A program made the position numbers and the translations under genes. From positions 1 to 64,000 of the forward strand of contig NZ_LYPF02000007.1 of assembly GCF_001661595.2 (NCBI RefSeq): a stretch of DNA of 64,000 nt. The letters are read 5' to 3'. The notes under the pieces were generated by a model, which searched no databases, had not been told where the DNA came from, and saw nothing but the letters and a program-made list of their open reading frames with translations. Of the stretch, positions 1-64,000 are shown in pieces (the stretch's first letter is position 1; each line of letters starts with the position of its first letter). Source of the stretch: Crocinitomix algicola. Lineage in GTDB: Bacteria > Bacteroidota > Bacteroidia > Flavobacteriales_D > Crocinitomicaceae.

Positions 1-1186
1 AAGTGACAGTACCTAGAGCGTCAGGAGTAAAAGCGACACCATCTGTCACGCCCATATCCCAAGTATAAGTTGCAGCACCTTCGCCAGCGAAAACAACAGA
101 TTCACCTAAACAAATTTCAGTATCAGAAACACCAGCAACAACATCAGGATATTCATTAACAAGTATCTCGATTTGAGCGCCGCAATCTTCTGGGTCAGCA
201 CTTGTAGCGTTAAAAGTATATAGTCCTGGAGCTCCAGGCGTAAACGGAACGTCATTAACTAAACCACCATCCCAAGTTACGGCAGCGCCACTTTCAGAAA
301 CTGCAGATGCAGTGAATGATTCACCAATACAAAGACCATAGTCTGAAACGGTTAAATCAAGCGCATTACACAATACGGTAATTATCACTTGACCATTTCC
401 AGTGTTTCCAACAGTATTATCTTGGTCAGCTCCACTATTGAAGGAACCTCCGCCACCACCATTAGTAGGGCCGTGCCATGATCCTCCACCTCCTGAGTAG
501 CCGCCGCCACCGCCGCCGCCCCAGTTGCCGCCGTTGCCTCCACCGCCGTAGCCACCGGGACCTCCAGAACACCCTGTTCCTCCAGCTCCACCAGCTAAGA
601 ATGACAGACCATTCCCACCGCAAGCTCCTCCTGAACCACTGGTGTAGAAGCCTCCTCCGTTACCAGCGTGACCGAAACCTAATGGTCCTGAGAGTGTGCT
701 TCCATTTCCGTCAACACCGCCTACGCCATATCGGTCAGGTGATCCGCCGTGTAAACTGTAGCCATCGTTCCCGTTTGTTGTGGTGTTTGCATCAATACCT
801 GGGAATGTAGGAGAACCTGAACCGTCCCAGGCGCGACCTCCACCACCTCCAGCGATAATAATGGGTTCATCATCGGCGTTTACAACAAATGAACCGCCGC
901 CGCCGCCCACTTGATTGTCAGAATTTTTTCCTCCTGCTTGGCCAACTAAAATGGTTAGTACTTCTCCAGGATCAAATAAAAATGATCCGATCATAATGGC
1001 TCCTTCACCTCCGTCGTTACCACCTTGTGCTCCTCTGACTTCTATTTGTAATAACGGGGCATCAGCTGGAACAGTGTAATACTGAAGGTCGCCTGTGTAA
1101 TCGAATGTCTCAACCTGGGCAAATAGATTTAAAGAACCCACAAAGAGACATGCTGCTATTAGTTTAGCATGTAAGTAATGTTTCAT
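1..1186 (-). CDS. Glycine-rich secreted protein with Ig-like repeats (3' end outside window)
   Basis: Starts at the ATG at 1186 and runs off the left edge, giving 395 visible codons. Residues 1-24 form a signal peptide ending LNLFAQ. Residues 25 to about 265 form a glycine-rich domain (IEVRGAQGG, ILVGQAGG, IIIAGGGGG and many GGGG runs) like the Pfam glycine-rich/ALK-LTK-type domain; aromatic, Asn and Cys residues are spread between the Gly runs. Then follow Ig/PKD-like repeats built around CIGES/CLGES, TWDGG and FTPGAPGLYTF. I infer a cell-surface or secreted adhesin-like protein; a T9SS sorting domain is expected at the missing C-terminus but cannot be seen. The glycine-rich part is much richer in GC than its neighbours because of GGN codons. 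Confidence 0.75.
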   Translation of the reverse strand, partial: MKHYLHAKLIAACLFVGSLNLFAQVETFDYTGDLQYYTVPADAPLLQIEVRGAQGGNDGGEGAIMIGSFLFDPGEVLTILVGQAGGKNSDNQVGGGGGSFVVNADDEPIIIAGGGGGRAWDGSGSPTFPGIDANTTTNGNDGYSLHGGSPDRYGVGGVDGNGSTLSGPLGFGHAGNGGGFYTSGSGGACGGNGLSFLAGGAGGTGCSGGPGGYGGGGNGGNWGGGGGGGYSGGGGSWHGPTNGGGGGSFNSGADQDNTVGNTGNGQVIITVLCNALDLTVSDYGLCIGESFTASAVSESGAAVTWDGGLVNDVPFTPGAPGLYTFNATSADPEDCGAQIEILVNEYPDVVAGVSDTEICLGESVVFAGEGAATYTWDMGVTDGVAFTPDALGTVT

Positions 1187-1406
1187 AGTGTAAGATGTAT
1201 TTATTTATGTTATAAATATATGACGTATTAAGAGTATATTAATGGGTATCAATGTTTTATTTTAAATGAATAAACTTTGTTTTGTTAAATTATAGTTAAG
1301 CTTGCTTTCTGTTTGGGGGAAGTGTTTCGATTTGCCGTTCGTTTTTTTTTGCAAATTGATGAACAGTTTTCTCTCTAAAAGCGTTATATTATCAGTTACA
1401 AATAGT

Positions 1407-1414
1407 TAAATTTG
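1407..1414 (+). promoter_or_regulatory. -7 box of dxs promoter
   Basis: TAAATTTG matches the Bacteroidota consensus TAnnTTTG exactly. It predicts transcription starting near 1419, about 14 bases before the ATG at 1433. It overlaps the upstream in-frame TTG at 1412, which argues against that TTG as a start. No good -33 TTG is present at the right distance. Confidence 0.5.
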
Positions 1415-1432
1415 TTCTTTAATCGTGATCGT

Positions 1433-3376
1433 ATGGGAAAGTATACAGCGGGGGAATTTCTAAGCCAAATAGAGTTTCCAAGAGATTTGAGAGATAAATT
1501 TGAGGTAGAACAATTACCTCAGGTTGCTGATGAATTGAGACAATACATCGTTGATGTTATTTCGGAAATCGGTAATTCTCATTTTGGTGCAAGTCTAGGA
1601 GTGGTGGAGTTAACAGTGGCACTTCATTATGTTTTTAACACTCCAGATGATCAGCTAGTTTGGGATGTTGGACATCAAGCATATGGTCATAAAATATTGA
1701 CGGGAAGAAGGAGTCAGTTTCACACAAACCGAATTAAAGGAGGTATTAGCGGATTCCCTAAAAGAAGTGAAAGTGAATACGATACTTTTGGTGTAGGACA
1801 CTCTTCTACATCAATATCCGGAGCTCTCGGTATGGCAATAGCAAATGATTATCAAAAAATAGATAAACAGCACATTGCCGTAATTGGTGATGGTTCAATG
1901 ACTGCTGGGTTAGCATTTGAAGGTCTAAATCATGGAGGGTCAACAGATACAAATTTACTTGTTGTTCTCAACGATAACTGTATGTCGATCGATCCAAATG
2001 TTGGGGCTTTAAGAGAGTATTTGACCGATATTACAACTTCTCATACGTATAATAAGGTAAAAGATGAAGTGTGGGGGTTGTTAGGTAAGATTTCAAAATT
2101 TGGTCCTAATGCTCAGGCGATTGCATCTAAGATTAGTAACTCTCTGAAAGGGAGTTTGTTGAATGATAGTAATTATTTCGAATCGCTGAACTTCAGGTAT
2201 TTTGGTCCTATTGATGGTCATGATACGATTGGTTTGGTGAAAATCATGCAAGATCTAAAGGATATTCCTGGACCAAAAATCTTGCACGTTTTAACCACGA
2301 AAGGAAAAGGATATAAGCCGGCCGAAGAAGGGAATGCAACACAATGGCACGCTCCAGGAGTTTTCAATAAAGAGACAGGAGAGATTGTAAAAGTAATTCC
2401 GAGTTCTCCACAGCCACCAAAATTTCAAGAAGTTTTTGGTCATTCTATCGTTGAGCTTGCAGAGAAAAATGAAAAGATAATGGGGGTAACGCCGGCAATG
2501 CCTTCCGGTTGCTCACTCAATATAATGATGAAAGCGATGCCAAATCGTGCATTTGATGTCGGTATTGCTGAACAACATGCAGTGACGGTTTCAGCGGGAA
2601 TGGCTACACAAGGTTTGGTGCCATTCTGTAATATATATTCTTCTTTCATGCAACGGGCTTACGATCAAGTGATTCATGATGTGGCGTTGCAAAATTTAAA
2701 TGTTGTTTTTTGTTTGGATCGGGGCGGTCTCGTTGGTGCTGATGGAGCGACTCATCACGGAGCTTATGATTTAGCGTACATGAGATCAATTCCTAATATG
2801 GTTGTTGCATCTCCTATGAACGAGAGTGAATTGAGGAATTTAATGTTTACGGCTCAGTTAAAAGATCAAGGTCCATTTTCAATTCGTTACCCGCGTGGTA
2901 AAGGGGTGATGGCAAAATGGAAAACACCGTTCAAAGAATTAAAAGTGGGCTCAGGTCGTAAGTTAAAAACAGGGGAAGATATCGCCTTTTTGACAATTGG
3001 ACCAATAGGAAATAAAACGACTGAGGCAATTGATGAACTTGAGAAAAATGGATTGTCTGTTGCACACTATGATATGCGTTTTGTTAAACCTCTTGACGAA
3101 ATGTTATTGCATGAAGTGTTTTCTAAGTTTGACAAAGTAATTACTGTCGAAGATGGTTGCTTAATGGGGGGGATGGGTTCTGCAATTCTGGAGTTCATGG
3201 CTGATCATTCCTATTCTGCTAAAGTAGTTCGCCTAGGTATTCCTGATAAATTTATTCATCATGGCACTCAAGACGAATTATATCATGAATGTTTTTATGA
3301 TAAAGATGCTATGATTAAATCAGCCGAAGAATTAATGAAAGGGAACGTGCTTAAAGCTTCTTCAATGGTCGGATAG
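1433..3376 (+). CDS. dxs: 1-deoxy-D-xylulose-5-phosphate synthase
   Basis: Condenses pyruvate and glyceraldehyde 3-phosphate to DXP using thiamine diphosphate; first step of the MEP isoprenoid pathway and precursor supply for thiazole (ThiG) and pyridoxal. The 647-residue protein has the expected features: GHQAYGHK near residue 80, GHSSTSISGALG near 122, the ThDP/Mg motif GDGSMTAG (152-159) followed by NDN (180-182), the transketolase-type EQHAVTVSAGMA near 378, and a C-terminal transketolase domain with FSIRYPRG. Length is normal for the family. I chose the ATG at 1433 over the TTG at 1412 because the latter lies in the promoter -7 box. It appears to be a single-gene unit. It depends on the cofactor made by the thi operon further right in this window. 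Confidence 0.97.
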   Translation: MGKYTAGEFLSQIEFPRDLRDKFEVEQLPQVADELRQYIVDVISEIGNSHFGASLGVVELTVALHYVFNTPDDQLVWDVGHQAYGHKILTGRRSQFHTNRIKGGISGFPKRSESEYDTFGVGHSSTSISGALGMAIANDYQKIDKQHIAVIGDGSMTAGLAFEGLNHGGSTDTNLLVVLNDNCMSIDPNVGALREYLTDITTSHTYNKVKDEVWGLLGKISKFGPNAQAIASKISNSLKGSLLNDSNYFESLNFRYFGPIDGHDTIGLVKIMQDLKDIPGPKILHVLTTKGKGYKPAEEGNATQWHAPGVFNKETGEIVKVIPSSPQPPKFQEVFGHSIVELAEKNEKIMGVTPAMPSGCSLNIMMKAMPNRAFDVGIAEQHAVTVSAGMATQGLVPFCNIYSSFMQRAYDQVIHDVALQNLNVVFCLDRGGLVGADGATHHGAYDLAYMRSIPNMVVASPMNESELRNLMFTAQLKDQGPFSIRYPRGKGVMAKWKTPFKELKVGSGRKLKTGEDIAFLTIGPIGNKTTEAIDELEKNGLSVAHYDMRFVKPLDEMLLHEVFSKFDKVITVEDGCLMGGMGSAILEFMADHSYSAKVVRLGIPDKFIHHGTQDELYHECFYDKDAMIKSAEELMKGNVLKASSMVG

Positions 3377-3486
3377 AATATCGTTTTTATCCAAAACCAG
3401 ATTTCTAGTTAATATTTTTAATACTCCAGTAACATGGCTTAACTCAAGATTAATTTGGGATTAATGCTTGCGTAATTATCTGCAAA

Positions 3487-3494
3487 TACATTTG
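3487..3494 (+). promoter_or_regulatory. Candidate -7 box for the choice-of-anchor I gene
   Basis: TACATTTG fits TAnnTTTG; a TTG lies at 3468-3470, 16 bases upstream, somewhat closer than usual. Predicted start near 3499, giving a leader of about 21 bases to the ATG at 3520. Confidence 0.4.
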
Positions 3495-3519
3495 TTATAA
3501 ATTGTATAAAAGATTAATT

Positions 3520-6500
3520 ATGAAGAAGATTTACACGAGTATCTTGGCTGTTTTTGGCCTTGTAGCGTCTGCGTGGGGACAAAATCCCGGAATGTTAATT
3601 TCCGAATTCCACCAAAACCCGGGTGGTTTAGATTCACCATTTGAATATGTAGAATTGTTAGTTACTGATGATATTGACTTTTCAGTTACCCCATACACAG
3701 TTATTGTAGCAAATAATGGTACAGCAACTGTGGATGGTTGGATTGAGGGCGGATCAATTACGTATGCTTTCGAGATAAATACTGGAATTGTAAGTGTGGG
3801 AGATGTTGTTTATGTTGGGGGGACAGATATGGCTCCTACGGGAACTAAACTTAGAATGATTGATACAGGCGTAGATGGTGGAGACGGTAGTATAGGTAAC
3901 AATAATACAGGTGGAGTTTTTGGGAATGGTGGCGGAAATGCAGATGGTATTGCTGTTTTTAATATGGATGTTGCGTCAATTACTTCATCAACTGTTCCTA
4001 CTGACGCCTTGTTTTACGGTAGTGGAATTGGAGGAGCTGCAATTGATGGAGTTTCGGGTTATCAATTGCCTGTTAATGATCATTACGATGGAGGTAAACT
4101 TCTAGAAGAATCATTCTATGGAGCCGATGAGGATTTAACCGAACTAACCGGTGTTTATAATTTAGAAACATTTGAATTTGTTGAAGCAAGAACTTTTACC
4201 TCAGGTGAAGGGACTGACGGAGTTTCTTTAATCACTTTTGCTGATGAGGCACCAGCAAAAGTTAGTTTCGTAACAGAAGATATTACTTTAAATGAGAATG
4301 CAGGGACGGTAAGCTTTGACCTTGATTTGATAGATGCTAATGGTTCTGCTTCATCATGTGATATAAAAATTGTTTCGATCTCGTCTGCTACCAATGAGGC
4401 TGATTTTATTTTATTAGATACCACGGTTTCATTTACTGGTGATGTGGATGAAACAATGTCATTTTCTTTTGAAATTATCGATGATGGAGATGCAGAACAA
4501 TCGGAGTATATTGTGGTTTCTGCAGAAAATTTCGTAAACGCAGAACTGTTTGACATCACTGAAATGTTTATTTATATAACTGATAATGATCGCGTGATTC
4601 CAACGGCAACAAACGAGTTAAATTTTGAATTACTAACAAGTTTCTCTAATGGAGAAGAAGGAGAGGCTTCTGCTGAAATAGTTGCGTTTGATGAAAGTTC
4701 AGATCGCTTGGTTATTGCTAATAGTGTGGCGAATGTTATTGATATAGTTGACTTTTCAGTACCTGAATCACCTGTGTTGTTAGAGTCTATAGGATTAGAT
4801 TCTATTGGTGAAATCAATTCTATCGCGGTTTATGATGGCGTAATTGCAGCGGCTATCGCGGCACCAATACCTCAAGATCCTGGATTTGTCTCGTTTTTCT
4901 CAATCGATGGTGATTATTTGAATAGATTAACTGTTGGGGCATTACCTGATATGGTGACGTTTAATCATGCAGGTGATCTGGTTGCTGTTGCTTGTGAAGG
5001 TGAGCCAAATGATGATTACGATGTTGACCCATTGGGTGGTGTGTCTTTGATTGAAATTTCTGGTGCTATTGATGCTATCTCTCCAGCTGATGTTACAAAT
5101 TTGGATTTTACAGCATTTGATGCTGATGCGGCTGATTTAATGGATGCGGGTCTTCGAGTTTTTGGCCCGGAATCTTCACTATCTCAAGATATCGAACCTG
5201 AATACGTAACGATTTTACCAGATGATATGACTGCACATGTAGTTTGCCAAGAAAATAATGCAATAGCAGTTGTTGATTTAATAGCTAAAGAGATTACGGA
5301 AATTCGCATTTTGGGTACAATTGATCACAGCTTGTTTGGTTTTGGATTGGATGCATCGAACAGAACGTCAGGTATTAATATTGCAAACTTTCCAATAAAA
5401 GGATTTTTTATGCCGGATGCAATTGATAATATAACCGTGGATGGAGCAACCTATTTAGTTACGGCGAATGAAGGTGATTCGCGCGATTATGATGGCTATA
5501 GCGAAGAAGAACGAATTGATGATTTAGAACTTGATGAAACCTTATTTCCTAACGCAGCATATTGGCAAAATGAATTATTGTTAGGACGTTTGAAAACAAC
5601 ATCAGCAAACGGTGATATTGATGGAGATGGTGATTTTGATGAGTTATATTCGTACGGAACTCGGTCATTTTCTATTTGGAATGAAGCGACGGGTGAGCTT
5701 GTATTTGATTCTGGGGACCTAATCGAGCAGATTATTGCGAATGATCCTGTATATGTCGATTTGTTTAATGCATCAAATGAGGACGAAGCTGAAGCTAAAA
5801 ATAGAAGTGATGATAAAGGTCCGGAACCTGAGGGTGTTTTGGCTACTTTGATTGATGGAAATGCCTTTTTATTTGTTTCTTTAGAGCGAATAGGTGGAGC
5901 AATGGCGTTCAATATAAATGATCCAGAAAATCCAATCTATGTTGGTTACCATAACAATAGAGACGCTGAAACAAATGGCCCTGATAGAGGTGCAGAAGGT
6001 ATGATTTTTATACCTGCTGAATTGTCTCCGAATGGGAATGGTATATTAGTACTGGCAAATGAAGTGTCAAGTAGCTTGTCGATCTATCAAATTAATTCTT
6101 GTGTTGAATTATCTGAATTGGAAATTACAACTATCGATGATCAAACAAGTTTTTGTGAGGGTGGTGAATTAGAATTATTTGCTACAGAAGATGAGGATTT
6201 GACTTATCAATGGTACTTGAATGAAGAAATGCTCGATGGCGCAATGGATCAATCTTTTATTGCTGAGACGGGCGGTGAGTATAAAGTATCAATTTACAAT
6301 GCAGAGTATGCTTGTGAGGGAACATCTGAATTCATTGAGATTGAAGAGCTGGATGCTCCAATGCCAATTATTACTGTAACAGATGGTGAGCTTTTTACTG
6401 ATTCTTATGAAACTTATCAATGGTATTTTGAAGGTGAATTAATCGATGGGGCAACCGAAATGTCGTATTTTCCAACCGAAGATGGCGCTTACACAGTTGT

Positions 6501-6813
6501 TGTTACAAATGAGGACGGATGTGTAGGTGAAGCTACTTATAATGTGGAATACACAGGTGTAAAGGAGCTTTCGTCAAATACCTTTAATATCTATCCAAAC
6601 CCAACTAATGGAGTTATAACAATTGAGTTGGGAGAGGATATTAATCAAAATACGGATATTTTAATCTATGATATCGCAGGTCATGTAGCTTATCAAGGAC
6701 AGGTTAATGGTTATTCTCAGCATATTGATTTGACCGATTTGTCGTCGGGGGTTTATTTTGTAAAAGTTGACTTTGCGACAAAATCCATCAGTAAAAAATT
6801 AATTATTAGGTAA
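3520..6813 (+). CDS. Choice-of-anchor I family T9SS-exported protein
   Basis: Secreted 1097-residue protein. A signal peptide (MKKIYTSILAVFGLVASAWG) is followed by a lamin-tail-like segment starting MLISEFHQNP, a Calx-beta-like stretch (VSFVTEDITLNENAGTVSF), and a long beta-propeller-like region with motifs typical of the choice-of-anchor I group (YLVTANEGDSRDYDGY; FLFVSLERIGGAMAF). Two Ig-like repeats with QWYLNEEMLDGA and QWYFEGELIDGA precede a C-terminal type A sorting domain (FNIYPNPTNG ... GVYFVKV ... KKLIIR). This type of tail directs export by T9SS and usually surface anchoring. The enzymatic role is unknown; relatives have phytase- or phosphatase-like annotations that I cannot confirm here. 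The ATG at 3520 was chosen over the TTG at 3502 because it begins the signal peptide. A terminator follows. Confidence 0.85.
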   Translation: MKKIYTSILAVFGLVASAWGQNPGMLISEFHQNPGGLDSPFEYVELLVTDDIDFSVTPYTVIVANNGTATVDGWIEGGSITYAFEINTGIVSVGDVVYVGGTDMAPTGTKLRMIDTGVDGGDGSIGNNNTGGVFGNGGGNADGIAVFNMDVASITSSTVPTDALFYGSGIGGAAIDGVSGYQLPVNDHYDGGKLLEESFYGADEDLTELTGVYNLETFEFVEARTFTSGEGTDGVSLITFADEAPAKVSFVTEDITLNENAGTVSFDLDLIDANGSASSCDIKIVSISSATNEADFILLDTTVSFTGDVDETMSFSFEIIDDGDAEQSEYIVVSAENFVNAELFDITEMFIYITDNDRVIPTATNELNFELLTSFSNGEEGEASAEIVAFDESSDRLVIANSVANVIDIVDFSVPESPVLLESIGLDSIGEINSIAVYDGVIAAAIAAPIPQDPGFVSFFSIDGDYLNRLTVGALPDMVTFNHAGDLVAVACEGEPNDDYDVDPLGGVSLIEISGAIDAISPADVTNLDFTAFDADAADLMDAGLRVFGPESSLSQDIEPEYVTILPDDMTAHVVCQENNAIAVVDLIAKEITEIRILGTIDHSLFGFGLDASNRTSGINIANFPIKGFFMPDAIDNITVDGATYLVTANEGDSRDYDGYSEEERIDDLELDETLFPNAAYWQNELLLGRLKTTSANGDIDGDGDFDELYSYGTRSFSIWNEATGELVFDSGDLIEQIIANDPVYVDLFNASNEDEAEAKNRSDDKGPEPEGVLATLIDGNAFLFVSLERIGGAMAFNINDPENPIYVGYHNNRDAETNGPDRGAEGMIFIPAELSPNGNGILVLANEVSSSLSIYQINSCVELSELEITTIDDQTSFCEGGELELFATEDEDLTYQWYLNEEMLDGAMDQSFIAETGGEYKVSIYNAEYACEGTSEFIEIEELDAPMPIITVTDGELFTDSYETYQWYFEGELIDGATEMSYFPTEDGAYTVVVTNEDGCVGEATYNVEYTGVKELSSNTFNIYPNPTNGVITIELGEDINQNTDILIYDIAGHVAYQGQVNGYSQHIDLTDLSSGVYFVKVDFATKSISKKLIIR

Positions 6814-6831
6814 GATTAATCACATTTCACT

Positions 6832-6866
6832 AAAAAAAGGGGCTTCAACCGAAGTCCCTTTTTTTA
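6832..6866 (+). terminator. Rho-independent terminator
   Basis: GGGGCTTC-AACC-GAAGTCCC hairpin flanked by seven A and seven T residues, placed 19 bases after the stop at 6813. The A/T flanks let it work in both directions, but only the + strand gene ends here. Confidence 0.9.
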
Positions 6867-6924
6867 TGTTCGATTTTAAGAGAATATGCGCTTAGTTATC
6901 CTTAATAATTCTAGTCGGAATGAT

Positions 6925-6932
6925 TATATTTG
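6925..6932 (+). promoter_or_regulatory. -7 box of glyS promoter
   Basis: TATATTTG is an exact TAnnTTTG match located between a terminator and glyS. Predicted transcription start near 6937, giving a leader of about 45 bases. The -33 element is weak (TTA near 6902). Confidence 0.5.
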
Positions 6933-6981
6933 TCGCCAATATACGGCTGTTTTAGCTGTGTTAATTCTTAAAAAATAAAAA

Positions 6982-8517
6982 ATGGCAGCTCAAGAAGATA
7001 AATTAAAAGATATCATTGGTCACGCGAAAGAGTATGGATTTGTATTTCCGTCAAGTGAAATTTATGATGGACTAAGTGCAACTTATGATTATGGACAACT
7101 TGGGGCTGAGTTGAAAAATAATATTAAGAATTATTGGTGGAAATCAATGGTTCAAATGAATGAGAATATTGTTGGGTTAGATGCGGCGATATTCATGGCG
7201 CCTGACACTTGGAAGGCTTCAGGACATGTCGATGCTTTTAACGACCCGTTAATTGATAATAAAGATTCCAAAAAAAGATATAGAGCAGATGTTCTCATCG
7301 AAGAGCATATTGAGAAGATTCGAGCAAAAATAGATAAGGATGTAACCAAAGGCAAAAAAAAGTTTGGTGATGATTTTAATGAATCCGAATTTAGAGCTAC
7401 CAATCCAAATGTATTGAGAAGAGAGGGAGAAATTAAAGGGATTGAAGATCGAATGAGAAATGCGTTAAACAACGAGGATTTAGCCGACTTAAAATCACTT
7501 ATAGAGGATTTAGGTATTGCTTGTCCCTTGAGTGGTTCAAAAAATTGGACCGATGTTAAACAATTTAACCTAATGTTTTCAACTGAGTTAGGATCTGTCT
7601 CTGGTGAGTCTGCTAAAATTTATTTAAGACCAGAAACGGCGCAAGGTATCTTTGTTAACTTTCTTAATGTTCAAAAGTCTGGTAGAATGAAAATTCCTTT
7701 TGGAATTGCGCAAATTGGTAAAGCTTTTAGGAATGAAATTGTAGCGCGTCAATTTATATTTAGAATGCGTGAGTTTGAACAGATGGAAATGCAGTTTTTT
7801 GTGCGTCCAGGTGAAGAAATGAAATGGTACGAGTATTGGAAAGAATACCGAATTAAATGGCATAAAGCACTAGGTTTTGACGATACAGCTTATCGTTTTC
7901 ATGATCATATCAAATTAGCACACTACGCAAATGCGGCTGCCGATATTGAGTTTAACTTCCCAATGGGGTTTAAGGAGCTTGAAGGAATACATTCGCGGAC
8001 AGATTTTGATTTAAAACAGCATGAAGAGCATTCTGGTAAAAAATTACGTTATTTTGATCCTGAAATAAATGATTCTTATATTCCTTATGTGGTTGAAACG
8101 TCCATAGGGTTAGATAGAATGTTTTTAGCAGTTTTGTCACAGTCTTATAAAGAAGAAACCCTTGATGATGGTTCTACACGAAAAGTAATGTCTATTCCAC
8201 CTGCTCTTGCACCTTATAAAGTGGCGGTTTTACCTCTTATGAAAAAAGAAGGTATGCCTGAGTTAGCGCGCGAAATTATTGACGGATTAAAAATTGATTT
8301 TAATTGTCAATATGATGAAAAAGATAATATTGGAAAACGTTATCGTCGTCAGGATGCAATTGGAACTCCGTTTGCTGTTACAGTTGATCATGAGTCGTTA
8401 ACGGATCGAACAGTTACAATACGGGACAGAGATACGATGAAACAAGAGCGCGTTTCTATTGCTGATTTACATGCGATCATCGAAAAGAAAGTAAGCCTTA
8501 GAAACTTATTGTCATAA
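6982..8517 (+). CDS. glyS: Glycine--tRNA ligase, single-chain dimeric type
   Basis: Charges tRNA-Gly with glycine in the cytoplasm. The 511-residue length and sequence match the eukaryote/archaea-like alpha2 class II enzyme (GlyQS type), not the alpha2beta2 form. Visible features: N-terminal YGFVFPSSEIYDG, class II motif 2 FRNEIVARQ near residue 249, REFEQMEMQFFV just after it, motif 3 ETSIGLDRMFLA near 372, and a C-terminal anticodon-binding domain from about 412 (KVAVLPLMKKEG) with YRRQDAIGTPFAVTVD. It is in its own unit after a terminator; a methyltransferase gene follows 49 bases later. Confidence 0.96.
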   Translation: MAAQEDKLKDIIGHAKEYGFVFPSSEIYDGLSATYDYGQLGAELKNNIKNYWWKSMVQMNENIVGLDAAIFMAPDTWKASGHVDAFNDPLIDNKDSKKRYRADVLIEEHIEKIRAKIDKDVTKGKKKFGDDFNESEFRATNPNVLRREGEIKGIEDRMRNALNNEDLADLKSLIEDLGIACPLSGSKNWTDVKQFNLMFSTELGSVSGESAKIYLRPETAQGIFVNFLNVQKSGRMKIPFGIAQIGKAFRNEIVARQFIFRMREFEQMEMQFFVRPGEEMKWYEYWKEYRIKWHKALGFDDTAYRFHDHIKLAHYANAAADIEFNFPMGFKELEGIHSRTDFDLKQHEEHSGKKLRYFDPEINDSYIPYVVETSIGLDRMFLAVLSQSYKEETLDDGSTRKVMSIPPALAPYKVAVLPLMKKEGMPELAREIIDGLKIDFNCQYDEKDNIGKRYRRQDAIGTPFAVTVDHESLTDRTVTIRDRDTMKQERVSIADLHAIIEKKVSLRNLLS

Positions 8518-8566
8518 TTCGAGCTAATTTGATTAGCGCACCAAAATAGGGGTTTGTAAAATTGAT

Positions 8567-9409
8567 ATGGCTAGATTTTTCGCTGAGAACTGGGAGGATT
8601 ATGAGTTGATTGACGCTGGTAATAATCAGAAATTAGAGCGATGGGGAAATGTGGTAACTATTCGGCCCGAGAGAAATGCTTATTTTACCCCTGTTTTAAG
8701 TTTAAAAGAATGGAAAAAGGAGGCTGATTTTATCTTTAATGAGGTTTCGCATACAAAGGGTGATTGGAAGGTGTTGAATGCAAATGCTCCAACAGAATGG
8801 AAGATATCTTATAAAAATTTGATTTTTAACCTTAAACTTACAAAGTTTAAACATGTTGGTTTGTTTCCAGAACAGGTGTTTAATTGGGATTTTATATCGT
8901 CAAAACTAAGTACATCAAGTCGTTTTTTAAATTTGTTTGGATATACTGGAGGTGCTTCTCTTATGGCTAGAAAGTCGGGAGCTGAAGTTTATCATTGTGA
9001 TTCTGTTCGACAAATAAATGCTTGGGCAAAAACGAATATGGAGGACTCTTCTTTAGATCACATTCGTTGGGTTTTGGATGATGCGCTAAAATTTGCTCAA
9101 CGTGAATTAAAGAGGGGTAATAAGTATGACGGTATCATAATGGACCCGCCGGCTTTTGGAATTGGGGCGAAAAAAGAACGGTGGAAAATTGAGGATAAAT
9201 TTCCAGAACTTCTTGAAACAACAACTGGACTGCTCGTGAATAACGGTTTTTTAATTGCGAACACTTATTCACCGCGATTAGATGCGAAAAAAATTAAGGC
9301 ATATACTTCGTCCGTTGTTAAAGGTAAAACAATAGAAATTGGCACCTTGTCAAGAAAAACCACTACAGGAAAAATATTGGAGTACGGAGAGTTAACTCGA
9401 ATCTATTAA
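8567..9409 (+). CDS. Class I SAM-dependent methyltransferase, RlmI/RlmK-like
   Basis: A 280-residue protein of the Methyltrans_SAM family that includes the 23S rRNA m5C methyltransferase RlmI. The SAM-binding motif I is FLNLFGYTGGASLMA, the acidic loop is VYHCDS, and the catalytic-type motif is IIMDPPAFG; the C-terminus KILEYGELTRIY is also typical. It lacks an N-terminal PUA domain such as that of E. coli RlmI, as is common in the short Bacteroidota homologues. The rRNA target is inferred from the family and the exact site is unknown. The next gene is convergent with a 7-base gap and no terminator between them. Confidence 0.8.
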   Translation: MARFFAENWEDYELIDAGNNQKLERWGNVVTIRPERNAYFTPVLSLKEWKKEADFIFNEVSHTKGDWKVLNANAPTEWKISYKNLIFNLKLTKFKHVGLFPEQVFNWDFISSKLSTSSRFLNLFGYTGGASLMARKSGAEVYHCDSVRQINAWAKTNMEDSSLDHIRWVLDDALKFAQRELKRGNKYDGIIMDPPAFGIGAKKERWKIEDKFPELLETTTGLLVNNGFLIANTYSPRLDAKKIKAYTSSVVKGKTIEIGTLSRKTTTGKILEYGELTRIY

Positions 9410-9416
9410 TCTCTTT

Positions 9417-11033
9417 CTATTTGCGGATTATAATTTTTTCTGTGTTGCGCATATCTCCAGCTTGTACCGTTATTAAATACATTCCATCACTATATTTTTC
9501 CAATTCTAATGAATATTCAAAATCTTTTTGATTATCCAAATTGATGTGGCTTATATGTTCAATGATTTGACCAGTTGGTGAATAAATAGTTAAGTTGGCC
9601 GGATATTCGTATGGTAAAGACACTTCTATGTTGCCATTGGTATTGAATGGATTAACTAAAATGCTGATAACAATTTCTTCTTTTTTATAATCAGCCTCAA
9701 CTTCAAAAGTTTCAGTTGTAATACAACCGTTGTTGTCCTTTACGCGGATGGAGTAAATACCTGGACATAAGTCATTTTTATGCGATGGGTCATTGAAGTC
9801 TAAATCACCCCAATCATAGCTATACGGTGCAGTACCTCCATCAGGGACAATGTTGGCTGATGCTTTACATAGCTTGTTATTAACTACATGAGTATTGGCA
9901 ATTAAACTATCAGGTTGCTCAATTGTAATGGTCTCATTGTGTATACAGTTGTTTGCATCAACTGCGAAGACATTATAATTGCCTGCCTCTAAATTATCAT
10001 GAAAGGCTTCGTTAACACCGTCGTGCCAAAAATAAATATAAGGCGCTGTCCCTCCTTCTATACTCAAAGTGGACGCTGCGTCTGAAAAACCAGAGCAAGT
10101 GACATGTTTGGTGGTAGCTTCTAAATGAAAAGGATCAGGTTCAGTTAAAATTATCGTTTCCGATTGAGATGTGCATCCATTGGCATCCCGTATTGTAACA
10201 GAGTACTCTCCTTTTGGTAAGTTTATTTGAGTAGAACCAGTTTCACCGTTCGACCATGTATACGTGTAAGGTGGTGTTCCGTGTAAACCTTTGATTGTAA
10301 TTAATCCAGTTGAATCGCCTGGACATGTCGGTTCTTGGATATTATCTTTAGCCAACCCTACGGCATTTGACGGTTGATCAATTTTTATAACATTAGATGA
10401 TTTTGAACATCCATAAGAATCTGTAACGATGACATAATATTCTCCTGATGGTAAATCAGATTGTTCAATTCCAGATGCTCCGTTGGACCATTCAAATGTA
10501 TAACCAGGGGTACCACCAAGAACAGAGGCTCTTGCAAATCCATCAAATCCATCTTTACAAGTCACATCTGTTTTATTAATAATAACTCGATCAATTCCAT
10601 CTACACGCGCTTTCGTTATGGTGTTAGAATATACCCATGGATCATGAGAAAACTCTCTACATCCTCTTCTGAAATGTGTAGTGACTAAAATTGTTCCGGG
10701 ATTAAAGGATAATGAGTTAGCTCCTGGAATAACAATCCAATCACCGCCTGAAACGCGCTTTTCCCAACGAACTTGCAGTAATTCAACAAAAGTTCCACTA
10801 GGTGACTCGGTATTGATTATAGTAGATCCACTGGACGGATTACACAACGTTTCATCCCCAAGTATTTTACCGCCAGATTCCACCCTACCATCGTTGTCAC
10901 CATCTTCTTCATTGTCTATACCACCACTGTTTCCAATTTGAGGTGCTGCAGGGTTTATTGCGAAGCTCACCTGGTGAGATAAGCACCCAGTTATTAATAA
11001 AATATAGAATAAACTAAATAGTTGCGGTTTCAT
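9417..11033 (-). CDS. SprB-repeat protein with T9SS sorting domain
   Basis: A 538-residue exported protein. After the N-terminus there is an acidic spacer with NEEDGDNDGRVESGG, an Ig-like segment, then four SprB repeats of about 70 residues. Each has the pattern VTCxG..G......GGTPPYTYxWSNG....LPxGEYxVxVxDxxGC. The C-terminal sorting domain includes VNPFNTNG, GMYLITV and KIIIRK; its usual YPNP motif is modified. SprB repeats occur in the Flavobacterium gliding adhesin and many other surface proteins. The leader contains LITGC, a plausible lipobox, followed 9 residues later by a signal peptidase I-like SFA-IN site, so its processing is ambiguous. It lies downstream of the suf operon but behind a terminator. 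Confidence 0.82.
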   Translation of the reverse strand: MKPQLFSLFYILLITGCLSHQVSFAINPAAPQIGNSGGIDNEEDGDNDGRVESGGKILGDETLCNPSSGSTIINTESPSGTFVELLQVRWEKRVSGGDWIVIPGANSLSFNPGTILVTTHFRRGCREFSHDPWVYSNTITKARVDGIDRVIINKTDVTCKDGFDGFARASVLGGTPGYTFEWSNGASGIEQSDLPSGEYYVIVTDSYGCSKSSNVIKIDQPSNAVGLAKDNIQEPTCPGDSTGLITIKGLHGTPPYTYTWSNGETGSTQINLPKGEYSVTIRDANGCTSQSETIILTEPDPFHLEATTKHVTCSGFSDAASTLSIEGGTAPYIYFWHDGVNEAFHDNLEAGNYNVFAVDANNCIHNETITIEQPDSLIANTHVVNNKLCKASANIVPDGGTAPYSYDWGDLDFNDPSHKNDLCPGIYSIRVKDNNGCITTETFEVEADYKKEEIVISILVNPFNTNGNIEVSLPYEYPANLTIYSPTGQIIEHISHINLDNQKDFEYSLELEKYSDGMYLITVQAGDMRNTEKIIIRK

Positions 11034-11110
11034 GACAAAGTTTACGAAACCAAGATAGTACTAATTTTTAATGTAGCGAAATAAAATTTCTTAAAATATG
11101 TGTAAATCAA

Positions 11111-11142
11111 TACTTTTAAAGGGATTTCTGCCTAGAAATCCC
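11111..11142 (-). terminator. suf operon terminator overlapping the sufD stop
   Basis: Inverted repeat GGGATTTCT-GCCT-AGAAATCCC at 11121-11142, followed on the minus strand by TTTAAAAG. The sufD stop codon (11132-11134) lies inside the hairpin. The T-tract is imperfect. Confidence 0.6.
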
Positions 11143-12364
11143 AATTGTGTACCTCTTTGAATAAGCGATGTATTAAGGAGATGGTTCCTTCATGCTCAAT
11201 TTCTTCAATAACTTCACCAATAAATGCTGCTACAAGTAATTTTTTAGCATTTTCTTTGGCAATTCCTCTTGCTTGAAGATAAAAAATAGCGTTTTCATCT
11301 AATTGTCCAGTGGTCGAACCATGTGAACATTTAACATCGTCAGCGTAAATTTCTAATTCCGGTTTCGAATTAATTGATGCATGGTCTGATAGCAAAATAT
11401 TACCATTGTTTTGATACGCATTAATTACTTGGGCATCTTGACGAACAACAACTCTTCCATTGAATACGCCTGTAGCTTTACCTTCCAACACATACTTGTA
11501 ATTTTCATTACTAAAACAGTTCGAAACCTTATGGTCTACAAAAGTGTGATTATCTATATGTTGTTTTTCTTTCGTTACAATGGCTCCATTCATGTGTGTT
11601 TCACAATTTTGGCCATTAACAGCAATGTTGATGTTGTTACGAACTAAGGCACCTTTTAATGTCACGGTGTTGATTTTGAACGTAGAATTTTGGTCTTGTT
11701 CAATTTCTTCGGTACTGATGTTGTAGTTTGACGGGTTACCAGCCTGAATTTTATTAATGGTTAAGTGCGCGTTTTCAGCTACATCAACTGTCATTACATG
11801 GTTATTGAAACTTTCTTTTCCCTCGTTCCCAATATTTGTAATTACTATTGTTGATTTCGAACTTTTTTCAGCGTTAATCTCAAGTTGTGTGTTGGAGATA
11901 ATTCGATCACTATGATTGAGGTAAACGATCTGTAAAGGTGTGTCAATTACTTTGTTTGCACCAATTGTGATTTTAACATTGTGTATTGCAGCAGCACGAT
12001 TAATTGTACTGAAAATATCAGAGGAATTAACTTTAAGTGTTTTTGGTGAGGATGCGTCAGAGATTTCAATCTTGTAATCTTTTTGATATTGGCTGATATC
12101 TTCTCTTACAATTCCGTTTTCAATTACAATAAACTCGTTGGAAACCAACTGGTCTTCAATGTCAAGCTTCTCTTTTTGTTCAAAACTATCGGTAAAAGCA
12201 CCCTTACTTATTTTACTAAGTCGAGTATATTTCCAGTATTCATCTCTTGTTGTAGGAAAATCAAGCTGCAATGCGCGTTCAGCAGCGGCCAATTGAAAAG
12301 AATTTTCTGGGATTGATAATTGGCTTAAAAAATGATCTGTTTTTTCTGAAATAACTGTAGTCAT
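11132..12364 (-). CDS. sufD: Fe-S cluster assembly protein SufD
   Basis: Scaffold subunit of the SufBCD complex that builds Fe-S clusters and delivers them to apo-proteins. The 410-residue protein shows the SufB/SufD beta-helix family signature: the stretch from about residue 275 (VDHKVSNCFSNENYKYVLEGKA) through GVFNGRVVVRQDAQ, then SKPELEIYADDVKCSHGSTTG with the conserved Cys-Ser-His, and ARGI.KENAKKLLVAAFIGEV near the end. Its start is 3 bases after the sufC stop, indicating translational coupling. It is the last gene of the operon; no sufS or sufE follows. Confidence 0.95.
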   Translation of the reverse strand: MTTVISEKTDHFLSQLSIPENSFQLAAAERALQLDFPTTRDEYWKYTRLSKISKGAFTDSFEQKEKLDIEDQLVSNEFIVIENGIVREDISQYQKDYKIEISDASSPKTLKVNSSDIFSTINRAAAIHNVKITIGANKVIDTPLQIVYLNHSDRIISNTQLEINAEKSSKSTIVITNIGNEGKESFNNHVMTVDVAENAHLTINKIQAGNPSNYNISTEEIEQDQNSTFKINTVTLKGALVRNNINIAVNGQNCETHMNGAIVTKEKQHIDNHTFVDHKVSNCFSNENYKYVLEGKATGVFNGRVVVRQDAQVINAYQNNGNILLSDHASINSKPELEIYADDVKCSHGSTTGQLDENAIFYLQARGIAKENAKKLLVAAFIGEVIEEIEHEGTISLIHRLFKEVHNWDF

Positions 12365-12367
12365 AAT

Positions 12368-13138
12368 TTAAAGCGTTTTTACATCGGTCAACCAATCATA
12401 TCCTTTTTCTTCAAGTTCTAAGGCTAAAGATTTATCCCCTGTCTTAACGATTTTACCATCCGCTAAAACATGTACAAAGTCAGGAACAATATAATCAAGC
12501 AAACGTTGGTAATGTGTGATTAAAATAACAGCATTGTTTTCGTTTTTAAGTTTGTTAACACCTGCAGCAACAATTCTTAATGCATCAATGTCCAAACCAG
12601 AATCAGTTTCATCCAAAATAGCCACCTTCGGTTCTAACATCGCCATTTGAAATATTTCATTTCTTTTCTTTTCACCACCAGAAAAACCTTCGTTCACAGA
12701 GCGGGATGCAAGTTTTGCATCGAGTTCAACTAAGGCCGATTTTTCACGAACCAATGCCATGAAGTCTTTTGCTGATATTGGTTCTTCCTTACGGTACTCC
12801 TTTATTTCATTTAGGGAAGTTCTCAAAAAGTTTATATTCGAAACACCAGGGATTTCAACAGGGTATTGAAAAGCTAAAAATAACCCTTCTTTCGCTCTTT
12901 CATCAGGATCAAGGTCCAATAAATCTTTGCCTTCCATCTCAATTGCACCTTCAGTTACTTCGTAACCATCTTTTCCCGCTACGACTGAAGCTAATGTAGA
13001 TTTACCTGCTCCGTTTGGTCCCATTATCGCGTGTACTTCACCAGCGTTTACTTTAAGATTTAATCCTTTTAGAATCGCTTTTCCTTCATCTTCAATTTCA
13101 GCGTGAAGATTTTTGATGTCTAATAACGTTTTACCCAT
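12368..13138 (-). CDS. sufC: Fe-S cluster assembly ATPase SufC
   Basis: ABC-type ATPase that drives SufBCD scaffold function; soluble and not a transporter. In 256 residues it has Walker A GPNGAGKST near residue 40, the Q-loop FLAFQYPVEIPGV, the signature SGGEKKRNEI near 154, Walker B VAILDETDSGLD with the Suf-typical DSGLD, and the switch His in LITHYQRLL. It lies between sufB (86-base gap) and sufD (3-base gap) on the same strand. Confidence 0.97.
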   Translation of the reverse strand: MGKTLLDIKNLHAEIEDEGKAILKGLNLKVNAGEVHAIMGPNGAGKSTLASVVAGKDGYEVTEGAIEMEGKDLLDLDPDERAKEGLFLAFQYPVEIPGVSNINFLRTSLNEIKEYRKEEPISAKDFMALVREKSALVELDAKLASRSVNEGFSGGEKKRNEIFQMAMLEPKVAILDETDSGLDIDALRIVAAGVNKLKNENNAVILITHYQRLLDYIVPDFVHVLADGKIVKTGDKSLALELEEKGYDWLTDVKTL

Positions 13139-13224
13139 GTTTATTTGTTTATGCTATCTCATGACTTGCTTTAAAGTGCAAGTACGATATTTTCTACTTT
13201 TAGTATAATTAATTATTGAGTTGA

Positions 13225-14667
13225 TTATCCAACACTGTTTTCCAACGATATTGCAAGTAGTTTCTGTGCTTCTACCGCAAATTCCATTGGTAATTTGTTT
13301 AGGACTTCTTTTACGTATCCATTTACGATTAATCCTATAGCTTTTTCTTCGGATAATCCCCTTTGTTGACAATAAAAGATTTGGTCTTCTCCAATTTTTG
13401 AAGTCGTTGCTTCATGTTCAAGTTTTGCCGAATTATTCGCGCATTCAATGTAAGGGAACGTGTGAGCTCCACAACGATCTGTCATTAACAAACTGTCACA
13501 CTGTGTGAAATTTCTGGCGTTTTCCGCTTTTTTAGCAATTTGGATTAATCCCCTGTACGAGTTTTGTGATTGTCCCGCCGAAATACCTTTTGAAATTACT
13601 GTACTTTTTGTGTTTTTTCCAAGGTGAATCATTTTTGTGCCGGTGTCTGCTTGTTGGTAATTATTGGTTACTGCAACTGAATAAAATTCACCGATCGAAT
13701 TATCACCTTTTAAAATACAAGAGGGGTATTTCCAAGTTACGGCAGATCCCGTTTCGACTTGAGTCCATGAAATTTTCGAATTCGTATGACACATTCCCCG
13801 TTTGGTTACAAAGTTGAAAATTCCACCTTTTCCATCTTTGTCTCCTGGAAACCAGTTTTGGACAGTTGAGTATTTAATTTCAGCATTATCCAAGGCGATT
13901 AATTCAACTACGGCTGCATGCAATTGATTCTCATCTCGCATTGGAGCAGTACATCCTTCCAAATAAGAGACATAACTACCTTCATCAGCCACTACTAAGG
14001 TTCTTTCGAACTGTCCTGTTCCTGATTCATTTATTCTGAAGTATGTTGATAATTCCATGGGGCATTTTACACCTTTTGGAATATAACAAAACGATCCATC
14101 TGAAAAAACGGCAGAATTCAGAGCAGCATAGAAGTTGTCTTGCGTAGGAACAACTGTACCTAGGTATTTACGCACTAATTCAGGGTGGTTTTGAACTGCT
14201 TCACTGAAGGAAGAGAAAATAATCCCTAATTCACTTAACTTTTCTTTAAAAGAGGTTGCAACAGAAACCGAGTCCATCACAAAATCAACCGCTACTCCAG
14301 TTAATTTTTTCTGCTCATCCAAAGAAATTCCCAATTTGTCCATTGTGGCTTTCATTTCTGGATCAACATCTTCCCAAGATTCATACTGCTTTTTAGGCGC
14401 GGAAAAATAACTGATATTTTGAAAGTCAGGTTTTTCATATTTGACATGCGCCCATTCAGGTTCGGTCATTTCCATCCAAACTCTTAATGCATTTAGTCGA
14501 TATTCTAAAAGCCATTCAGGTTCGTTTTTCTTTGCCGAAATCATTCGAACAACTTCTTCGCTTAAACCTGCTGGAATTTTCTCGGATTCGATATCAGTCG
14601 TAAAACCAAATTTATATTCTTGGTCTTTTAACTCTTCTTTTAACTCTTCCTCTGTATACCCGCTCAT
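13225..14667 (-). CDS. sufB: Fe-S cluster assembly protein SufB
   Basis: Core scaffold of the SufBC2D complex. The 480-residue protein carries family hallmarks: [15 protein letters not shown] near residue 52, [19 protein letters not shown] near 195, [22 protein letters not shown] with the conserved Cys near 240, and the C-terminal [19 protein letters not shown] followed by [22 protein letters not shown]. The start ATG at 14667 follows the sufA-type gene with a 38-base gap. Most likely transcribed from the promoter upstream of the sufA-type gene. Confidence 0.97.
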
Positions 14668-14705
14668 CTGATCGTATATTGTTTTAGTTGAATTTTAAAT
14701 TTTGA

Positions 14706-15029
14706 TTAGAGTGAAAATGACTCGCCACATCCACAGGTTCTAGAAGCATTAGGGTTGGAGAAAATGAATCCTTTTCCGTTCAAACCTCCACTGTAATCTA
14801 GTGTAGTTCCAGCTAAGTACAAAACACTTTTCTTGTTCATCACGATTTTAATCCCATTGTGCTCAAACTCTTTGTCATCTTCATTGATTTGATTATCGAA
14901 CTTGAGTTGATACATCAAACCAGAACATCCGCCTCCCTCAACACCAACACGGATGAAAAAACCTTCGTTGTTTTCTTCTCGCATCATACGTAGAGCGGTT
15001 TCTTTAGCTATATCTGTAACCGTTATCAT
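14706..15029 (-). CDS. sufA: A-type Fe-S cluster carrier (IscA/SufA/HesB family)
   Basis: A small 107-residue carrier that transfers Fe-S clusters from the scaffold to targets. The three conserved cysteines are present in GGGCSGLMYQL (residue ~38) and SRTCGCGESF near the C-terminus. I chose the ATG at 15029 (MITVTDIAKETA) over a codon at 15077, since the longer version would extend into the promoter -7 box at 15075-15082. First gene of the suf operon and transcribed divergently from sdhCAB. The gene symbol follows operon context; IscA and ErpA are the alternatives by sequence alone. Confidence 0.9.
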   Translation of the reverse strand: MITVTDIAKETALRMMREENNEGFFIRVGVEGGGCSGLMYQLKFDNQINEDDKEFEHNGIKIVMNKKSVLYLAGTTLDYSGGLNGKGFIFSNPNASRTCGCGESFSL

Positions 15030-15074
15030 ATTGTCTTTGTTTAGATTTATTTTAAATAAGGATAAATCACGGTG

Positions 15075-15105
15075 CAAAAATACCGTTTTTGTGGTATTGC
15101 AACAA
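15075..15105 (-). promoter_or_regulatory. Promoter of the suf operon
   Basis: On the minus strand a TTG (15105-15103) is followed after 20 bases by TATTTTTG (15082-15075), matching the Bacteroidota -33/-7 consensus TTG-N19-21-TAnnTTTG. Predicted start near 15070, giving a leader of about 41 bases to the sufA-type ATG. Confidence 0.7.
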
Positions 15106-15186
15106 ATATTTCAGCTGAAATTTCAAAGCTTATTTATAGCGGTTATCTTAAACCCTTGATTAGGCAAGGGGTTGGAGTGGTTTTTA

Positions 15187-15203
15187 TTTAGAATCATTCT
15201 AAA
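15187..15203. promoter_or_regulatory. Perfect palindrome, candidate Fur-superfamily operator
   Basis: TTTAGAATCATTCTAAA is a perfect 8-1-8 inverted repeat. Its core TTAGAATCATTCTAA has the 7-1-7 form of Fur/PerR boxes, and the outer TTTAGAA-N3-TTCTAAA equals the published iron control element of rhizobial Irr. It stands between suf and sdh, about 35 bases upstream of the sdh -33 element and about 82 bases upstream of the suf -33. The regulator is inferred and not visible in this window. Confidence 0.5.
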
Positions 15204-15237
15204 CAGAACTTAACGAATTGATATAAAACCTAATTTT

Positions 15238-15268
15238 TTGTGATAAATTAAAAACACGATTAATTTTG
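15238..15268 (+). promoter_or_regulatory. Promoter of the sdh operon
   Basis: TTG at 15238-15240, 20 bases, then TAATTTTG at 15261-15268: a full match to the Bacteroidota housekeeping consensus. Predicted start near 15273, so the sdhC leader is about 100 bases, long enough to hold regulatory structure. Confidence 0.7.
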
Positions 15269-15372
15269 TATTCGTATAGATGATTATTAAAATATAAATC
15301 GAACAAAAAGTTTGTCAAACTGTTGGAATTTAAAACAGTCTTTTGACAAGTTTAAAGATTAAAGAACAACAC

Positions 15373-16047
15373 ATGAAAACATCAATTGCTAGAAAAGTAT
15401 TAATGGCATTATCAGGTTTTTTTCTGATCGTATTTTTACTGCAACATTTCATTATTAATTTTACTTCGGTGTTTGGTCACGGAGAAACCTTCAATTCGCT
15501 TTCGCATTTTATGGGAACTTCACCGATGGTTCAGTTTGTCGCGCAGCCTATTTTGATTTTTGGCGTAATTTTTCACCTCGCTATGGGGATGTATTTAGAA
15601 GCACAAAATAATAAGGCACGAAATGTAAAGTATGTTATGAATAAGCCTGGAGAAAACGCTTCTTGGATGTCGCGTAATATGATTATTACAGGGGTGATGA
15701 TTTTACTTTTCCTAGGTTTACATTTTTATGATTTTTGGATTCCAGAAATAAAAACAAAATTCATTGATGGCGATATGTCTGGTGCATTGAATGGAGTGGA
15801 AGGAACAAGGTATTTTCATGAATTACAACATAAATTTGTGGATGTTTGGAGAGTAATCATTTACTGTCTTTCATTCGTGTTTTTATCATTGCATTTATTA
15901 CATGGTTTTCAATCAGCTTTCCAATCAGTTGGATTCAGAAATCATAAATATTTACCTACCATTAAAAAATTAGGAAACCTCTATGCAGTATTAATTCCCG
16001 CTGGATTTATTTTTATTGCATTGTTCCATTATTTAACTCAATTATAA
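15373..16047 (+). CDS. sdhC: Succinate dehydrogenase/fumarate reductase cytochrome b subunit
   Basis: Membrane anchor of complex II carrying haem b and passing electrons to menaquinone. The 224-residue protein has five predicted transmembrane segments and the Bacteroidota SdhC/FrdC b558-type pattern; the haem-ligand histidines are likely in [30 protein letters not shown] and [13 protein letters not shown]. Starts at the ATG 15373 ([15 protein letters not shown]); the upstream TTG at 15343 is not needed. Ten bases separate it from sdhA. No separate sdhD is present, as is normal for this single-anchor type. Confidence 0.92.
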
Positions 16048-16057
16048 AAAATTAGAG

Positions 16058-18073
16058 ATGTCAGTTTTAAACGCAAAAATACCAGAAGGTCCTATTAAAG
16101 ATAAATGGACAAATCACAAGAATAAAATTAACTTGGTGAATCCTGCGAATAAACGATTGATTGATGTAATTGTCGTAGGAACGGGATTAGCAGGAGGTTC
16201 AGCTGCAGCTTCTCTCGCAGAAATGGGGTATAAAGTAAAAGCTTTTGCTTTTCAAGATTCGCCAAGAAGAGCGCATTCAATTGCGGCTCAAGGAGGAATT
16301 AATGCAGCAAAGAATTATCAAAATGACGGTGATTCAGTTTACCGACTTTTTTATGATACAGTTAAAGGAGGTGATTATCGTGGTCGTGAGGCAAATGTTT
16401 ATCGATTAGCAGAAGTTTCAGCAAATATTATCGATCAGTGTGTTGCTCAGGGTGTACCGTTTGCTAGAGAGTATGGAGGATTATTAGATAACCGTTCGTT
16501 CGGTGGTGTATTAGTCTCTCGTACGTTTTATGCTAAAGGACAAACGGGACAACAATTATTACTCGGAGCTTATTCGGCGATGAATCGTCAAATTGGTAAA
16601 GGGAAAATTCAAATGTATAACCGTCATGAAATGCTAGAATTGGTAATTGTTGATGGTAAAGCAAGAGGTATTATTGTCAGAAACCTTGTAACAGGGGCAA
16701 TTGAACGACATTCTGCGCATGCCGTGGTGCTAGCAACTGGAGGATATGGAAATGTGTTCTTCTTGTCAACTAATGCGATGGGGTCTAACGTTACAGCGGC
16801 TTGGAGAGCACATAAAAAAGGGGCTTTCTTTGCAAACCCTTGTTATACTCAAATTCACCCTACTTGTATTCCACGATCGGGTGATTATCAATCTAAACTG
16901 ACCTTGATGTCAGAGTCATTAAGAAATGATGGACGTATTTGGGTACCGAAGAAAATGGAAGATGTTGAAGCAATTCGAGCAGGTAGAAAGAAACCTACTG
17001 ATTTGTCAGAAGATGAACGAGACTATTATTTAGAGAGAAGGTATCCGGCTTTCGGAAACCTTGTTCCTAGAGATGTCGCTTCTCGTGCGGCTAAGGAACG
17101 TTGTGATGCCGGTTTTGGTGTGAATCAGACAGGTGAAGCTGTTTACCTTGATTTTAAATCCGCGATTGAACGTTATGGTAAAGAACAAGCAACTGTAAGA
17201 GGGGAGAAAAATCCTTCAAAAGAACGCATCATAGAATTGGGCGAAGAGGTCGTTAGAACGAAGTATGGTAACCTATTCCAGATGTATGAAAAAATCGTTG
17301 ATGAAAATCCGTATAAAACGCCAATGATGATTTATCCAGCTGTACACTATACGATGGGTGGTTTATGGGTAGATTATAATTTGATGACAACGATACCTGG
17401 TTGTTATGCTGCTGGTGAAGCAAATTTCTCTGATCATGGAGCGAATAGGTTAGGGGCCTCCGCCTTGATGCAAGGTTTGGCTGATGGATATTTTGTACTT
17501 CCTTATACTATTGGAGATTATTTAGCAGACGAAATCAGAACTGGACCAATTTCTACTGATACACCGGAATTTGATGAAGCGGAAAAATCAGTAGTTGAAC
17601 GTATTGATACCTTGATGAACATTAATGGTTCTCAGTCCGTTGATTCGTTCCATAAAAGATTAGGTATGGTGATGTGGAATAAAGTAGGGATGTCTAGAAA
17701 TGCAAAAGGATTAGAAGAGGCAATTCAAGAGATTAGAACGATTCGTGAAGAGTTTTGGAAGGATGTACGAATTCCAGGTTCTAAAAATGAATTTAATACA
17801 GAACTCGCAAAAGCGATGCGTGTAGCAGATTTTCTTGAGTTAGGCGAGCTATTTGCAAAAGATGCACTACATAGAAATGAGTCTTGCGGTGGGCACTTTA
17901 GAGAAGAGTCAGTAGAGTTAGATGGAGAACAAAAAGGCGAAGCTAAGCGTGATGATGTTAACTTTAAATATGTAGCAGCTTGGGAATGGAATGGAGATCC
18001 TGGAGCAGCAAACTTGCATAAAGAAGACCTTGAATTTAAAGATATTGAGTTAAAACAACGTTCGTACAAGTAA
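16058..18073 (+). CDS. sdhA: Succinate dehydrogenase/fumarate reductase flavoprotein subunit
   Basis: Catalytic FAD subunit that oxidises succinate to fumarate (or the reverse). The 671-residue protein shows the Rossmann FAD motif [19 protein letters not shown] near residue 35, the His-flavin region [28 protein letters not shown], and the catalytic/FAD C-terminal part [12 protein letters not shown] ... [20 protein letters not shown]. It belongs to the long Bacteroidota/epsilonproteobacterial type paired with a single b-type anchor. A 107-base gap holding an inverted repeat separates it from sdhB. Confidence 0.97.
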
Positions 18074-18084
18074 ATTTAGTGACG

Positions 18085-18133
18085 GATTTAGCAATAATGA
18101 GGAATTGTTTGAAGAGAGGTCTTTGCTAAAATC
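18085..18133 (+). other. Inverted repeat between sdhA and sdhB
   Basis: GATTTAGCAA at 18085-18094 can pair with TTTGCTAAAATC at 18122-18133 with one bulged A, forming a stem in the 107-base sdhA-sdhB spacer. There is no T-tract, so it is not an intrinsic terminator; RNA processing or stability is possible. Confidence 0.35.
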
Positions 18134-18180
18134 TGAATTACGAACAACTAAAAATAACTATAGACTAACAACTATATAAT

Positions 18181-18939
18181 ATGTCAGATAAAACAATGAA
18201 TTTAACACTCAAAATTTGGCGTCAGAAAGATGCTAAATCGAAAGGAAAAATGGAAACTTATCCAGTGACTGGAATATCAGAACACATGTCCTTTTTGGAG
18301 ATGTTAGATGTTTTGAACGAACAGCTAGTGGTTGAAGGAAAAGAGCCTGTAGAGTTTGATCACGATTGTAGAGAGGGGATTTGCGGAATGTGCTCATTAC
18401 ATATAAACGGCGAAGCTCATGGTCCTGACCGTAGAGTGACAACTTGTCAATTGCACATGCGAATGTTTAAAGATGGGGAAACCATATATATTGAACCATT
18501 CCGGGCAAAAGGATTTCCAGTTGTCAAAGACTTAGTAGTGGATCGATCTGCCTTTGATCGTATTCAACATGCAGGAGGATTTGTTTCGGTAAATACTTCT
18601 GGTAACACGATTGACGCAAATGCTATTCCTGTTCCTAAAGATGACGCAGATGAAGCATTTAACGCAGCAACATGTATCGGATGTGGTGCTTGTGTTGCCT
18701 CATGTAAAAACGCTTCGGCTATGTTGTTCGTTTCTGCTAAAGTTTCACAATTCTCGCTTTTACCACAAGGGAAAGTTGAAGCAAAGGATCGTGTGATGAA
18801 AATGGTGAAACAAATGGATTTGGAAGGTTTTGGGAATTGTACGAATACTGGAGCTTGTGAAGTTGAATGTCCTAAAGGTATTTCCTTAGATAATATTGCT
18901 CGAATGAATAGAGAATATTTAAAAGCATCGCTCAAATAA
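18181..18939 (+). CDS. sdhB: Succinate dehydrogenase/fumarate reductase iron-sulfur subunit
   Basis: Electron-transfer subunit between SdhA and the membrane anchor. Three cluster sites are visible in 252 residues: the plant-type 2Fe-2S site [16 protein letters not shown] plus TTCQLHM; the 4Fe-4S site [15 protein letters not shown]; and the third site [15 protein letters not shown]. The target clusters are probably supplied by the divergently transcribed suf operon. Last gene of the operon; a strong terminator follows. Confidence 0.97.
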
Positions 18940-18957
18940 TTGAGTAGAGAATGTTTT

Positions 18958-18999
18958 AAAATCCTGCTTTGGTGAATCTTCCATAGCAGGATTTTTTTT
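18958..18999 (+). terminator. sdh operon terminator
   Basis: Stem AAAATCCTGCT / AGCAGGATTTT with a 16-base loop and eight consecutive T residues, 18 bases after the sdhB stop. Confidence 0.9.
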
Positions 19000-19000
19000 G

Positions 19001-19033
19001 CAAAAAAAAACTGCCCCATAGGAGGGACAGTTC
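19001..19033 (-). terminator. Terminator of the M43 metalloprotease gene
   Basis: Read on the minus strand: stem ACTGTCCC / GGGGCAGT with one mismatch, a six-base loop, then nine T residues. It faces the sdh terminator only two bases away, so the convergent units are insulated from each other. Confidence 0.85.
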
Positions 19034-19052
19034 TTAATTATCAAATCTAAAT

Positions 19053-21170
19053 CTAATTTAAAATTAACCGTTGTGCAAACGAACTTGTTGAGTTGTTAAT
19101 CACAATGTTGTATACTCCTTTTGATAATTGTTCGTCTAATTCAATTGTAGATTGATTCATGCCAGAATTAGCCTGTATTTGATTCGTGTAAACCAAATTG
19201 CCTAACATATCATATATCATTATGTCTAATTCATTTTCCTGAATAGAATAGTACGATAAATTAAGTGTACTACTCGGAGTAGTTGGATTTGGGTAAATTG
19301 ATATTTGCTGCAAACTTTCTTGATTTTTACCGTTTGATAAAACACCAGCAATATTAAAATCATCGATTAAAAAGTTATTGGAAAAATCTTCGGCAGTTAA
19401 CTCGATTTTAAATCTAACATTTGATGCGGTGGCACTTGGAGGTAGAGGTATTGAAACAAGTTGCCAAGCCTCTTCATTATTTGGGAAGAACCCCGTAGCT
19501 TTATGACCTACACAGTTGATGTCATTATTGGATAGTATCTCTAAAGTAGTCCATGATGATTCACATTCTTTCCAAAATGACACTTTAAGATTAATTTGTT
19601 CAGCACTATATACTCCGGCATTAATAGTGGCGTAGATATACTTAAACGACAAAACTGGAGCGCTTGTATTTGACAGATTAAAAGAGGGACTTATCAGGAT
19701 GTCTTTCGTTCCACCAATTTGCTCGTAATAGTGCGGTTGAATAATTGGATCAGGATCCCCAATAAAATATTTTAATCCTATTGCTTTATTACCAGTAGCC
19801 CCTGCAAACTCAATCTCTTCCCATTTTACAGCATTATGTTCTGGATTAATTACTATCCATTCATCTTCAGTAAATCCTTCGCCTTCAAAACTCTCTGAGT
19901 ATGGTCCTTCATGTTCCCAATAATTGCCTAATGCATGAACAATTTCGTTTTTAACAATAGTTTCTGATCCAGCCTCATTTGAAACTGTAAGCTCCACATT
20001 GTAATTTCCAGCAGTATTGTAGGTCACGATTGGAGATGTTTCACTCGAATATTCAGGCGTTCCTCCAGGGAAATGCCAGCTGTATTCGTTTACTGTTGCC
20101 CTCGATATGCTTGGAAAAAATTGGATTGAATTACCTGCACAAAAGATGTCTTTATCCATGAAAAAATCTGGTGATGGTGTGCAAGTTACAACTTCATCAC
20201 CATCAATACCTGCATTTATTGCGCTCTCCTCTGTGACAAGATTATTACGTTGCGATAAATCATTTGCTAATGCAGTGTTCATTACCGCGCTTTGATCTGC
20301 GGTGAACATTTTTGAACAATAAGAATATTCCATGTAATTTTGAATGTTCTCGGCAATTCCTTCATTACAATTATCGGTGTCCACTAGTATACATGAACTG
20401 TGACCTGCTGTTTCAGGTGTGTCTTCAATTCCATCATCGCCACAAGCAACTTCTGGACTGTTCGTACTTCCCCAGGTGTGAGGAAGGCCTAACCAATGTC
20501 CTATTTCATGAGTTAAAGCTCTTGAGTTAGTGCTGTTTGAAGTTCCAATGCTACCGATGTAATTGTGGCGAATTATAATTCCATCTGCATATTTTAATCC
20601 TGTAGAAACTGCAGAAGGATAGTAAGCATATCCAGCTACACCACCTTCCATTGATTTTACGACCCACACGTTTAAGTAACGTCCTCTTGGCCATTGATTT
20701 AATTTTGAATAATCGTCGCCAATAGTTGTTTCATGACTAAAAATTCGGTCGATTCCGTTTGTACAATTGCCAAAAGGGTCTTTGTTTGCAAGTTTAAATT
20801 CAATTCGTGTATCGGTAGCAATTGTTTTAAACTCATCCATAATGTCTACAGTATCCGCATTTAATTTACGGTAATCTCGATTTAGGATGGCCATTTGATC
20901 AAATATCTGTTCGTCAGAAATGTTCTCCACACCATTGTCATGGATAATATGAAAAACAACGGGGATGACTAAAACTTCTCCATCGCGATCGTGAGAATAA
21001 GTTTTACTTCTTTCAATAAGTTCTTGTTGGTCTCTTTCAAGGTTGGGATAAGCTTCATAAAGTCCTTCCATCTTTTCTGGAAGACCACAATTAAATTGAT
21101 CTTGACTAAAGGATTGATGCGCAAACATACAACCTGTAATTAAGCCAAGCATTAGGTTTAGCTTTTTCAT
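19053..21170 (-). CDS. M43 (pappalysin-type) metalloprotease with PKD and T9SS domains
   Basis: Secreted zinc protease of 705 residues. The zinc site HEIGHWLGLPH (221-231) fits HExxHxxGxxH; downstream are Cys residues typical of family M43 (VACGDDGIEDTPETAGHSSC) and NYMEYSYCSKMFT, the likely Met-turn. A PKD domain follows near 350-430 (YSWHFPGGTPEYSSETSP ... AGNYNVELTVSN), then a jelly-roll-like MAM/CUB-type region, then the sorting domain (ISIYPNPTTP ... GVYNIVI ... RLILN). The start at 21170 begins the signal peptide; longer versions to 21236 add an unrelated tail. The leader contains LITGC, which may be a lipobox. Isolated gene; substrate unknown. Confidence 0.9.
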   Translation of the reverse strand: MKKLNLMLGLITGCMFAHQSFSQDQFNCGLPEKMEGLYEAYPNLERDQQELIERSKTYSHDRDGEVLVIPVVFHIIHDNGVENISDEQIFDQMAILNRDYRKLNADTVDIMDEFKTIATDTRIEFKLANKDPFGNCTNGIDRIFSHETTIGDDYSKLNQWPRGRYLNVWVVKSMEGGVAGYAYYPSAVSTGLKYADGIIIRHNYIGSIGTSNSTNSRALTHEIGHWLGLPHTWGSTNSPEVACGDDGIEDTPETAGHSSCILVDTDNCNEGIAENIQNYMEYSYCSKMFTADQSAVMNTALANDLSQRNNLVTEESAINAGIDGDEVVTCTPSPDFFMDKDIFCAGNSIQFFPSISRATVNEYSWHFPGGTPEYSSETSPIVTYNTAGNYNVELTVSNEAGSETIVKNEIVHALGNYWEHEGPYSESFEGEGFTEDEWIVINPEHNAVKWEEIEFAGATGNKAIGLKYFIGDPDPIIQPHYYEQIGGTKDILISPSFNLSNTSAPVLSFKYIYATINAGVYSAEQINLKVSFWKECESSWTTLEILSNNDINCVGHKATGFFPNNEEAWQLVSIPLPPSATASNVRFKIELTAEDFSNNFLIDDFNIAGVLSNGKNQESLQQISIYPNPTTPSSTLNLSYYSIQENELDIMIYDMLGNLVYTNQIQANSGMNQSTIELDEQLSKGVYNIVINNSTSSFAQRLILN

Positions 21171-21341
21171 AATGTAAGCATTTAATTTGTAAATATTTTT
21201 CATTTGCAATTTACGGGGGTGCCACTGGAATAACAATTCATACGATATCTCGATTAAACCGTTGAGTCAATGGGGTGTGAGAATAGATGGGTATAAAAAT
21301 GAACAAATCTGTTGAACTTCTTTTCTTTCCAAGAATTAAAG

Positions 21342-21349
21342 TAGTTTTG
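21342..21349 (+). promoter_or_regulatory. -7 box just before the glycosyltransferase-like gene
   Basis: TAGTTTTG fits TAnnTTTG and ends 6 bases before the ATG at 21356, predicting a leader of 0-3 bases. It lies inside the longer reading frame starting at 21287, arguing for the downstream start. Confidence 0.4.
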
Positions 21350-21355
21350 TGGTGG

Positions 21356-22285
21356 ATGGTTAATCAACTTAAAGATATCACAAATCAAAAAATTCTTCTT
21401 AGCGCTTTGGATTGGGGAATGGGGCATTTGACCCGCTCAACTGCATTAATGGCGATTTTATTGCATCAAGGAAATGAATTGATTTTTGCCGGAAACAAAA
21501 AACAATGTGAATTTATACTGGGCGAATTTCCAAATTTGAAAACGCAGCTAATTCCCGGATATGAAATTCGATTAGACAGCAAAAAGAGTACTTTCCTACA
21601 ATTGACGATACAGTTTCCACGCATTAAAAAAGTGATGAAGACTGAACAGAATTGGGTCGAATCATTTCTTAAAAATGAACAGGTTGATCTTATAATATCT
21701 GATAATCGATATGGTTTTTATAGCAAAAAGGTAAAATCAATCATTTTAACGCATCAAATTAATTTGCAAATACCCAGATTTAAAAAAAGGGTGAACGCTA
21801 CCCTAAGCAAATGGTTGGATCAATTTAATGAGATTTGGGTACCTGATTATTATAATCGTAAATTAACCGGTGCCTTATCCGCACCAAATAAGCATCAGTG
21901 TCTTCGATATATTGGGCCATTATGTCGTTTTAAAAAATTGGAACAGCCAATAAAATATGATTATTTGATTATTTTATCCGGACCAGAGCCTGAAAGAACT
22001 AGCTTTCTTGCGCGTATGAAAGAACAATTCCTGAATCGTGATGTTGAAGTTGCTTTTGTTGGGGCTGCGGTAACAAATTGTGACTCTTACCCTAATCCGT
22101 CAACTCAAAAATTAAACGAATTGATTGCCCAAAGTAGATGTATTATTTCTAGAGCTGGGTATACAACAATTATGGAAATGGTTACCTTGAAGAAAAAATC
22201 GATTTTATATCCAACTAAAGGGCAGTTTGAACAAGAATACTTGGCCAATACAATTCGCAATGAGTGGGTGGAATTTCAAAATTGA
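21356..22285 (+). CDS. Glycosyltransferase-like protein, GT-B fold (MurG/UGT-like)
   Basis: Predicted 309-residue GT-B type transferase. The N-terminal nucleotide-fold motif KILLSALDWGMGHLTRS is characteristic of a Bacteroidota family related to MurG and UDP-glycosyltransferases, and the C-terminal domain has the donor-binding pattern SRCIISRAGYTTIMEMVTLKKKSILYPTKGQFEQEYLA, in which Gly-Tyr and the Gln/Glu pair are conserved. Donor and acceptor are unknown. The same frame is open from 21287, but the family starts close to the DWG motif and a -7 box lies in between; the longer form cannot be excluded. The stop is only 3 bases from that of the convergent LRR gene. Confidence 0.72.
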   Translation: MVNQLKDITNQKILLSALDWGMGHLTRSTALMAILLHQGNELIFAGNKKQCEFILGEFPNLKTQLIPGYEIRLDSKKSTFLQLTIQFPRIKKVMKTEQNWVESFLKNEQVDLIISDNRYGFYSKKVKSIILTHQINLQIPRFKKRVNATLSKWLDQFNEIWVPDYYNRKLTGALSAPNKHQCLRYIGPLCRFKKLEQPIKYDYLIILSGPEPERTSFLARMKEQFLNRDVEVAFVGAAVTNCDSYPNPSTQKLNELIAQSRCIISRAGYTTIMEMVTLKKKSILYPTKGQFEQEYLANTIRNEWVEFQN

Positions 22286-22288
22286 TAC

Positions 22289-22864
22289 CTAGTATGCACA
22301 ATCACAACTTTTGTCAAATTCAATTTTCACCCAAGAAAGTCTGTTGTTCCAAGCCCCCTGAAATTTATCATTGAAATTCATACCCCTTAGGTCAAGGTGT
22401 TCTAGTTTTTTCAAATGCATTAATTCATCTGGTAAATCAACCAAAACATTTAGCCAAACATCTAAAACAATTAATTCGGACAAGTCACCAATGCACGCAG
22501 GAATTTTAGCGATTTCATTTCTCCCTATAAATAGTTGCTTTAATTCAGTGAGCTTACAAATTTCATCTGGAAAAGAAGTGAATTTATTTTTTTCAAGATT
22601 TAAGGTCGTGAGCTCATTGAAATGAAAAGACTCCGGAAGGTCGGTGAGTTTGTTTTTGGCTAAATTTAGGTGTTGAAGTTTTTTAAATTGCAAAATTTCA
22701 AGAGGTATTTGCTTTAGACGTTGTCCACTCAAATCAAGATTAATTACAGAATCTATAGGTGCTTGTTTGGCTTCTTCTATTGATTTGAAAATCTTATTAG
22801 TTTGTGAAAATCCACTAACCATTAACAGGTAAGTCCAAAACAGAAAGACATGTTTTTTTATCAT
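22289..22864 (-). CDS. Small secreted leucine-rich-repeat protein
   Basis: A 191-residue protein with a signal peptide (MIKKHVFLFWTYLLMVSGFSQ) and about six LRRs of the bacterial type: LSGQRLKQIPLEILQFKKL, LNLAKNKLTDLPESF, LNLEKNKFTSFPDEI, LFIGRNEIAKIPACI, LDVWLNVLVDLPDEL, LDLRGMNFND. The C-terminus contains CDCAY. Its first 17 codons overlap the end of ribF by 50 bases in another frame, so translation may be coupled. Function unknown; LRRs usually bind protein or peptide ligands. There is no sorting domain, so it is likely periplasmic or surface located. Confidence 0.8.
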   Translation of the reverse strand: MIKKHVFLFWTYLLMVSGFSQTNKIFKSIEEAKQAPIDSVINLDLSGQRLKQIPLEILQFKKLQHLNLAKNKLTDLPESFHFNELTTLNLEKNKFTSFPDEICKLTELKQLFIGRNEIAKIPACIGDLSELIVLDVWLNVLVDLPDELMHLKKLEHLDLRGMNFNDKFQGAWNNRLSWVKIEFDKSCDCAY

Positions 22865-23759
22865 TGTTTAGTTGTGATTTAAGACTTTCTAAAGAATCAA
22901 AACTTTTTTCAGATCTAATTCGTTTCACGATAAATATACGAATTGATTTTCCATATAAATCATCTTCAAAATCAAATAAATGCACTTCAATTCTTTTTTC
23001 TTGAGTGTCTGAGATTGTTGGTCGCGTGCCGATATTCATCATGCCTTTAAATGAACCAGTTCGAAGTTCAACATTTACAGCGTAAACACCATTAATAGGC
23101 GAAATCAAATAAGGTTCTTTAAGGTTTATATTTGCAGTTGGATAGCCCAGTGTTGTTCCAATTTTGTCACCTTCTATCACAGTTCCTTCAAAGTTGAAAA
23201 TACTGCCAAGGTATTTGTTTGCTTTTTCAATTTCTCCCGCTTGAATAGCCGCTCTAATTTTAGTTGAAGAGATATTGATGTCTTCATCTTGAAAAGCAGG
23301 TATTTCTTGGACGTCAAATTCATAAGTTTCACCCAATTGTTTGAGTAAATCTAAATTTCCAGTCCTATTTCTACCAAAATGATGATTGTAGCCAATGGTC
23401 ATTAATTTGACGTTTACTTTATTGACTAGGATCTCTCTAACAAAATCAACCGCAGTCATTCTTGAAAATTCTTTGGTAAAAGGAAATAGGATTAAATGGT
23501 CAATACCAAAGGAGGCAAGTTTGTCAATTCGAGCATCAATGGATTGGATCATTTCAAGTCCATGGTCATTTGGGTGAAGTACCATTCTCGGATGAGGATG
23601 AAAAGTAAAAAGCACAGTTTCACCGTCTATTTTTTCAGCACTTTCTTTTAAAAAACGAATGACTTTTTGATGGCCTAAATGAACACCATCAAAAGTGCCA
23701 AGTGTGAGAACTGGATTTTTTATTGGAGGAACTTCGTCAATCGAATAATAAACTTTCAT
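22815..23759 (-). CDS. ribF: Bifunctional riboflavin kinase / FAD synthetase
   Basis: Makes FMN from riboflavin and FAD from FMN. The N-terminal nucleotidyltransferase domain has LGTFDGVHLGHQKVI (residue ~20) and TIGYNHHFGRNRTG; ISSTKIRAAIQAG marks its end. The C-terminal riboflavin kinase domain has GTTLGYPTANINL near 200 and MNIGTRPT. At 314 residues it is of normal length. The last residues (KTCLSVLDLPVNG) look like a tail added by reading into the overlapping LRR gene. FAD is needed by SdhA, coded nearby. Confidence 0.95.
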   Translation of the reverse strand: MKVYYSIDEVPPIKNPVLTLGTFDGVHLGHQKVIRFLKESAEKIDGETVLFTFHPHPRMVLHPNDHGLEMIQSIDARIDKLASFGIDHLILFPFTKEFSRMTAVDFVREILVNKVNVKLMTIGYNHHFGRNRTGNLDLLKQLGETYEFDVQEIPAFQDEDINISSTKIRAAIQAGEIEKANKYLGSIFNFEGTVIEGDKIGTTLGYPTANINLKEPYLISPINGVYAVNVELRTGSFKGMMNIGTRPTISDTQEKRIEVHLFDFEDDLYGKSIRIFIVKRIRSEKSFDSLESLKSQLNNDKKTCLSVLDLPVNG

Positions 23760-23904
23760 TAATCTTTAAAATCTAATTATCTTGATTTTTATCAATGTTC
23801 TAAGGGGTTAGGGGGATGTCTTAATGGTGATTTATCCTCAAATGAACTCCTTTTTTTTATCAAAGTTATAGAAAAATCCATCAACAATACTGGTCAAAGA
23901 ATAA

Positions 23905-25461
<1,557 letters not shown>

Positions 25462-25474
25462 AAAATTAGCGCAA

Positions 25475-25765
25475 ATGTTATTAGAAGTTATCACGCCAGA
25501 CGAAACTTTATTTAAAGGAAATGTGTCACATGTAGTTTTACCAGGAATCGATGGTTCATTCGGTATTCTGAAAGGGCATGCTCCTATGATTTCAGCATTA
25601 ACAGCTGGAAATGTTAAAGTGGATCAAATCGTTGCTGAAAATAATAGCGACGAGCTAGAAGGAAAATACAATATCGAATTTAAAGATCAAACTTCGTTCT
25701 CGTTTGAGATTAATGGAGGAGTTATTGAAGTTAAAGCCGATAAGGTAATCGTACTAGCAGAATAA
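25475..25765 (+). CDS. atpC: ATP synthase F1 subunit epsilon (short form)
   Basis: Central-stalk subunit. The 96 residues cover the N-terminal beta-sandwich (LLEVITPDETLFKGNVSHVVLPGIDGSFGILKGHAPMIS); the C-terminal two-helix inhibitory domain of the E. coli type (139 residues) is absent. The C-terminus GGVIEVKADKVIVLAE fits the end of the sandwich. Short epsilon subunits are usual in Bacteroidota, so this is not a truncation caused by mutation. Inhibition of ATP hydrolysis by extended helices is therefore not expected here. Confidence 0.93.
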   Translation: MLLEVITPDETLFKGNVSHVVLPGIDGSFGILKGHAPMISALTAGNVKVDQIVAENNSDELEGKYNIEFKDQTSFSFEINGGVIEVKADKVIVLAE

Positions 25766-25787
25766 GGTTTGGTACTGAATTATATTT

Positions 25788-25820
25788 AAAAGGGATCCCT
25801 TGCATGGCGATCCCTTTTTG
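25788..25820 (+). terminator. atpDC terminator
   Basis: AAAAGGGATC / GATCCCTTTTT hairpin with an 11-base loop, 22 bases after the atpC stop. Confidence 0.85.
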
Positions 25821-25953
25821 CATTCAAAACACTGTAAGGATCCTGAGTAGTTTCCTGTTAAGCTTTGTTAATAAAACAATTTAATCAATATAAACACGTT
25901 TAGTTTTCGTTGATTTGTGAAAAAAATCTTGCAAATTTGTTCTCCTTTTGAAA

Positions 25954-26712
25954 ATGAACTATAAAGAGAATTTAGATACTAGTAATATTCCTGAACATGT
26001 GGCTATTATCATGGATGGTAATGGTCGTTGGGCGAAGGAAAAAGGCCAAATGCGTCTAGTAGGCCATGCAACCGGTGTGGAATCTGTTCGTGAAGCATTA
26101 ACAGCCGCTTCTGAAATTAATGTAAAATACCTCACATTATACGCGTTTTCAACGGAAAATTGGAATCGGCCTAAATCTGAAGTAGACGGTTTAATGGATC
26201 TGCTTGTAACGACTATTGCGAATGAGCTGGAGTCTTTAAATAATAACGATGTTCGATTAATGACCATCGGTAATACAGATGATTTACCTGACGGATGTAG
26301 AAATGAATTGTTAAAGGCGATAGAAAAGACAGCTAACAACAAAGGGACAGTTTTAATTTTAGCCTTGAATTATAGTGCTAAACTTGAAATAAAAGAGGCA
26401 ATTAAACGTATTGCAAAAGAATATAAAGAAGGAAATATCGGATTAGAAGATGTAAACGATGAACTTGTTTCAAATCATTTATATACGGCTGGTATTCCTG
26501 ATCCGGAGTTGATGATAAGAACAAGTGGTGAAATACGAATTAGTAACTTCTTGTTGTGGCAACTAGCGTATAGCGAATTGCATTTTACACCAATTTATTG
26601 GCCCGATTTTAAAAAAGAAGACTTTTACAAGGCTATCTATGAATACCAAAATAGAGAAAGACGTTTCGGTAGAATTGGAGAGCAGTTGAATGAATTAGAT
26701 AAGAATGATTAA
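25954..26712 (+). CDS. uppS: Isoprenyl (undecaprenyl) diphosphate synthase
   Basis: Makes the C55 lipid carrier for peptidoglycan and other envelope polymers by cis-prenyl addition. The 252-residue sequence contains all signature regions: HVAIIMDGNGRWAKEKG with the catalytic Asp near residue 20, GHATGVESVREAL, TLYAFSTENWNRP, and DPELMIRTSGEIRISNFLLWQLAYSELHF near the end. The start at 25954 (MNYKEN) lies two codons after a TTG. The stop overlaps the bamA start by 8 bases; the order uppS-bamA-skp-skp is an envelope biogenesis operon. Confidence 0.96.
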   Translation: MNYKENLDTSNIPEHVAIIMDGNGRWAKEKGQMRLVGHATGVESVREALTAASEINVKYLTLYAFSTENWNRPKSEVDGLMDLLVTTIANELESLNNNDVRLMTIGNTDDLPDGCRNELLKAIEKTANNKGTVLILALNYSAKLEIKEAIKRIAKEYKEGNIGLEDVNDELVSNHLYTAGIPDPELMIRTSGEIRISNFLLWQLAYSELHFTPIYWPDFKKEDFYKAIYEYQNRERRFGRIGEQLNELDKND

Positions 26713-29311
26713 ATACCTCGCACTTCTCATAGCAACAATTGCTGTTGTAAACGTTAACGCTCAAATTTTAGGTGATCAAATTGTAGGTGGTGACAACTCT
26801 TTTTTGAGTCCTCAAAAATATACAATTGCGGCAGTTAGAGTGGAAGGAGTCGATGAGCTTGGTATTGATGATGTTGTGCGGTTGGTTTCTGGACTGAATG
26901 TCGGTAAGCAAATCACGGTTCCCGGTCAAGATATATCAAAGGCTATTCAAACGCTTTGGGAATATGACATGTTTTCAGATGTCCAAATATTAGCAGATGA
27001 TGTTAAGAATGGAGAGATCTTTTTGACGATTAAATTAAAAGGTAGACCAAAGCTAGGCGGATATCGATTTGTTGGAATTCGAAATGGAGAAGAAGATAAA
27101 TTGAGGGATATAATCAGTCTTAGAAAAGGTCAAAATATAACAGAATCATTAAAATCAAATACCGAAAATATCATTCGAAACTATTATAAAGACAAAGGTT
27201 TTTATAAAGCGAAAGTGGATATTGTTGAAGAGTTTGATACCATGTCGGGAATAAATTTTAGAGGTTTTGTTATTAATATCGAAAAGAATGACCGAATAAA
27301 AATCAAACACATTCAGATTACTGGAAATGAGGTTGAACCAAATGAGGATGCTAGCCTTTTTAAAAAAGTAAATACGAAGTTTTCTTATTCGAATTCTGGG
27401 ATAAAACGGAGCATGAAGGATACCAAAGAGAAGGGTATCATGCGTATTTTTAAACGCTCAAAGTTTAATAGAACGGCTTACGAACGCGATAAAGCAGCAA
27501 TCATCGAAAAGTATAATGCTATTGGATTAAGAGATGCTGCCATTATTAGAGATACGGTTTATCAAATTGATAAAAAACATTTAGGTATTGAACTCGTAAT
27601 TGATAAAGGTGATGAATACTATTTTGGAGAAATTACTTGGATAGGCAATACGAAATACCGTTCTGGTCAGTTGGACACTTTAATGGGGATAGAGAATGGC
27701 GATGTTTATAATAAAGCTCTGCTCGAACAAAGACTATATTCTAGCCCTGATGGTAGGGATGTAACTTCTTTGTATATGGATAAAGGTTATTTGTTTTTTA
27801 ATGTTGTTCCTGTTGAAATGAATATTACAGCTGATAATCGTATTAATTATGAGATGCGAATAACAGAAGGGAAAGAAGCTAGAATTAGAAATATAATTAT
27901 CAAAGGAAATACGAAAACAAATGATCATGTCATCTTACGTGAAATTAGGACTAAACCAGGTGACTTATTCAATAGGAATGATATTATGCGAACCCAAAGG
28001 GAATTGGCAAACTTAGGTTATTTTGATCCTGAGCAATTTGGCGTAAATCCAGTTCCTAACCCAATGGATGGAACAGTAGATATCGAATATACGGTGGTTG
28101 AAAAATCCTCAGATCAAATTGAGCTTTCGGGCGGTTTCGGTGGCGGTCGATTGATTGGTACACTTGGATTGTCATTTACGAACTTTTCAACAAAAAATTT
28201 CTTTAAAAAAGGGGCTTGGCAACCATTACCAGCCGGAGACGGACAAAGTTTAAGTTTAAGAGGACAAACTTATGGGCGTGGTTACCAATCGTATAACCTC
28301 TCTTTTACAGAACCTTGGCTAGGTGGTAAAAAACCAACCTCACTTACCGTTTTTAGTTCTTATTCTTTATTGACCAATAGTTTGGACCGCGATGATGCGA
28401 GTTATAGTCAAACGTCAATCACTTCAGTTGGTGTTGGTTTAGGATCTCGCTTAAAATGGCCGGATGATTATTTCCAAATTTATGGAGAATTTAATTATCA
28501 ATATTACGATTTACAGCAGTCTCAATATTTTATTTTTACAGACGGGTATTCAAATAATATTTCGTTGAAAGGGGTGTTAACAAGAACTTCTGTGAGTGAA
28601 CCAATTTATCCACGCTCAGGTTCAAAATTTACCTTAACAGCAAAAGCTACATTGCCATACTCTTCATTCGACGGAATTGATGATGCTGCCTACGCAGGTC
28701 TATCCGCTCAGGAAAGATATAAATTTGCTGAATATTATAAGTTGAAATTTACGGGTGAATGGTATGCGCCTTTAACGAAAGATAAAAAACTTGTCTTAAG
28801 GCCTAAATTTGGATTTGGTTTCCTAGGAGCATATAATTCTGCCAAAGGTTATTCGCCATTTGAAAGATTTTATTTAGGTGGTAGTGGATTGAATGGAACT
28901 TGGCAGTTCGATGGACGTGAAATTATTTCTTTAAGAGGTTATACAGGTCAAACGCCAGTATCGTCTGAAACAGGAGGAACTGTAATTGCCAAATATTCAA
29001 TGGAACTTCGTTACCCAATATCGCTTAACCCTCAAGCAACTATTTATGGATTGCTATTTACCGAAGCCGGAAATACATGGGATTCTTTCAATAAATTTGA
29101 TCCTTTTGACGTTAAACGTTCTGCCGGATTTGGTGTAAGACTGTTCTTACCAATGTTCGGAATGCTAGGGGTTGACTTCGCATGGGGATTCGATCCTTTA
29201 GATGATGGGGCCGCTGGATTTGGTAGCGGAGATTCTGATCCAGGTGCTAATGTTAAAGGGTACACTTTTGGATTCTTCCCAATCATTGGTATGAATATTG
29301 GAGACTTATAA
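26705..29311 (+). CDS. bamA: Outer membrane protein assembly factor BamA
   Basis: Central barrel of the BAM complex that inserts outer membrane proteins. The 868-residue protein has a signal peptide (MIKYLALLIATIAVVNVNAQ), then POTRA domains over about residues 35-450 (for example IKHIQITGNE and IRNIIIKGNTKTND), and a C-terminal 16-strand barrel of the Omp85 family with YLGGSGLNGTWQFDGREIISLRGY (conserved lid loop VRGF/Y-like motif). The last residues are MNIGDL, so the usual terminal aromatic of the barrel signal is replaced by Leu. It overlaps uppS by 8 bases, and two skp-like chaperone genes follow. Confidence 0.95.
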   Translation: MIKYLALLIATIAVVNVNAQILGDQIVGGDNSFLSPQKYTIAAVRVEGVDELGIDDVVRLVSGLNVGKQITVPGQDISKAIQTLWEYDMFSDVQILADDVKNGEIFLTIKLKGRPKLGGYRFVGIRNGEEDKLRDIISLRKGQNITESLKSNTENIIRNYYKDKGFYKAKVDIVEEFDTMSGINFRGFVINIEKNDRIKIKHIQITGNEVEPNEDASLFKKVNTKFSYSNSGIKRSMKDTKEKGIMRIFKRSKFNRTAYERDKAAIIEKYNAIGLRDAAIIRDTVYQIDKKHLGIELVIDKGDEYYFGEITWIGNTKYRSGQLDTLMGIENGDVYNKALLEQRLYSSPDGRDVTSLYMDKGYLFFNVVPVEMNITADNRINYEMRITEGKEARIRNIIIKGNTKTNDHVILREIRTKPGDLFNRNDIMRTQRELANLGYFDPEQFGVNPVPNPMDGTVDIEYTVVEKSSDQIELSGGFGGGRLIGTLGLSFTNFSTKNFFKKGAWQPLPAGDGQSLSLRGQTYGRGYQSYNLSFTEPWLGGKKPTSLTVFSSYSLLTNSLDRDDASYSQTSITSVGVGLGSRLKWPDDYFQIYGEFNYQYYDLQQSQYFIFTDGYSNNISLKGVLTRTSVSEPIYPRSGSKFTLTAKATLPYSSFDGIDDAAYAGLSAQERYKFAEYYKLKFTGEWYAPLTKDKKLVLRPKFGFGFLGAYNSAKGYSPFERFYLGGSGLNGTWQFDGREIISLRGYTGQTPVSSETGGTVIAKYSMELRYPISLNPQATIYGLLFTEAGNTWDSFNKFDPFDVKRSAGFGVRLFLPMFGMLGVDFAWGFDPLDDGAAGFGSGDSDPGANVKGYTFGFFPIIGMNIGDL

Positions 29312-29413
29312 ATAAAATTGTAAATTCGCCCCTTGTTCGTTCGGCACAAACTTTGCTAGTTGTGTAATGTAAGTAGGAAGCGGCGATTAATTGATGATTA
29401 ATTTTTTAGACAA

Positions 29414-29935
29414 ATGAAAAAAGTACTGCTGATTTTATTCGTATTTTTTGGATTGGTTAATAGTGCAACAGCACAGCGTTATGCCTTTGTTGATTCGCAA
29501 TATATCCTAGATCAAATGCCTGAATATGCCGAAGCACAAGCAGAATTAGATAAAGCTTCTGAGGATTGGCAAAAAGAAATTGAACAGTTGTTTTTAGATG
29601 TTGAGCGAAAAAGAAAAGAGTATGCAGAAGAAGCCATTCTTTTACCTGCCGAGATAAAGAAGCAGCGTGAAAAAGAAATTGAAGCGGCTGAGCAAAAAGC
29701 AAAAGAAATGCAAAAACAAAGGTTTGGAGTAGGTGGAGACTTATTTGCTAAGCGTGCGGAACTTATAAAACCTATTCAAGATAAGATTTTTAATGCAATT
29801 CAAGCAGTTGCATCAAGTAGTAATTTAGCTTTTGTTTTTGACAAAGCAAATCAATCCAACTTGTTATATGCTGATCAAAAATATAACATCAGTGATCGAG
29901 TGTTAGCAGAGATGGACATAAAACCTAAAAATTAA
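29414..29935 (+). CDS. OmpH/Skp-family periplasmic chaperone (first copy)
   Basis: A 173-residue exported protein with signal peptide MKKVLLILFVFFGLVNSATAQ, the Skp-like opening YAFVDSQYILDQMPEY, a central long helical region rich in Glu and Lys (about residues 40-110, the coiled-coil tentacles), and a C-terminal return strand (AIQAVASSSNLAFVFDKA). Skp holds unfolded outer membrane proteins on their way to BamA. Located 102 bases after bamA and 32 bases before the second copy. Confidence 0.9.
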   Translation: MKKVLLILFVFFGLVNSATAQRYAFVDSQYILDQMPEYAEAQAELDKASEDWQKEIEQLFLDVERKRKEYAEEAILLPAEIKKQREKEIEAAEQKAKEMQKQRFGVGGDLFAKRAELIKPIQDKIFNAIQAVASSSNLAFVFDKANQSNLLYADQKYNISDRVLAEMDIKPKN

Positions 29936-29967
29936 TTAGAAGTACTAACAAGGTAATAAATTTAAGA

Positions 29968-30513
29968 ATGAAAAAAATAGTTTTAATTGTAGTCGCAATG
30001 TTTTCAATTGGTATGTATTCTGCTTCAGCGCAGAAGTTTGCTCATATCAGCTATGAAAGTGTAATGGATACTTTGGCAACCTATAAAAAGGCCATGAAGA
30101 TGCAAGAGGAGTTTGAAGGAAATGCACAAACTACTGCTCAAATTCTACAGAAAAAAATGCAAGAAAAATACATGGAGCTCGAGAATGGTAGAAATACACT
30201 TTCTTCTATCGAACTTGATATCTTGCAAAATGAGTTCGAAGATTTACAAATGCGTTTACAAGGGGTGGAGCAAGAGTATCAAAAAAATATGCAAATCATC
30301 CAAGAGCGTTATGTCGTTAAAATTGATAAATGGTTGAAAGAAGCCGTTGACGCCGTAGGAAAGGAAAAAGGGGTTGATTACATTTTATACCACAGTGCTG
30401 AAGGTGGTTTCTTTTGGGTAAATCCAAATAAAGGTGTGGATTTAACAAATGCTGTAATTACAAAGATGTTAGAGCTAGAGAAAATTGATCCGGTCAAAGA
30501 GCCTGGTAAATAA
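29968..30513 (+). CDS. OmpH/Skp-family periplasmic chaperone (second copy)
   Basis: A 181-residue paralogue of the preceding gene with signal peptide MKKIVLIVVAMFSIGMYSASAQ, the opening FAHISYESVMDTLATYKKA, an extended coiled-coil rich in Gln, Glu and Met (about residues 45-120), and the C-terminal part AVGKEKGVDYILYHSAEGGFFW. Compared with the first copy the coiled coil is richer in Met/Gln, suggesting divergence in client range (inference). Operon ends here with a terminator. Confidence 0.9.
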   Translation: MKKIVLIVVAMFSIGMYSASAQKFAHISYESVMDTLATYKKAMKMQEEFEGNAQTTAQILQKKMQEKYMELENGRNTLSSIELDILQNEFEDLQMRLQGVEQEYQKNMQIIQERYVVKIDKWLKEAVDAVGKEKGVDYILYHSAEGGFFWVNPNKGVDLTNAVITKMLELEKIDPVKEPGK

Positions 30514-30549
30514 TCAGCCAATCGGCACAAATAATTAAGTAATTTTATA

Positions 30550-30587
30550 AAAAGGTTGTGGTGGATTTTCATCACAACCTTTTTTTA
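30550..30587 (+). terminator. Terminator between the skp pair and murI
   Basis: AAAGGTTGTG / CACAACCTTT stem with a 12-base loop and a run of T, 38 bases after the second skp stop. It lies directly before the murI start at 30600. Confidence 0.85.
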
Positions 30588-30599
30588 TATTTTAGCACA

Positions 30600-31394
30600 G
30601 TGGAAAAACCAATAGGCATATTTGATTCTGGTATAGGTGGACTAACGGTGGCAAAAGCAGTTTCTAAAATATTGCCAAATGAACGTTTTATTTATTTTGG
30701 TGACACAGCTCATTTGCCTTATGGCGATAAATCTAAAGAAGCGATTCAACGTTACTCTAAAGCGATTACTAAATTTTTACTGGCAAATAACTGTAAAGCA
30801 ATTGTTATCGCTTGTAATACGGCCTCAGCTGTATCGTACAAATACTTGAGGGATAAATATCAGGGAACAATTCCTATAATTAATGTAATCGACCCTATTA
30901 TTGAAGAGGTTGTTCGTTTTGGTGACCACAAAAAAGTAGGGCTCATAGCAACCCGAACAACTGTTGCTTCTGGGGTTTATCAAGAAAAGATGAGTCGAAG
31001 AAACCCTTTGGTAGAAATGGCTGTTTTACCAACACCCCTTCTGGCTCCAATGATAGAAGAAGGATTCAGCAAGGATAAAATTAGTAAATCAGTGATCGAA
31101 AATTATTTAAGTAATCCGATTTTTGAAGGAATTGATGGTCTCATTCTTGGTTGTACTCATTATGTGCTAATTAAAGAGGAAATAAATGAGTTTTTTAATG
31201 GACGAATCAAGTTATACGACTCGACGGATATCGTCGCCCTTAAAATGAAGCAAATTTTTGAAAAGGAAGAAATGCTTTGTGATAGTAAACAAGGAGTAAA
31301 CCACTTTTATGTGTCGGATATTACGGAAGGATTTCAAGATTCTACACTTCGTTTTTACGGAGATAATCTAAAACTTGAATTGCTAAAACTTTAA
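30600..31394 (+). CDS. murI: Glutamate racemase
   Basis: Converts L-glutamate to D-glutamate for peptidoglycan in the cytoplasm. The 264-residue sequence contains PIGIFDSGIGGLTVAK near the N-terminus, IYFGDTAHLPYGDKS, the first catalytic cysteine in VIACNTASAVS, and the second in LILGCTHYVLI. Start is the GTG at 30600, 13 bases after the terminator; a GTG further upstream at 30558 would put the hairpin in the coding region and adds residues absent from the family. No clear Shine-Dalgarno. How murI is transcribed past the hairpin is unclear: read-through or a promoter inside the preceding gene. Confidence 0.93.
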   Translation: MEKPIGIFDSGIGGLTVAKAVSKILPNERFIYFGDTAHLPYGDKSKEAIQRYSKAITKFLLANNCKAIVIACNTASAVSYKYLRDKYQGTIPIINVIDPIIEEVVRFGDHKKVGLIATRTTVASGVYQEKMSRRNPLVEMAVLPTPLLAPMIEEGFSKDKISKSVIENYLSNPIFEGIDGLILGCTHYVLIKEEINEFFNGRIKLYDSTDIVALKMKQIFEKEEMLCDSKQGVNHFYVSDITEGFQDSTLRFYGDNLKLELLKL

Positions 31395-31399
31395 TTGCT

Positions 31400-31993
31400 A
31401 TGGCCGGTTGTAAAGGTGTGCATTTGTACCTTAAAAATACTGACGATGTTAATTGTGAACTGATTCCCTATGTCCAAGCGCTGCGGGTACCAGCTTCGAT
31501 TTCGAAAAAGGATTATCACTCAATTTTAGATAAAAACAGACAAAATATCCCTGTTTTACTAATTGAAGAAAATATAAAGTTTCTTAATCAACACACGAAA
31601 GACGTCTTTTATTTGAATCCAGAGGCTGCTTTAAGCAATTTTAATTCAAAATCAAACTCAATTATCGGGGGCTTAGCCAAAACCTATGCTGATGCAAAAA
31701 ATTGGGAACGATGGAATATTGACTTTATTGATTTTAATCCTCAGCCGAAAACCATAGAAAATTCAATATTAGGGAGTGAAGGCTGGAACTTTATTCCATC
31801 TAAAAACGAATTGTATGGATGGATGATAACTAGTCTTACTGTTCCTGTTTTCTTTCATTGTCCAAGAGCGTTAAGTGAAATTCAGGAGGTTATCCAAGAA
31901 GTCGACTTGAAAGGGGTTTATATCGGAGAGAATTACAATTGGTCTTCGAATAAATTAACTGAATTAAAAACAATTATTGACTGGTTAGGGTAG
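31400..31993 (+). CDS. Divergent ThiE/TenI-fold protein, probably non-catalytic
   Basis: A 197-residue protein without a recognised annotation. By eye it aligns along its length with the canonical ThiE in this window (36228-36848): ALRVPASISKKDYHSIL with QLRIKQDELDIETI; IPVLLIEENIKFL with TAVFLINDRVEL; SIIGGLAKTYADAKNW with KIIGGTANQLKDCLKH; IDFIDFNP with ANYIGLGP; and VPVFFHCPRALSEIQEVI with IPVFAIGGLTLEDIKLL. The ThiE substrate residues (QLRxK, NDR, GVHLG, IGG) are mostly lost, so catalysis is unlikely. It lies 5 bases after murI and upstream of the TPP riboswitch. Confidence concerns the fold; the function is unknown. Confidence 0.55.
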   Translation: MAGCKGVHLYLKNTDDVNCELIPYVQALRVPASISKKDYHSILDKNRQNIPVLLIEENIKFLNQHTKDVFYLNPEAALSNFNSKSNSIIGGLAKTYADAKNWERWNIDFIDFNPQPKTIENSILGSEGWNFIPSKNELYGWMITSLTVPVFFHCPRALSEIQEVIQEVDLKGVYIGENYNWSSNKLTELKTIIDWLG

Positions 31994-32082
31994 TTTTTAA
32001 AATGGCAGTGTAAATCAAAATAAATTCGTTCTGAATTCATTCTTTCTTCTCACATAATTTGCCTAACTTAGATAAGATTAAT

Positions 32083-32090
32083 TAAATTTG
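32083..32090 (+). promoter_or_regulatory. -7 box of thi operon promoter
   Basis: TAAATTTG matches TAnnTTTG, and a TTG at 32059-32061 lies 21 bases upstream. Predicted start near 32095, at the very 5' edge of the riboswitch. Confidence 0.65.
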
Positions 32091-32091
32091 T

Positions 32092-32178
32092 GTCGTCTCT
32101 AAGGGGTGTCCGTTTGTAAATGGACTGAGATTATACCCATTGACCTGATCAGGTTAGAACCTGCGTAGGGAAGGTGAC
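32092..32178 (+). ncRNA. TPP (thi-box) riboswitch
   Basis: Contains the diagnostic elements in order: GGGGTGTCC, GGACTGAGATTATACCC, and ACCTGATCAGGTT...AACCTGCGTAGGGAA. The CTGAGA and GCGTAGGGAA cores that bind thiamine diphosphate are intact, with P2/P3 helices able to form around TCCGTTTG/TAAATGGA. It lies in the leader of thiS, the first gene of the thiamine operon, and is predicted to lower expression when TPP is plentiful. Confidence 0.95.
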
Positions 32179-32202
32179 TTTTAAAAGACATATCTATGTC
32201 GA

Positions 32203-32238
32203 GCAAATTTCGAATCAAGAATTTGCCCCTTGTTTTTG
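32203..32238 (+). promoter_or_regulatory. Candidate expression platform of the TPP riboswitch
   Basis: GCAAATT (32203-32209) and AATTTGC (32220-32226) form a 7-bp stem with a 10-base loop, followed by CCCTTGTTTTTG. This could be the terminator used in the TPP-bound state, but the T-tract is interrupted; an alternative is control by access to the thiS start at 32300. Confidence 0.4.
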
Positions 32239-32299
32239 CGTCGAGTGGAAGGATGCCTCGAATAGCAAAGTAAAAGGCGTTTTTCAAAAATAGTATAGG

Positions 32300-32503
32300 A
32301 TGAAGATTGAACTGAATAATACGGTGCACGAAGTAAATGAGGAAACAACTGTTCAACAAGTGCTTGAGAAAGAAGGGTTTTTAAATAGGACAGGAATCGC
32401 TGCTGCTGTTAATCAAGAAATTATTTCTAAAACAAATTGGGCAACTCATCAGTTAAAAGAGAACGATAAAATATTAATAATAACAGCAACTGCTGGTGGA
32501 TAA
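32300..32503 (+). CDS. thiS: Sulfur carrier protein ThiS
   Basis: A 67-residue ubiquitin-like sulfur carrier for thiazole synthesis. It has the beta-grasp pattern (MKIELNNTVHEVNEETTVQQVLEKEG) and ends in Gly-Gly (TATAGG), which is adenylated and then converted to thiocarboxylate. First gene after the riboswitch; the ATG at 32300 follows a 122-base gap after the aptamer. ThiF, the activating enzyme, is not encoded nearby. Confidence 0.92.
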   Translation: MKIELNNTVHEVNEETTVQQVLEKEGFLNRTGIAAAVNQEIISKTNWATHQLKENDKILIITATAGG

Positions 32504-34423
<1,920 letters not shown>

Positions 34424-34451
34424 ATAAACAGATTGATATTCTTTACAAGAG

Positions 34452-35084
34452 GTGATTAAAATTTTGTTTACATATCCGGAAACCTTACCGCATGAAACGT
34501 TGCTCATAAAAAACCTAATGGTTGATGATTGGGATTTTCTACACGTGCGAAAACCGGATTATGATATAAATGAAATGATAAATTTTCTTGAATTGATACC
34601 AGAATTTCACCATAAAATTGTTCTTCATTCTCATTACGAATTGATTAAGAAGTTTGATTTAGCGGGTATAAATCTTAACCGCAAAGCTTTAGCAAATATC
34701 TGTTTTGAAGATGAGTTAACAAGTAGCTGTGACATTCGTGAACTTAGCGTCGATAAAGGTAGGTTAAGTGTACTGGGCTCAAGGCCAGACCTTATCTCTT
34801 ATTCGGCGCATAGTTTTTCAGAAGTTTTGAATTTGCCATTGGATACGGATTATGTTTTTTTAAGTCCCATTTTTGATAGCTTTTCTAAAGAGAATTATCA
34901 ATCGGCTTTTGAGGATCATGACATACTTAAATCGTTCCTCAAAGATGTCGATGACAAAATAATTGCACTGGGAGGAATTAACGAAGACCGTGTAAAATTA
35001 TGTAAAAATTTAGGTTTTGATGGTTATGCCGTTTTAGGTGATATTTGGAATCGTTATTTCACTTTTGTTGAAACAATTCAATGA
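34452..35084 (+). CDS. Second thiamine phosphate synthase-like protein (TenI/ThiE-like)
   Basis: A 210-residue TIM-barrel of the ThiE/TenI group, of the form common as a second ThiE in Bacteroidota thi operons. Visible: FLHVRKPDYD at the phosphate/pyrimidine end, KIVLHSHYEL, GINLNRKAL, ISYSAHSFSEV, DYVFLSPIFDSFSKENY and IIALGGINEDRV. The loop after SPIFDS and loss of NDR suggest altered activity, for example TenI-like thiazole tautomerase or a weakened synthase. It begins at the GTG at 34452 with AAGAGG just before it, and its last 4 bases overlap thiD (ATGA). Confidence 0.78.
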   Translation: MIKILFTYPETLPHETLLIKNLMVDDWDFLHVRKPDYDINEMINFLELIPEFHHKIVLHSHYELIKKFDLAGINLNRKALANICFEDELTSSCDIRELSVDKGRLSVLGSRPDLISYSAHSFSEVLNLPLDTDYVFLSPIFDSFSKENYQSAFEDHDILKSFLKDVDDKIIALGGINEDRVKLCKNLGFDGYAVLGDIWNRYFTFVETIQ

Positions 35085-35818
35085 AGAAGAGGAAAAGAAT
35101 ATTGATTATTGCTGGCTTTGATCCTTGCGGTGGTGCCGGTGTTTTAGCTGATACGAAAACAATCCAAAAATTGGGACAAGAGTCAATGGGAGTAATTACA
35201 GCTAATACGATTCAAACAGAAGATTGTTTTGTTGATGTAAATTGGATTGATGAAGGGGTGATAATGAAACAATTGGAAAATTTGCTCGATAAGTACTCAT
35301 TTGATGGACTTAAAATTGGTCTAGTTTCATCGTTTGAATTTTTGAATTTGATGCTTGTCAAAATTAAAAGTGTTAATCCAAAAATTATGACGGTTTGGGA
35401 CCCAGTTTTAAAGTCGAGCAGCGGATTTGACTTTGAACATAATTTGACAGCATTAAAGAACGTATTGTTAAATGTGGATTGGGTTACTCCAAATTGGAAT
35501 GAAATTAAAATTTTAGGAGGTGAAACGGAAGGATTGGTGGCGGCGGAACGGTTAATGCAAGAAGCAAATGTTTACCTGAAAGGCGGTCATAACTCCAATA
35601 ATATCGGTAAAGATTATTTGTTTTTTAAAGGGCGTCAAATTAGCTTAAATCCGAAAAAGGGGATTTATTATGAGAAGCATGGGAGTGGCTGCGTTTTCTC
35701 ATCGGCATTTTTAACATATTTGTTACAGGGTTATACTCCCCATAAAGCTGGCCTTAAGGCTAAACGATACATTGAAATGTTTCTTAAAAGTGATAATGGT
35801 TTATTAGGGAAACACTAG
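35081..35818 (+). CDS. thiD: Hydroxymethylpyrimidine / phosphomethylpyrimidine kinase
   Basis: Phosphorylates HMP and HMP-P to give HMP-PP for coupling by ThiE. The 245-residue ribokinase-like protein has LIIAGFDPCGGAGVLADTKT near the N-terminus, TVWDPVLKSSSG, VDWVTPNWNEIKIL, LKGGHNSNN and the C-terminal anion-hole motif HGSGCVFSSAFLTYLL. The family's usual GxAG after DPSGG appears as GGAG. Overlaps the preceding ThiE-like gene by 4 bases. Confidence 0.92.
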   Translation: MKKRKRILIIAGFDPCGGAGVLADTKTIQKLGQESMGVITANTIQTEDCFVDVNWIDEGVIMKQLENLLDKYSFDGLKIGLVSSFEFLNLMLVKIKSVNPKIMTVWDPVLKSSSGFDFEHNLTALKNVLLNVDWVTPNWNEIKILGGETEGLVAAERLMQEANVYLKGGHNSNNIGKDYLFFKGRQISLNPKKGIYYEKHGSGCVFSSAFLTYLLQGYTPHKAGLKAKRYIEMFLKSDNGLLGKH

Positions 35819-35820
35819 CT

Positions 35821-36222
35821 ATGAAAACAGGAAAGGTTTTACTACATATCATGAATGGTTTAAATGCTTTAGCGCTTTTCGTATTGGTGTTTAAATCGGT
35901 TTTTTTTGTGCCGTGGTTATACGATGTGAGTTTTTACCATGTATTACTTGTTTTAGCTGCATTATATGGGATTAAAACTTGGGTGCAAATCAAATTTGAG
36001 GTTGATGATCCAATTCGAATAAATAAGATTTCTAATGTGTTTTTTCATGGAGGAATGGTTATGATACTGCTTGGAATAGTCATGCGTGTAATGCATTGGC
36101 CTTTTAGTTTTTTGCCCATTTTAGCTGGAGCCCTAGGAGTTTTTGTCGCCTTTATTTTATCAATGGTTTTATCACCTAGCGTTGAAAGATCAACTAACCC
36201 AGATATATTAGATGATTTATAG
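35821..36222 (+). CDS. Small four-helix membrane protein in the thi operon
   Basis: A 133-residue protein with four predicted transmembrane helices and no recognised domain. The third helix is followed by VMRVMHWPFSFLPILAG; a KxxHWP-type motif recalls GldL and related small Bacteroidota membrane proteins, but the similarity is short. It starts 2 bases after thiD and ends 5 bases before thiE, so it is co-transcribed and coupled. A role in thiamine or precursor transport, or a passenger gene, is possible; neither is shown by sequence. Confidence 0.65.
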   Translation: MKTGKVLLHIMNGLNALALFVLVFKSVFFVPWLYDVSFYHVLLVLAALYGIKTWVQIKFEVDDPIRINKISNVFFHGGMVMILLGIVMRVMHWPFSFLPILAGALGVFVAFILSMVLSPSVERSTNPDILDDL

Positions 36223-36227
36223 TTGAA

Positions 36228-36848
36228 ATGGAATTACACAAACTACAATATATAACCAATGGTGCTTCTCATCAAGAAATTATTGATGAGGTAAAAGCAG
36301 TTCTTAATGCAGGTTGCAAATGGATTCAGCTTAGAATTAAGCAAGATGAATTAGATATTGAAACGATTGCTAAAGAGGTTCAACTGCTTTGTGCCAATAC
36401 GGCTGTTTTTTTGATTAATGATCGGGTCGAATTAGCCAAAAAATTAAATGCGGATGGTGTGCATCTTGGATTAGAGGATATGCCTATTTCTCAAGCTCGT
36501 CATTTATTAGGTGAAGGTAAAATTATTGGTGGTACAGCAAATCAATTAAAAGACTGTTTAAAGCATCAACTTGCAGGAGCTAATTATATTGGTCTAGGAC
36601 CATTTAGAACAACAAATACTAAAAAGAAACTAAGTCCAATTCTCGGTTTGAAGGGGTATAATCACATCGTACCAAAATCTGATTGTACTTTAAGGATACC
36701 TGTTTTTGCAATAGGTGGCTTAACGTTAGAGGATATTAAACTTTTAAAAAAAGAAACTGGAATTACAGGCGTCGCTGTTTCAGGTTTGGTTAGAACAGCA
36801 TCAAACAAAAAAGACTTGGTGGAACGAATCAATAAAATTTTGAATTAA
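36228..36848 (+). CDS. thiE: Thiamine phosphate synthase
   Basis: Joins HMP-PP and thiazole phosphate to thiamine monophosphate. The 206-residue protein retains the catalytic pattern: WIQLRIKQ (QLRxK), VFLINDRVELA (NDR), GVHLGLEDMP, IGGTANQ, YIGLGPFRTTNTKK (GPxxxT) and IPVFAIGGLT, then GVAVSGLV. It is thus the likely active ThiE of three ThiE-fold proteins here (others at 31400-31993 and 34452-35084). The stop is directly followed by the thiG ATG. Confidence 0.93.
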   Translation: MELHKLQYITNGASHQEIIDEVKAVLNAGCKWIQLRIKQDELDIETIAKEVQLLCANTAVFLINDRVELAKKLNADGVHLGLEDMPISQARHLLGEGKIIGGTANQLKDCLKHQLAGANYIGLGPFRTTNTKKKLSPILGLKGYNHIVPKSDCTLRIPVFAIGGLTLEDIKLLKKETGITGVAVSGLVRTASNKKDLVERINKILN

Positions 36849-37622
36849 ATGAATGCGGATAAATTAAGAATTGGAGATAAAACGTTTAATTCACGTTTGT
36901 TTACAGGTACAGGTAAATTTCGATCAAACAAAGAAATGGAAGATGCTTTGACGGTCTCTGGATCTGAACTTGTAACAATGGCTTTGAAACGGGTGGATGT
37001 AGATAATAGTGAAGATGATATCCTAGTTCACCTACCAAAAGCAAAGTTTAATTGGTTGCCTAATACTTCAGGTGTAAGAACGGCTAAAGAAGCTGTTTTT
37101 GCGGCGGAATTAGCGCGTGAGGCTTTGGATACCAACTGGATTAAACTTGAAATTCATCCTGACCCGAAATATTTAATGCCCGATCCAATTGAAACATTAT
37201 TGGCTGCTGAAGAATTAGTTAAAAAGGGATTTGTTGTGTTGCCCTATATTCATGCTGACCCTGTACTAGCAAGAAGGTTGCAAGATGTAGGTGTTCAGGC
37301 AGTAATGCCACTGGGTTCACCAATAGGCAGTAATAAAGGATTAAGGACAGATGATTTTTTAAGAATAATAATAGAACAAGCCGATGTGCCTGTTGTTGTA
37401 GATGCAGGAATTGGGGCGCCTTCACACGCGGCTTATGCAATGGAGTTAGGTGCCGATGCAGTTTTGGTTAATACGGCGATAGCAGTGGCAAAAGATCCTG
37501 TGCAGATGGCAAACGCTTTTCGTATAGCTGTTGATGCTGGTCGAATGGCATATCATGCCAAACTTGGAGTAGCTTCCAGTCAGGCAAATGCGAGCAGTCC
37601 ATTAACTGCATTTTTGGATTAA
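36849..37622 (+). CDS. thiG: Thiazole synthase
   Basis: Forms the thiazole ring of thiamine from DXP, ThiS thiocarboxylate and dehydroglycine. The 257-residue TIM barrel contains [14 protein letters not shown], the Schiff-base lysine in VTMALKRVD near residue 46, [74 protein letters not shown] and SSPLTAF at the end. The stop of thiE touches its start. Its substrate DXP comes from Dxs (1433-3376). Confidence 0.97.
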
Positions 37623-37646
37623 TTTTAATTTGAAGCGATTGATAAG

Positions 37647-38756
37647 ATGAGTTTTACAGAGGAAATAGAAAATTATAGCTGGTCAACTGTTAAAGAGCAA
37701 ATCTATAGCAAAACGGCTGATGATGTGCGGAAAGCATTGAGTAGCAATCAGCCTAATTTAGAAGATTTTCAAGCGTTGATTTCTCCGGCTGCAGCGCCAT
37801 TTTTGGAAGAAATGGCGCAAAAAAGTCAGGCCTTAACACTGCAGCGATTTGGTAAGACCATTCAAATGTATGCACCACTTTATTTATCGAATGAATGTCA
37901 AAATATTTGCACTTATTGTGGTTTTAGTTTAGATGTGAAGATTGATCGAAAAACATTGTCGGATGAAGAAATCTTAAACGAGGTTAGTGTGCTTAAATCA
38001 TATGGTTATGATCATGTGTTAATAGTAACCGGTGAGGCTAACCGGACGGTCGGTGTTGATTATTTTAAGAATGCGATTCGTTTACTTAAACCTCATTTTT
38101 CGCACATTGCCATGGAAGTGCAACCATTAGATGAGACTGATTACCGCGAACTTATAGAGGAAGGATTGAATACAGTTTTGGTTTATCAAGAAACTTACCA
38201 TAAGGAGAACTATAAAAAGCATCACCCAAAAGGAAAAAAATCAAATTTTAATTACCGTTTGGATACACATGATAGAATGGGTAGAGCCGGTATTCATAAA
38301 ATGGGTGTAGGGGTATTAATTGGTTTGGAAGATTGGCGAACAGATTCGTTTTATGCTGCAGCGCATTTAGATTATTTGGAGAAAAAATATTGGCAAGCTA
38401 ATTACTCGATTTCATTTCCGCGTCTAAGACCATGTGCTGGAGGGGTGGAACTTAAATCAATAATGTCTGACCGTGAACTAGTGCAGCTTATTTGTGCTTA
38501 CCGTATTTTTAATCAGGAGGTAGAATTGTCAATGTCCACGCGTGAATCTGAATCGTTTAGAAATAATATTATTAAACTAGGTATCACATCAATTAGTGCC
38601 GATTCTAAGACAGATCCAGGTGGATATGCTAATCCTAACGTAAATTTGGAACAATTTGAAATCCATGATAAGCGCTCAACAGCGTCTTTCATTCAAGCAA
38701 TCAAAGATCAAGGTTATGAACCCGTTTTTAAAGGTTGGGACAAAGTTTTACAATAA
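37647..38756 (+). CDS. thiH: 2-iminoacetate synthase (tyrosine lyase)
   Basis: Radical SAM enzyme that splits tyrosine to dehydroglycine and p-cresol for ThiG. The 369-residue protein has the radical SAM motif CQNICTYCGFS (CxxxCxxC) near residue 85, RKTLSDEEI, GEANRTVGVDYF, AMEVQPLDETDY, YQETYHKENYKKHHPKGKK and FPRLRPCAGGVEL. ThiH rather than ThiO is used, implying the oxygen-independent route. Its TAA stop is followed without a gap by the stop of the convergent FG-GAP gene. Confidence 0.96.
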   Translation: MSFTEEIENYSWSTVKEQIYSKTADDVRKALSSNQPNLEDFQALISPAAAPFLEEMAQKSQALTLQRFGKTIQMYAPLYLSNECQNICTYCGFSLDVKIDRKTLSDEEILNEVSVLKSYGYDHVLIVTGEANRTVGVDYFKNAIRLLKPHFSHIAMEVQPLDETDYRELIEEGLNTVLVYQETYHKENYKKHHPKGKKSNFNYRLDTHDRMGRAGIHKMGVGVLIGLEDWRTDSFYAAAHLDYLEKKYWQANYSISFPRLRPCAGGVELKSIMSDRELVQLICAYRIFNQEVELSMSTRESESFRNNIIKLGITSISADSKTDPGGYANPNVNLEQFEIHDKRSTASFIQAIKDQGYEPVFKGWDKVLQ

Positions 38757-41402
38757 TTACCGTATCACAACCCTCTTAACTTGAATTATATCATTAAAAT
38801 ACATCTTAACTAGGTAAACTCCCGGTTGTAGATTTAAATCAATCGAAATAACTGCTTGCGTACTTTTATTTTGATATACAGTTTGACCTAATTCATTAAC
38901 AATTTCATATTGGAATTGAGTCGGTTTTAATGAAGAAGGAAGTTCAATTAGAAATGCTCCATTAGTGGGGTTAGGGTAAATTTTGAATGTATTGAGTTCG
39001 TTTTTTTCGGTCGACAGTCCTTCTACGATTACGCATTCAGAAGTGTCCTGGCATGCGCCATCTGTTATAATTACTGCAAAATTACCGTTATAAGGAGCCT
39101 TCATACTTCTTTCAGTTTGTTCAATTAACCATTCGTCAGTATTGCAATCTATCCATTGGAAGGTAGTGGATAATATAGCTGGATCTCCTGCTGTTAAGTG
39201 ATCAAAATCTTGATTGATATCTGTGTTTATAGCTGGCAGGATGTATAAATCAGTAATGATGATACTATCGCACGCCGTGTAAGAAACCAATGTATCATAA
39301 AAAATTCCAGTATTCGTGTAAAAGTTTTCACCTACTTCAACACCTTCTCCATAACAAAGAATGAAGTTTTGGGTGCGTAGGTTTTGTGCTTCAATAGTTA
39401 AGTTTGTGATAACAGTGCTATCACATCCTTCAGGTGTTGAGAGGTAATTTGTATAGGTTCCTGATACGGTGTAAATAGAATCATCGACACTAAAACTTTC
39501 ACCATAACACCTATAAATATCTTGAGAATAAACGATTGGAGGTGTGACCGTGAGCTCTGTAATTACAATACTATCGCAGCCAGTTGCCGCAACTAATGAG
39601 TCAATATAGACTCCAGTTTCGTTGTAACTTTCATCTCCAACTTCAAATGAAACACCCGAACAAATTGTCGGATATTGATTAAAGTATATAGGTTCTATAA
39701 TCGTTAATTCTGTTATAATAATGCTGTCGCAACCTGTAGTTAACGCAGTGAGTGTATCATAATACGTTCCGTTTTCGTCGTAAACACTCAAACCTGTTTC
39801 AAAAGTATCGCCCGCACAAATCGAAGGTGTTTGTGAAAAATAAATGGGCTCTGTAACAGTTAGGTTTGTGATAATTATACTATCGCAAGCATTGACCGTT
39901 TTTAGAGAATCAGTGTATGTACCTGTTTCGTTATAACTATTACCGGCAACATTGTAAAATTCATCGTAACAAATTGTGATGTCGTTTTCTTGTGTATAAG
40001 GTTCACAGACTAGTGAACTGTAGATATAAGCGGCACCGGCATCTTCAATTGCATCCTCACCATTTTCATTCAAGTCTTGTTGCCAAGCTCCTACAATAAC
40101 AGAGTGACCTGAAACGCCAACAGACCATCCAAAATAATCTTCAGCCTGTCTATCTCCCGCATCTATTTTTTGGATTTCAATCCAATCGCCATCTTCATCT
40201 TTTTCGAAGATATAAGCTCCTCCTGCATTGAATAATTCTGGATCAGCTAGTTCGGCAGCTAAATCTTCTTGCTCTGCACCAATAACTAAATAATTGTTTT
40301 CAATTGAAACGGATTGACCAAAATGGTCTCCAGTTGTTCGATCACTGGCGTCTAATTTTTGTTGTTGAATCCAATCACCATCTGCATCACGCTCAAAAAT
40401 ATAAGCGCCACCTGCGTTCATTAAGGAGGCTCCTTCAAATTCACTTTCATCCTCAGTAGGGACACCTATTACAGCTATATTCGAATCAAGATCTACAGCC
40501 CAACCAAAGCGATCCCACGCTGTTTGTATGTTGGCTTGTATTTTTTGAACTTCACTCCAGGTCCCATCACTACGTTCAAATATGTATGCCGCACCTTGAT
40601 TCCAACGAAAACCAGTTCCAACACCTCCCAAACCATAATCATGCATGTGTGAGCCTGCTATTAAATAATCTCCCCAGATGGCAACCGAACCACCAAATAA
40701 ATCGGATAAATCTTCCTCATCTGGCCGACCATTTGGATAATGATGATCGTCGCTTCGATGTGAAGCCACAATCTTTTGTGTTTCAATCCAATCACCATCA
40801 CTATTCTTGTCAAAAATATAAACGGAACCTGCATGATATTCATACGCTCCTCCGCTAACATTGTGTCCCTCGTGATGCGCCCCAACAACAATGGTTGAGT
40901 CGTAAATGTCTACCGACCAACCAAATTCATCATCTTCTTGTCTATCACTGGCCACAATTTTCGCTTCTTCCTCCCATGAACCTACTTCATTACGTTTGAA
41001 GATATACACCGAACCTGCTGAAGCGAGGTAATTGTCATCATCGATGTCATGATCTTCCGCATACGCACCAATAACGGCATATTCGCCGAATAATGCTACT
41101 GACCAGCCAAATCGATCGTAATCATCTTGGTCAGAATTAGAAATTTTTTGCACAAACTCCCAATTGTCATAACCTGTTTTTTCAAAAATATAAGCGGATC
41201 CCATATTGGGGTTGCTACCACCAAAATCGTCTCCATAAGCACCTACAATTGCATAGTTTTCCGAGATGTCAACGGAATAGCCTAAACGGTCTTCAGCTGC
41301 ACGATCAAAGGCTACTGTTTTAAAAACCTCCTCATAGGTTTGTCCAAAGGAGATAGATCCGAATACGCAGCTTAAAATAATATTTGCTATTCTAAAATTC
41401 AT
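38757..41402 (-). CDS. FG-GAP propeller / CDSI-repeat T9SS protein (copy 1)
   Basis: Exported 881-residue protein. Signal peptide MNFRIANIILSCVFGSISFGQ is followed by seven FG-GAP-type blades of about 60 residues, each with a pattern DRxxxDxFGWSVxxxxxxxxVGA...GxxYIF, enough for a full beta-propeller. Then five disulfide-like repeats with C.GE...VG...Y..TGTY.DTL....CDSIIIT.LT, an Ig-like domain, and a sorting domain (FKIYPNPTNGAF ... GVYLVKM ... KRVVIR). The ATG at 41402 was chosen over a TTG at 41411. A candidate -7 box lies upstream. Function unknown; surface adhesion is likely. See paralogues 41507-43783 and 43793-46111. Confidence 0.85.
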   Translation of the reverse strand: MNFRIANIILSCVFGSISFGQTYEEVFKTVAFDRAAEDRLGYSVDISENYAIVGAYGDDFGGSNPNMGSAYIFEKTGYDNWEFVQKISNSDQDDYDRFGWSVALFGEYAVIGAYAEDHDIDDDNYLASAGSVYIFKRNEVGSWEEEAKIVASDRQEDDEFGWSVDIYDSTIVVGAHHEGHNVSGGAYEYHAGSVYIFDKNSDGDWIETQKIVASHRSDDHHYPNGRPDEEDLSDLFGGSVAIWGDYLIAGSHMHDYGLGGVGTGFRWNQGAAYIFERSDGTWSEVQKIQANIQTAWDRFGWAVDLDSNIAVIGVPTEDESEFEGASLMNAGGAYIFERDADGDWIQQQKLDASDRTTGDHFGQSVSIENNYLVIGAEQEDLAAELADPELFNAGGAYIFEKDEDGDWIEIQKIDAGDRQAEDYFGWSVGVSGHSVIVGAWQQDLNENGEDAIEDAGAAYIYSSLVCEPYTQENDITICYDEFYNVAGNSYNETGTYTDSLKTVNACDSIIITNLTVTEPIYFSQTPSICAGDTFETGLSVYDENGTYYDTLTALTTGCDSIIITELTIIEPIYFNQYPTICSGVSFEVGDESYNETGVYIDSLVAATGCDSIVITELTVTPPIVYSQDIYRCYGESFSVDDSIYTVSGTYTNYLSTPEGCDSTVITNLTIEAQNLRTQNFILCYGEGVEVGENFYTNTGIFYDTLVSYTACDSIIITDLYILPAINTDINQDFDHLTAGDPAILSTTFQWIDCNTDEWLIEQTERSMKAPYNGNFAVIITDGACQDTSECVIVEGLSTEKNELNTFKIYPNPTNGAFLIELPSSLKPTQFQYEIVNELGQTVYQNKSTQAVISIDLNLQPGVYLVKMYFNDIIQVKRVVIR

Positions 41403-41450
41403 TTTACCCAATTCACTGATTTATATGTGGGAACATTTTTTTCAATTATG

Positions 41451-41458
41451 CAAAACTA
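41451..41458 (-). promoter_or_regulatory. Candidate -7 box for FG-GAP copy 1
   Basis: On the minus strand TAGTTTTG fits TAnnTTTG, about 49 bases before the ATG at 41402, in the 104-base gap between copies 2 and 1. A -33 TTG is present but closer than usual. Copy 1 may therefore have its own promoter. Confidence 0.4.
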
Positions 41459-41506
41459 AATAATCTTGCTGTCAATTTCTTATGGTGTTAATTAGTTAAG
41501 CATGAT

Positions 41507-43783
41507 TTATTTGGTGAGAATTATTTTTCTGGTTTCTGTGGATCCTTCAAGCTGCAAAAAATAGATTCCTTCACCAATACCTTCGAGGTTAAAACTACTT
41601 TGATTACTTGTAAATCTATCTGTTATTATTGTTTCACCCAACACGTTGTATATTCTATAGTTTAAGCCTTCTAATTTCGTTCCATTAATCATGAATACTC
41701 CTTGGCTCGGATTGGGGTATATTTTTATGTCTTCAATTGTGTTTTCGTTTTCAATACCTACCCCAATTATTAGTATACAACCAGTTGTATCGTGGCAATC
41801 GTCATTCGTAATTATTAAACTGTAATTACCATTTTCAGTTGCAGTAAAGGTATTTTCAGTAGCCCCGTCGATTATAGTTTCAGTATCACAATTATACCAT
41901 TGATAAGTCAATCCAACTGTTGGGGAGGTTATGGTTAATCCACTAACTGATAGACTCGTATTAATTTCATCTGCAACAGTTATTATCGATGTTATAACGC
42001 TGTCACATCCATTGATGGCTGTTAAGATATCAGTGTATGTTCCACTGGTCGTATAGGTATTTTCTCCAACTGTGATTGATTCACCATAGCATAAGCTGTG
42101 TGACATTTCAGAGCTTATTTCATCTCCTATTGTAAGGTGACTGACCACTGTGCTATCGCACCCGCTCTCACCGACTAAAATGGTGGTGTAAGTGCCACTT
42201 TCTGTATAAGTTGCATCACCAATTTCATAACTGGTTCCGAAACATATTTCCACATCTTCTTCATTGAAATATTCTTCAAGTACAGTAAGTTCTGTAGTAA
42301 CAATACTATCGCAGCCTAATGCATTTGTAAGTGTGTTTGTATATGTTCCTGAGGATGAATAGACACTGTCTCCAATTTCATAGGATGTATCAAAGCAAAT
42401 TGTTATACTTTGTTCATGCGTTACAGTTAAGCAACCGTCTCCAGGGTCATCAGGATCATTCGTATAAAAATATGCTGCACCTGCATCTTCAAGATAATCT
42501 CCACCTCCAGGTATTTCGTCTTGCTGAAAAGCTCCGGCAATTATTGTGTTACCGTGAATAGCAACGCATATCCCTAATTCATCTTCAGCATGTCTATCCG
42601 AAGCATCAAGCTTTTTTATTTCAAGGAATGATTCATCTTCTTGTCTTTCAAATAAGTAAAGTGAACCTGCGTCTGGTTGCACATCTTCATCAAATTCATC
42701 GTGGTCATCACTGTGTGTACCAACAACGACAAAGTCTTCAAATATAGAAACACTACTGCCAAAATGATCACCTGCATGGCGGTCACCAGGTGTTATTTTT
42801 TGATGAAGAATCCAAAATTCAGGCGCAACTCTTTTATAGATTATAGCTGCTCCTGCATTTGTAAGTTCGGCCTCTCCATCAGCGTCTAAATCTTCGGTTT
42901 GGGCACCAATTACAATGGTTGTAGAATCAATTGCTACACTAATACCTGCCCGATCAATAAAGTTTATACCAGGATAGGTAAGGTTAGAAGCATGCGACCA
43001 AAATCCTCCAGATCGTTCAAAAACATAAGCTTTCGTCGCAAATGGAGCTCCAACGACAAGATAATCATTCCAAATGCCCAAAGAATACCCAAAGCGATCA
43101 TTCCAGTCTTCATGCCCTTCTTCATAAACTGTTCCTTCAGACCGGTCAGGTGCTACTATTTTTTGGCTTTGACTCCAAACCCCATCAATAGCTCTGTCGA
43201 ATATATAAACTGAACCTGCATGATAGAGTGGGTCACCACCCAATTCATCTTTATCATCAATATGCGCTCCAACCACAATGGTATTTCCATGAATTTCAAC
43301 AGCAAATCCAAATTCATCACCAGCAGCTCGATCGGCAGCAACAATTTTCTGAATTTCAGTATAAAGGCCATCATCGCCTCGTTCAAAAATATATGCTGAT
43401 CCCGCTTTAGACATTGTGTTTTCACCGATTTCATCGTCGTCTTCACCATAAGCACCAACAACAATATAGTCGCCATCTATCGCTACGGACCAACCAAATC
43501 GGTCATAATCTTCTTGGTCGGAGTTGATGAGTTTTTGAATTTGAATCCATTCACCTCCTGTTTTTTCATAAACATAAACGGAGCCCATGTTTGGGTCTAA
43601 ATCTCCAAAATCATCGCCATAGGCACCGACAACAGCTACATCTTCATGAATATCGACGGCCCAACCGAATCTATCTACTGCTCCTCGATCTGCAGCGACA
43701 ACTTTCATTAATTCATCAAATACTTGAGAAAATAGCCCAATATTGAAAGAAAAACTAAAAATGAGTAAGACGAAATGCTTCAT
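41507..43783 (-). CDS. FG-GAP propeller / CDSI-repeat T9SS protein (copy 2)
   Basis: A 758-residue paralogue of copy 1. Signal peptide MKHFVLLIFSFSFNIGLFSQ, seven propeller blades (for example AADRGAVDRFGWAVDI and NSDQEDYDRFGWSVAI), then three C...CDSI repeats (ICFDTSYEIGDSVYSSSGTY, ICFGTSYEIGDATYTESGTY, LCYGESITVGENTYTTSGTY), an Ig-like domain (LTYQWYNCDTETIIDGATEN) and a sorting domain (DIKIYPNPSQGVF ... GIYFLQLEG ... RKIILTK). Blade 4 has a longer insertion, as in copies 1 and 3. It starts 9 bases after copy 3 ends. Confidence 0.87.
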   Translation of the reverse strand: MKHFVLLIFSFSFNIGLFSQVFDELMKVVAADRGAVDRFGWAVDIHEDVAVVGAYGDDFGDLDPNMGSVYVYEKTGGEWIQIQKLINSDQEDYDRFGWSVAIDGDYIVVGAYGEDDDEIGENTMSKAGSAYIFERGDDGLYTEIQKIVAADRAAGDEFGFAVEIHGNTIVVGAHIDDKDELGGDPLYHAGSVYIFDRAIDGVWSQSQKIVAPDRSEGTVYEEGHEDWNDRFGYSLGIWNDYLVVGAPFATKAYVFERSGGFWSHASNLTYPGINFIDRAGISVAIDSTTIVIGAQTEDLDADGEAELTNAGAAIIYKRVAPEFWILHQKITPGDRHAGDHFGSSVSIFEDFVVVGTHSDDHDEFDEDVQPDAGSLYLFERQEDESFLEIKKLDASDRHAEDELGICVAIHGNTIIAGAFQQDEIPGGGDYLEDAGAAYFYTNDPDDPGDGCLTVTHEQSITICFDTSYEIGDSVYSSSGTYTNTLTNALGCDSIVTTELTVLEEYFNEEDVEICFGTSYEIGDATYTESGTYTTILVGESGCDSTVVSHLTIGDEISSEMSHSLCYGESITVGENTYTTSGTYTDILTAINGCDSVITSIITVADEINTSLSVSGLTITSPTVGLTYQWYNCDTETIIDGATENTFTATENGNYSLIITNDDCHDTTGCILIIGVGIENENTIEDIKIYPNPSQGVFMINGTKLEGLNYRIYNVLGETIITDRFTSNQSSFNLEGIGEGIYFLQLEGSTETRKIILTK

Positions 43784-43792
43784 AAGAATAGT

Positions 43793-46111
43793 TTAAAAAG
43801 ATTCAATTAAAATTTGTTTGATTACGATGTGTTCACTGTTTGTTGTACCTATTAAAACGTATAAGCCAGGCGCAAGGTTGTTGAAATTTACAGAATATGG
43901 GAGTTTTTTTATTTCTATTTTCTCAATAATTTCTCCCAAAGGATTAATCAGTTGCCAGTACGATTTGAAGAGTTCATCTTGAGGTCCATCAATCCAAAAG
44001 CTTCCATTATTTGGATTAGGATAACATGTTATCTTTGAAGAGATATTGTCGTTAATATCAAGTTGATCGACGTAGAGACATGCGGACGTATCCGTGCAGA
44101 ATTCTTCGGTTACAATGACAGCATATTTACCAGTTGTAGGAGCCCAGTATTCCCTTGTCGTTGCTCCTTCAATAATTTCAAAAGGATCACATTTTGCCCA
44201 TTGATAAGTGGCACTTTCACTACCCGCAGTCAAGACGTTTAGCGTTTGCGAAAGAGAATTGTCTACGGGTAATTGAACGTTTAAAATTGTCGTGATAATA
44301 CTGTCGCAAAGATCATGAGAAGTTAATACATCGATGTAAGTGCCAGGCTCGGTATAGGTTGATGCCCCAATCTTGAAACTTTCGCCCCAACAGATGGTGA
44401 TTTCTTGAGTTACTGTATTTTCTGGCTTGATGGTTAAGTTGGTGTAAACGATACTGTCACAACCACTGAATGTTGATACTGTGTCGATATATTCACCAGT
44501 TTCACTGTGTGATGTTCCTGCAATGTCATATGCATAACCGTAACAGAGTTCAACTGTTTGCGAATATGTTGGTGCAGGCATTACTGTCAGGTTCGTTGTG
44601 ATGATGCTATCACATCCTGATTCATTTAAAAGAATGTCTTCATATTCTCCTGTTTCGCTATAAGTATTTGGACCTACTGAAACTGTTTGACCGGCGCAGA
44701 GTGTTATTGTTTGACTGCTTGAAGATGGTGTGCAATAGGTTCTTGAATAAAAATAGGCTGATCCAGATTCACTTTCATAATTGTCACCTTCCAGATCATA
44801 GCTGTGTTGATAGGCGCCCATTAATATTGCATCTCCATAGACTGACACTGTACCGCCCAGTAAATCAAAAGCTTGGCGGTCTGAAGCGTCTATTTTTTGA
44901 TTTTCAATCCAAGTTGAGGTTTCTTCGTCATATATAAAAACATATCCAGCACCTGCGTCAGTTAGTGACTCTTCATCGTTCTCGTTAGTGCTGCATTCTA
45001 TAGCTCCAACAATTATAGTTGAATCGGCAATGTCAACTGACCATCCAAATCGGTCACCTACACTTCTGTCAGAAGCAACAATTTTTTGACTTTCAATCCA
45101 TTCACCGTCTGGATTTCGCGCAAAGATATAACATGATCCCGCATTGTTCATTGTGTTTGCATCAGAGGCATCTTCGTCTTCTGAATACGCAGCGACAATC
45201 GCAAATTCTTCGGATATGGCAACATCATATCCAAATTGATCTTCTTCAGCGCGGTCAGCATTCACTAAAATTGCTGTTTCTACCCATGTTGGACCAATCT
45301 TTTCAAAAATATAAGCTTTGCCCGCTTGTGATATCGGGTCGCCTCCTTCAGCATTTAAATCTTGTTGATATGCCCCTACAATGAGATAATTGTTGTACAC
45401 ATGTACGGATCCTCCGAAATGATCGGAATTATCACCCATTGAGCCGTCAGGAGATGTGATATCGGGTGCACGGTCTGATCCTACTATTTTTTGGGATTGA
45501 AGCCATTCACCCTCTTCATCTCGTTCAAATATATAGGCTGCGCCCGCATGGTGAATATAATTGTCTCCAACTTCATCTCGACTCTGTGTTAGTGCTCCAA
45601 CGATAATTGTTTCATTGTGAATGGCAACATCCCATCCAAACTGATCATTTTCTTCACGGTCCGAGGCCACAATTTTTTGGACTTGATTCCAAACACCATC
45701 TTCCCCTTTTTCATAAATATAGGCGGATCCTGCCCTGGATAGCTCATTATCGCCGTTTTCATCATGATCTTCAGCGTATGCTCCAACAACAATGAAATTT
45801 TCATGAACGGCTACTGAATTTCCAAATCGATCATATAAGTCATAATCTTCAGGAGTTAATTTTTGAGTAAAAGACCAGTCACTAACGCCCACCTTTTCAT
45901 ACACGTAAACTGCGCCAGTATTTGGTTCTGGTGGAGTGATATCATCAGTATATGCTCCAATTACGGCAACATTATTATCTAATGAAACGGCATATCCAAA
46001 ACGGTCTCCTTCATCTCTGTCAAATCCAACTGCCTTAACCACTTCCGAAAATAATTGACTATTGGAAGTAAAGGAAATGCCTACTAATATGATAAGAAAA
46101 TAAAGCTTCAT
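43793..46111 (-). CDS. FG-GAP propeller / CDSI-repeat T9SS protein (copy 3)
   Basis: A 772-residue paralogue. Signal peptide MKLYFLIILVGISFTSNSQ, seven blades (GFDRDEGDRFGYAVSL first), three C...CDSI repeats (LCAGQTVSVGPNTYSETGEY, LCYGYAYDIAGTSHSETGEY, ICWGESFKIGASTYTEPGTY), the domain YQWAKCDPFEIIEGATTREY, and a sorting domain whose beginning is ITCYPNPNNGSFWI. It starts 8 bases after the CotH-family gene, so it belongs to the kelch-GGGPS-CotH operon. Confidence 0.87.
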   Translation of the reverse strand: MKLYFLIILVGISFTSNSQLFSEVVKAVGFDRDEGDRFGYAVSLDNNVAVIGAYTDDITPPEPNTGAVYVYEKVGVSDWSFTQKLTPEDYDLYDRFGNSVAVHENFIVVGAYAEDHDENGDNELSRAGSAYIYEKGEDGVWNQVQKIVASDREENDQFGWDVAIHNETIIVGALTQSRDEVGDNYIHHAGAAYIFERDEEGEWLQSQKIVGSDRAPDITSPDGSMGDNSDHFGGSVHVYNNYLIVGAYQQDLNAEGGDPISQAGKAYIFEKIGPTWVETAILVNADRAEEDQFGYDVAISEEFAIVAAYSEDEDASDANTMNNAGSCYIFARNPDGEWIESQKIVASDRSVGDRFGWSVDIADSTIIVGAIECSTNENDEESLTDAGAGYVFIYDEETSTWIENQKIDASDRQAFDLLGGTVSVYGDAILMGAYQHSYDLEGDNYESESGSAYFYSRTYCTPSSSSQTITLCAGQTVSVGPNTYSETGEYEDILLNESGCDSIITTNLTVMPAPTYSQTVELCYGYAYDIAGTSHSETGEYIDTVSTFSGCDSIVYTNLTIKPENTVTQEITICWGESFKIGASTYTEPGTYIDVLTSHDLCDSIITTILNVQLPVDNSLSQTLNVLTAGSESATYQWAKCDPFEIIEGATTREYWAPTTGKYAVIVTEEFCTDTSACLYVDQLDINDNISSKITCYPNPNNGSFWIDGPQDELFKSYWQLINPLGEIIEKIEIKKLPYSVNFNNLAPGLYVLIGTTNSEHIVIKQILIESF

Positions 46112-46119
46112 GTTTTGGG

Positions 46120-48735
46120 CTAGTTTTTAATGATTTTTATTTTTTCGTTTTCGGTTGTGGTTATAAAATAAATTCCTCTTTCCAAGGGACTGATGTCTAT
46201 GGATTGAGTCGAGTTGTACGCAGCAATCAATCTACCATTCAAATCAAAAAGTTGGAATGAAACAGGTTTGTTGAAGTTTACATATGAACTTGATGGGTTA
46301 GGATAGGCTTTTAAATCTGTAAGTATTACTATTTGTTCCTCTACACTCGAGTAGTTATTGTTTTGTAAAGGTGTTGGGTAAGTGAAATTGGCAAACGTTT
46401 CAGATCCATTAGGGTAACGGCCAAAAGAATTATCTGTAGGAGTTACCTTGTAAATTAGCTGATCCATTTCGACGCCATTGGGGTCACACAAGAATACAGT
46501 ATCTACGCCATTATTTAATTTAAAATTGACATGATTTGGTCCTTGGTATAAATCTTTATCATGCCAAAAAAGTTGATAACCATTCGCTGGTATGCTAAAA
46601 TCATTAGGTATAACCCACGATATTCCGTCTTTCTTAAGTGTTGATCCTGATAAATTAACGGTATAATTGTTAGGATTGTATAATTCCAACCAGTCATCGT
46701 ATTCTCCAAAATTATCTGTCAAATAAGTATCGTTCGAGAGCATTAATTCATTAATTCTAATAGGTTTGAAGGACGGGTCAGGTTCGAATAGAGCGGTGAA
46801 TGTGGTGTCTCCTGATGCTAACCAAAATAAAGTGTCGTTGGTAATTCCTGTACCAACCCATTCTACAAATCGGTAACCAGGTAGAGGAACAGCTATTAAG
46901 GGAGTCTCGACATCATCTATATAGTCTCCCGTCCAGGGGTATAACTCGGCACTTGTTCCAGGTAGGTTTTTGTTTATTAAAATGGAATTTACTTGAACCC
47001 TCCCCATCTCTATATCGTTCACACTGACTGTAAGCTTATTGGTGTCGGCGAACCCCCATCTTAGCATAAAATGTTCTCTTATTTTACGTTGTCGACGTGA
47101 CGCAAAAATGTGCAGTAAATCGAACAATTCATTCCAGCGGTCTATACTTGGTACTTCGTCATAACGCTCTTCAAGAGTATTTGCGAAGGCGGGATACCTC
47201 CATCGAACCGCATTTTCGTATATTTCAGGGGTGATCATGTTGTAAATTGAATCAATTTTGTCATGCATTACACTGCTCTTAAACCAAGAATTAGTTAAGT
47301 CACTCATTCGATTTATGAACATGAAACGAAACTTATCACTTTCTAATAAACCTCTGAAAAAGCGAGAGTAAGAAGAAAATACGCCTTCCTCAACTGTCGC
47401 AGCCGCTAGGGTGTTGACAGTATAATAGGCTTGGTCGCATGAACCGCCAAAAGCGCCGTCCAAATCATATAGTGCCCAGCGAAATTTGCCATCATGTCCT
47501 CTTCCTAAAGCTGGGTTATAATCTCCTGTTCTTTTCCAAATATTTACGTTGGAATACACCCAATCTTCATTACTTAAAAATATTTCGGCGCACATATAAT
47601 CAATGTAGTTAGCAATGTCTATACGATGATCAACGTACTTAAAATTATTAGGGTCGTTCATGTCATTGGCAATAATAAAATTTTCAAGATTTTTTAATTT
47701 CGCACTGTCAGCTGCATTGCCACCTCCTTGTAAGTCATATTCTTGATCTAATAAAGTAATGTCGTTGTCGTCAATTCCATATAGATTTTGGATGAAATAC
47801 TGATCTAATCTTTCTTTAATGGAATGAATTCCCCAATATTCACCGTTTATAAAAACAATTACATGCCTAAAGTGTTGTTTTTCAACGTTGAGTCCTTCCG
47901 TTAACATGTTGGCTAAATCATCTCTCGGAAAACAATCAGGTCGATGACCTCCGGCTTTTAATAATATACGTTTGAATTTTGCTTGGTCAGTATCTGTGAA
48001 AAATGGTATTTTGAAGTTTGTAAACTCACCCGTTTCAGCATAAACTCTAAATGTTTTTTTCGGAGCATGTCTACTTCCTCCTCCGTGTATTCTCGTTCGA
48101 CAATCTTGCGATAATGTTAATGTTCCGTCTTTTTCAAAAAATTCAAGACTCATTATTCGTTCCCAATCTCTACCTTTTTGCTCGTAGTTTCCATCGGGAT
48201 GGTTTCCGTACACATAAATGCCTTCTTCATCAGAAAAAATATCATCGTAATCCATGGCAATTGAGAGAATGGGAATACTGAAGCGATTTGTGCCTAATGG
48301 ATCTACCATGAAGGTTTTTGTCTGTGTTGGACTTGGGGCATACCCAGGTTTGAAAGCTTTGTATCGAAGAATATTGACCTTATAGCTATTGGCGAAGGGC
48401 GTTACCCATCCTCTGCTTGCAGCCCGACCTGCACTGTAGGTGCCGTATGGGTATGTCAAAGCTGGATTTGTAGGAATCGTTGTAAATATGTCGACTTCTT
48501 CAGTGCGCTCGCCAAGTAGAATGGGTCCACTATAAATATTGTCTGCTACAGTGGGCTCACTTCCGTCCAAAGTGTAAAAAATAGTTACTCCAGGTTCTGG
48601 ATGGTAGAGCTCTACTGAGATAGGATCAGTGTAAATTCCTGCTTCAGCATTTGTTATCGGAGGTGTGAGTACCTGACTGAATACTGGAACTATAATAAAG
48701 GCGGCGATATAGCTTAAAATCAATTTCATTTTCAT
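46120..48735 (-). CDS. CotH-kinase-family T9SS protein
   Basis: Secreted 871-residue protein. A signal peptide (MKMKLILSYIAAFIIVPVFS) is followed by a chitobiase-type C-terminal-like domain (ITIFYTLDGSEPT-like, residues ~20-75), the CotH kinase domain (RIHGGGSRHAPKKTFRV, HRPDCFPRDDLANML, YWGIHSIKERLDQYFI, ALYDLDGAFGG), an InlB/BIg-like segment, a lamin-tail domain (INELMLSNDTY ... DDWLELYNPN) and a sorting domain (LKAYPNPSSSYV ... GIYFITT). CotH kinases are known from spore coats, but the same fold is common in secreted Bacteroidota proteins; substrate unknown. Its ATG overlaps the GGGPS stop (ATGA). Confidence 0.88.
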   Translation of the reverse strand: MKMKLILSYIAAFIIVPVFSQVLTPPITNAEAGIYTDPISVELYHPEPGVTIFYTLDGSEPTVADNIYSGPILLGERTEEVDIFTTIPTNPALTYPYGTYSAGRAASRGWVTPFANSYKVNILRYKAFKPGYAPSPTQTKTFMVDPLGTNRFSIPILSIAMDYDDIFSDEEGIYVYGNHPDGNYEQKGRDWERIMSLEFFEKDGTLTLSQDCRTRIHGGGSRHAPKKTFRVYAETGEFTNFKIPFFTDTDQAKFKRILLKAGGHRPDCFPRDDLANMLTEGLNVEKQHFRHVIVFINGEYWGIHSIKERLDQYFIQNLYGIDDNDITLLDQEYDLQGGGNAADSAKLKNLENFIIANDMNDPNNFKYVDHRIDIANYIDYMCAEIFLSNEDWVYSNVNIWKRTGDYNPALGRGHDGKFRWALYDLDGAFGGSCDQAYYTVNTLAAATVEEGVFSSYSRFFRGLLESDKFRFMFINRMSDLTNSWFKSSVMHDKIDSIYNMITPEIYENAVRWRYPAFANTLEERYDEVPSIDRWNELFDLLHIFASRRQRKIREHFMLRWGFADTNKLTVSVNDIEMGRVQVNSILINKNLPGTSAELYPWTGDYIDDVETPLIAVPLPGYRFVEWVGTGITNDTLFWLASGDTTFTALFEPDPSFKPIRINELMLSNDTYLTDNFGEYDDWLELYNPNNYTVNLSGSTLKKDGISWVIPNDFSIPANGYQLFWHDKDLYQGPNHVNFKLNNGVDTVFLCDPNGVEMDQLIYKVTPTDNSFGRYPNGSETFANFTYPTPLQNNNYSSVEEQIVILTDLKAYPNPSSSYVNFNKPVSFQLFDLNGRLIAAYNSTQSIDISPLERGIYFITTTENEKIKIIKN

Positions 48736-49472
48736 TCGTTTACATAGTTCAACATAGCTTCATTGATGTCGAGTAAAAAATCTGTATCTTCTTCAATTCT
48801 GTTTCCAATTACAACCAAATCAGCCCCCCCTTGGAAAGCGGCTTTTATTTGTTCTTTGGAACGAATTCCCCCTCCTATAATTAATGGTATATCAATATTC
48901 TGTTTAACCGCTTTAATCATTTCAGATGTAACCGAGTTTTTAGCGCCACTTCCTGCATCCATGAAGATGCATTTTAAGCCAAGTGTTTCTCCAGCTATGG
49001 CTGTTTTAATGGCAATCCCTTGTTGGTCAGCAGGTATTGGAGTGGTTTGGCTAACATAAGAAACTGTCGTTGTTTTTCCGCCATCAATCAATATATAACC
49101 GGTAGGTATGGTTTGAACGTTCATCTTTTTTAATTGATGAGCCGATTCAATCTGATGGCCAATTAAAAAATCAGGATTTCTACCGGAAATTAAGGAAAGA
49201 AATAGTATCCCATCAGCTTTGTCACTAATTTGGTGATGTGCGCCCGGGAAAATAATTACAGGAATAGTGCTGTTGTTCTTAGTTAATTTTACGACGCGTT
49301 GAAATAGTTTTGCTTCTACCGTACTCCCGCCAATAAAAATGAAACTAGGTGAGAGGAAATTTATTTTTTCTAATAATTCAATGAGTTCTTCGTCTGAATT
49401 GACCTTGTCTGGGTCAATTAGAATTGCAATCTTCTTTTTACCATTATTTAATATTTGATATAAATCTTGCAT
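48732..49472 (-). CDS. Geranylgeranylglyceryl/heptaprenylglyceryl phosphate synthase-type prenyltransferase
   Basis: A 246-residue TIM-barrel of the GGGPS/PcrB family, which attaches a polyprenyl chain to sn-glycerol 1-phosphate; archaeal in origin but found in many Bacteroidota. Visible: KIAILIDPDKVNSDEEL, FIFIGGSTVEA, VIIFPGAHHQISDKADGILFLSLISGRNP, PTGYILIDGGKTTTVSYVSQT, IFMDAGSGAKNSV and PLIIGGGIRSKEQI. Cytoplasmic, yet located between two T9SS cargo genes: it starts on the last base of the kelch stop (TAATG) and overlaps the CotH start by 4 bases. The lipid product is unknown. Confidence 0.9.
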   Translation of the reverse strand: MQDLYQILNNGKKKIAILIDPDKVNSDEELIELLEKINFLSPSFIFIGGSTVEAKLFQRVVKLTKNNSTIPVIIFPGAHHQISDKADGILFLSLISGRNPDFLIGHQIESAHQLKKMNVQTIPTGYILIDGGKTTTVSYVSQTTPIPADQQGIAIKTAIAGETLGLKCIFMDAGSGAKNSVTSEMIKAVKQNIDIPLIIGGGIRSKEQIKAAFQGGADLVVIGNRIEEDTDFLLDINEAMLNYVNE

Positions 49473-50680
49473 TATTGAAGAACAATTTTTTGGTGTTGTA
49501 TGAGACTATTGTCCCGTTTAACTTGAACGGTATATACACCTTTACTTAAGTTAGATAAATTAATTTTTTCTGGATTTTTTTGTATGCTTTTACTTACAAC
49601 GACTTCTCCTTTTAAATTAATTATTTCAAGTTGATAATTGCTTTTTTCAATTCCATTTTGTTCAAGGGATATGTTTAAAATATCGGTAGTCGGATTGGGG
49701 TATATTTGAAAATTTTTTAATGTTTCGTTGTCCACAGATAGTGCAGGTGAAAAGGCCCAGGTATCTTTGAAATTTGTTCCATCGGTGCCGCCAATGACAT
49801 AAGGTGTATTGTTAATAGTGAAAGTGGCAGCATACCTTCGTTTTTCACCAAGGAAATCTGCTATTTGCGTCCAAGTATCTGTTTCGAAATCATATTCCCA
49901 AATATCTCTGAAGTCATTACCGATATTGTCATTACCTAATCCAATATAACCTTTGTTGTCAATGCAGAATCCTGTTGCGTCTTGTCGTATAGATCCACCG
50001 ACATTACTTAAAGTTGTCCAGGTGTCTGATTCCGGATGATAGGCGTAAAAATCATTTAAAGCCTCGCCGACTTTGTGACCTGTGCCAACATAGCCAACAT
50101 TATTGTATGTGAATGAAACCGCTGCATTTCTTGGTTCGCCAGGCATACTTGCAATGGTGTCCCATTCATTTATTTCAGGATCATAAACATAAAAATCACT
50201 GTGATAGCCTAGTAAAGACTGTCCAGTACCATAATAACCTTTGTTGTTAATGGAAAATGCAACACCACCACGTCTTGGTTCAGCTGGTAAATCTGCTATT
50301 GGATACCAGGTGTTTATTGCTGGTATGTATTTCCAAAAGTCGTTTGTGTAATTAGAATAGTGATCTTCACCCCCGCCAACATAGGCAATACCATCGATGG
50401 TAAATGCACTTGAGTGGTATCGAAGACCTCCACCAAAATCAGCAATCTGCGTCCATGTGTTTGTTGCAGGGTCATATTCCCAATAATCCTTGTAAGTGAT
50501 GACGGTTCCTGAATTAACATGACCACCACCATAATACCCTTTGTTTCCAATAGAAAATGCAGTGCAACGATGACGAGCATCACCACCAACATTTGACTTT
50601 TTGTACCAAGTCCTTCCTCCAGCTAAACAAATTGTTGCAAGAAAAAGCAAAATTGCTAATGGTAGTAATTGTCTATTCAT
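49472..50680 (-). CDS. Kelch-repeat T9SS protein
   Basis: A 402-residue secreted protein with signal peptide MNRQLLPLAILLFLATICLAGG and about six kelch-type repeats, for example AFSIGNKGYYGGGHVNSG, AFTIDGIAYVGGGEDHYS, SFTYNNVGYVGTGHKVGE, and DFYAYHPESDTWTTLS, forming a beta-propeller. The C-terminal sorting domain reads FQIYPNPTTDIL ... GVYTVQVKR. Start chosen at 50680; the upstream frame to 50758 lies over the promoter region. It heads a coupled group with GGGPS and CotH. Ligand unknown. Confidence 0.85.
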   Translation of the reverse strand: MNRQLLPLAILLFLATICLAGGRTWYKKSNVGGDARHRCTAFSIGNKGYYGGGHVNSGTVITYKDYWEYDPATNTWTQIADFGGGLRYHSSAFTIDGIAYVGGGEDHYSNYTNDFWKYIPAINTWYPIADLPAEPRRGGVAFSINNKGYYGTGQSLLGYHSDFYVYDPEINEWDTIASMPGEPRNAAVSFTYNNVGYVGTGHKVGEALNDFYAYHPESDTWTTLSNVGGSIRQDATGFCIDNKGYIGLGNDNIGNDFRDIWEYDFETDTWTQIADFLGEKRRYAATFTINNTPYVIGGTDGTNFKDTWAFSPALSVDNETLKNFQIYPNPTTDILNISLEQNGIEKSNYQLEIINLKGEVVVSKSIQKNPEKINLSNLSKGVYTVQVKRDNSLIQHQKIVLQ

Positions 50681-50755
50681 CCTTAAACAGGTTGGTTTTC
50701 TATCTAAAATACGAAAATCATACCGAATGGTTTGATTTCTGAATCTTGTAATCGG

Positions 50756-50763
50756 CAAAATTA
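50756..50763 (-). promoter_or_regulatory. Candidate -7 box upstream of the kelch gene
   Basis: TAATTTTG on the minus strand fits TAnnTTTG, just after the PPTase stop at 50769. Predicted start near 50751, about 70 bases before the ATG at 50680. No clear -33 TTG. Confidence 0.4.
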
Positions 50764-50768
50764 AAGAA

Positions 50769-51416
50769 TTATTCGATGGACGACTGAATTTCTTTCAGTA
50801 TAATGTCTTGTTCGCAGTAGGTTAAAATAAAATCGTTAAAAACAAGTCGTTTAAATGGGTAGGTTTTATTTTGTTTTAAATAGTTTAGTTCTACCTTATT
50901 GTTAGAGCCTACTTGAATAATTTTGAGATGCTCTTTGAAAATGAGTCCAGGAATATTTAAAACTTTATACATTGCCTCTTTAATGCTCCATAAGGTTGTA
51001 ATAGTTGGAGGGTCATTTAAATCAAACTTTTCTATTTCATAGGTGGATAAAAATTTTCGAGCTATTTTTTTGATTTTTGGATTAAAATGTTCGATGTCAA
51101 TACCAATATGATAAATTGGTGAATATGCAATTGCAATTGTTTTTTTGGAGTGTGATATACTGATATGTCCGTTTTCAATGTGAGGCTTACCAGTTCCTTC
51201 ATAAGTTATAGGTTCAAATTCAGAAAAACGACTCCATAAAAAACGTGTAAAGTAAAACTCTAATTTTCTTTTGTCGGATTTGAAACTATAAAGTCTCTTG
51301 AGTTCTTCTTTGGTAAGAATTGAAAAATTTAAATCCTCCAAACGACAATGATTATAGCTTAATAATTTGATTGTCGCGTTTTTGGAGTTTAAGATATGGT
51401 TGATTTGAAATTTCAA
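50769..51416 (-). CDS. 4'-phosphopantetheinyl transferase superfamily protein
   Basis: Transfers 4'-phosphopantetheine from CoA to carrier proteins. The 215-residue Sfp/Gsp-type protein has the conserved pattern HIGIDIEHF near residue 100 (Mg-binding Asp and Glu), HISISHSKK, and [10 protein letters not shown] (catalytic Glu-Lys motif). There is no ATG near the N-terminus; the best start is the TTG at 51416. Partner carrier proteins are not in the window. First gene of the minus-strand run and divergent from ahcY, with 77 bases between start codons. Confidence 0.85.
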
Positions 51417-51456
51417 TGCTTTTACTTTATATGGTGCAAATTAGAAACTTGTTTTG

Positions 51457-51464
51457 TACTTTTG
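51457..51464 (+). promoter_or_regulatory. -7 box of ahcY promoter
   Basis: TACTTTTG fits TAnnTTTG. Predicted start near 51469, 25 bases before the ahcY ATG at 51494. Confidence 0.5.
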
Positions 51465-51493
51465 CATTATCATTCAAAGAAAAATTGAAAAAA

Positions 51494-52807
51494 ATGAGTA
51501 ATACACAAGAACAAGTGAAGTACAAAGTTAAAGATATTAGCCTAGCAGATTGGGGTAGAAAAGAAATTCGTTTAGCAGAAGCTGAGATGCCTGGTCTAAT
51601 GGCGTTGAGGGAAGAGTATGGAGCGTCTAAGCCATTAGCTGGAGCAAGAATTGCAGGATGTCTGCACATGACAATTCAAACTGCGGTATTAATTGAAACA
51701 TTAGTGGAGTTAGGTGCTGAGGTTACTTGGTCATCTTGTAATATTTTCTCAACTCAAGATCAAGCTGCTGCGGCAATTGCAGCTGCGGGTATTCCAGTTT
51801 TTGCATGGAAAGGTATGAATGAAGAAGAGTTTGATTGGTGTATCGAACAAACATTACATGCTTTTGAAGGAGGAAAACCATTAAATATGATTTTAGATGA
51901 TGGTGGAGACTTAACAAATATGGTTTTCGATCGATTCCCTGAGTTAACTAAAGATATTAAAGGTTTATCTGAGGAAACAACGACTGGAGTTCATCGTTTA
52001 TATGAACGAGTTAAGAATGGCACATTAGTAATGCCAGCGATCAATGTGAACGATTCTGTTACCAAATCTAAGTTTGATAATAAATATGGTTGTAAAGAGT
52101 CTTTAGTTGATGCAATAAGAAGAGCAACTGATGTAATGATGGCTGGGAAAGTTGCCGTTGTTGCTGGGTATGGAGATGTAGGTAAAGGTTCTGCAGCGTC
52201 TTTAAGAGGTGCTGGAGCTCGAGTAATCGTTACTGAAATTGATCCAATTTGTGCATTGCAAGCCGCTATGGATGGTTTTGCGGTTAAAACAATGGATAAT
52301 GCAGTTGCTGAAGCAGATATCGTTGTGACAACTACGGGTAACAAAGATATTATCGTAGGGCGTCATTTCGAAAAGATGAAGGATAAAGCTATCGTTTGTA
52401 ATATCGGACATTTTGATAATGAAATTGATGTAGCTTGGTTAGATAATAACTATGGTGAATCAAAAACAGAGATTAAGCCGCAAGTGGATCTTTATAATGT
52501 AAAAGGTAATGATATTATTCTTTTAGCAGAAGGAAGACTAGTTAATTTAGGTTGTGCAACAGGACACCCTTCTTTTGTAATGTCAAATTCTTTCACAAAC
52601 CAAACGTTGGCTCAGATTGAATTGTGGAACAATTCAGATAATTATGAGAATGACGTGTATATGTTGCCAAAGCACTTAGATGAAAAAGTTGCAAAACTTC
52701 ACCTTGCAAAAATTGGAGTTGAACTAGAGACTTTATCTGAGGATCAAGCTAAATATATTGGAGTAGAAGTAGAAGGTCCATTTAAACCGGAGCACTATAG
52801 ATATTAA
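51494..52807 (+). CDS. ahcY: Adenosylhomocysteinase
   Basis: Hydrolyses S-adenosylhomocysteine to adenosine and homocysteine, relieving inhibition of methyltransferases. The 437-residue protein has [16 protein letters not shown] near the N-terminus, [18 protein letters not shown], the NAD-binding [51 protein letters not shown] and the conserved C-terminal FKPEHYRY. The start [21 protein letters not shown] at 51494 was chosen over the frame to 51416, which spans the promoter. A strong terminator follows. Confidence 0.98.
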
Positions 52808-52827
52808 TCGAATAGAAACTTTTATAG

Positions 52828-52860
52828 AAAAAGGCTTCACGTTATGTGAGGCCTTTTTTA
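52828..52860. terminator. Bidirectional terminator between ahcY and the Rieske-like gene
   Basis: AAAAAGGCTTCAC-GTTAT-GTGAGGCCTTTTTT with A- and T-runs on both sides, so it can terminate both convergent genes. The minus-strand gene's stop codon (52858-52860) sits at its edge. Confidence 0.88.
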
Positions 52861-53292
52861 ATTATAAACACTAACGGTATAGGCTCCATCCCAATAGGTA
52901 TTATATCTTCTCAAACCATGTTGAGCAGGTCCTTTAATGACAACACCGCTAATGATGCTATATTTTGATTCTGAACAACTATCTAGTAGCTCAAAATTAT
53001 TGTCCGGATTTACCGATACAATTGCACATTCTTTTTCAGGCTCATAAGTGGAGTGACGATCAAGTGCAATAAAACTGTCAAAATTGCGATATATAATAAT
53101 ACCGCGAGAGCCGCCTTCTACATATACCCAGCCACCTGGAGCATTTAATGCATTGTAGGACGGTAAGTCCAGGTTAATGTACAGGTTAACCGGAACGTTA
53201 GGTATTGGATATTCCTTTTCTTTACACGATGTCAAAAAGAAAGTTGTTAAAATTGAACCAATTAATAAGTATCTTAAATATATTTGTTGCAT
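52858..53292 (-). CDS. Rieske-like lipoprotein lacking cluster ligands
   Basis: A 144-residue predicted lipoprotein: MQQIYLRYLLIGSILTTFFLTSC has a lipobox (FLTSC). The remainder resembles the small Rieske-domain proteins of Bacteroidota: FIALDRHSTYEP aligns with the first CxH site and DSCSESKYSIISGVVIKGPAQHGLRRY with the second site and the GPA..L..Y tail. The ligand positions are changed (Ser, Tyr and Ser instead of Cys/His), so a 2Fe-2S cluster is unlikely. Its start codon overlaps that of the divergent gene at 53291. Function unknown; this assignment is by motif only. Confidence 0.65.
   Translation of the reverse strand: MQQIYLRYLLIGSILTTFFLTSCKEKEYPIPNVPVNLYINLDLPSYNALNAPGGWVYVEGGSRGIIIYRNFDSFIALDRHSTYEPEKECAIVSVNPDNNFELLDSCSESKYSIISGVVIKGPAQHGLRRYNTYWDGAYTVSVYN
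53279..53286 (+). promoter_or_regulatory. -7 box just before a probable leaderless gene
   Basis: TATATTTG is an exact TAnnTTTG match, with a TTG at 53253-53255, 23 bases upstream. It ends 4 bases before the ATG at 53291, so transcription is predicted to begin at or very near the A of the ATG. The promoter lies within the coding region of the divergent lipoprotein gene. Confidence 0.55.
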
Positions 53293-53581
53293 GCAGAAAA
53301 GATTCTATACTCTTATAACGAAGTTATTTATAATTATTGCATCAGTCATTTTTGTTCCTTTTAATGGTTTTGTGCAAGATAAAGGTGCAAAAAGTGTCAA
53401 GTCCGGTAAAAAGTCTTCTATAGGAAAACGTGTTAAAAGTACGTATAAAAAACAAAAACGAACACGTAAAAAACATTGGAAAAATCAAGACAAAGAGACA
53501 CGTAAACGTATGAAACGTGCTGCTAAAAACGCTAGAAGGAGACAAAAAGGAAAACCAATGAAAAATAATAGACTGGTATAA
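53291..53581 (+). CDS. Small secreted highly basic protein
   Basis: A 96-residue protein with an N-terminal hydrophobic segment (LFIIIASVIFVPF) that looks like a signal peptide, then a Lys/Arg-rich tail (KKQKRTRKKHWK, KRMKRAAKNARRRQKGKPMK) giving a very high positive charge. Proteins of this sort recur in Bacteroidota but have no known role; binding to DNA, RNA, LPS or membranes is speculation. Start at 53291 is supported by the hydrophobic segment and by the -7 box immediately upstream; the frame extends further to 53177 but overlaps the divergent gene. Confidence 0.65.
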   Translation: MQKRFYTLITKLFIIIASVIFVPFNGFVQDKGAKSVKSGKKSSIGKRVKSTYKKQKRTRKKHWKNQDKETRKRMKRAAKNARRRQKGKPMKNNRLV

Positions 53582-53753
53582 TTTGAATTAAATTGTGCTT
53601 TCCTGTTCTTTCCATTTCTCGAATTCAACTTTAAATTTGTAATTGGCTTACGCTCGTTAAATTTTTGTTATTTATTTTTTGGCTGTTGAATTATAATTTA
53701 CCTATATTTACGGGCTATTGTATTTTAAGATTTTTTAACAAACACGCTTACTT

Positions 53754-56700
53754 ATGCTTAAAAAACTAAACTTTTTATGCGCAATCCTCTTTCTTTCAGG
53801 AAGTTTAGGTTTTGCTCAGGTTGGAACCGGTTCCATTAAAGGTACGGTCACTGACAAAAACACAGGGGAAGCCTTGCCTTTCGTTAAGGTTGTCGCACTG
53901 AATGGAGGTCAACAACAGGGGTTCGCATCCACCGATTTCGATGGTAAGTTTTTAGTGAGTTCTCTAGCACCTGGTGAATATACAATTGAAGTGAGATTTG
54001 TTGGGTACAACACAGTTCAATTAGAAGGTGTAGTAGTTAACTCGGATAAATTAACTCAGCTTGATGTAGAATTGAGTACTTCAGAGGAGATGCTAGATGT
54101 CGTTGAGGTGGTTGAATATACAGTTCCACTTATCGATAAAGATGGGGGAGCTTCTGGTGCTACGGTTACAAGAGATGATATTTCAAAAATGCCTACGCGT
54201 TCAGCAACTGGAATTGCAGCAACAGTTGGTGGTGTATATAATCAAGAAGGTTCTGATGGTTTGAGTGTGCGTGGTGCGCGTTCAGATGCGACTTATTATT
54301 ATATAGATGGTATTAAGGTTAGAGGTTCTTCTTCATTACCTAAGTCCGCAATTCAAGAGGTAGCCGTTATTACAGGTGGTGTTCCAGCAAATTACGGAGA
54401 TGTGACTGGGGGGATTGTTTCGATTACAACCCGTGGTCCTTCAGCAAAATACTTTGGGTCATTCGAAGGGGTGACTTCTGGTTTCTATTTTAATGGTAAA
54501 GATCCATTGGGCTATGATGGTAAAGTTTTTGGATTGGATAAATATGCTTATAACTTATTTGAAGGAATGATTTCGGGACCTTTGTTGATGCAAAAGGATT
54601 CCTCAGGTAAACCAACTTCGAAACCAATCTTAGGCTTCTTTTTATCTGCGAATTATACAGATGTTTTGGATGCGCGACCGTTAGCTAATGGAGGGGCGTA
54701 CCGAATTAAGAAGGAAGTGCGAGATTCATTGTTGGATCCAAGTAAATTAGGTCCACTTAGACCTTCAGGACAAGGAACGGGTGCGTATTATAATACAGAA
54801 TTTTTAAGACATTCGGATGATGAGTCGTTGTCTGCATTTGAGCAAGTTCCTTGGAGAATGAATGCGCGTAGTCGTGCCTTCTCTGCTGCTGGAAAATTAG
54901 ATGTTAACGCAGGGCCAAATATTAACTTGACCTTTGGTGGTAACATGGCTTACTCTCAGGGTGCTAATTATAGTTATTCGAATTCACTTTATAATTTCGA
55001 AAATTTTGGAGAGTCAAGATCTTACGATTGGAGAGTGTATGGTCGATTCACACAACGTTTTAATAATAATGAAGAAGGGTCAACTTCGAAAATTAAGAGT
55101 GCGTATTATTCATTAATGATTGATTACTCTCAGAACCACGGTCGTACATGGGATGCAACTCATGAAGATCGAATTTTTAATTATGGTTATGTTGGTAAGT
55201 TTGAAACTTTCAGAGAAACAACATATGAATTCAATCAAGCAGGAGATAGTTTGATCCATAATGGATTCAGAGATACTCTGGTTAGGTTTACACCTTCTAC
55301 CACTAACGAAGCTTTTGCTGCGATAACTAGTCAGTACTATGATATCTATGCTGGTGATCCCGTTGGACACTATGAAAACTTATTTCAAATTCAGCAAGGA
55401 AATGGTTTAAGAAATGGTGATGTTCCTCAAAACGTTTACGGAATTTGGGAAAATATGGGGACACCTTTCAATAGTTATGGTTATAGCCAAGCAGATCAGT
55501 TTAGAGTTACCGGTTCGGGAACTGTGAATCTAAATGATCACGCTATATCATTAGGATTTGAATATGAGCAACGTTGGGATAGAAGTTTTGGTGGTGCACC
55601 AATTGGATTATGGACAATTGCTCGTCAGTATATGAATAACCATATTTTGGAATTAGACAGAAGTAATGTAGCTTTTGATTATTATGGTACTTATCCAAGA
55701 GTTACTTACAGCCGATTAAATGCTTCGGAAGGTGCGTACACTGGGCAAGAGTTTGGTGATGCTCAATATTTTTTCGATTATAATGTGAGAAAGAAATTAG
55801 GATTGGATACTGACGGAACCGATTTTGTCGATATTGATAATATTGATCCAGACTTTTTTACATTAGATATGTTTAATGCCGATGAGTTATTGAATTCTGG
55901 TAATTCTTATTTCACTTGGTTTGGATATGATCATACTGGTGAGAAAGTGAGAGGGAATACAGATATTAACAAATACTTTACAGAGTTTGATGAGAATGGT
56001 AACTATAAAAGACATATTGGAGCTTTCCAGCCGATTTATATGTCTGGATATATAATGGATAAGTTTGCATTCGATGATATTATCTTCAATGTTGGGGTTC
56101 GTGTCGATGTGTATGATGCTAACCAACCAGTGTTAAAAGACCCTTATTTATTGTATGAAGCTAAAACTGTTCGAGAGGCTACTGCATTCGAAAACGGAAC
56201 AGAAATAGTGCACCCGGATAATATTGGTGATGATTATGTTGTATACGTGAATGACGTATCGAACCCAACAGCAATTAACGGATATAGAAATGGTGATACA
56301 TGGTATGACGCATCAGGGGTTGAGATTTCTGATCCTACCTTACTTGAAGGCGCGAACGGAATAGCACCTTGGTTACAAAATGATACTTTAACATCTCCTA
56401 CTGCAGATTCATTTAAAGATTACGACGCGCAAATTAACTTCATGCCTCGTGTTGCATTCTCATTCCCAATTTCTGATGAAGCATCATTTTTTGCTCATTA
56501 TGATATCTTAACTAAACGTCCTACGACAGGTAATAGATTTAATCCAACAGATTATCAGTTTTTACAAGCTAGAAGTGTAATTATTAATAATCCAGATTTG
56601 AAACCAGAACGGACAATTGATTACGAATTAGGGTTCCAACAAGTATTATCAAAAACTTCATCAATTAAAATATCTGCATTCTACAAAGAGCAAAGGGATC

Positions 56701-57494
56701 AGGTGCAATTGATTAATGTTTTCTCTGCTTATCCAGTGCAATATAGAACTTATGGTAACCGAGATTTCGGAACTGTGAAAGGTTTAACAGTTTCTTACGA
56801 CTTAAGAAGAACAGGTAATGTAAGAATGACTGCGGCGTATACGTTACAATTTGCGAATGGTACGGGATCTGATCCAAATTCTGCTCTAACTTTAATTAAT
56901 TCAGGTGAGGCTAATTTAAGAACAATCTTCCCATACACATATGATCAAAGACACGGTTTCAATATTGTATTTGATTATAGATATGGTGGAGGAAAAGATT
57001 ATAATGGTCCAGTAATTAACGATTTTGCAGTTTTAGAGAATACGGGTATGAACATCGTTACACAAATTGGTTCTGGTACACCATATTCAGCATATAATAG
57101 AGCTGCTGGAGAAGCGTTATTGTCTGCAGGTTCTGCACAATTGGATGGTTCATTGAATGGATCGCGTAAACCATGGCAATATCGTGTTGACTTCCAGATT
57201 GACCGTAATTTTGATTTAGAATTTGGTAGTGATGAAGATAAAAAGAAAGCAGCCTACCTTAATGTTTATTTACGTGTGACTAACTTATTTAATATTATCA
57301 ATGTATTAAATGTATACCGTGCAACTGGTAACCCAGATGATGATGGTTATTTAGCAGCTTCTCAGTTCCAAAGTTCGATTCAGAATCAATTGGATGAGCA
57401 AGCTTATAGAGAGTTATATATGTTAAAGGTTCAAAATCCTTATAACTACGGTATCCCAAGAACGATTCGATTAGGTGTGAAATTCGACTTTTAA
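53754..57494 (+). CDS. TonB-dependent receptor with carboxypeptidase-regulatory-like domain
   Basis: A 1246-residue outer membrane receptor. Signal peptide (MLKKLNFLCAILFLSGSLGFAQ), carboxypeptidase-regulatory-like domain from about 25 to 110 (GTVTDKNTGEALPFVKVVALNGGQQQ), a plug domain with GGVYNQEGSDGLSVRGARSDATYYYIDGIKVRGSS near 160-195, and the beta-barrel ending in RTIRLGVKFDF with terminal aromatic. No susD-like gene follows; instead a large secreted protein and a PorV/PorQ-family gene lie behind it. The substrate is unknown and need not be a glycan. Confidence 0.9.
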   Translation: MLKKLNFLCAILFLSGSLGFAQVGTGSIKGTVTDKNTGEALPFVKVVALNGGQQQGFASTDFDGKFLVSSLAPGEYTIEVRFVGYNTVQLEGVVVNSDKLTQLDVELSTSEEMLDVVEVVEYTVPLIDKDGGASGATVTRDDISKMPTRSATGIAATVGGVYNQEGSDGLSVRGARSDATYYYIDGIKVRGSSSLPKSAIQEVAVITGGVPANYGDVTGGIVSITTRGPSAKYFGSFEGVTSGFYFNGKDPLGYDGKVFGLDKYAYNLFEGMISGPLLMQKDSSGKPTSKPILGFFLSANYTDVLDARPLANGGAYRIKKEVRDSLLDPSKLGPLRPSGQGTGAYYNTEFLRHSDDESLSAFEQVPWRMNARSRAFSAAGKLDVNAGPNINLTFGGNMAYSQGANYSYSNSLYNFENFGESRSYDWRVYGRFTQRFNNNEEGSTSKIKSAYYSLMIDYSQNHGRTWDATHEDRIFNYGYVGKFETFRETTYEFNQAGDSLIHNGFRDTLVRFTPSTTNEAFAAITSQYYDIYAGDPVGHYENLFQIQQGNGLRNGDVPQNVYGIWENMGTPFNSYGYSQADQFRVTGSGTVNLNDHAISLGFEYEQRWDRSFGGAPIGLWTIARQYMNNHILELDRSNVAFDYYGTYPRVTYSRLNASEGAYTGQEFGDAQYFFDYNVRKKLGLDTDGTDFVDIDNIDPDFFTLDMFNADELLNSGNSYFTWFGYDHTGEKVRGNTDINKYFTEFDENGNYKRHIGAFQPIYMSGYIMDKFAFDDIIFNVGVRVDVYDANQPVLKDPYLLYEAKTVREATAFENGTEIVHPDNIGDDYVVYVNDVSNPTAINGYRNGDTWYDASGVEISDPTLLEGANGIAPWLQNDTLTSPTADSFKDYDAQINFMPRVAFSFPISDEASFFAHYDILTKRPTTGNRFNPTDYQFLQARSVIINNPDLKPERTIDYELGFQQVLSKTSSIKISAFYKEQRDQVQLINVFSAYPVQYRTYGNRDFGTVKGLTVSYDLRRTGNVRMTAAYTLQFANGTGSDPNSALTLINSGEANLRTIFPYTYDQRHGFNIVFDYRYGGGKDYNGPVINDFAVLENTGMNIVTQIGSGTPYSAYNRAAGEALLSAGSAQLDGSLNGSRKPWQYRVDFQIDRNFDLEFGSDEDKKKAAYLNVYLRVTNLFNIINVLNVYRATGNPDDDGYLAASQFQSSIQNQLDEQAYRELYMLKVQNPYNYGIPRTIRLGVKFDF

Positions 57495-57526
57495 TAATTT
57501 ACAATTTGAAAGTTAATTTAGAAATT

Positions 57527-60500
57527 ATGAAAAAATTATTGTTAAGTATTTGTGTTTTAAGTCTGGGACATATGTCGTTGGCTTATATTGGAGAGGGCTA
57601 CCTACGTTCAAGTGGAGTAGATGATTCTCGTGCGGCTGGATGTGCTCCTGCAACTGAGCGATTGTTCATGGAGTTCAATAATATACGAGCGCTAGTTGAA
57701 ACAGGAGGGTCGATGTGGCAGGATCGTTCACGACCTTTCGCGGCGTATGAGTATCCATCTGGAAGTGGTAACCATGTCTTGTTCTCTGGTGCTTTATGGA
57801 TGGGTGGAACAGATATTAATGGTCAGCTAAAACTTGCGGCTCATACCTATAGACAAGGAAATGATTTTTGGCCAGGTCCTTTGGGTGATTTAATTGAAGG
57901 AACTGGAAACTATGATCCATTCATTCCTCAAAATGCTGAAGTTACGCTTTACAAAGATTATGGAGCTGCTGAAATTACGCCTGAACAATGTTCAGAGTAT
58001 GATCAATTTTTTACGATAAGAAAAAACGAAGTGTTACAATTTATCACTTGGTGGAATTGTGAAAATGGAATTACTGATCCTTCAGATTGTGATGACGTTG
58101 TTCGTCCAAATGAGGATATAATGAGACGAATAGAAAACTGGCCGGCGCATGGCGATCCAGGTTTAGGACAAGATTTCTATTTAGCACCTTTCTATGATAA
58201 TGCTCCTGAAGGAGAATCAGGAAATGGTATTTATGATCCAATAGCGGATGGTGATTTCCCTTGGTATGATATAGAGGAAGAAGTGGATTGTCGAAATGAT
58301 AGAAGAATTACACTTTTTGGTGATGAAACGCATTGGTGGGTATTCAATGATAAAGGGAATATTCATACAGAAACTGGTGGTGATCCGATTGGAATGGAGG
58401 TAAGAGCGCAAGCATTTTCGTTCGCGACTGATGATCAAATCAATGATATGACCTTTTATAATTATGAGTTGATTAACCGTGGTACGCAAACTTTATATGA
58501 TACTTATTTTGGTCAATGGGTGGATCCAGATGTAGGATTTGCAGAGGATGATTTTGTTGGTTGTGATGTGGCTAGAGGTTTAGGGTATGTTTATAATGCA
58601 GATACTGAAGATGAAGGGGCTACTGGTCAACCAGGTTATGGTTCAAATGTTCCGGCTGTAGGAATTGACTTCTTTGAAGGTCCTTATTTGGATAATGATG
58701 GTATTGATAACCCATTATATAAGCCAGAAGCAGATGAAGACGGTCCTGCTGTTTTAATACCAGAAGTATATGCTCAAAAGGGTATTCCTTACCCAGGTCT
58801 TGGAATTGGTTATGGTGATGGTACTCCAGATAATGAGCGATTTGGTATGTCACGATTCATGTATCATAATAGAGATAACGGTCCTTATGGGGATCCAAGT
58901 TCGGCTGCTGATTATTACAACTACCTTAGAGGTATTTGGAAGAATGGTCTAGACATGCAATTCGGTGGTAATGGAAATACAACCGGTTCAGGTGTTGCAA
59001 CAAAGTATATGTTCCCAGGGGATTCTGATCCATTGCATTGGGGAACGTATCCTGTACCACAACCATCTTCCGAACCATGGAGTGAAATTACTGCTGGAAT
59101 ATCACCTTTCGATAGAAGATTCATGCAATCTGCAGGTCCATTTATTCTTAGACCGGGAGCAGTAAATAACATTACAGTGGGTGTTGTAGTTGGTCAAAGT
59201 AGTGAAACGGATTTGGAAGCACCAGTTAGGGCTTTAAAAACGGCTGATACAAAAGCACAAGCTTTATTTGATAATTGTTTCCAAATTGTTGAACCGCCAT
59301 TTGCTCCAGTTCTAGAAATTCAAGAATTAGAGAACGAGTTAATTTTGTTTTTATCAGATCCTGCGGGAATTGAGCCGTTAGAGGATTTTGAAGAGGAAGA
59401 TCGTATTAATATTATTACTCCTGATGAATTATTAGCTGAAGGTATAGAGTACGATAATAAATACCGTTTTGAAGGTTTTCAAATTTACCAAATGGTCGAT
59501 GAATTAGCTTCGGTTTCGGATATAGGTGAAACGGATAAAGCGCGTTTAGTCGCTCAATCTGATGTTGAAAATGGCGTTGGTAAATTGGTGAACTATACTT
59601 ATGATGAAGAATTAGATATTTCTATTCCTGCTGTAATGGTTGAACCTGCGGGTGATGGAGAATTAGATCAGGGGTTAAAGAGATCTTTCCGTGTAACTGA
59701 AGATTTGTTTGCTACTGGTGATCGTACATTAATAAACCATAAAAAGTATTATTATATTGCGGTGTCATACGCTTATAATCAATACAAAGAGTATGATCCA
59801 GATGATCCAACTTTAATTGATGGACAAAAAACACCTTATTTGCGTTCACGTTTAACAGCAACAGGGGGTTCTATCGAATCTGTTATAGGAATTCCTCACG
59901 ACGTTACGACAGAGGCTGACGGAAGAGTTTATACCACTTCTTATGGAATGCAACCAGAGATTACTCAAGTTGAAGGTCTAGGAAACGGAGGAGAGTTTTT
60001 AGAGTTGACTCAAGGATCGGTTGATCAAATACTTAATAACGTGAGTATAAAACACCCTACTTATCAAGTAGGTGCTGGTCCAATAGCAGTTAAAGTTATA
60101 GATCCACTTAATCTTAAAGGGGGTGATTATGCTTTAGGTTTTGAAAATGATTCAACCGAGGTTGATGAATCAACTTGGTGGTTGGCTAGGTCTTATACGG
60201 ATGAGTCAGGAGTAAGTTATAACGATACTGTTCGTTCAAACAGAGCAATAACTGTTGTTAGGGAAGAATTAATTCTCGACTGGGGATTGTCGGTTACCAT
60301 TAATCAACAGTATTTTGTTGGCGGTGGTGCTGCGAATTCATATACAGAACCGATAGGTGCTACAATTGAATTTGCGGATTCATCTCTACAGTGGTTGAGT
60401 TTTGTTCAAGATAATGATGCTTTTTATCCTTCTAACTGGATTTTAGTGGGAACAAATGATGAAGGTGCAAATCATACCGAAACACCAAATCCTGACTGTG

Positions 60501-61771
60501 TTGCAGATAACTGGATTTACCAACCATGTTTATATGATGACAAAGCTCTGGATGCTGAAAATCAATATTACGAAACATTGTTAGACGGTGGAATAGCACC
60601 ATTCAAATTCGTTGGATATGGTGCATATGGTCACCCATTTGGTTTGCCTGGTGAGAATACGAGTACACCGCATTATGAAACGAATGACTCATGGTTTACA
60701 ACTGCTTCTTCTATTCAAAACCAAATTTCATTACAAGAATTACATGACGTGGATATTATTCTTACGAATGATAAATCAAAATGGTCACGTGTTCCGGTTA
60801 TTGAAATAAACGATATCTTAGAGCAAACGGAACATGGTAATGAAGTGATTACACCAAGGGGTGATGCTTCAGTGGATAAAAATGGTCTATCAGTTGCAGA
60901 AGGAGGAAACCCAGCTGAGGCGAATTTAGTGAGTGAAACTGGAATGGGCTGGTTCCCTGGATATGCTATAGATGTAAATACTGGTACTAGGTTGAATATG
61001 GCATTCTCTGAAAATTCATGGTTGTTAGGAGATAACGGGGATGATATGATTTGGAATCCAACTTCAAGCTATGCTGACAACTCGGGAGTACCGTTATTTG
61101 GTGGAATGCACTATGTATATGTTTTCGGTGATGTTTATGACGGAAATGCATATGATGAAGGTGCTTGGTTGAGAGAAATGTTAGAATATGATGTAAGTAC
61201 TTCTACACGTCGATCAAACTATGGAAAAGCTTGGAAGTCATGTATGTGGGTGATGGAACCTATGTTAACAGCTGGTCAAGAATTATTGGCATGTGATGTT
61301 AAGATTAGTGCACGTGTTAATCAACCATACGTTGAGAAAACTGTGGATAATGATAATGAAGGTTTCCCGCTGTATAATTTCCGATTTGATAATCCTTCAA
61401 TCGCTGGTGTTGGTTCACAGATAGTATCTGTAATTGACAAAATCAATGTCGTTCCTAATCCTTATTATGCTTACAATCAATATGAAACTGGTAAACGTGA
61501 TACTCGAGTTAAGATTACAAATCTACCGGAGCGATGTGAGGTTACAATCTTTAATATGCAGGGTGCTTTAGTTAGATCTTATGTTAAGGATGATCCGTTG
61601 ACATCTCTAGATTGGGATTTAAATAATCATCAAGGAATTCCAATCGCTGGAGGAATGTATATTATTCACATAAAGATGGAGATCGAGGGTGAAGATGGTT
61701 CAATGCAACAACATGAAAAAATCCTTAAGTGGTTTGGAGTAATGAGGCAGCCTGATTTAGATAACTTATAA
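57527..61771 (+). CDS. Large secreted protein (1414 aa) of the receptor-PorV cluster
   Basis: Signal peptide MKKLLLSICVLSLGHMSLA, then over 1300 residues without a domain I recognise; rich in Asp, Gly, Tyr and Trp. The end (VVPNPYYAYNQYETGKRDTRVKI ... IFNMQGALVRSY ... GGMYIIHIKM ... ILKWFGVMRQPDLDNL) resembles the FlgD/T9SS-like beta-sandwich tail. Start is the ATG at 57527 (TTG at 57506 discarded). It follows the receptor by 32 bases and precedes the PorV-like gene by 35, so the three are very likely one operon. Probably a surface-exposed cargo; function unknown. Confidence 0.75.
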   Translation: MKKLLLSICVLSLGHMSLAYIGEGYLRSSGVDDSRAAGCAPATERLFMEFNNIRALVETGGSMWQDRSRPFAAYEYPSGSGNHVLFSGALWMGGTDINGQLKLAAHTYRQGNDFWPGPLGDLIEGTGNYDPFIPQNAEVTLYKDYGAAEITPEQCSEYDQFFTIRKNEVLQFITWWNCENGITDPSDCDDVVRPNEDIMRRIENWPAHGDPGLGQDFYLAPFYDNAPEGESGNGIYDPIADGDFPWYDIEEEVDCRNDRRITLFGDETHWWVFNDKGNIHTETGGDPIGMEVRAQAFSFATDDQINDMTFYNYELINRGTQTLYDTYFGQWVDPDVGFAEDDFVGCDVARGLGYVYNADTEDEGATGQPGYGSNVPAVGIDFFEGPYLDNDGIDNPLYKPEADEDGPAVLIPEVYAQKGIPYPGLGIGYGDGTPDNERFGMSRFMYHNRDNGPYGDPSSAADYYNYLRGIWKNGLDMQFGGNGNTTGSGVATKYMFPGDSDPLHWGTYPVPQPSSEPWSEITAGISPFDRRFMQSAGPFILRPGAVNNITVGVVVGQSSETDLEAPVRALKTADTKAQALFDNCFQIVEPPFAPVLEIQELENELILFLSDPAGIEPLEDFEEEDRINIITPDELLAEGIEYDNKYRFEGFQIYQMVDELASVSDIGETDKARLVAQSDVENGVGKLVNYTYDEELDISIPAVMVEPAGDGELDQGLKRSFRVTEDLFATGDRTLINHKKYYYIAVSYAYNQYKEYDPDDPTLIDGQKTPYLRSRLTATGGSIESVIGIPHDVTTEADGRVYTTSYGMQPEITQVEGLGNGGEFLELTQGSVDQILNNVSIKHPTYQVGAGPIAVKVIDPLNLKGGDYALGFENDSTEVDESTWWLARSYTDESGVSYNDTVRSNRAITVVREELILDWGLSVTINQQYFVGGGAANSYTEPIGATIEFADSSLQWLSFVQDNDAFYPSNWILVGTNDEGANHTETPNPDCVADNWIYQPCLYDDKALDAENQYYETLLDGGIAPFKFVGYGAYGHPFGLPGENTSTPHYETNDSWFTTASSIQNQISLQELHDVDIILTNDKSKWSRVPVIEINDILEQTEHGNEVITPRGDASVDKNGLSVAEGGNPAEANLVSETGMGWFPGYAIDVNTGTRLNMAFSENSWLLGDNGDDMIWNPTSSYADNSGVPLFGGMHYVYVFGDVYDGNAYDEGAWLREMLEYDVSTSTRRSNYGKAWKSCMWVMEPMLTAGQELLACDVKISARVNQPYVEKTVDNDNEGFPLYNFRFDNPSIAGVGSQIVSVIDKINVVPNPYYAYNQYETGKRDTRVKITNLPERCEVTIFNMQGALVRSYVKDDPLTSLDWDLNNHQGIPIAGGMYIIHIKMEIEGEDGSMQQHEKILKWFGVMRQPDLDNL

Positions 61772-61806
61772 GATTAAGAAAGATATTAATTTGAAATTCA
61801 GTAAGA

Positions 61807-62883
61807 ATGAGAATACATAAATTAATTACAAGGGCTTTTATGGCCGCAGCTGTAGTATCATTATCAGGAACAGCCTATGCTGGGAATGGTGATCGTGTTG
61901 GATCAGCTGGTGCAACAGAATTATTGATCAACCCATGGGCAAGAAGCGCTGCTTGGGGAGATGCAGGTATTTCTTGCGCAAATGGACTTGATGCTGTTTA
62001 TACAAATATTGCAGGTCTTGCTTTCACCGATAAAACACAAATTCGATTTGATCGTACAAATTGGTTAGGTGGTGCTGGAATAAATATTAATTCGGCCGGA
62101 TTAGCTCAACGTGTATCAGAAAGTAGTGTTATTTCTGTAACAGTTATGGCAATGTCCTTTGGTGATATTGATATTACTACAGTTGATTTGCCTGAAGGTG
62201 GTATTGGAACGTTTACACCGGTATACTCTAACTTTAATGTAGGATATGCTAGAGAATTTTCAAATTCGATTTATGGAGGTGTAAACTTTAAAGTTATTAA
62301 CGAATCTATTGCGGATCTCCGAGGAACAAGCGTAGCAATTGATGCAGGAATTCGTTACGTTACAGGTGAAGAAGATCAAATGAAATTTGGTATCGCTTTA
62401 AAGAATATAGGGCCAACGATGAGCTTTCAAGGTGATGGATTAGGAATTTCAGTGCTTTACCCTTCAACGGGTGATGAGGCTACTTTAGAGCAACGTTCTG
62501 CTACTTTTGAAATGCCTTCTTTATTAGCAATTGGAGGATCATATGATTTTAACTTTTCGGAAACTAATAAATTAACAGCGGCTTTAGGATTTACCGCTAA
62601 TTCATTTTCGAATGATAATTTTCGCTTAGGTTTAAATTATGGAATGGATTTAGATAAAGCAAACTTTAACTTAATGGCGGGATATGTTTACGAAAAAGGT
62701 ATTTTTTCAAGTGAATTCGATTTTAATTCTCGCGTAACAGCATTGAGTGGATTAAGTGCTGGTGTTTCTGTTGATGCAGTAGTAGGAAAGAGCAAAAGTT
62801 TGATAGGAATTCAATACGCATTTAGACAAACAAGATTGTTTAATAATGTTCACACTATTGGATTATCGATTGATTTATTATAA
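61807..62883 (+). CDS. PorV/PorQ-family outer membrane beta-barrel protein
   Basis: A 358-residue outer membrane protein with signal peptide (MRIHKLITRAFMAAAVVSLSG) and a FadL-like barrel of the PorV/PorQ family: GSAGATELLINPWARSAAWGDAGIS and ANGLDAVYTNIAGLAF near the N-terminus are typical; repeated beta-strands follow (FKVINESIADLRGTSVAID, FGIALKNIGPTMSF). PorV shuttles T9SS cargo at the outer membrane. This copy may be a paralogue dedicated to the 1414-residue neighbour (inference from context). Terminator 23 bases downstream. Confidence 0.85.
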   Translation: MRIHKLITRAFMAAAVVSLSGTAYAGNGDRVGSAGATELLINPWARSAAWGDAGISCANGLDAVYTNIAGLAFTDKTQIRFDRTNWLGGAGININSAGLAQRVSESSVISVTVMAMSFGDIDITTVDLPEGGIGTFTPVYSNFNVGYAREFSNSIYGGVNFKVINESIADLRGTSVAIDAGIRYVTGEEDQMKFGIALKNIGPTMSFQGDGLGISVLYPSTGDEATLEQRSATFEMPSLLAIGGSYDFNFSETNKLTAALGFTANSFSNDNFRLGLNYGMDLDKANFNLMAGYVYEKGIFSSEFDFNSRVTALSGLSAGVSVDAVVGKSKSLIGIQYAFRQTRLFNNVHTIGLSIDLL

Positions 62884-62905
62884 TACTTGAATTCAATAAA
62901 ATTAC

Positions 62906-62936
62906 AAAAGCCGATGTGTATGCATCGGCTTTTTTG
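62906..62936 (+). terminator. Terminator of the receptor-PorV cluster
   Basis: AAAAGCCGATG-TGTATG-CATCGGCTTTTTT hairpin 23 bases after the stop at 62883. Confidence 0.88.
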
Positions 62937-63000
62937 TTAAACGCTTATCATACTGTTGTTTAGAACTGAAGAATTAAATGTGTTTCTCAATTTAATTTTG

Positions 63001-63008
63001 TATATTTG
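63001..63008 (+). promoter_or_regulatory. -7 box of the greA-HIT unit
   Basis: TATATTTG at 63001-63008, preceded by TAATTTTG at 62993-63000. Either fits TAnnTTTG; the first predicts a start near 63013 and a leader of about 50 bases to greA at 63063. Confidence 0.45.
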
Positions 63009-63062
63009 TTATTCAAGAGAGTCCTATTAGGGGCTCTCTTGTTATGTTTAAAATATTGTGTT

Positions 63063-63536
63063 ATGTCAAATGTAAACTACTATACTAAAGAAGGATTAGA
63101 AAAGCTAAAAGCTGAGTTAAATCATATGAAGTCTGTTGAACGACCGAGTATTTCAGAGCAAATTGCAGAGGCGCGTGATAAAGGGGATTTATCTGAGAAC
63201 GCCGAATATGATGCAGCAAAAGAAGCGCAAGGTCTCTTAGAAGCAAAAATAAGCAAGTTAGAACAAGTGCTGTCAAATGCTCGTATTCTTGATGATTCAA
63301 ACTTAGACACTTCAAAAGTGCTTATCTTAAGTAAGGTTAAGATAAAAAATGTGGATAATGGAATGGAACTAGATTATACACTTGTTGCGGAGAATGAAGC
63401 AGATTTGAAAGCTAAAAAGATTTCGGTTGACTCGCCAATTGGAAAAGGACTTCTAGGTAAAGCAGTTGGCGATATTGCGGATATCCAAGTTCCAAACGGA
63501 ATAATGAAATTTGAAATAATAGAAATCTCACGTTAA
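63063..63536 (+). CDS. greA: Transcription elongation factor GreA
   Basis: Cytoplasmic factor that stimulates RNA polymerase to cleave backtracked RNA. The 157-residue protein has the N-terminal coiled coil (YYTKEGLEKLKAELNHMKS, EQIAEARDKGDLSENAEYDAAKE with the acidic tip) and the C-terminal FKBP-like domain (VDSPIGKGLLGKAVGDIADIQVPNG). The start at 63063 gives a standard-length GreA; a longer frame to 63006 covers the promoter. The HIT-family gene follows after 1 base. Confidence 0.96.
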   Translation: MSNVNYYTKEGLEKLKAELNHMKSVERPSISEQIAEARDKGDLSENAEYDAAKEAQGLLEAKISKLEQVLSNARILDDSNLDTSKVLILSKVKIKNVDNGMELDYTLVAENEADLKAKKISVDSPIGKGLLGKAVGDIADIQVPNGIMKFEIIEISR

Positions 63537-63537
63537 T

Positions 63538-63930
63538 ATGTCATCTATATTCTCAAAAATTATAAAAGGTGAAATTCCTTGTCATAAAGTTGCGGAAAAT
63601 GAGCAATTTCTTGCTTTTTTAGATATATCTCCACTCCAAAAAGGACACACCCTCGTGATTCCTAAAACTGAAGTAGATTATATTTTTGATATAGAGGATG
63701 ATTTGCTAGCAGAGATGATGTTGTTTGCAAAAAAGACCGCCAAAGGAATTAAAGCAGCCTTTGAGTGTAATAGAATTGGTGTAGCAGTTGTAGGTTTAGA
63801 AGTTCCTCATGCCCATATCCATCTCATTCCAATAAATTCAATTCAGGATATGAATTTTGCAAATCCAAAAATGAATCTCTCACAGGATGAATTGGTGAGC
63901 ATAGCTACTGCAATCAAGAATGAGCTTTAA
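63538..63930 (+). CDS. HIT family protein (histidine-triad nucleotide-binding)
   Basis: A 130-residue HIT-domain hydrolase with IFSKIIKGEIPCHKVAENEQ at the N-terminus, SPLQKGHTLVIPK, and the triad HAHIHLIPI (HxHxH). Such proteins act on nucleotide adducts such as adenosine 5'-phosphoramidate or related substrates; the exact one is unknown. Shares an operon with greA (1-base gap). Confidence 0.92.
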   Translation: MSSIFSKIIKGEIPCHKVAENEQFLAFLDISPLQKGHTLVIPKTEVDYIFDIEDDLLAEMMLFAKKTAKGIKAAFECNRIGVAVVGLEVPHAHIHLIPINSIQDMNFANPKMNLSQDELVSIATAIKNEL

Positions 63931-63948
63931 AGTTACGTCTAGAGGTAT

Positions 63949-63986
63949 TAAAAAAGGCTGCTATGATTTCATAGCAGCCTTTTTTA
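63949..63986 (+). terminator. greA-HIT terminator
   Basis: AAAAAAGGCTGCTATGA-TT-TCATAGCAGCCTTTTTT, a long perfect stem with flanking A and T runs, 19 bases after the stop at 63930. The last few bases of the window contain nothing else. Confidence 0.92.
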
Positions 63987-64000
63987 ATGATTTTTGATTG

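Follow-up and report, generated by a model that had tools for sequence, protein, structure and literature searches.

The gene at positions 31,400 to 31,993 (+ strand) of the window, by which we mean the whole 64,000-nucleotide stretch of Crocinitomix algicola DNA analysed here, encodes a 197-aa protein, referred to below as X, that is a descendant of ThiE and the third ThiE-type protein of its region. We consider it fairly probable that X is a non-catalytic paralogue of the kind termed a pseudoenzyme, namely a copy of a ThiE from the same bacterial family that has lost catalysis and is kept for another job by way of a conserved surface patch; this different job is probably a non-enzymatic one. 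In particular, the ThiE copy would have lost the ability to bind the pyrimidine pyrophosphate, magnesium and the thiazole phosphate, and X would act by binding a partner through the patch. A search of the literature returned nothing on such a relative of ThiE.

Gene X and its descent from ThiE

The X open reading frame runs from an ATG at 31,400 to a stop at 31,993, starts 5 nt past the stop of the preceding gene and, read upstream in frame, meets a stop codon before any alternative start; it is a genuine gene. The gene directly 5' of it (30,558–31,394, + strand), an open reading frame whose order is conserved in relatives, is one that we take, from its sequence and general knowledge, to be murI (glutamate racemase); its translation may in fact begin a little 3' of the GTG at 30,558. 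The second ompH-like gene is separated from murI by a terminator-like hairpin (30,549–30,584, + strand), in which a stem of 16 pairs precedes a run of T. On the other side of X is a thiamine pyrophosphate (TPP) riboswitch (32,092–32,188, + strand; Rfam RF00059, 61.3 bits) that serves the downstream thi genes. Directly 5' of this riboswitch is a match to a Bacteroidota-type promoter pattern, TTTG-N21-TAAATTTG (32,058–32,090, + strand); about five chance matches to the pattern are expected per window, and the match is suggestive through its position only. X ends at 31,993, upstream of the riboswitch start on the same strand, and therefore lies outside the riboswitch-controlled RNA and does not belong to the TPP-riboswitch regulon. 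The earlier note had placed X next to a TPP riboswitch; the riboswitch is real, but X is not among the genes it controls.

The two other ThiE-type genes of the region, which the earlier note had counted correctly, are a TenI-like gene (34,452–35,084, + strand; Pfam TMP-TENI, 36 bits), which is not the closest relative of X, and a canonical ThiE (36,228–36,848, + strand; TMP-TENI, 159 bits), which represents the family from which X derives. The alignment of X with this ThiE over its whole length, originally made by eye, was recovered by BLASTP (a score of 39.3 bits, with 24% of residues identical across 192 columns; pairwise E 8e-9) with the same segments paired (SIIGGLAK.. with KIIGGTAN.., and VPVFF.. 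with IPVFAIGG..). When the window X protein was searched against Pfam there was no match, and against the curated NCBIfam thiE model it scored 14.7 bits (cut-off 227), well short of what would class it as a ThiE. Five of its orthologues, however, exceed the 27-bit cut-off of TMP-TENI (PF02581), with 34.6 (G006), 30.8 (G003), 30.1 (G008), 28.3 (G001) and 27.2 bits (G005). Genes like X are easily mistaken for thiamine phosphate synthase genes during annotation, and in auxotrophs a gene mis-annotated in this way could be miscounted as a member of the vitamin B1 pathway.

The comparison of profiles proposed in the earlier note left little doubt as to ancestry. A profile of nine X proteins aligned with one of 12 ThiEs over 195 columns (hhalign, E 5.6e-27), establishing homology with the PF02581 family, whereas the same X profile gave E 0.1 with the TenI-like family of 34,452–35,084. 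These values indicate that X is derived from ThiE (TIGR00693) and not from the neighbouring TenI-like gene, an origin that we reject. An AlphaFold2 model of X, built on nine sequences, is an eight-stranded barrel (mean pLDDT 70, pTM 0.73), the best match of which in the PDB, as found by Foldseek, is the ThiE structure 1xi3 (E 3.1e-6, TM 0.70), with TenI (1yad) also matched; X is therefore predicted to be a ThiE-type barrel, as had been supposed. A sequence search of the PDB with X gave nothing meaningful.

Loss of the active site and retention without thiamine synthesis

We scored 14 conserved ThiE positions, which from general knowledge of ThiE we take to be contacts with pyrophosphate, magnesium and the thiazole phosphate, on an alignment with ThiEs of the same family and phylum. 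ThiEs keep 13 or 14 of these positions (all 14 in the canonical ThiE of the window), whereas ten X proteins keep between none and five, and the X of the window keeps two. The QLRxK, NDR and GVHLG sites were already described as lost; indeed, the QLRxK, ND and GVHLG..D of ThiE align in X with H-x-Y-x-K, EE and F-x-L..E. The phosphate loops of the thiazole half (T-x-T-K, GG and S) are gone as well, in that X aligns just the K of the first loop and has CP in place of GG and G in place of S. Judged by these replacements, thiamine phosphate synthesis cannot be expected of X.

TenI, a thiazole tautomerase (PDB 1yad, 3qh2; NCBIfam PRK07695), is an earlier repurposing of the TMP-TENI barrel, a ThiE-like barrel with a function other than that of ThiE, and provides the second-best kind of structural match to X. 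Unlike TenI, X is without the phosphate loops and is not tied to the ThiG thiazole pathway, and it shows no match to the TenI-like family that its own genome encodes. Four genomes (G001, G002, G004 and G006) keep X without a true ThiG. Moreover, both thiC and canonical ThiE are missing from 7 of the 14 X-bearing genomes (G001, G002, G004, G006, G012, G033 and G138; completeness 84–99%), these absences being read from draft genomes, with G008 (67% complete) left out as evidence of loss. X is thus kept even in bacteria that have apparently lost the capacity to make vitamin B1. In G006 (98% complete), thiC, ThiE, ThiG, PnuT and a TPP riboswitch were all searched for and not found; here several in-frame stops mark the TenI-like/ThiE-like gene that follows X (L011 8807–9420) as a pseudogene, yet X itself is intact. 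(Next to this pseudogene, on its 3' side, is a simple repeat whose translation would be a long stretch of valines.) These observations give no support to a main role for X in acting on a thiamine intermediate or in binding ThiE or ThiG, functions of the kind that the earlier note had raised.

A broader possibility is that X, as an accessory of thiamine metabolism, aids synthesis or uptake through binding to thiamine, to thiamine phosphates or to a transporter. The neighbours of X are indeed thiS/thiC in the window, as they are in G137 and three further Crocinitomix genomes, and in G012, G033 and G138 a short form of the gene (see below) overlaps the start of the gene for PnuT, a family that carries thiamine in Bacteroides (PMC5613172). 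X stays adjacent to thi genes or PnuT in several relatives, but not in G030, in which it is distant from the thi genes. Together with this separation, the gene content of G006, the position of X outside the riboswitch-controlled RNA and the loss of the phosphate-binding loops make an accessory role rather unlikely, although some link to thiamine may still remain, given the thi and PnuT neighbours.

X evolves fast yet under purifying selection. Identity between most congeners is 20–43%, and dN/dS is 0.13 for the G003–G005 pair and 0.15–0.17 for pairs that include G001, which lacks thiC. That X is a decaying duplicate retained by chance, as its fast divergence and the existence of truncated forms might suggest, seems to us highly improbable: the gene is intact in all 14 genomes, across three genera, including G006 with its pseudogene neighbour, and one of its motifs (YGW) is invariant. 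The low dN/dS and the retention of X without the pathway make it hard to see X as a relic in decay or as a protein whose role is limited to making thiamine.

Other thi genes of the genus showed several peculiarities. The TenI-like gene is retained in three Crocinitomix genomes without thiC, canonical ThiE or ThiG (L015 7977–8609, L057 2841–3473 and L016 12771–13388), and in G004 its GG phosphate loop is changed to GE. In G001 a short remnant of thiD (TANTIQTEDEF; L015 7737–7922) lies 3' of the TenI-like gene, which suggests that the thi operon was lost recently. The ThiE of C. catalasitica (L017 13184–13816) is unlike other Crocinitomix ThiEs and clusters in the tree with ThiEs of other genera, which suggests that it has been replaced. 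Judged by its gene content, C. catalasitica ATCC 23190 (G007) is a thiamine prototroph.

Distribution of X, the paired motif and the half-length forms

Homologues of X exist well beyond the strain studied here. The X profile was run against three sets of genomes, drawn from the family (240), the order (355) and the phylum (393). It identified the gene in nine of nine Crocinitomix genomes and, outside Crocinitomix, in just two genera of the same family among the genomes sampled, namely g23 (G030) and g5 (G012, G033, G137 and G138), for a total of 14 genomes; no X was found beyond these three genera in the Bacteroidota genomes sampled. Outside genera g1, g5 and g23, the profile matches that were read proved to be canonical ThiEs, as are most of the matches there, and were rejected. 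One further candidate carrier, G016, matched in a single-sequence search, was likewise discarded since the match was its canonical ThiE. Scanning the genome contigs with the single X sequence returned no relatives, whereas scanning with the profile returned seven Crocinitomix loci; a search of plasmids gave no match.

X differs from nearly all ThiEs in carrying a paired motif. One half, N-x-E (K100-N101-W102-E103 in the window, encoded at 31,697–31,708, + strand), lies on helix 5 and is present as N-x-E/D in all 14 X proteins; the other, YGW (Y139-G140-W141, 31,814–31,822, + strand), lies just before strand 7 and is invariant in all 14. Among 52 ThiEs, both halves occur in two, those of G016 and G139, which belong to other genera of the same family, and the other 50 have neither YGW nor a full N-x-E; thus N-x-E/D and YGW covary. 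The G016 and G139 ThiEs keep all 14 catalytic positions, X was not detected in either genome, and the ThiEs of X-bearing genomes are without the paired motif.

The location of this motif, judged by sequence position and predicted secondary structure, bears on what X might do. The invariant residues of X fall on helix 5 and just ahead of strand 7, not at the barrel mouth, and the paired motif may form a putative binding patch on the outer face of the barrel, in its C-terminal half; because of where these residues lie, the putative partner would most likely be a protein. The same residues speak against the possibility that X is a new enzyme reusing the barrel mouth for another reaction. Such a change would have a precedent in the repurposing of the TMP-TENI barrel in TenI, and purifying selection on X would fit it, but we find no conserved set of polar residues at the C-termini of the strands, the strand 2 region is absent from the X of G001, G003 and G005, and in g5 the whole N-terminal half is missing. 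We regard a new catalytic activity as quite improbable.

The forms of X found outside Crocinitomix are shortened. The X of G030 (g23) has 173 aa, and the g5 forms have 118–135 aa and cover the C-terminal half alone, so that what remains of X in this genus is the half that bears the motif. In profile comparisons the g5 forms gave E 4.2e-13 with X and E 2.4e-5 with ThiE. Mis-called starts do not explain their length, since in both G137 and G012 the frame spans 120 aa from stop to stop. The N-terminal half is thus dispensable for X in g5. One g5 form, when modelled, gave a partial barrel (pLDDT 79, pTM 0.71), which had no match in the PDB at E < 1e-3. Half-barrel (beta-alpha)4 proteins, for example the halves of HisF, have been discussed in the context of barrel evolution, and the g5 forms resemble such proteins in their predicted partial barrel and roughly half length. 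Unlike half barrels of the HisF type, the g5 forms appear to have arisen through shortening of a full barrel within one bacterial family.

How X and the motif-bearing ThiEs are related was addressed with a tree. With the YGW columns removed, X and the G016 and G139 ThiEs fall on one side of a branch with support of 97/90, the X branches being long; however, a grouping of X with Crocinitomix ThiEs was not rejected by the AU test (p 0.31), which does not decide between an origin from a YGW-bearing ThiE and one from a Crocinitomix ThiE. The branch order is weak and, given the AU test and the long X branches, the order of events is offered as a proposal. The simplest story would be that a patch-bearing ThiE existed in the family and was duplicated, after which catalysis stayed with one copy and the patch with the other; the ancestral ThiE of the group may thus have held both functions, later split between ThiE and X. 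The outcome is a natural series, comprising a ThiE with an extra patch, a full-length pseudoenzyme and a half barrel, which lets the change from enzyme to non-enzyme be tested and bears on how much of the barrel the new function requires.

Gene neighbourhood and a candidate partner

In every Crocinitomix locus with a readable upstream gene, murI precedes X, sometimes with one small gene between them. In other genera, a small membrane protein is encoded directly 5' of X. The gene order in G012 and G033 is murI, a small gene, the membrane protein gene, X and PnuT; in G137 the membrane protein gene and X lie ahead of thiS and thiC; and the contig of G138 starts just 5' of the membrane protein gene. 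A homologue of this membrane protein is encoded in the window itself, within the thi operon (35,821–36,222, + strand), as indicated by the alignment of the two sets of proteins with hhalign (E 1.1e-16). Close homologues of the membrane protein (>120 bits) occur in nine genomes of the family, all of which bear X.

Based on this arrangement of genes, the small membrane protein encoded beside X in other genera is possibly the partner of X, and would be the first candidate to consider. The membrane protein is not always beside X, however, and its wider family, found in 140 of the 240 genomes of the taxonomic family at E 0.01, is common in genomes without X; in G027, where the membrane protein gene comes after murI, X was not detected. 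The wide distribution of the family and the case of G027 weaken the idea of a strict partnership with X. We put forward only tentatively, as something possible rather than probable, the fuller account in which X represents an undescribed family of ThiE-derived pseudoenzymes, with a half barrel in one genus, whose function would have resided first in a bifunctional N-x-E/YGW ThiE, would then have been split off to X, and would be exerted jointly with the small membrane protein in a context other than thiamine synthesis.

Three further features of these loci were seen. The membrane protein of the window (35,821–36,222) weakly resembles the start of GldL. In two genera, several genomes have a gene of 134–138 aa, belonging to no known Pfam family, that separates murI from X or from the membrane protein gene (for example, L012 6217–6624 and L064 7546–7956). 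In genomes with PnuT, a TPP riboswitch lies between a PnuT/NadR-like kinase pair and a TonB-type receptor, not 5' of PnuT (L066 5631–5727, and at matching places in G002, G004 and G005).
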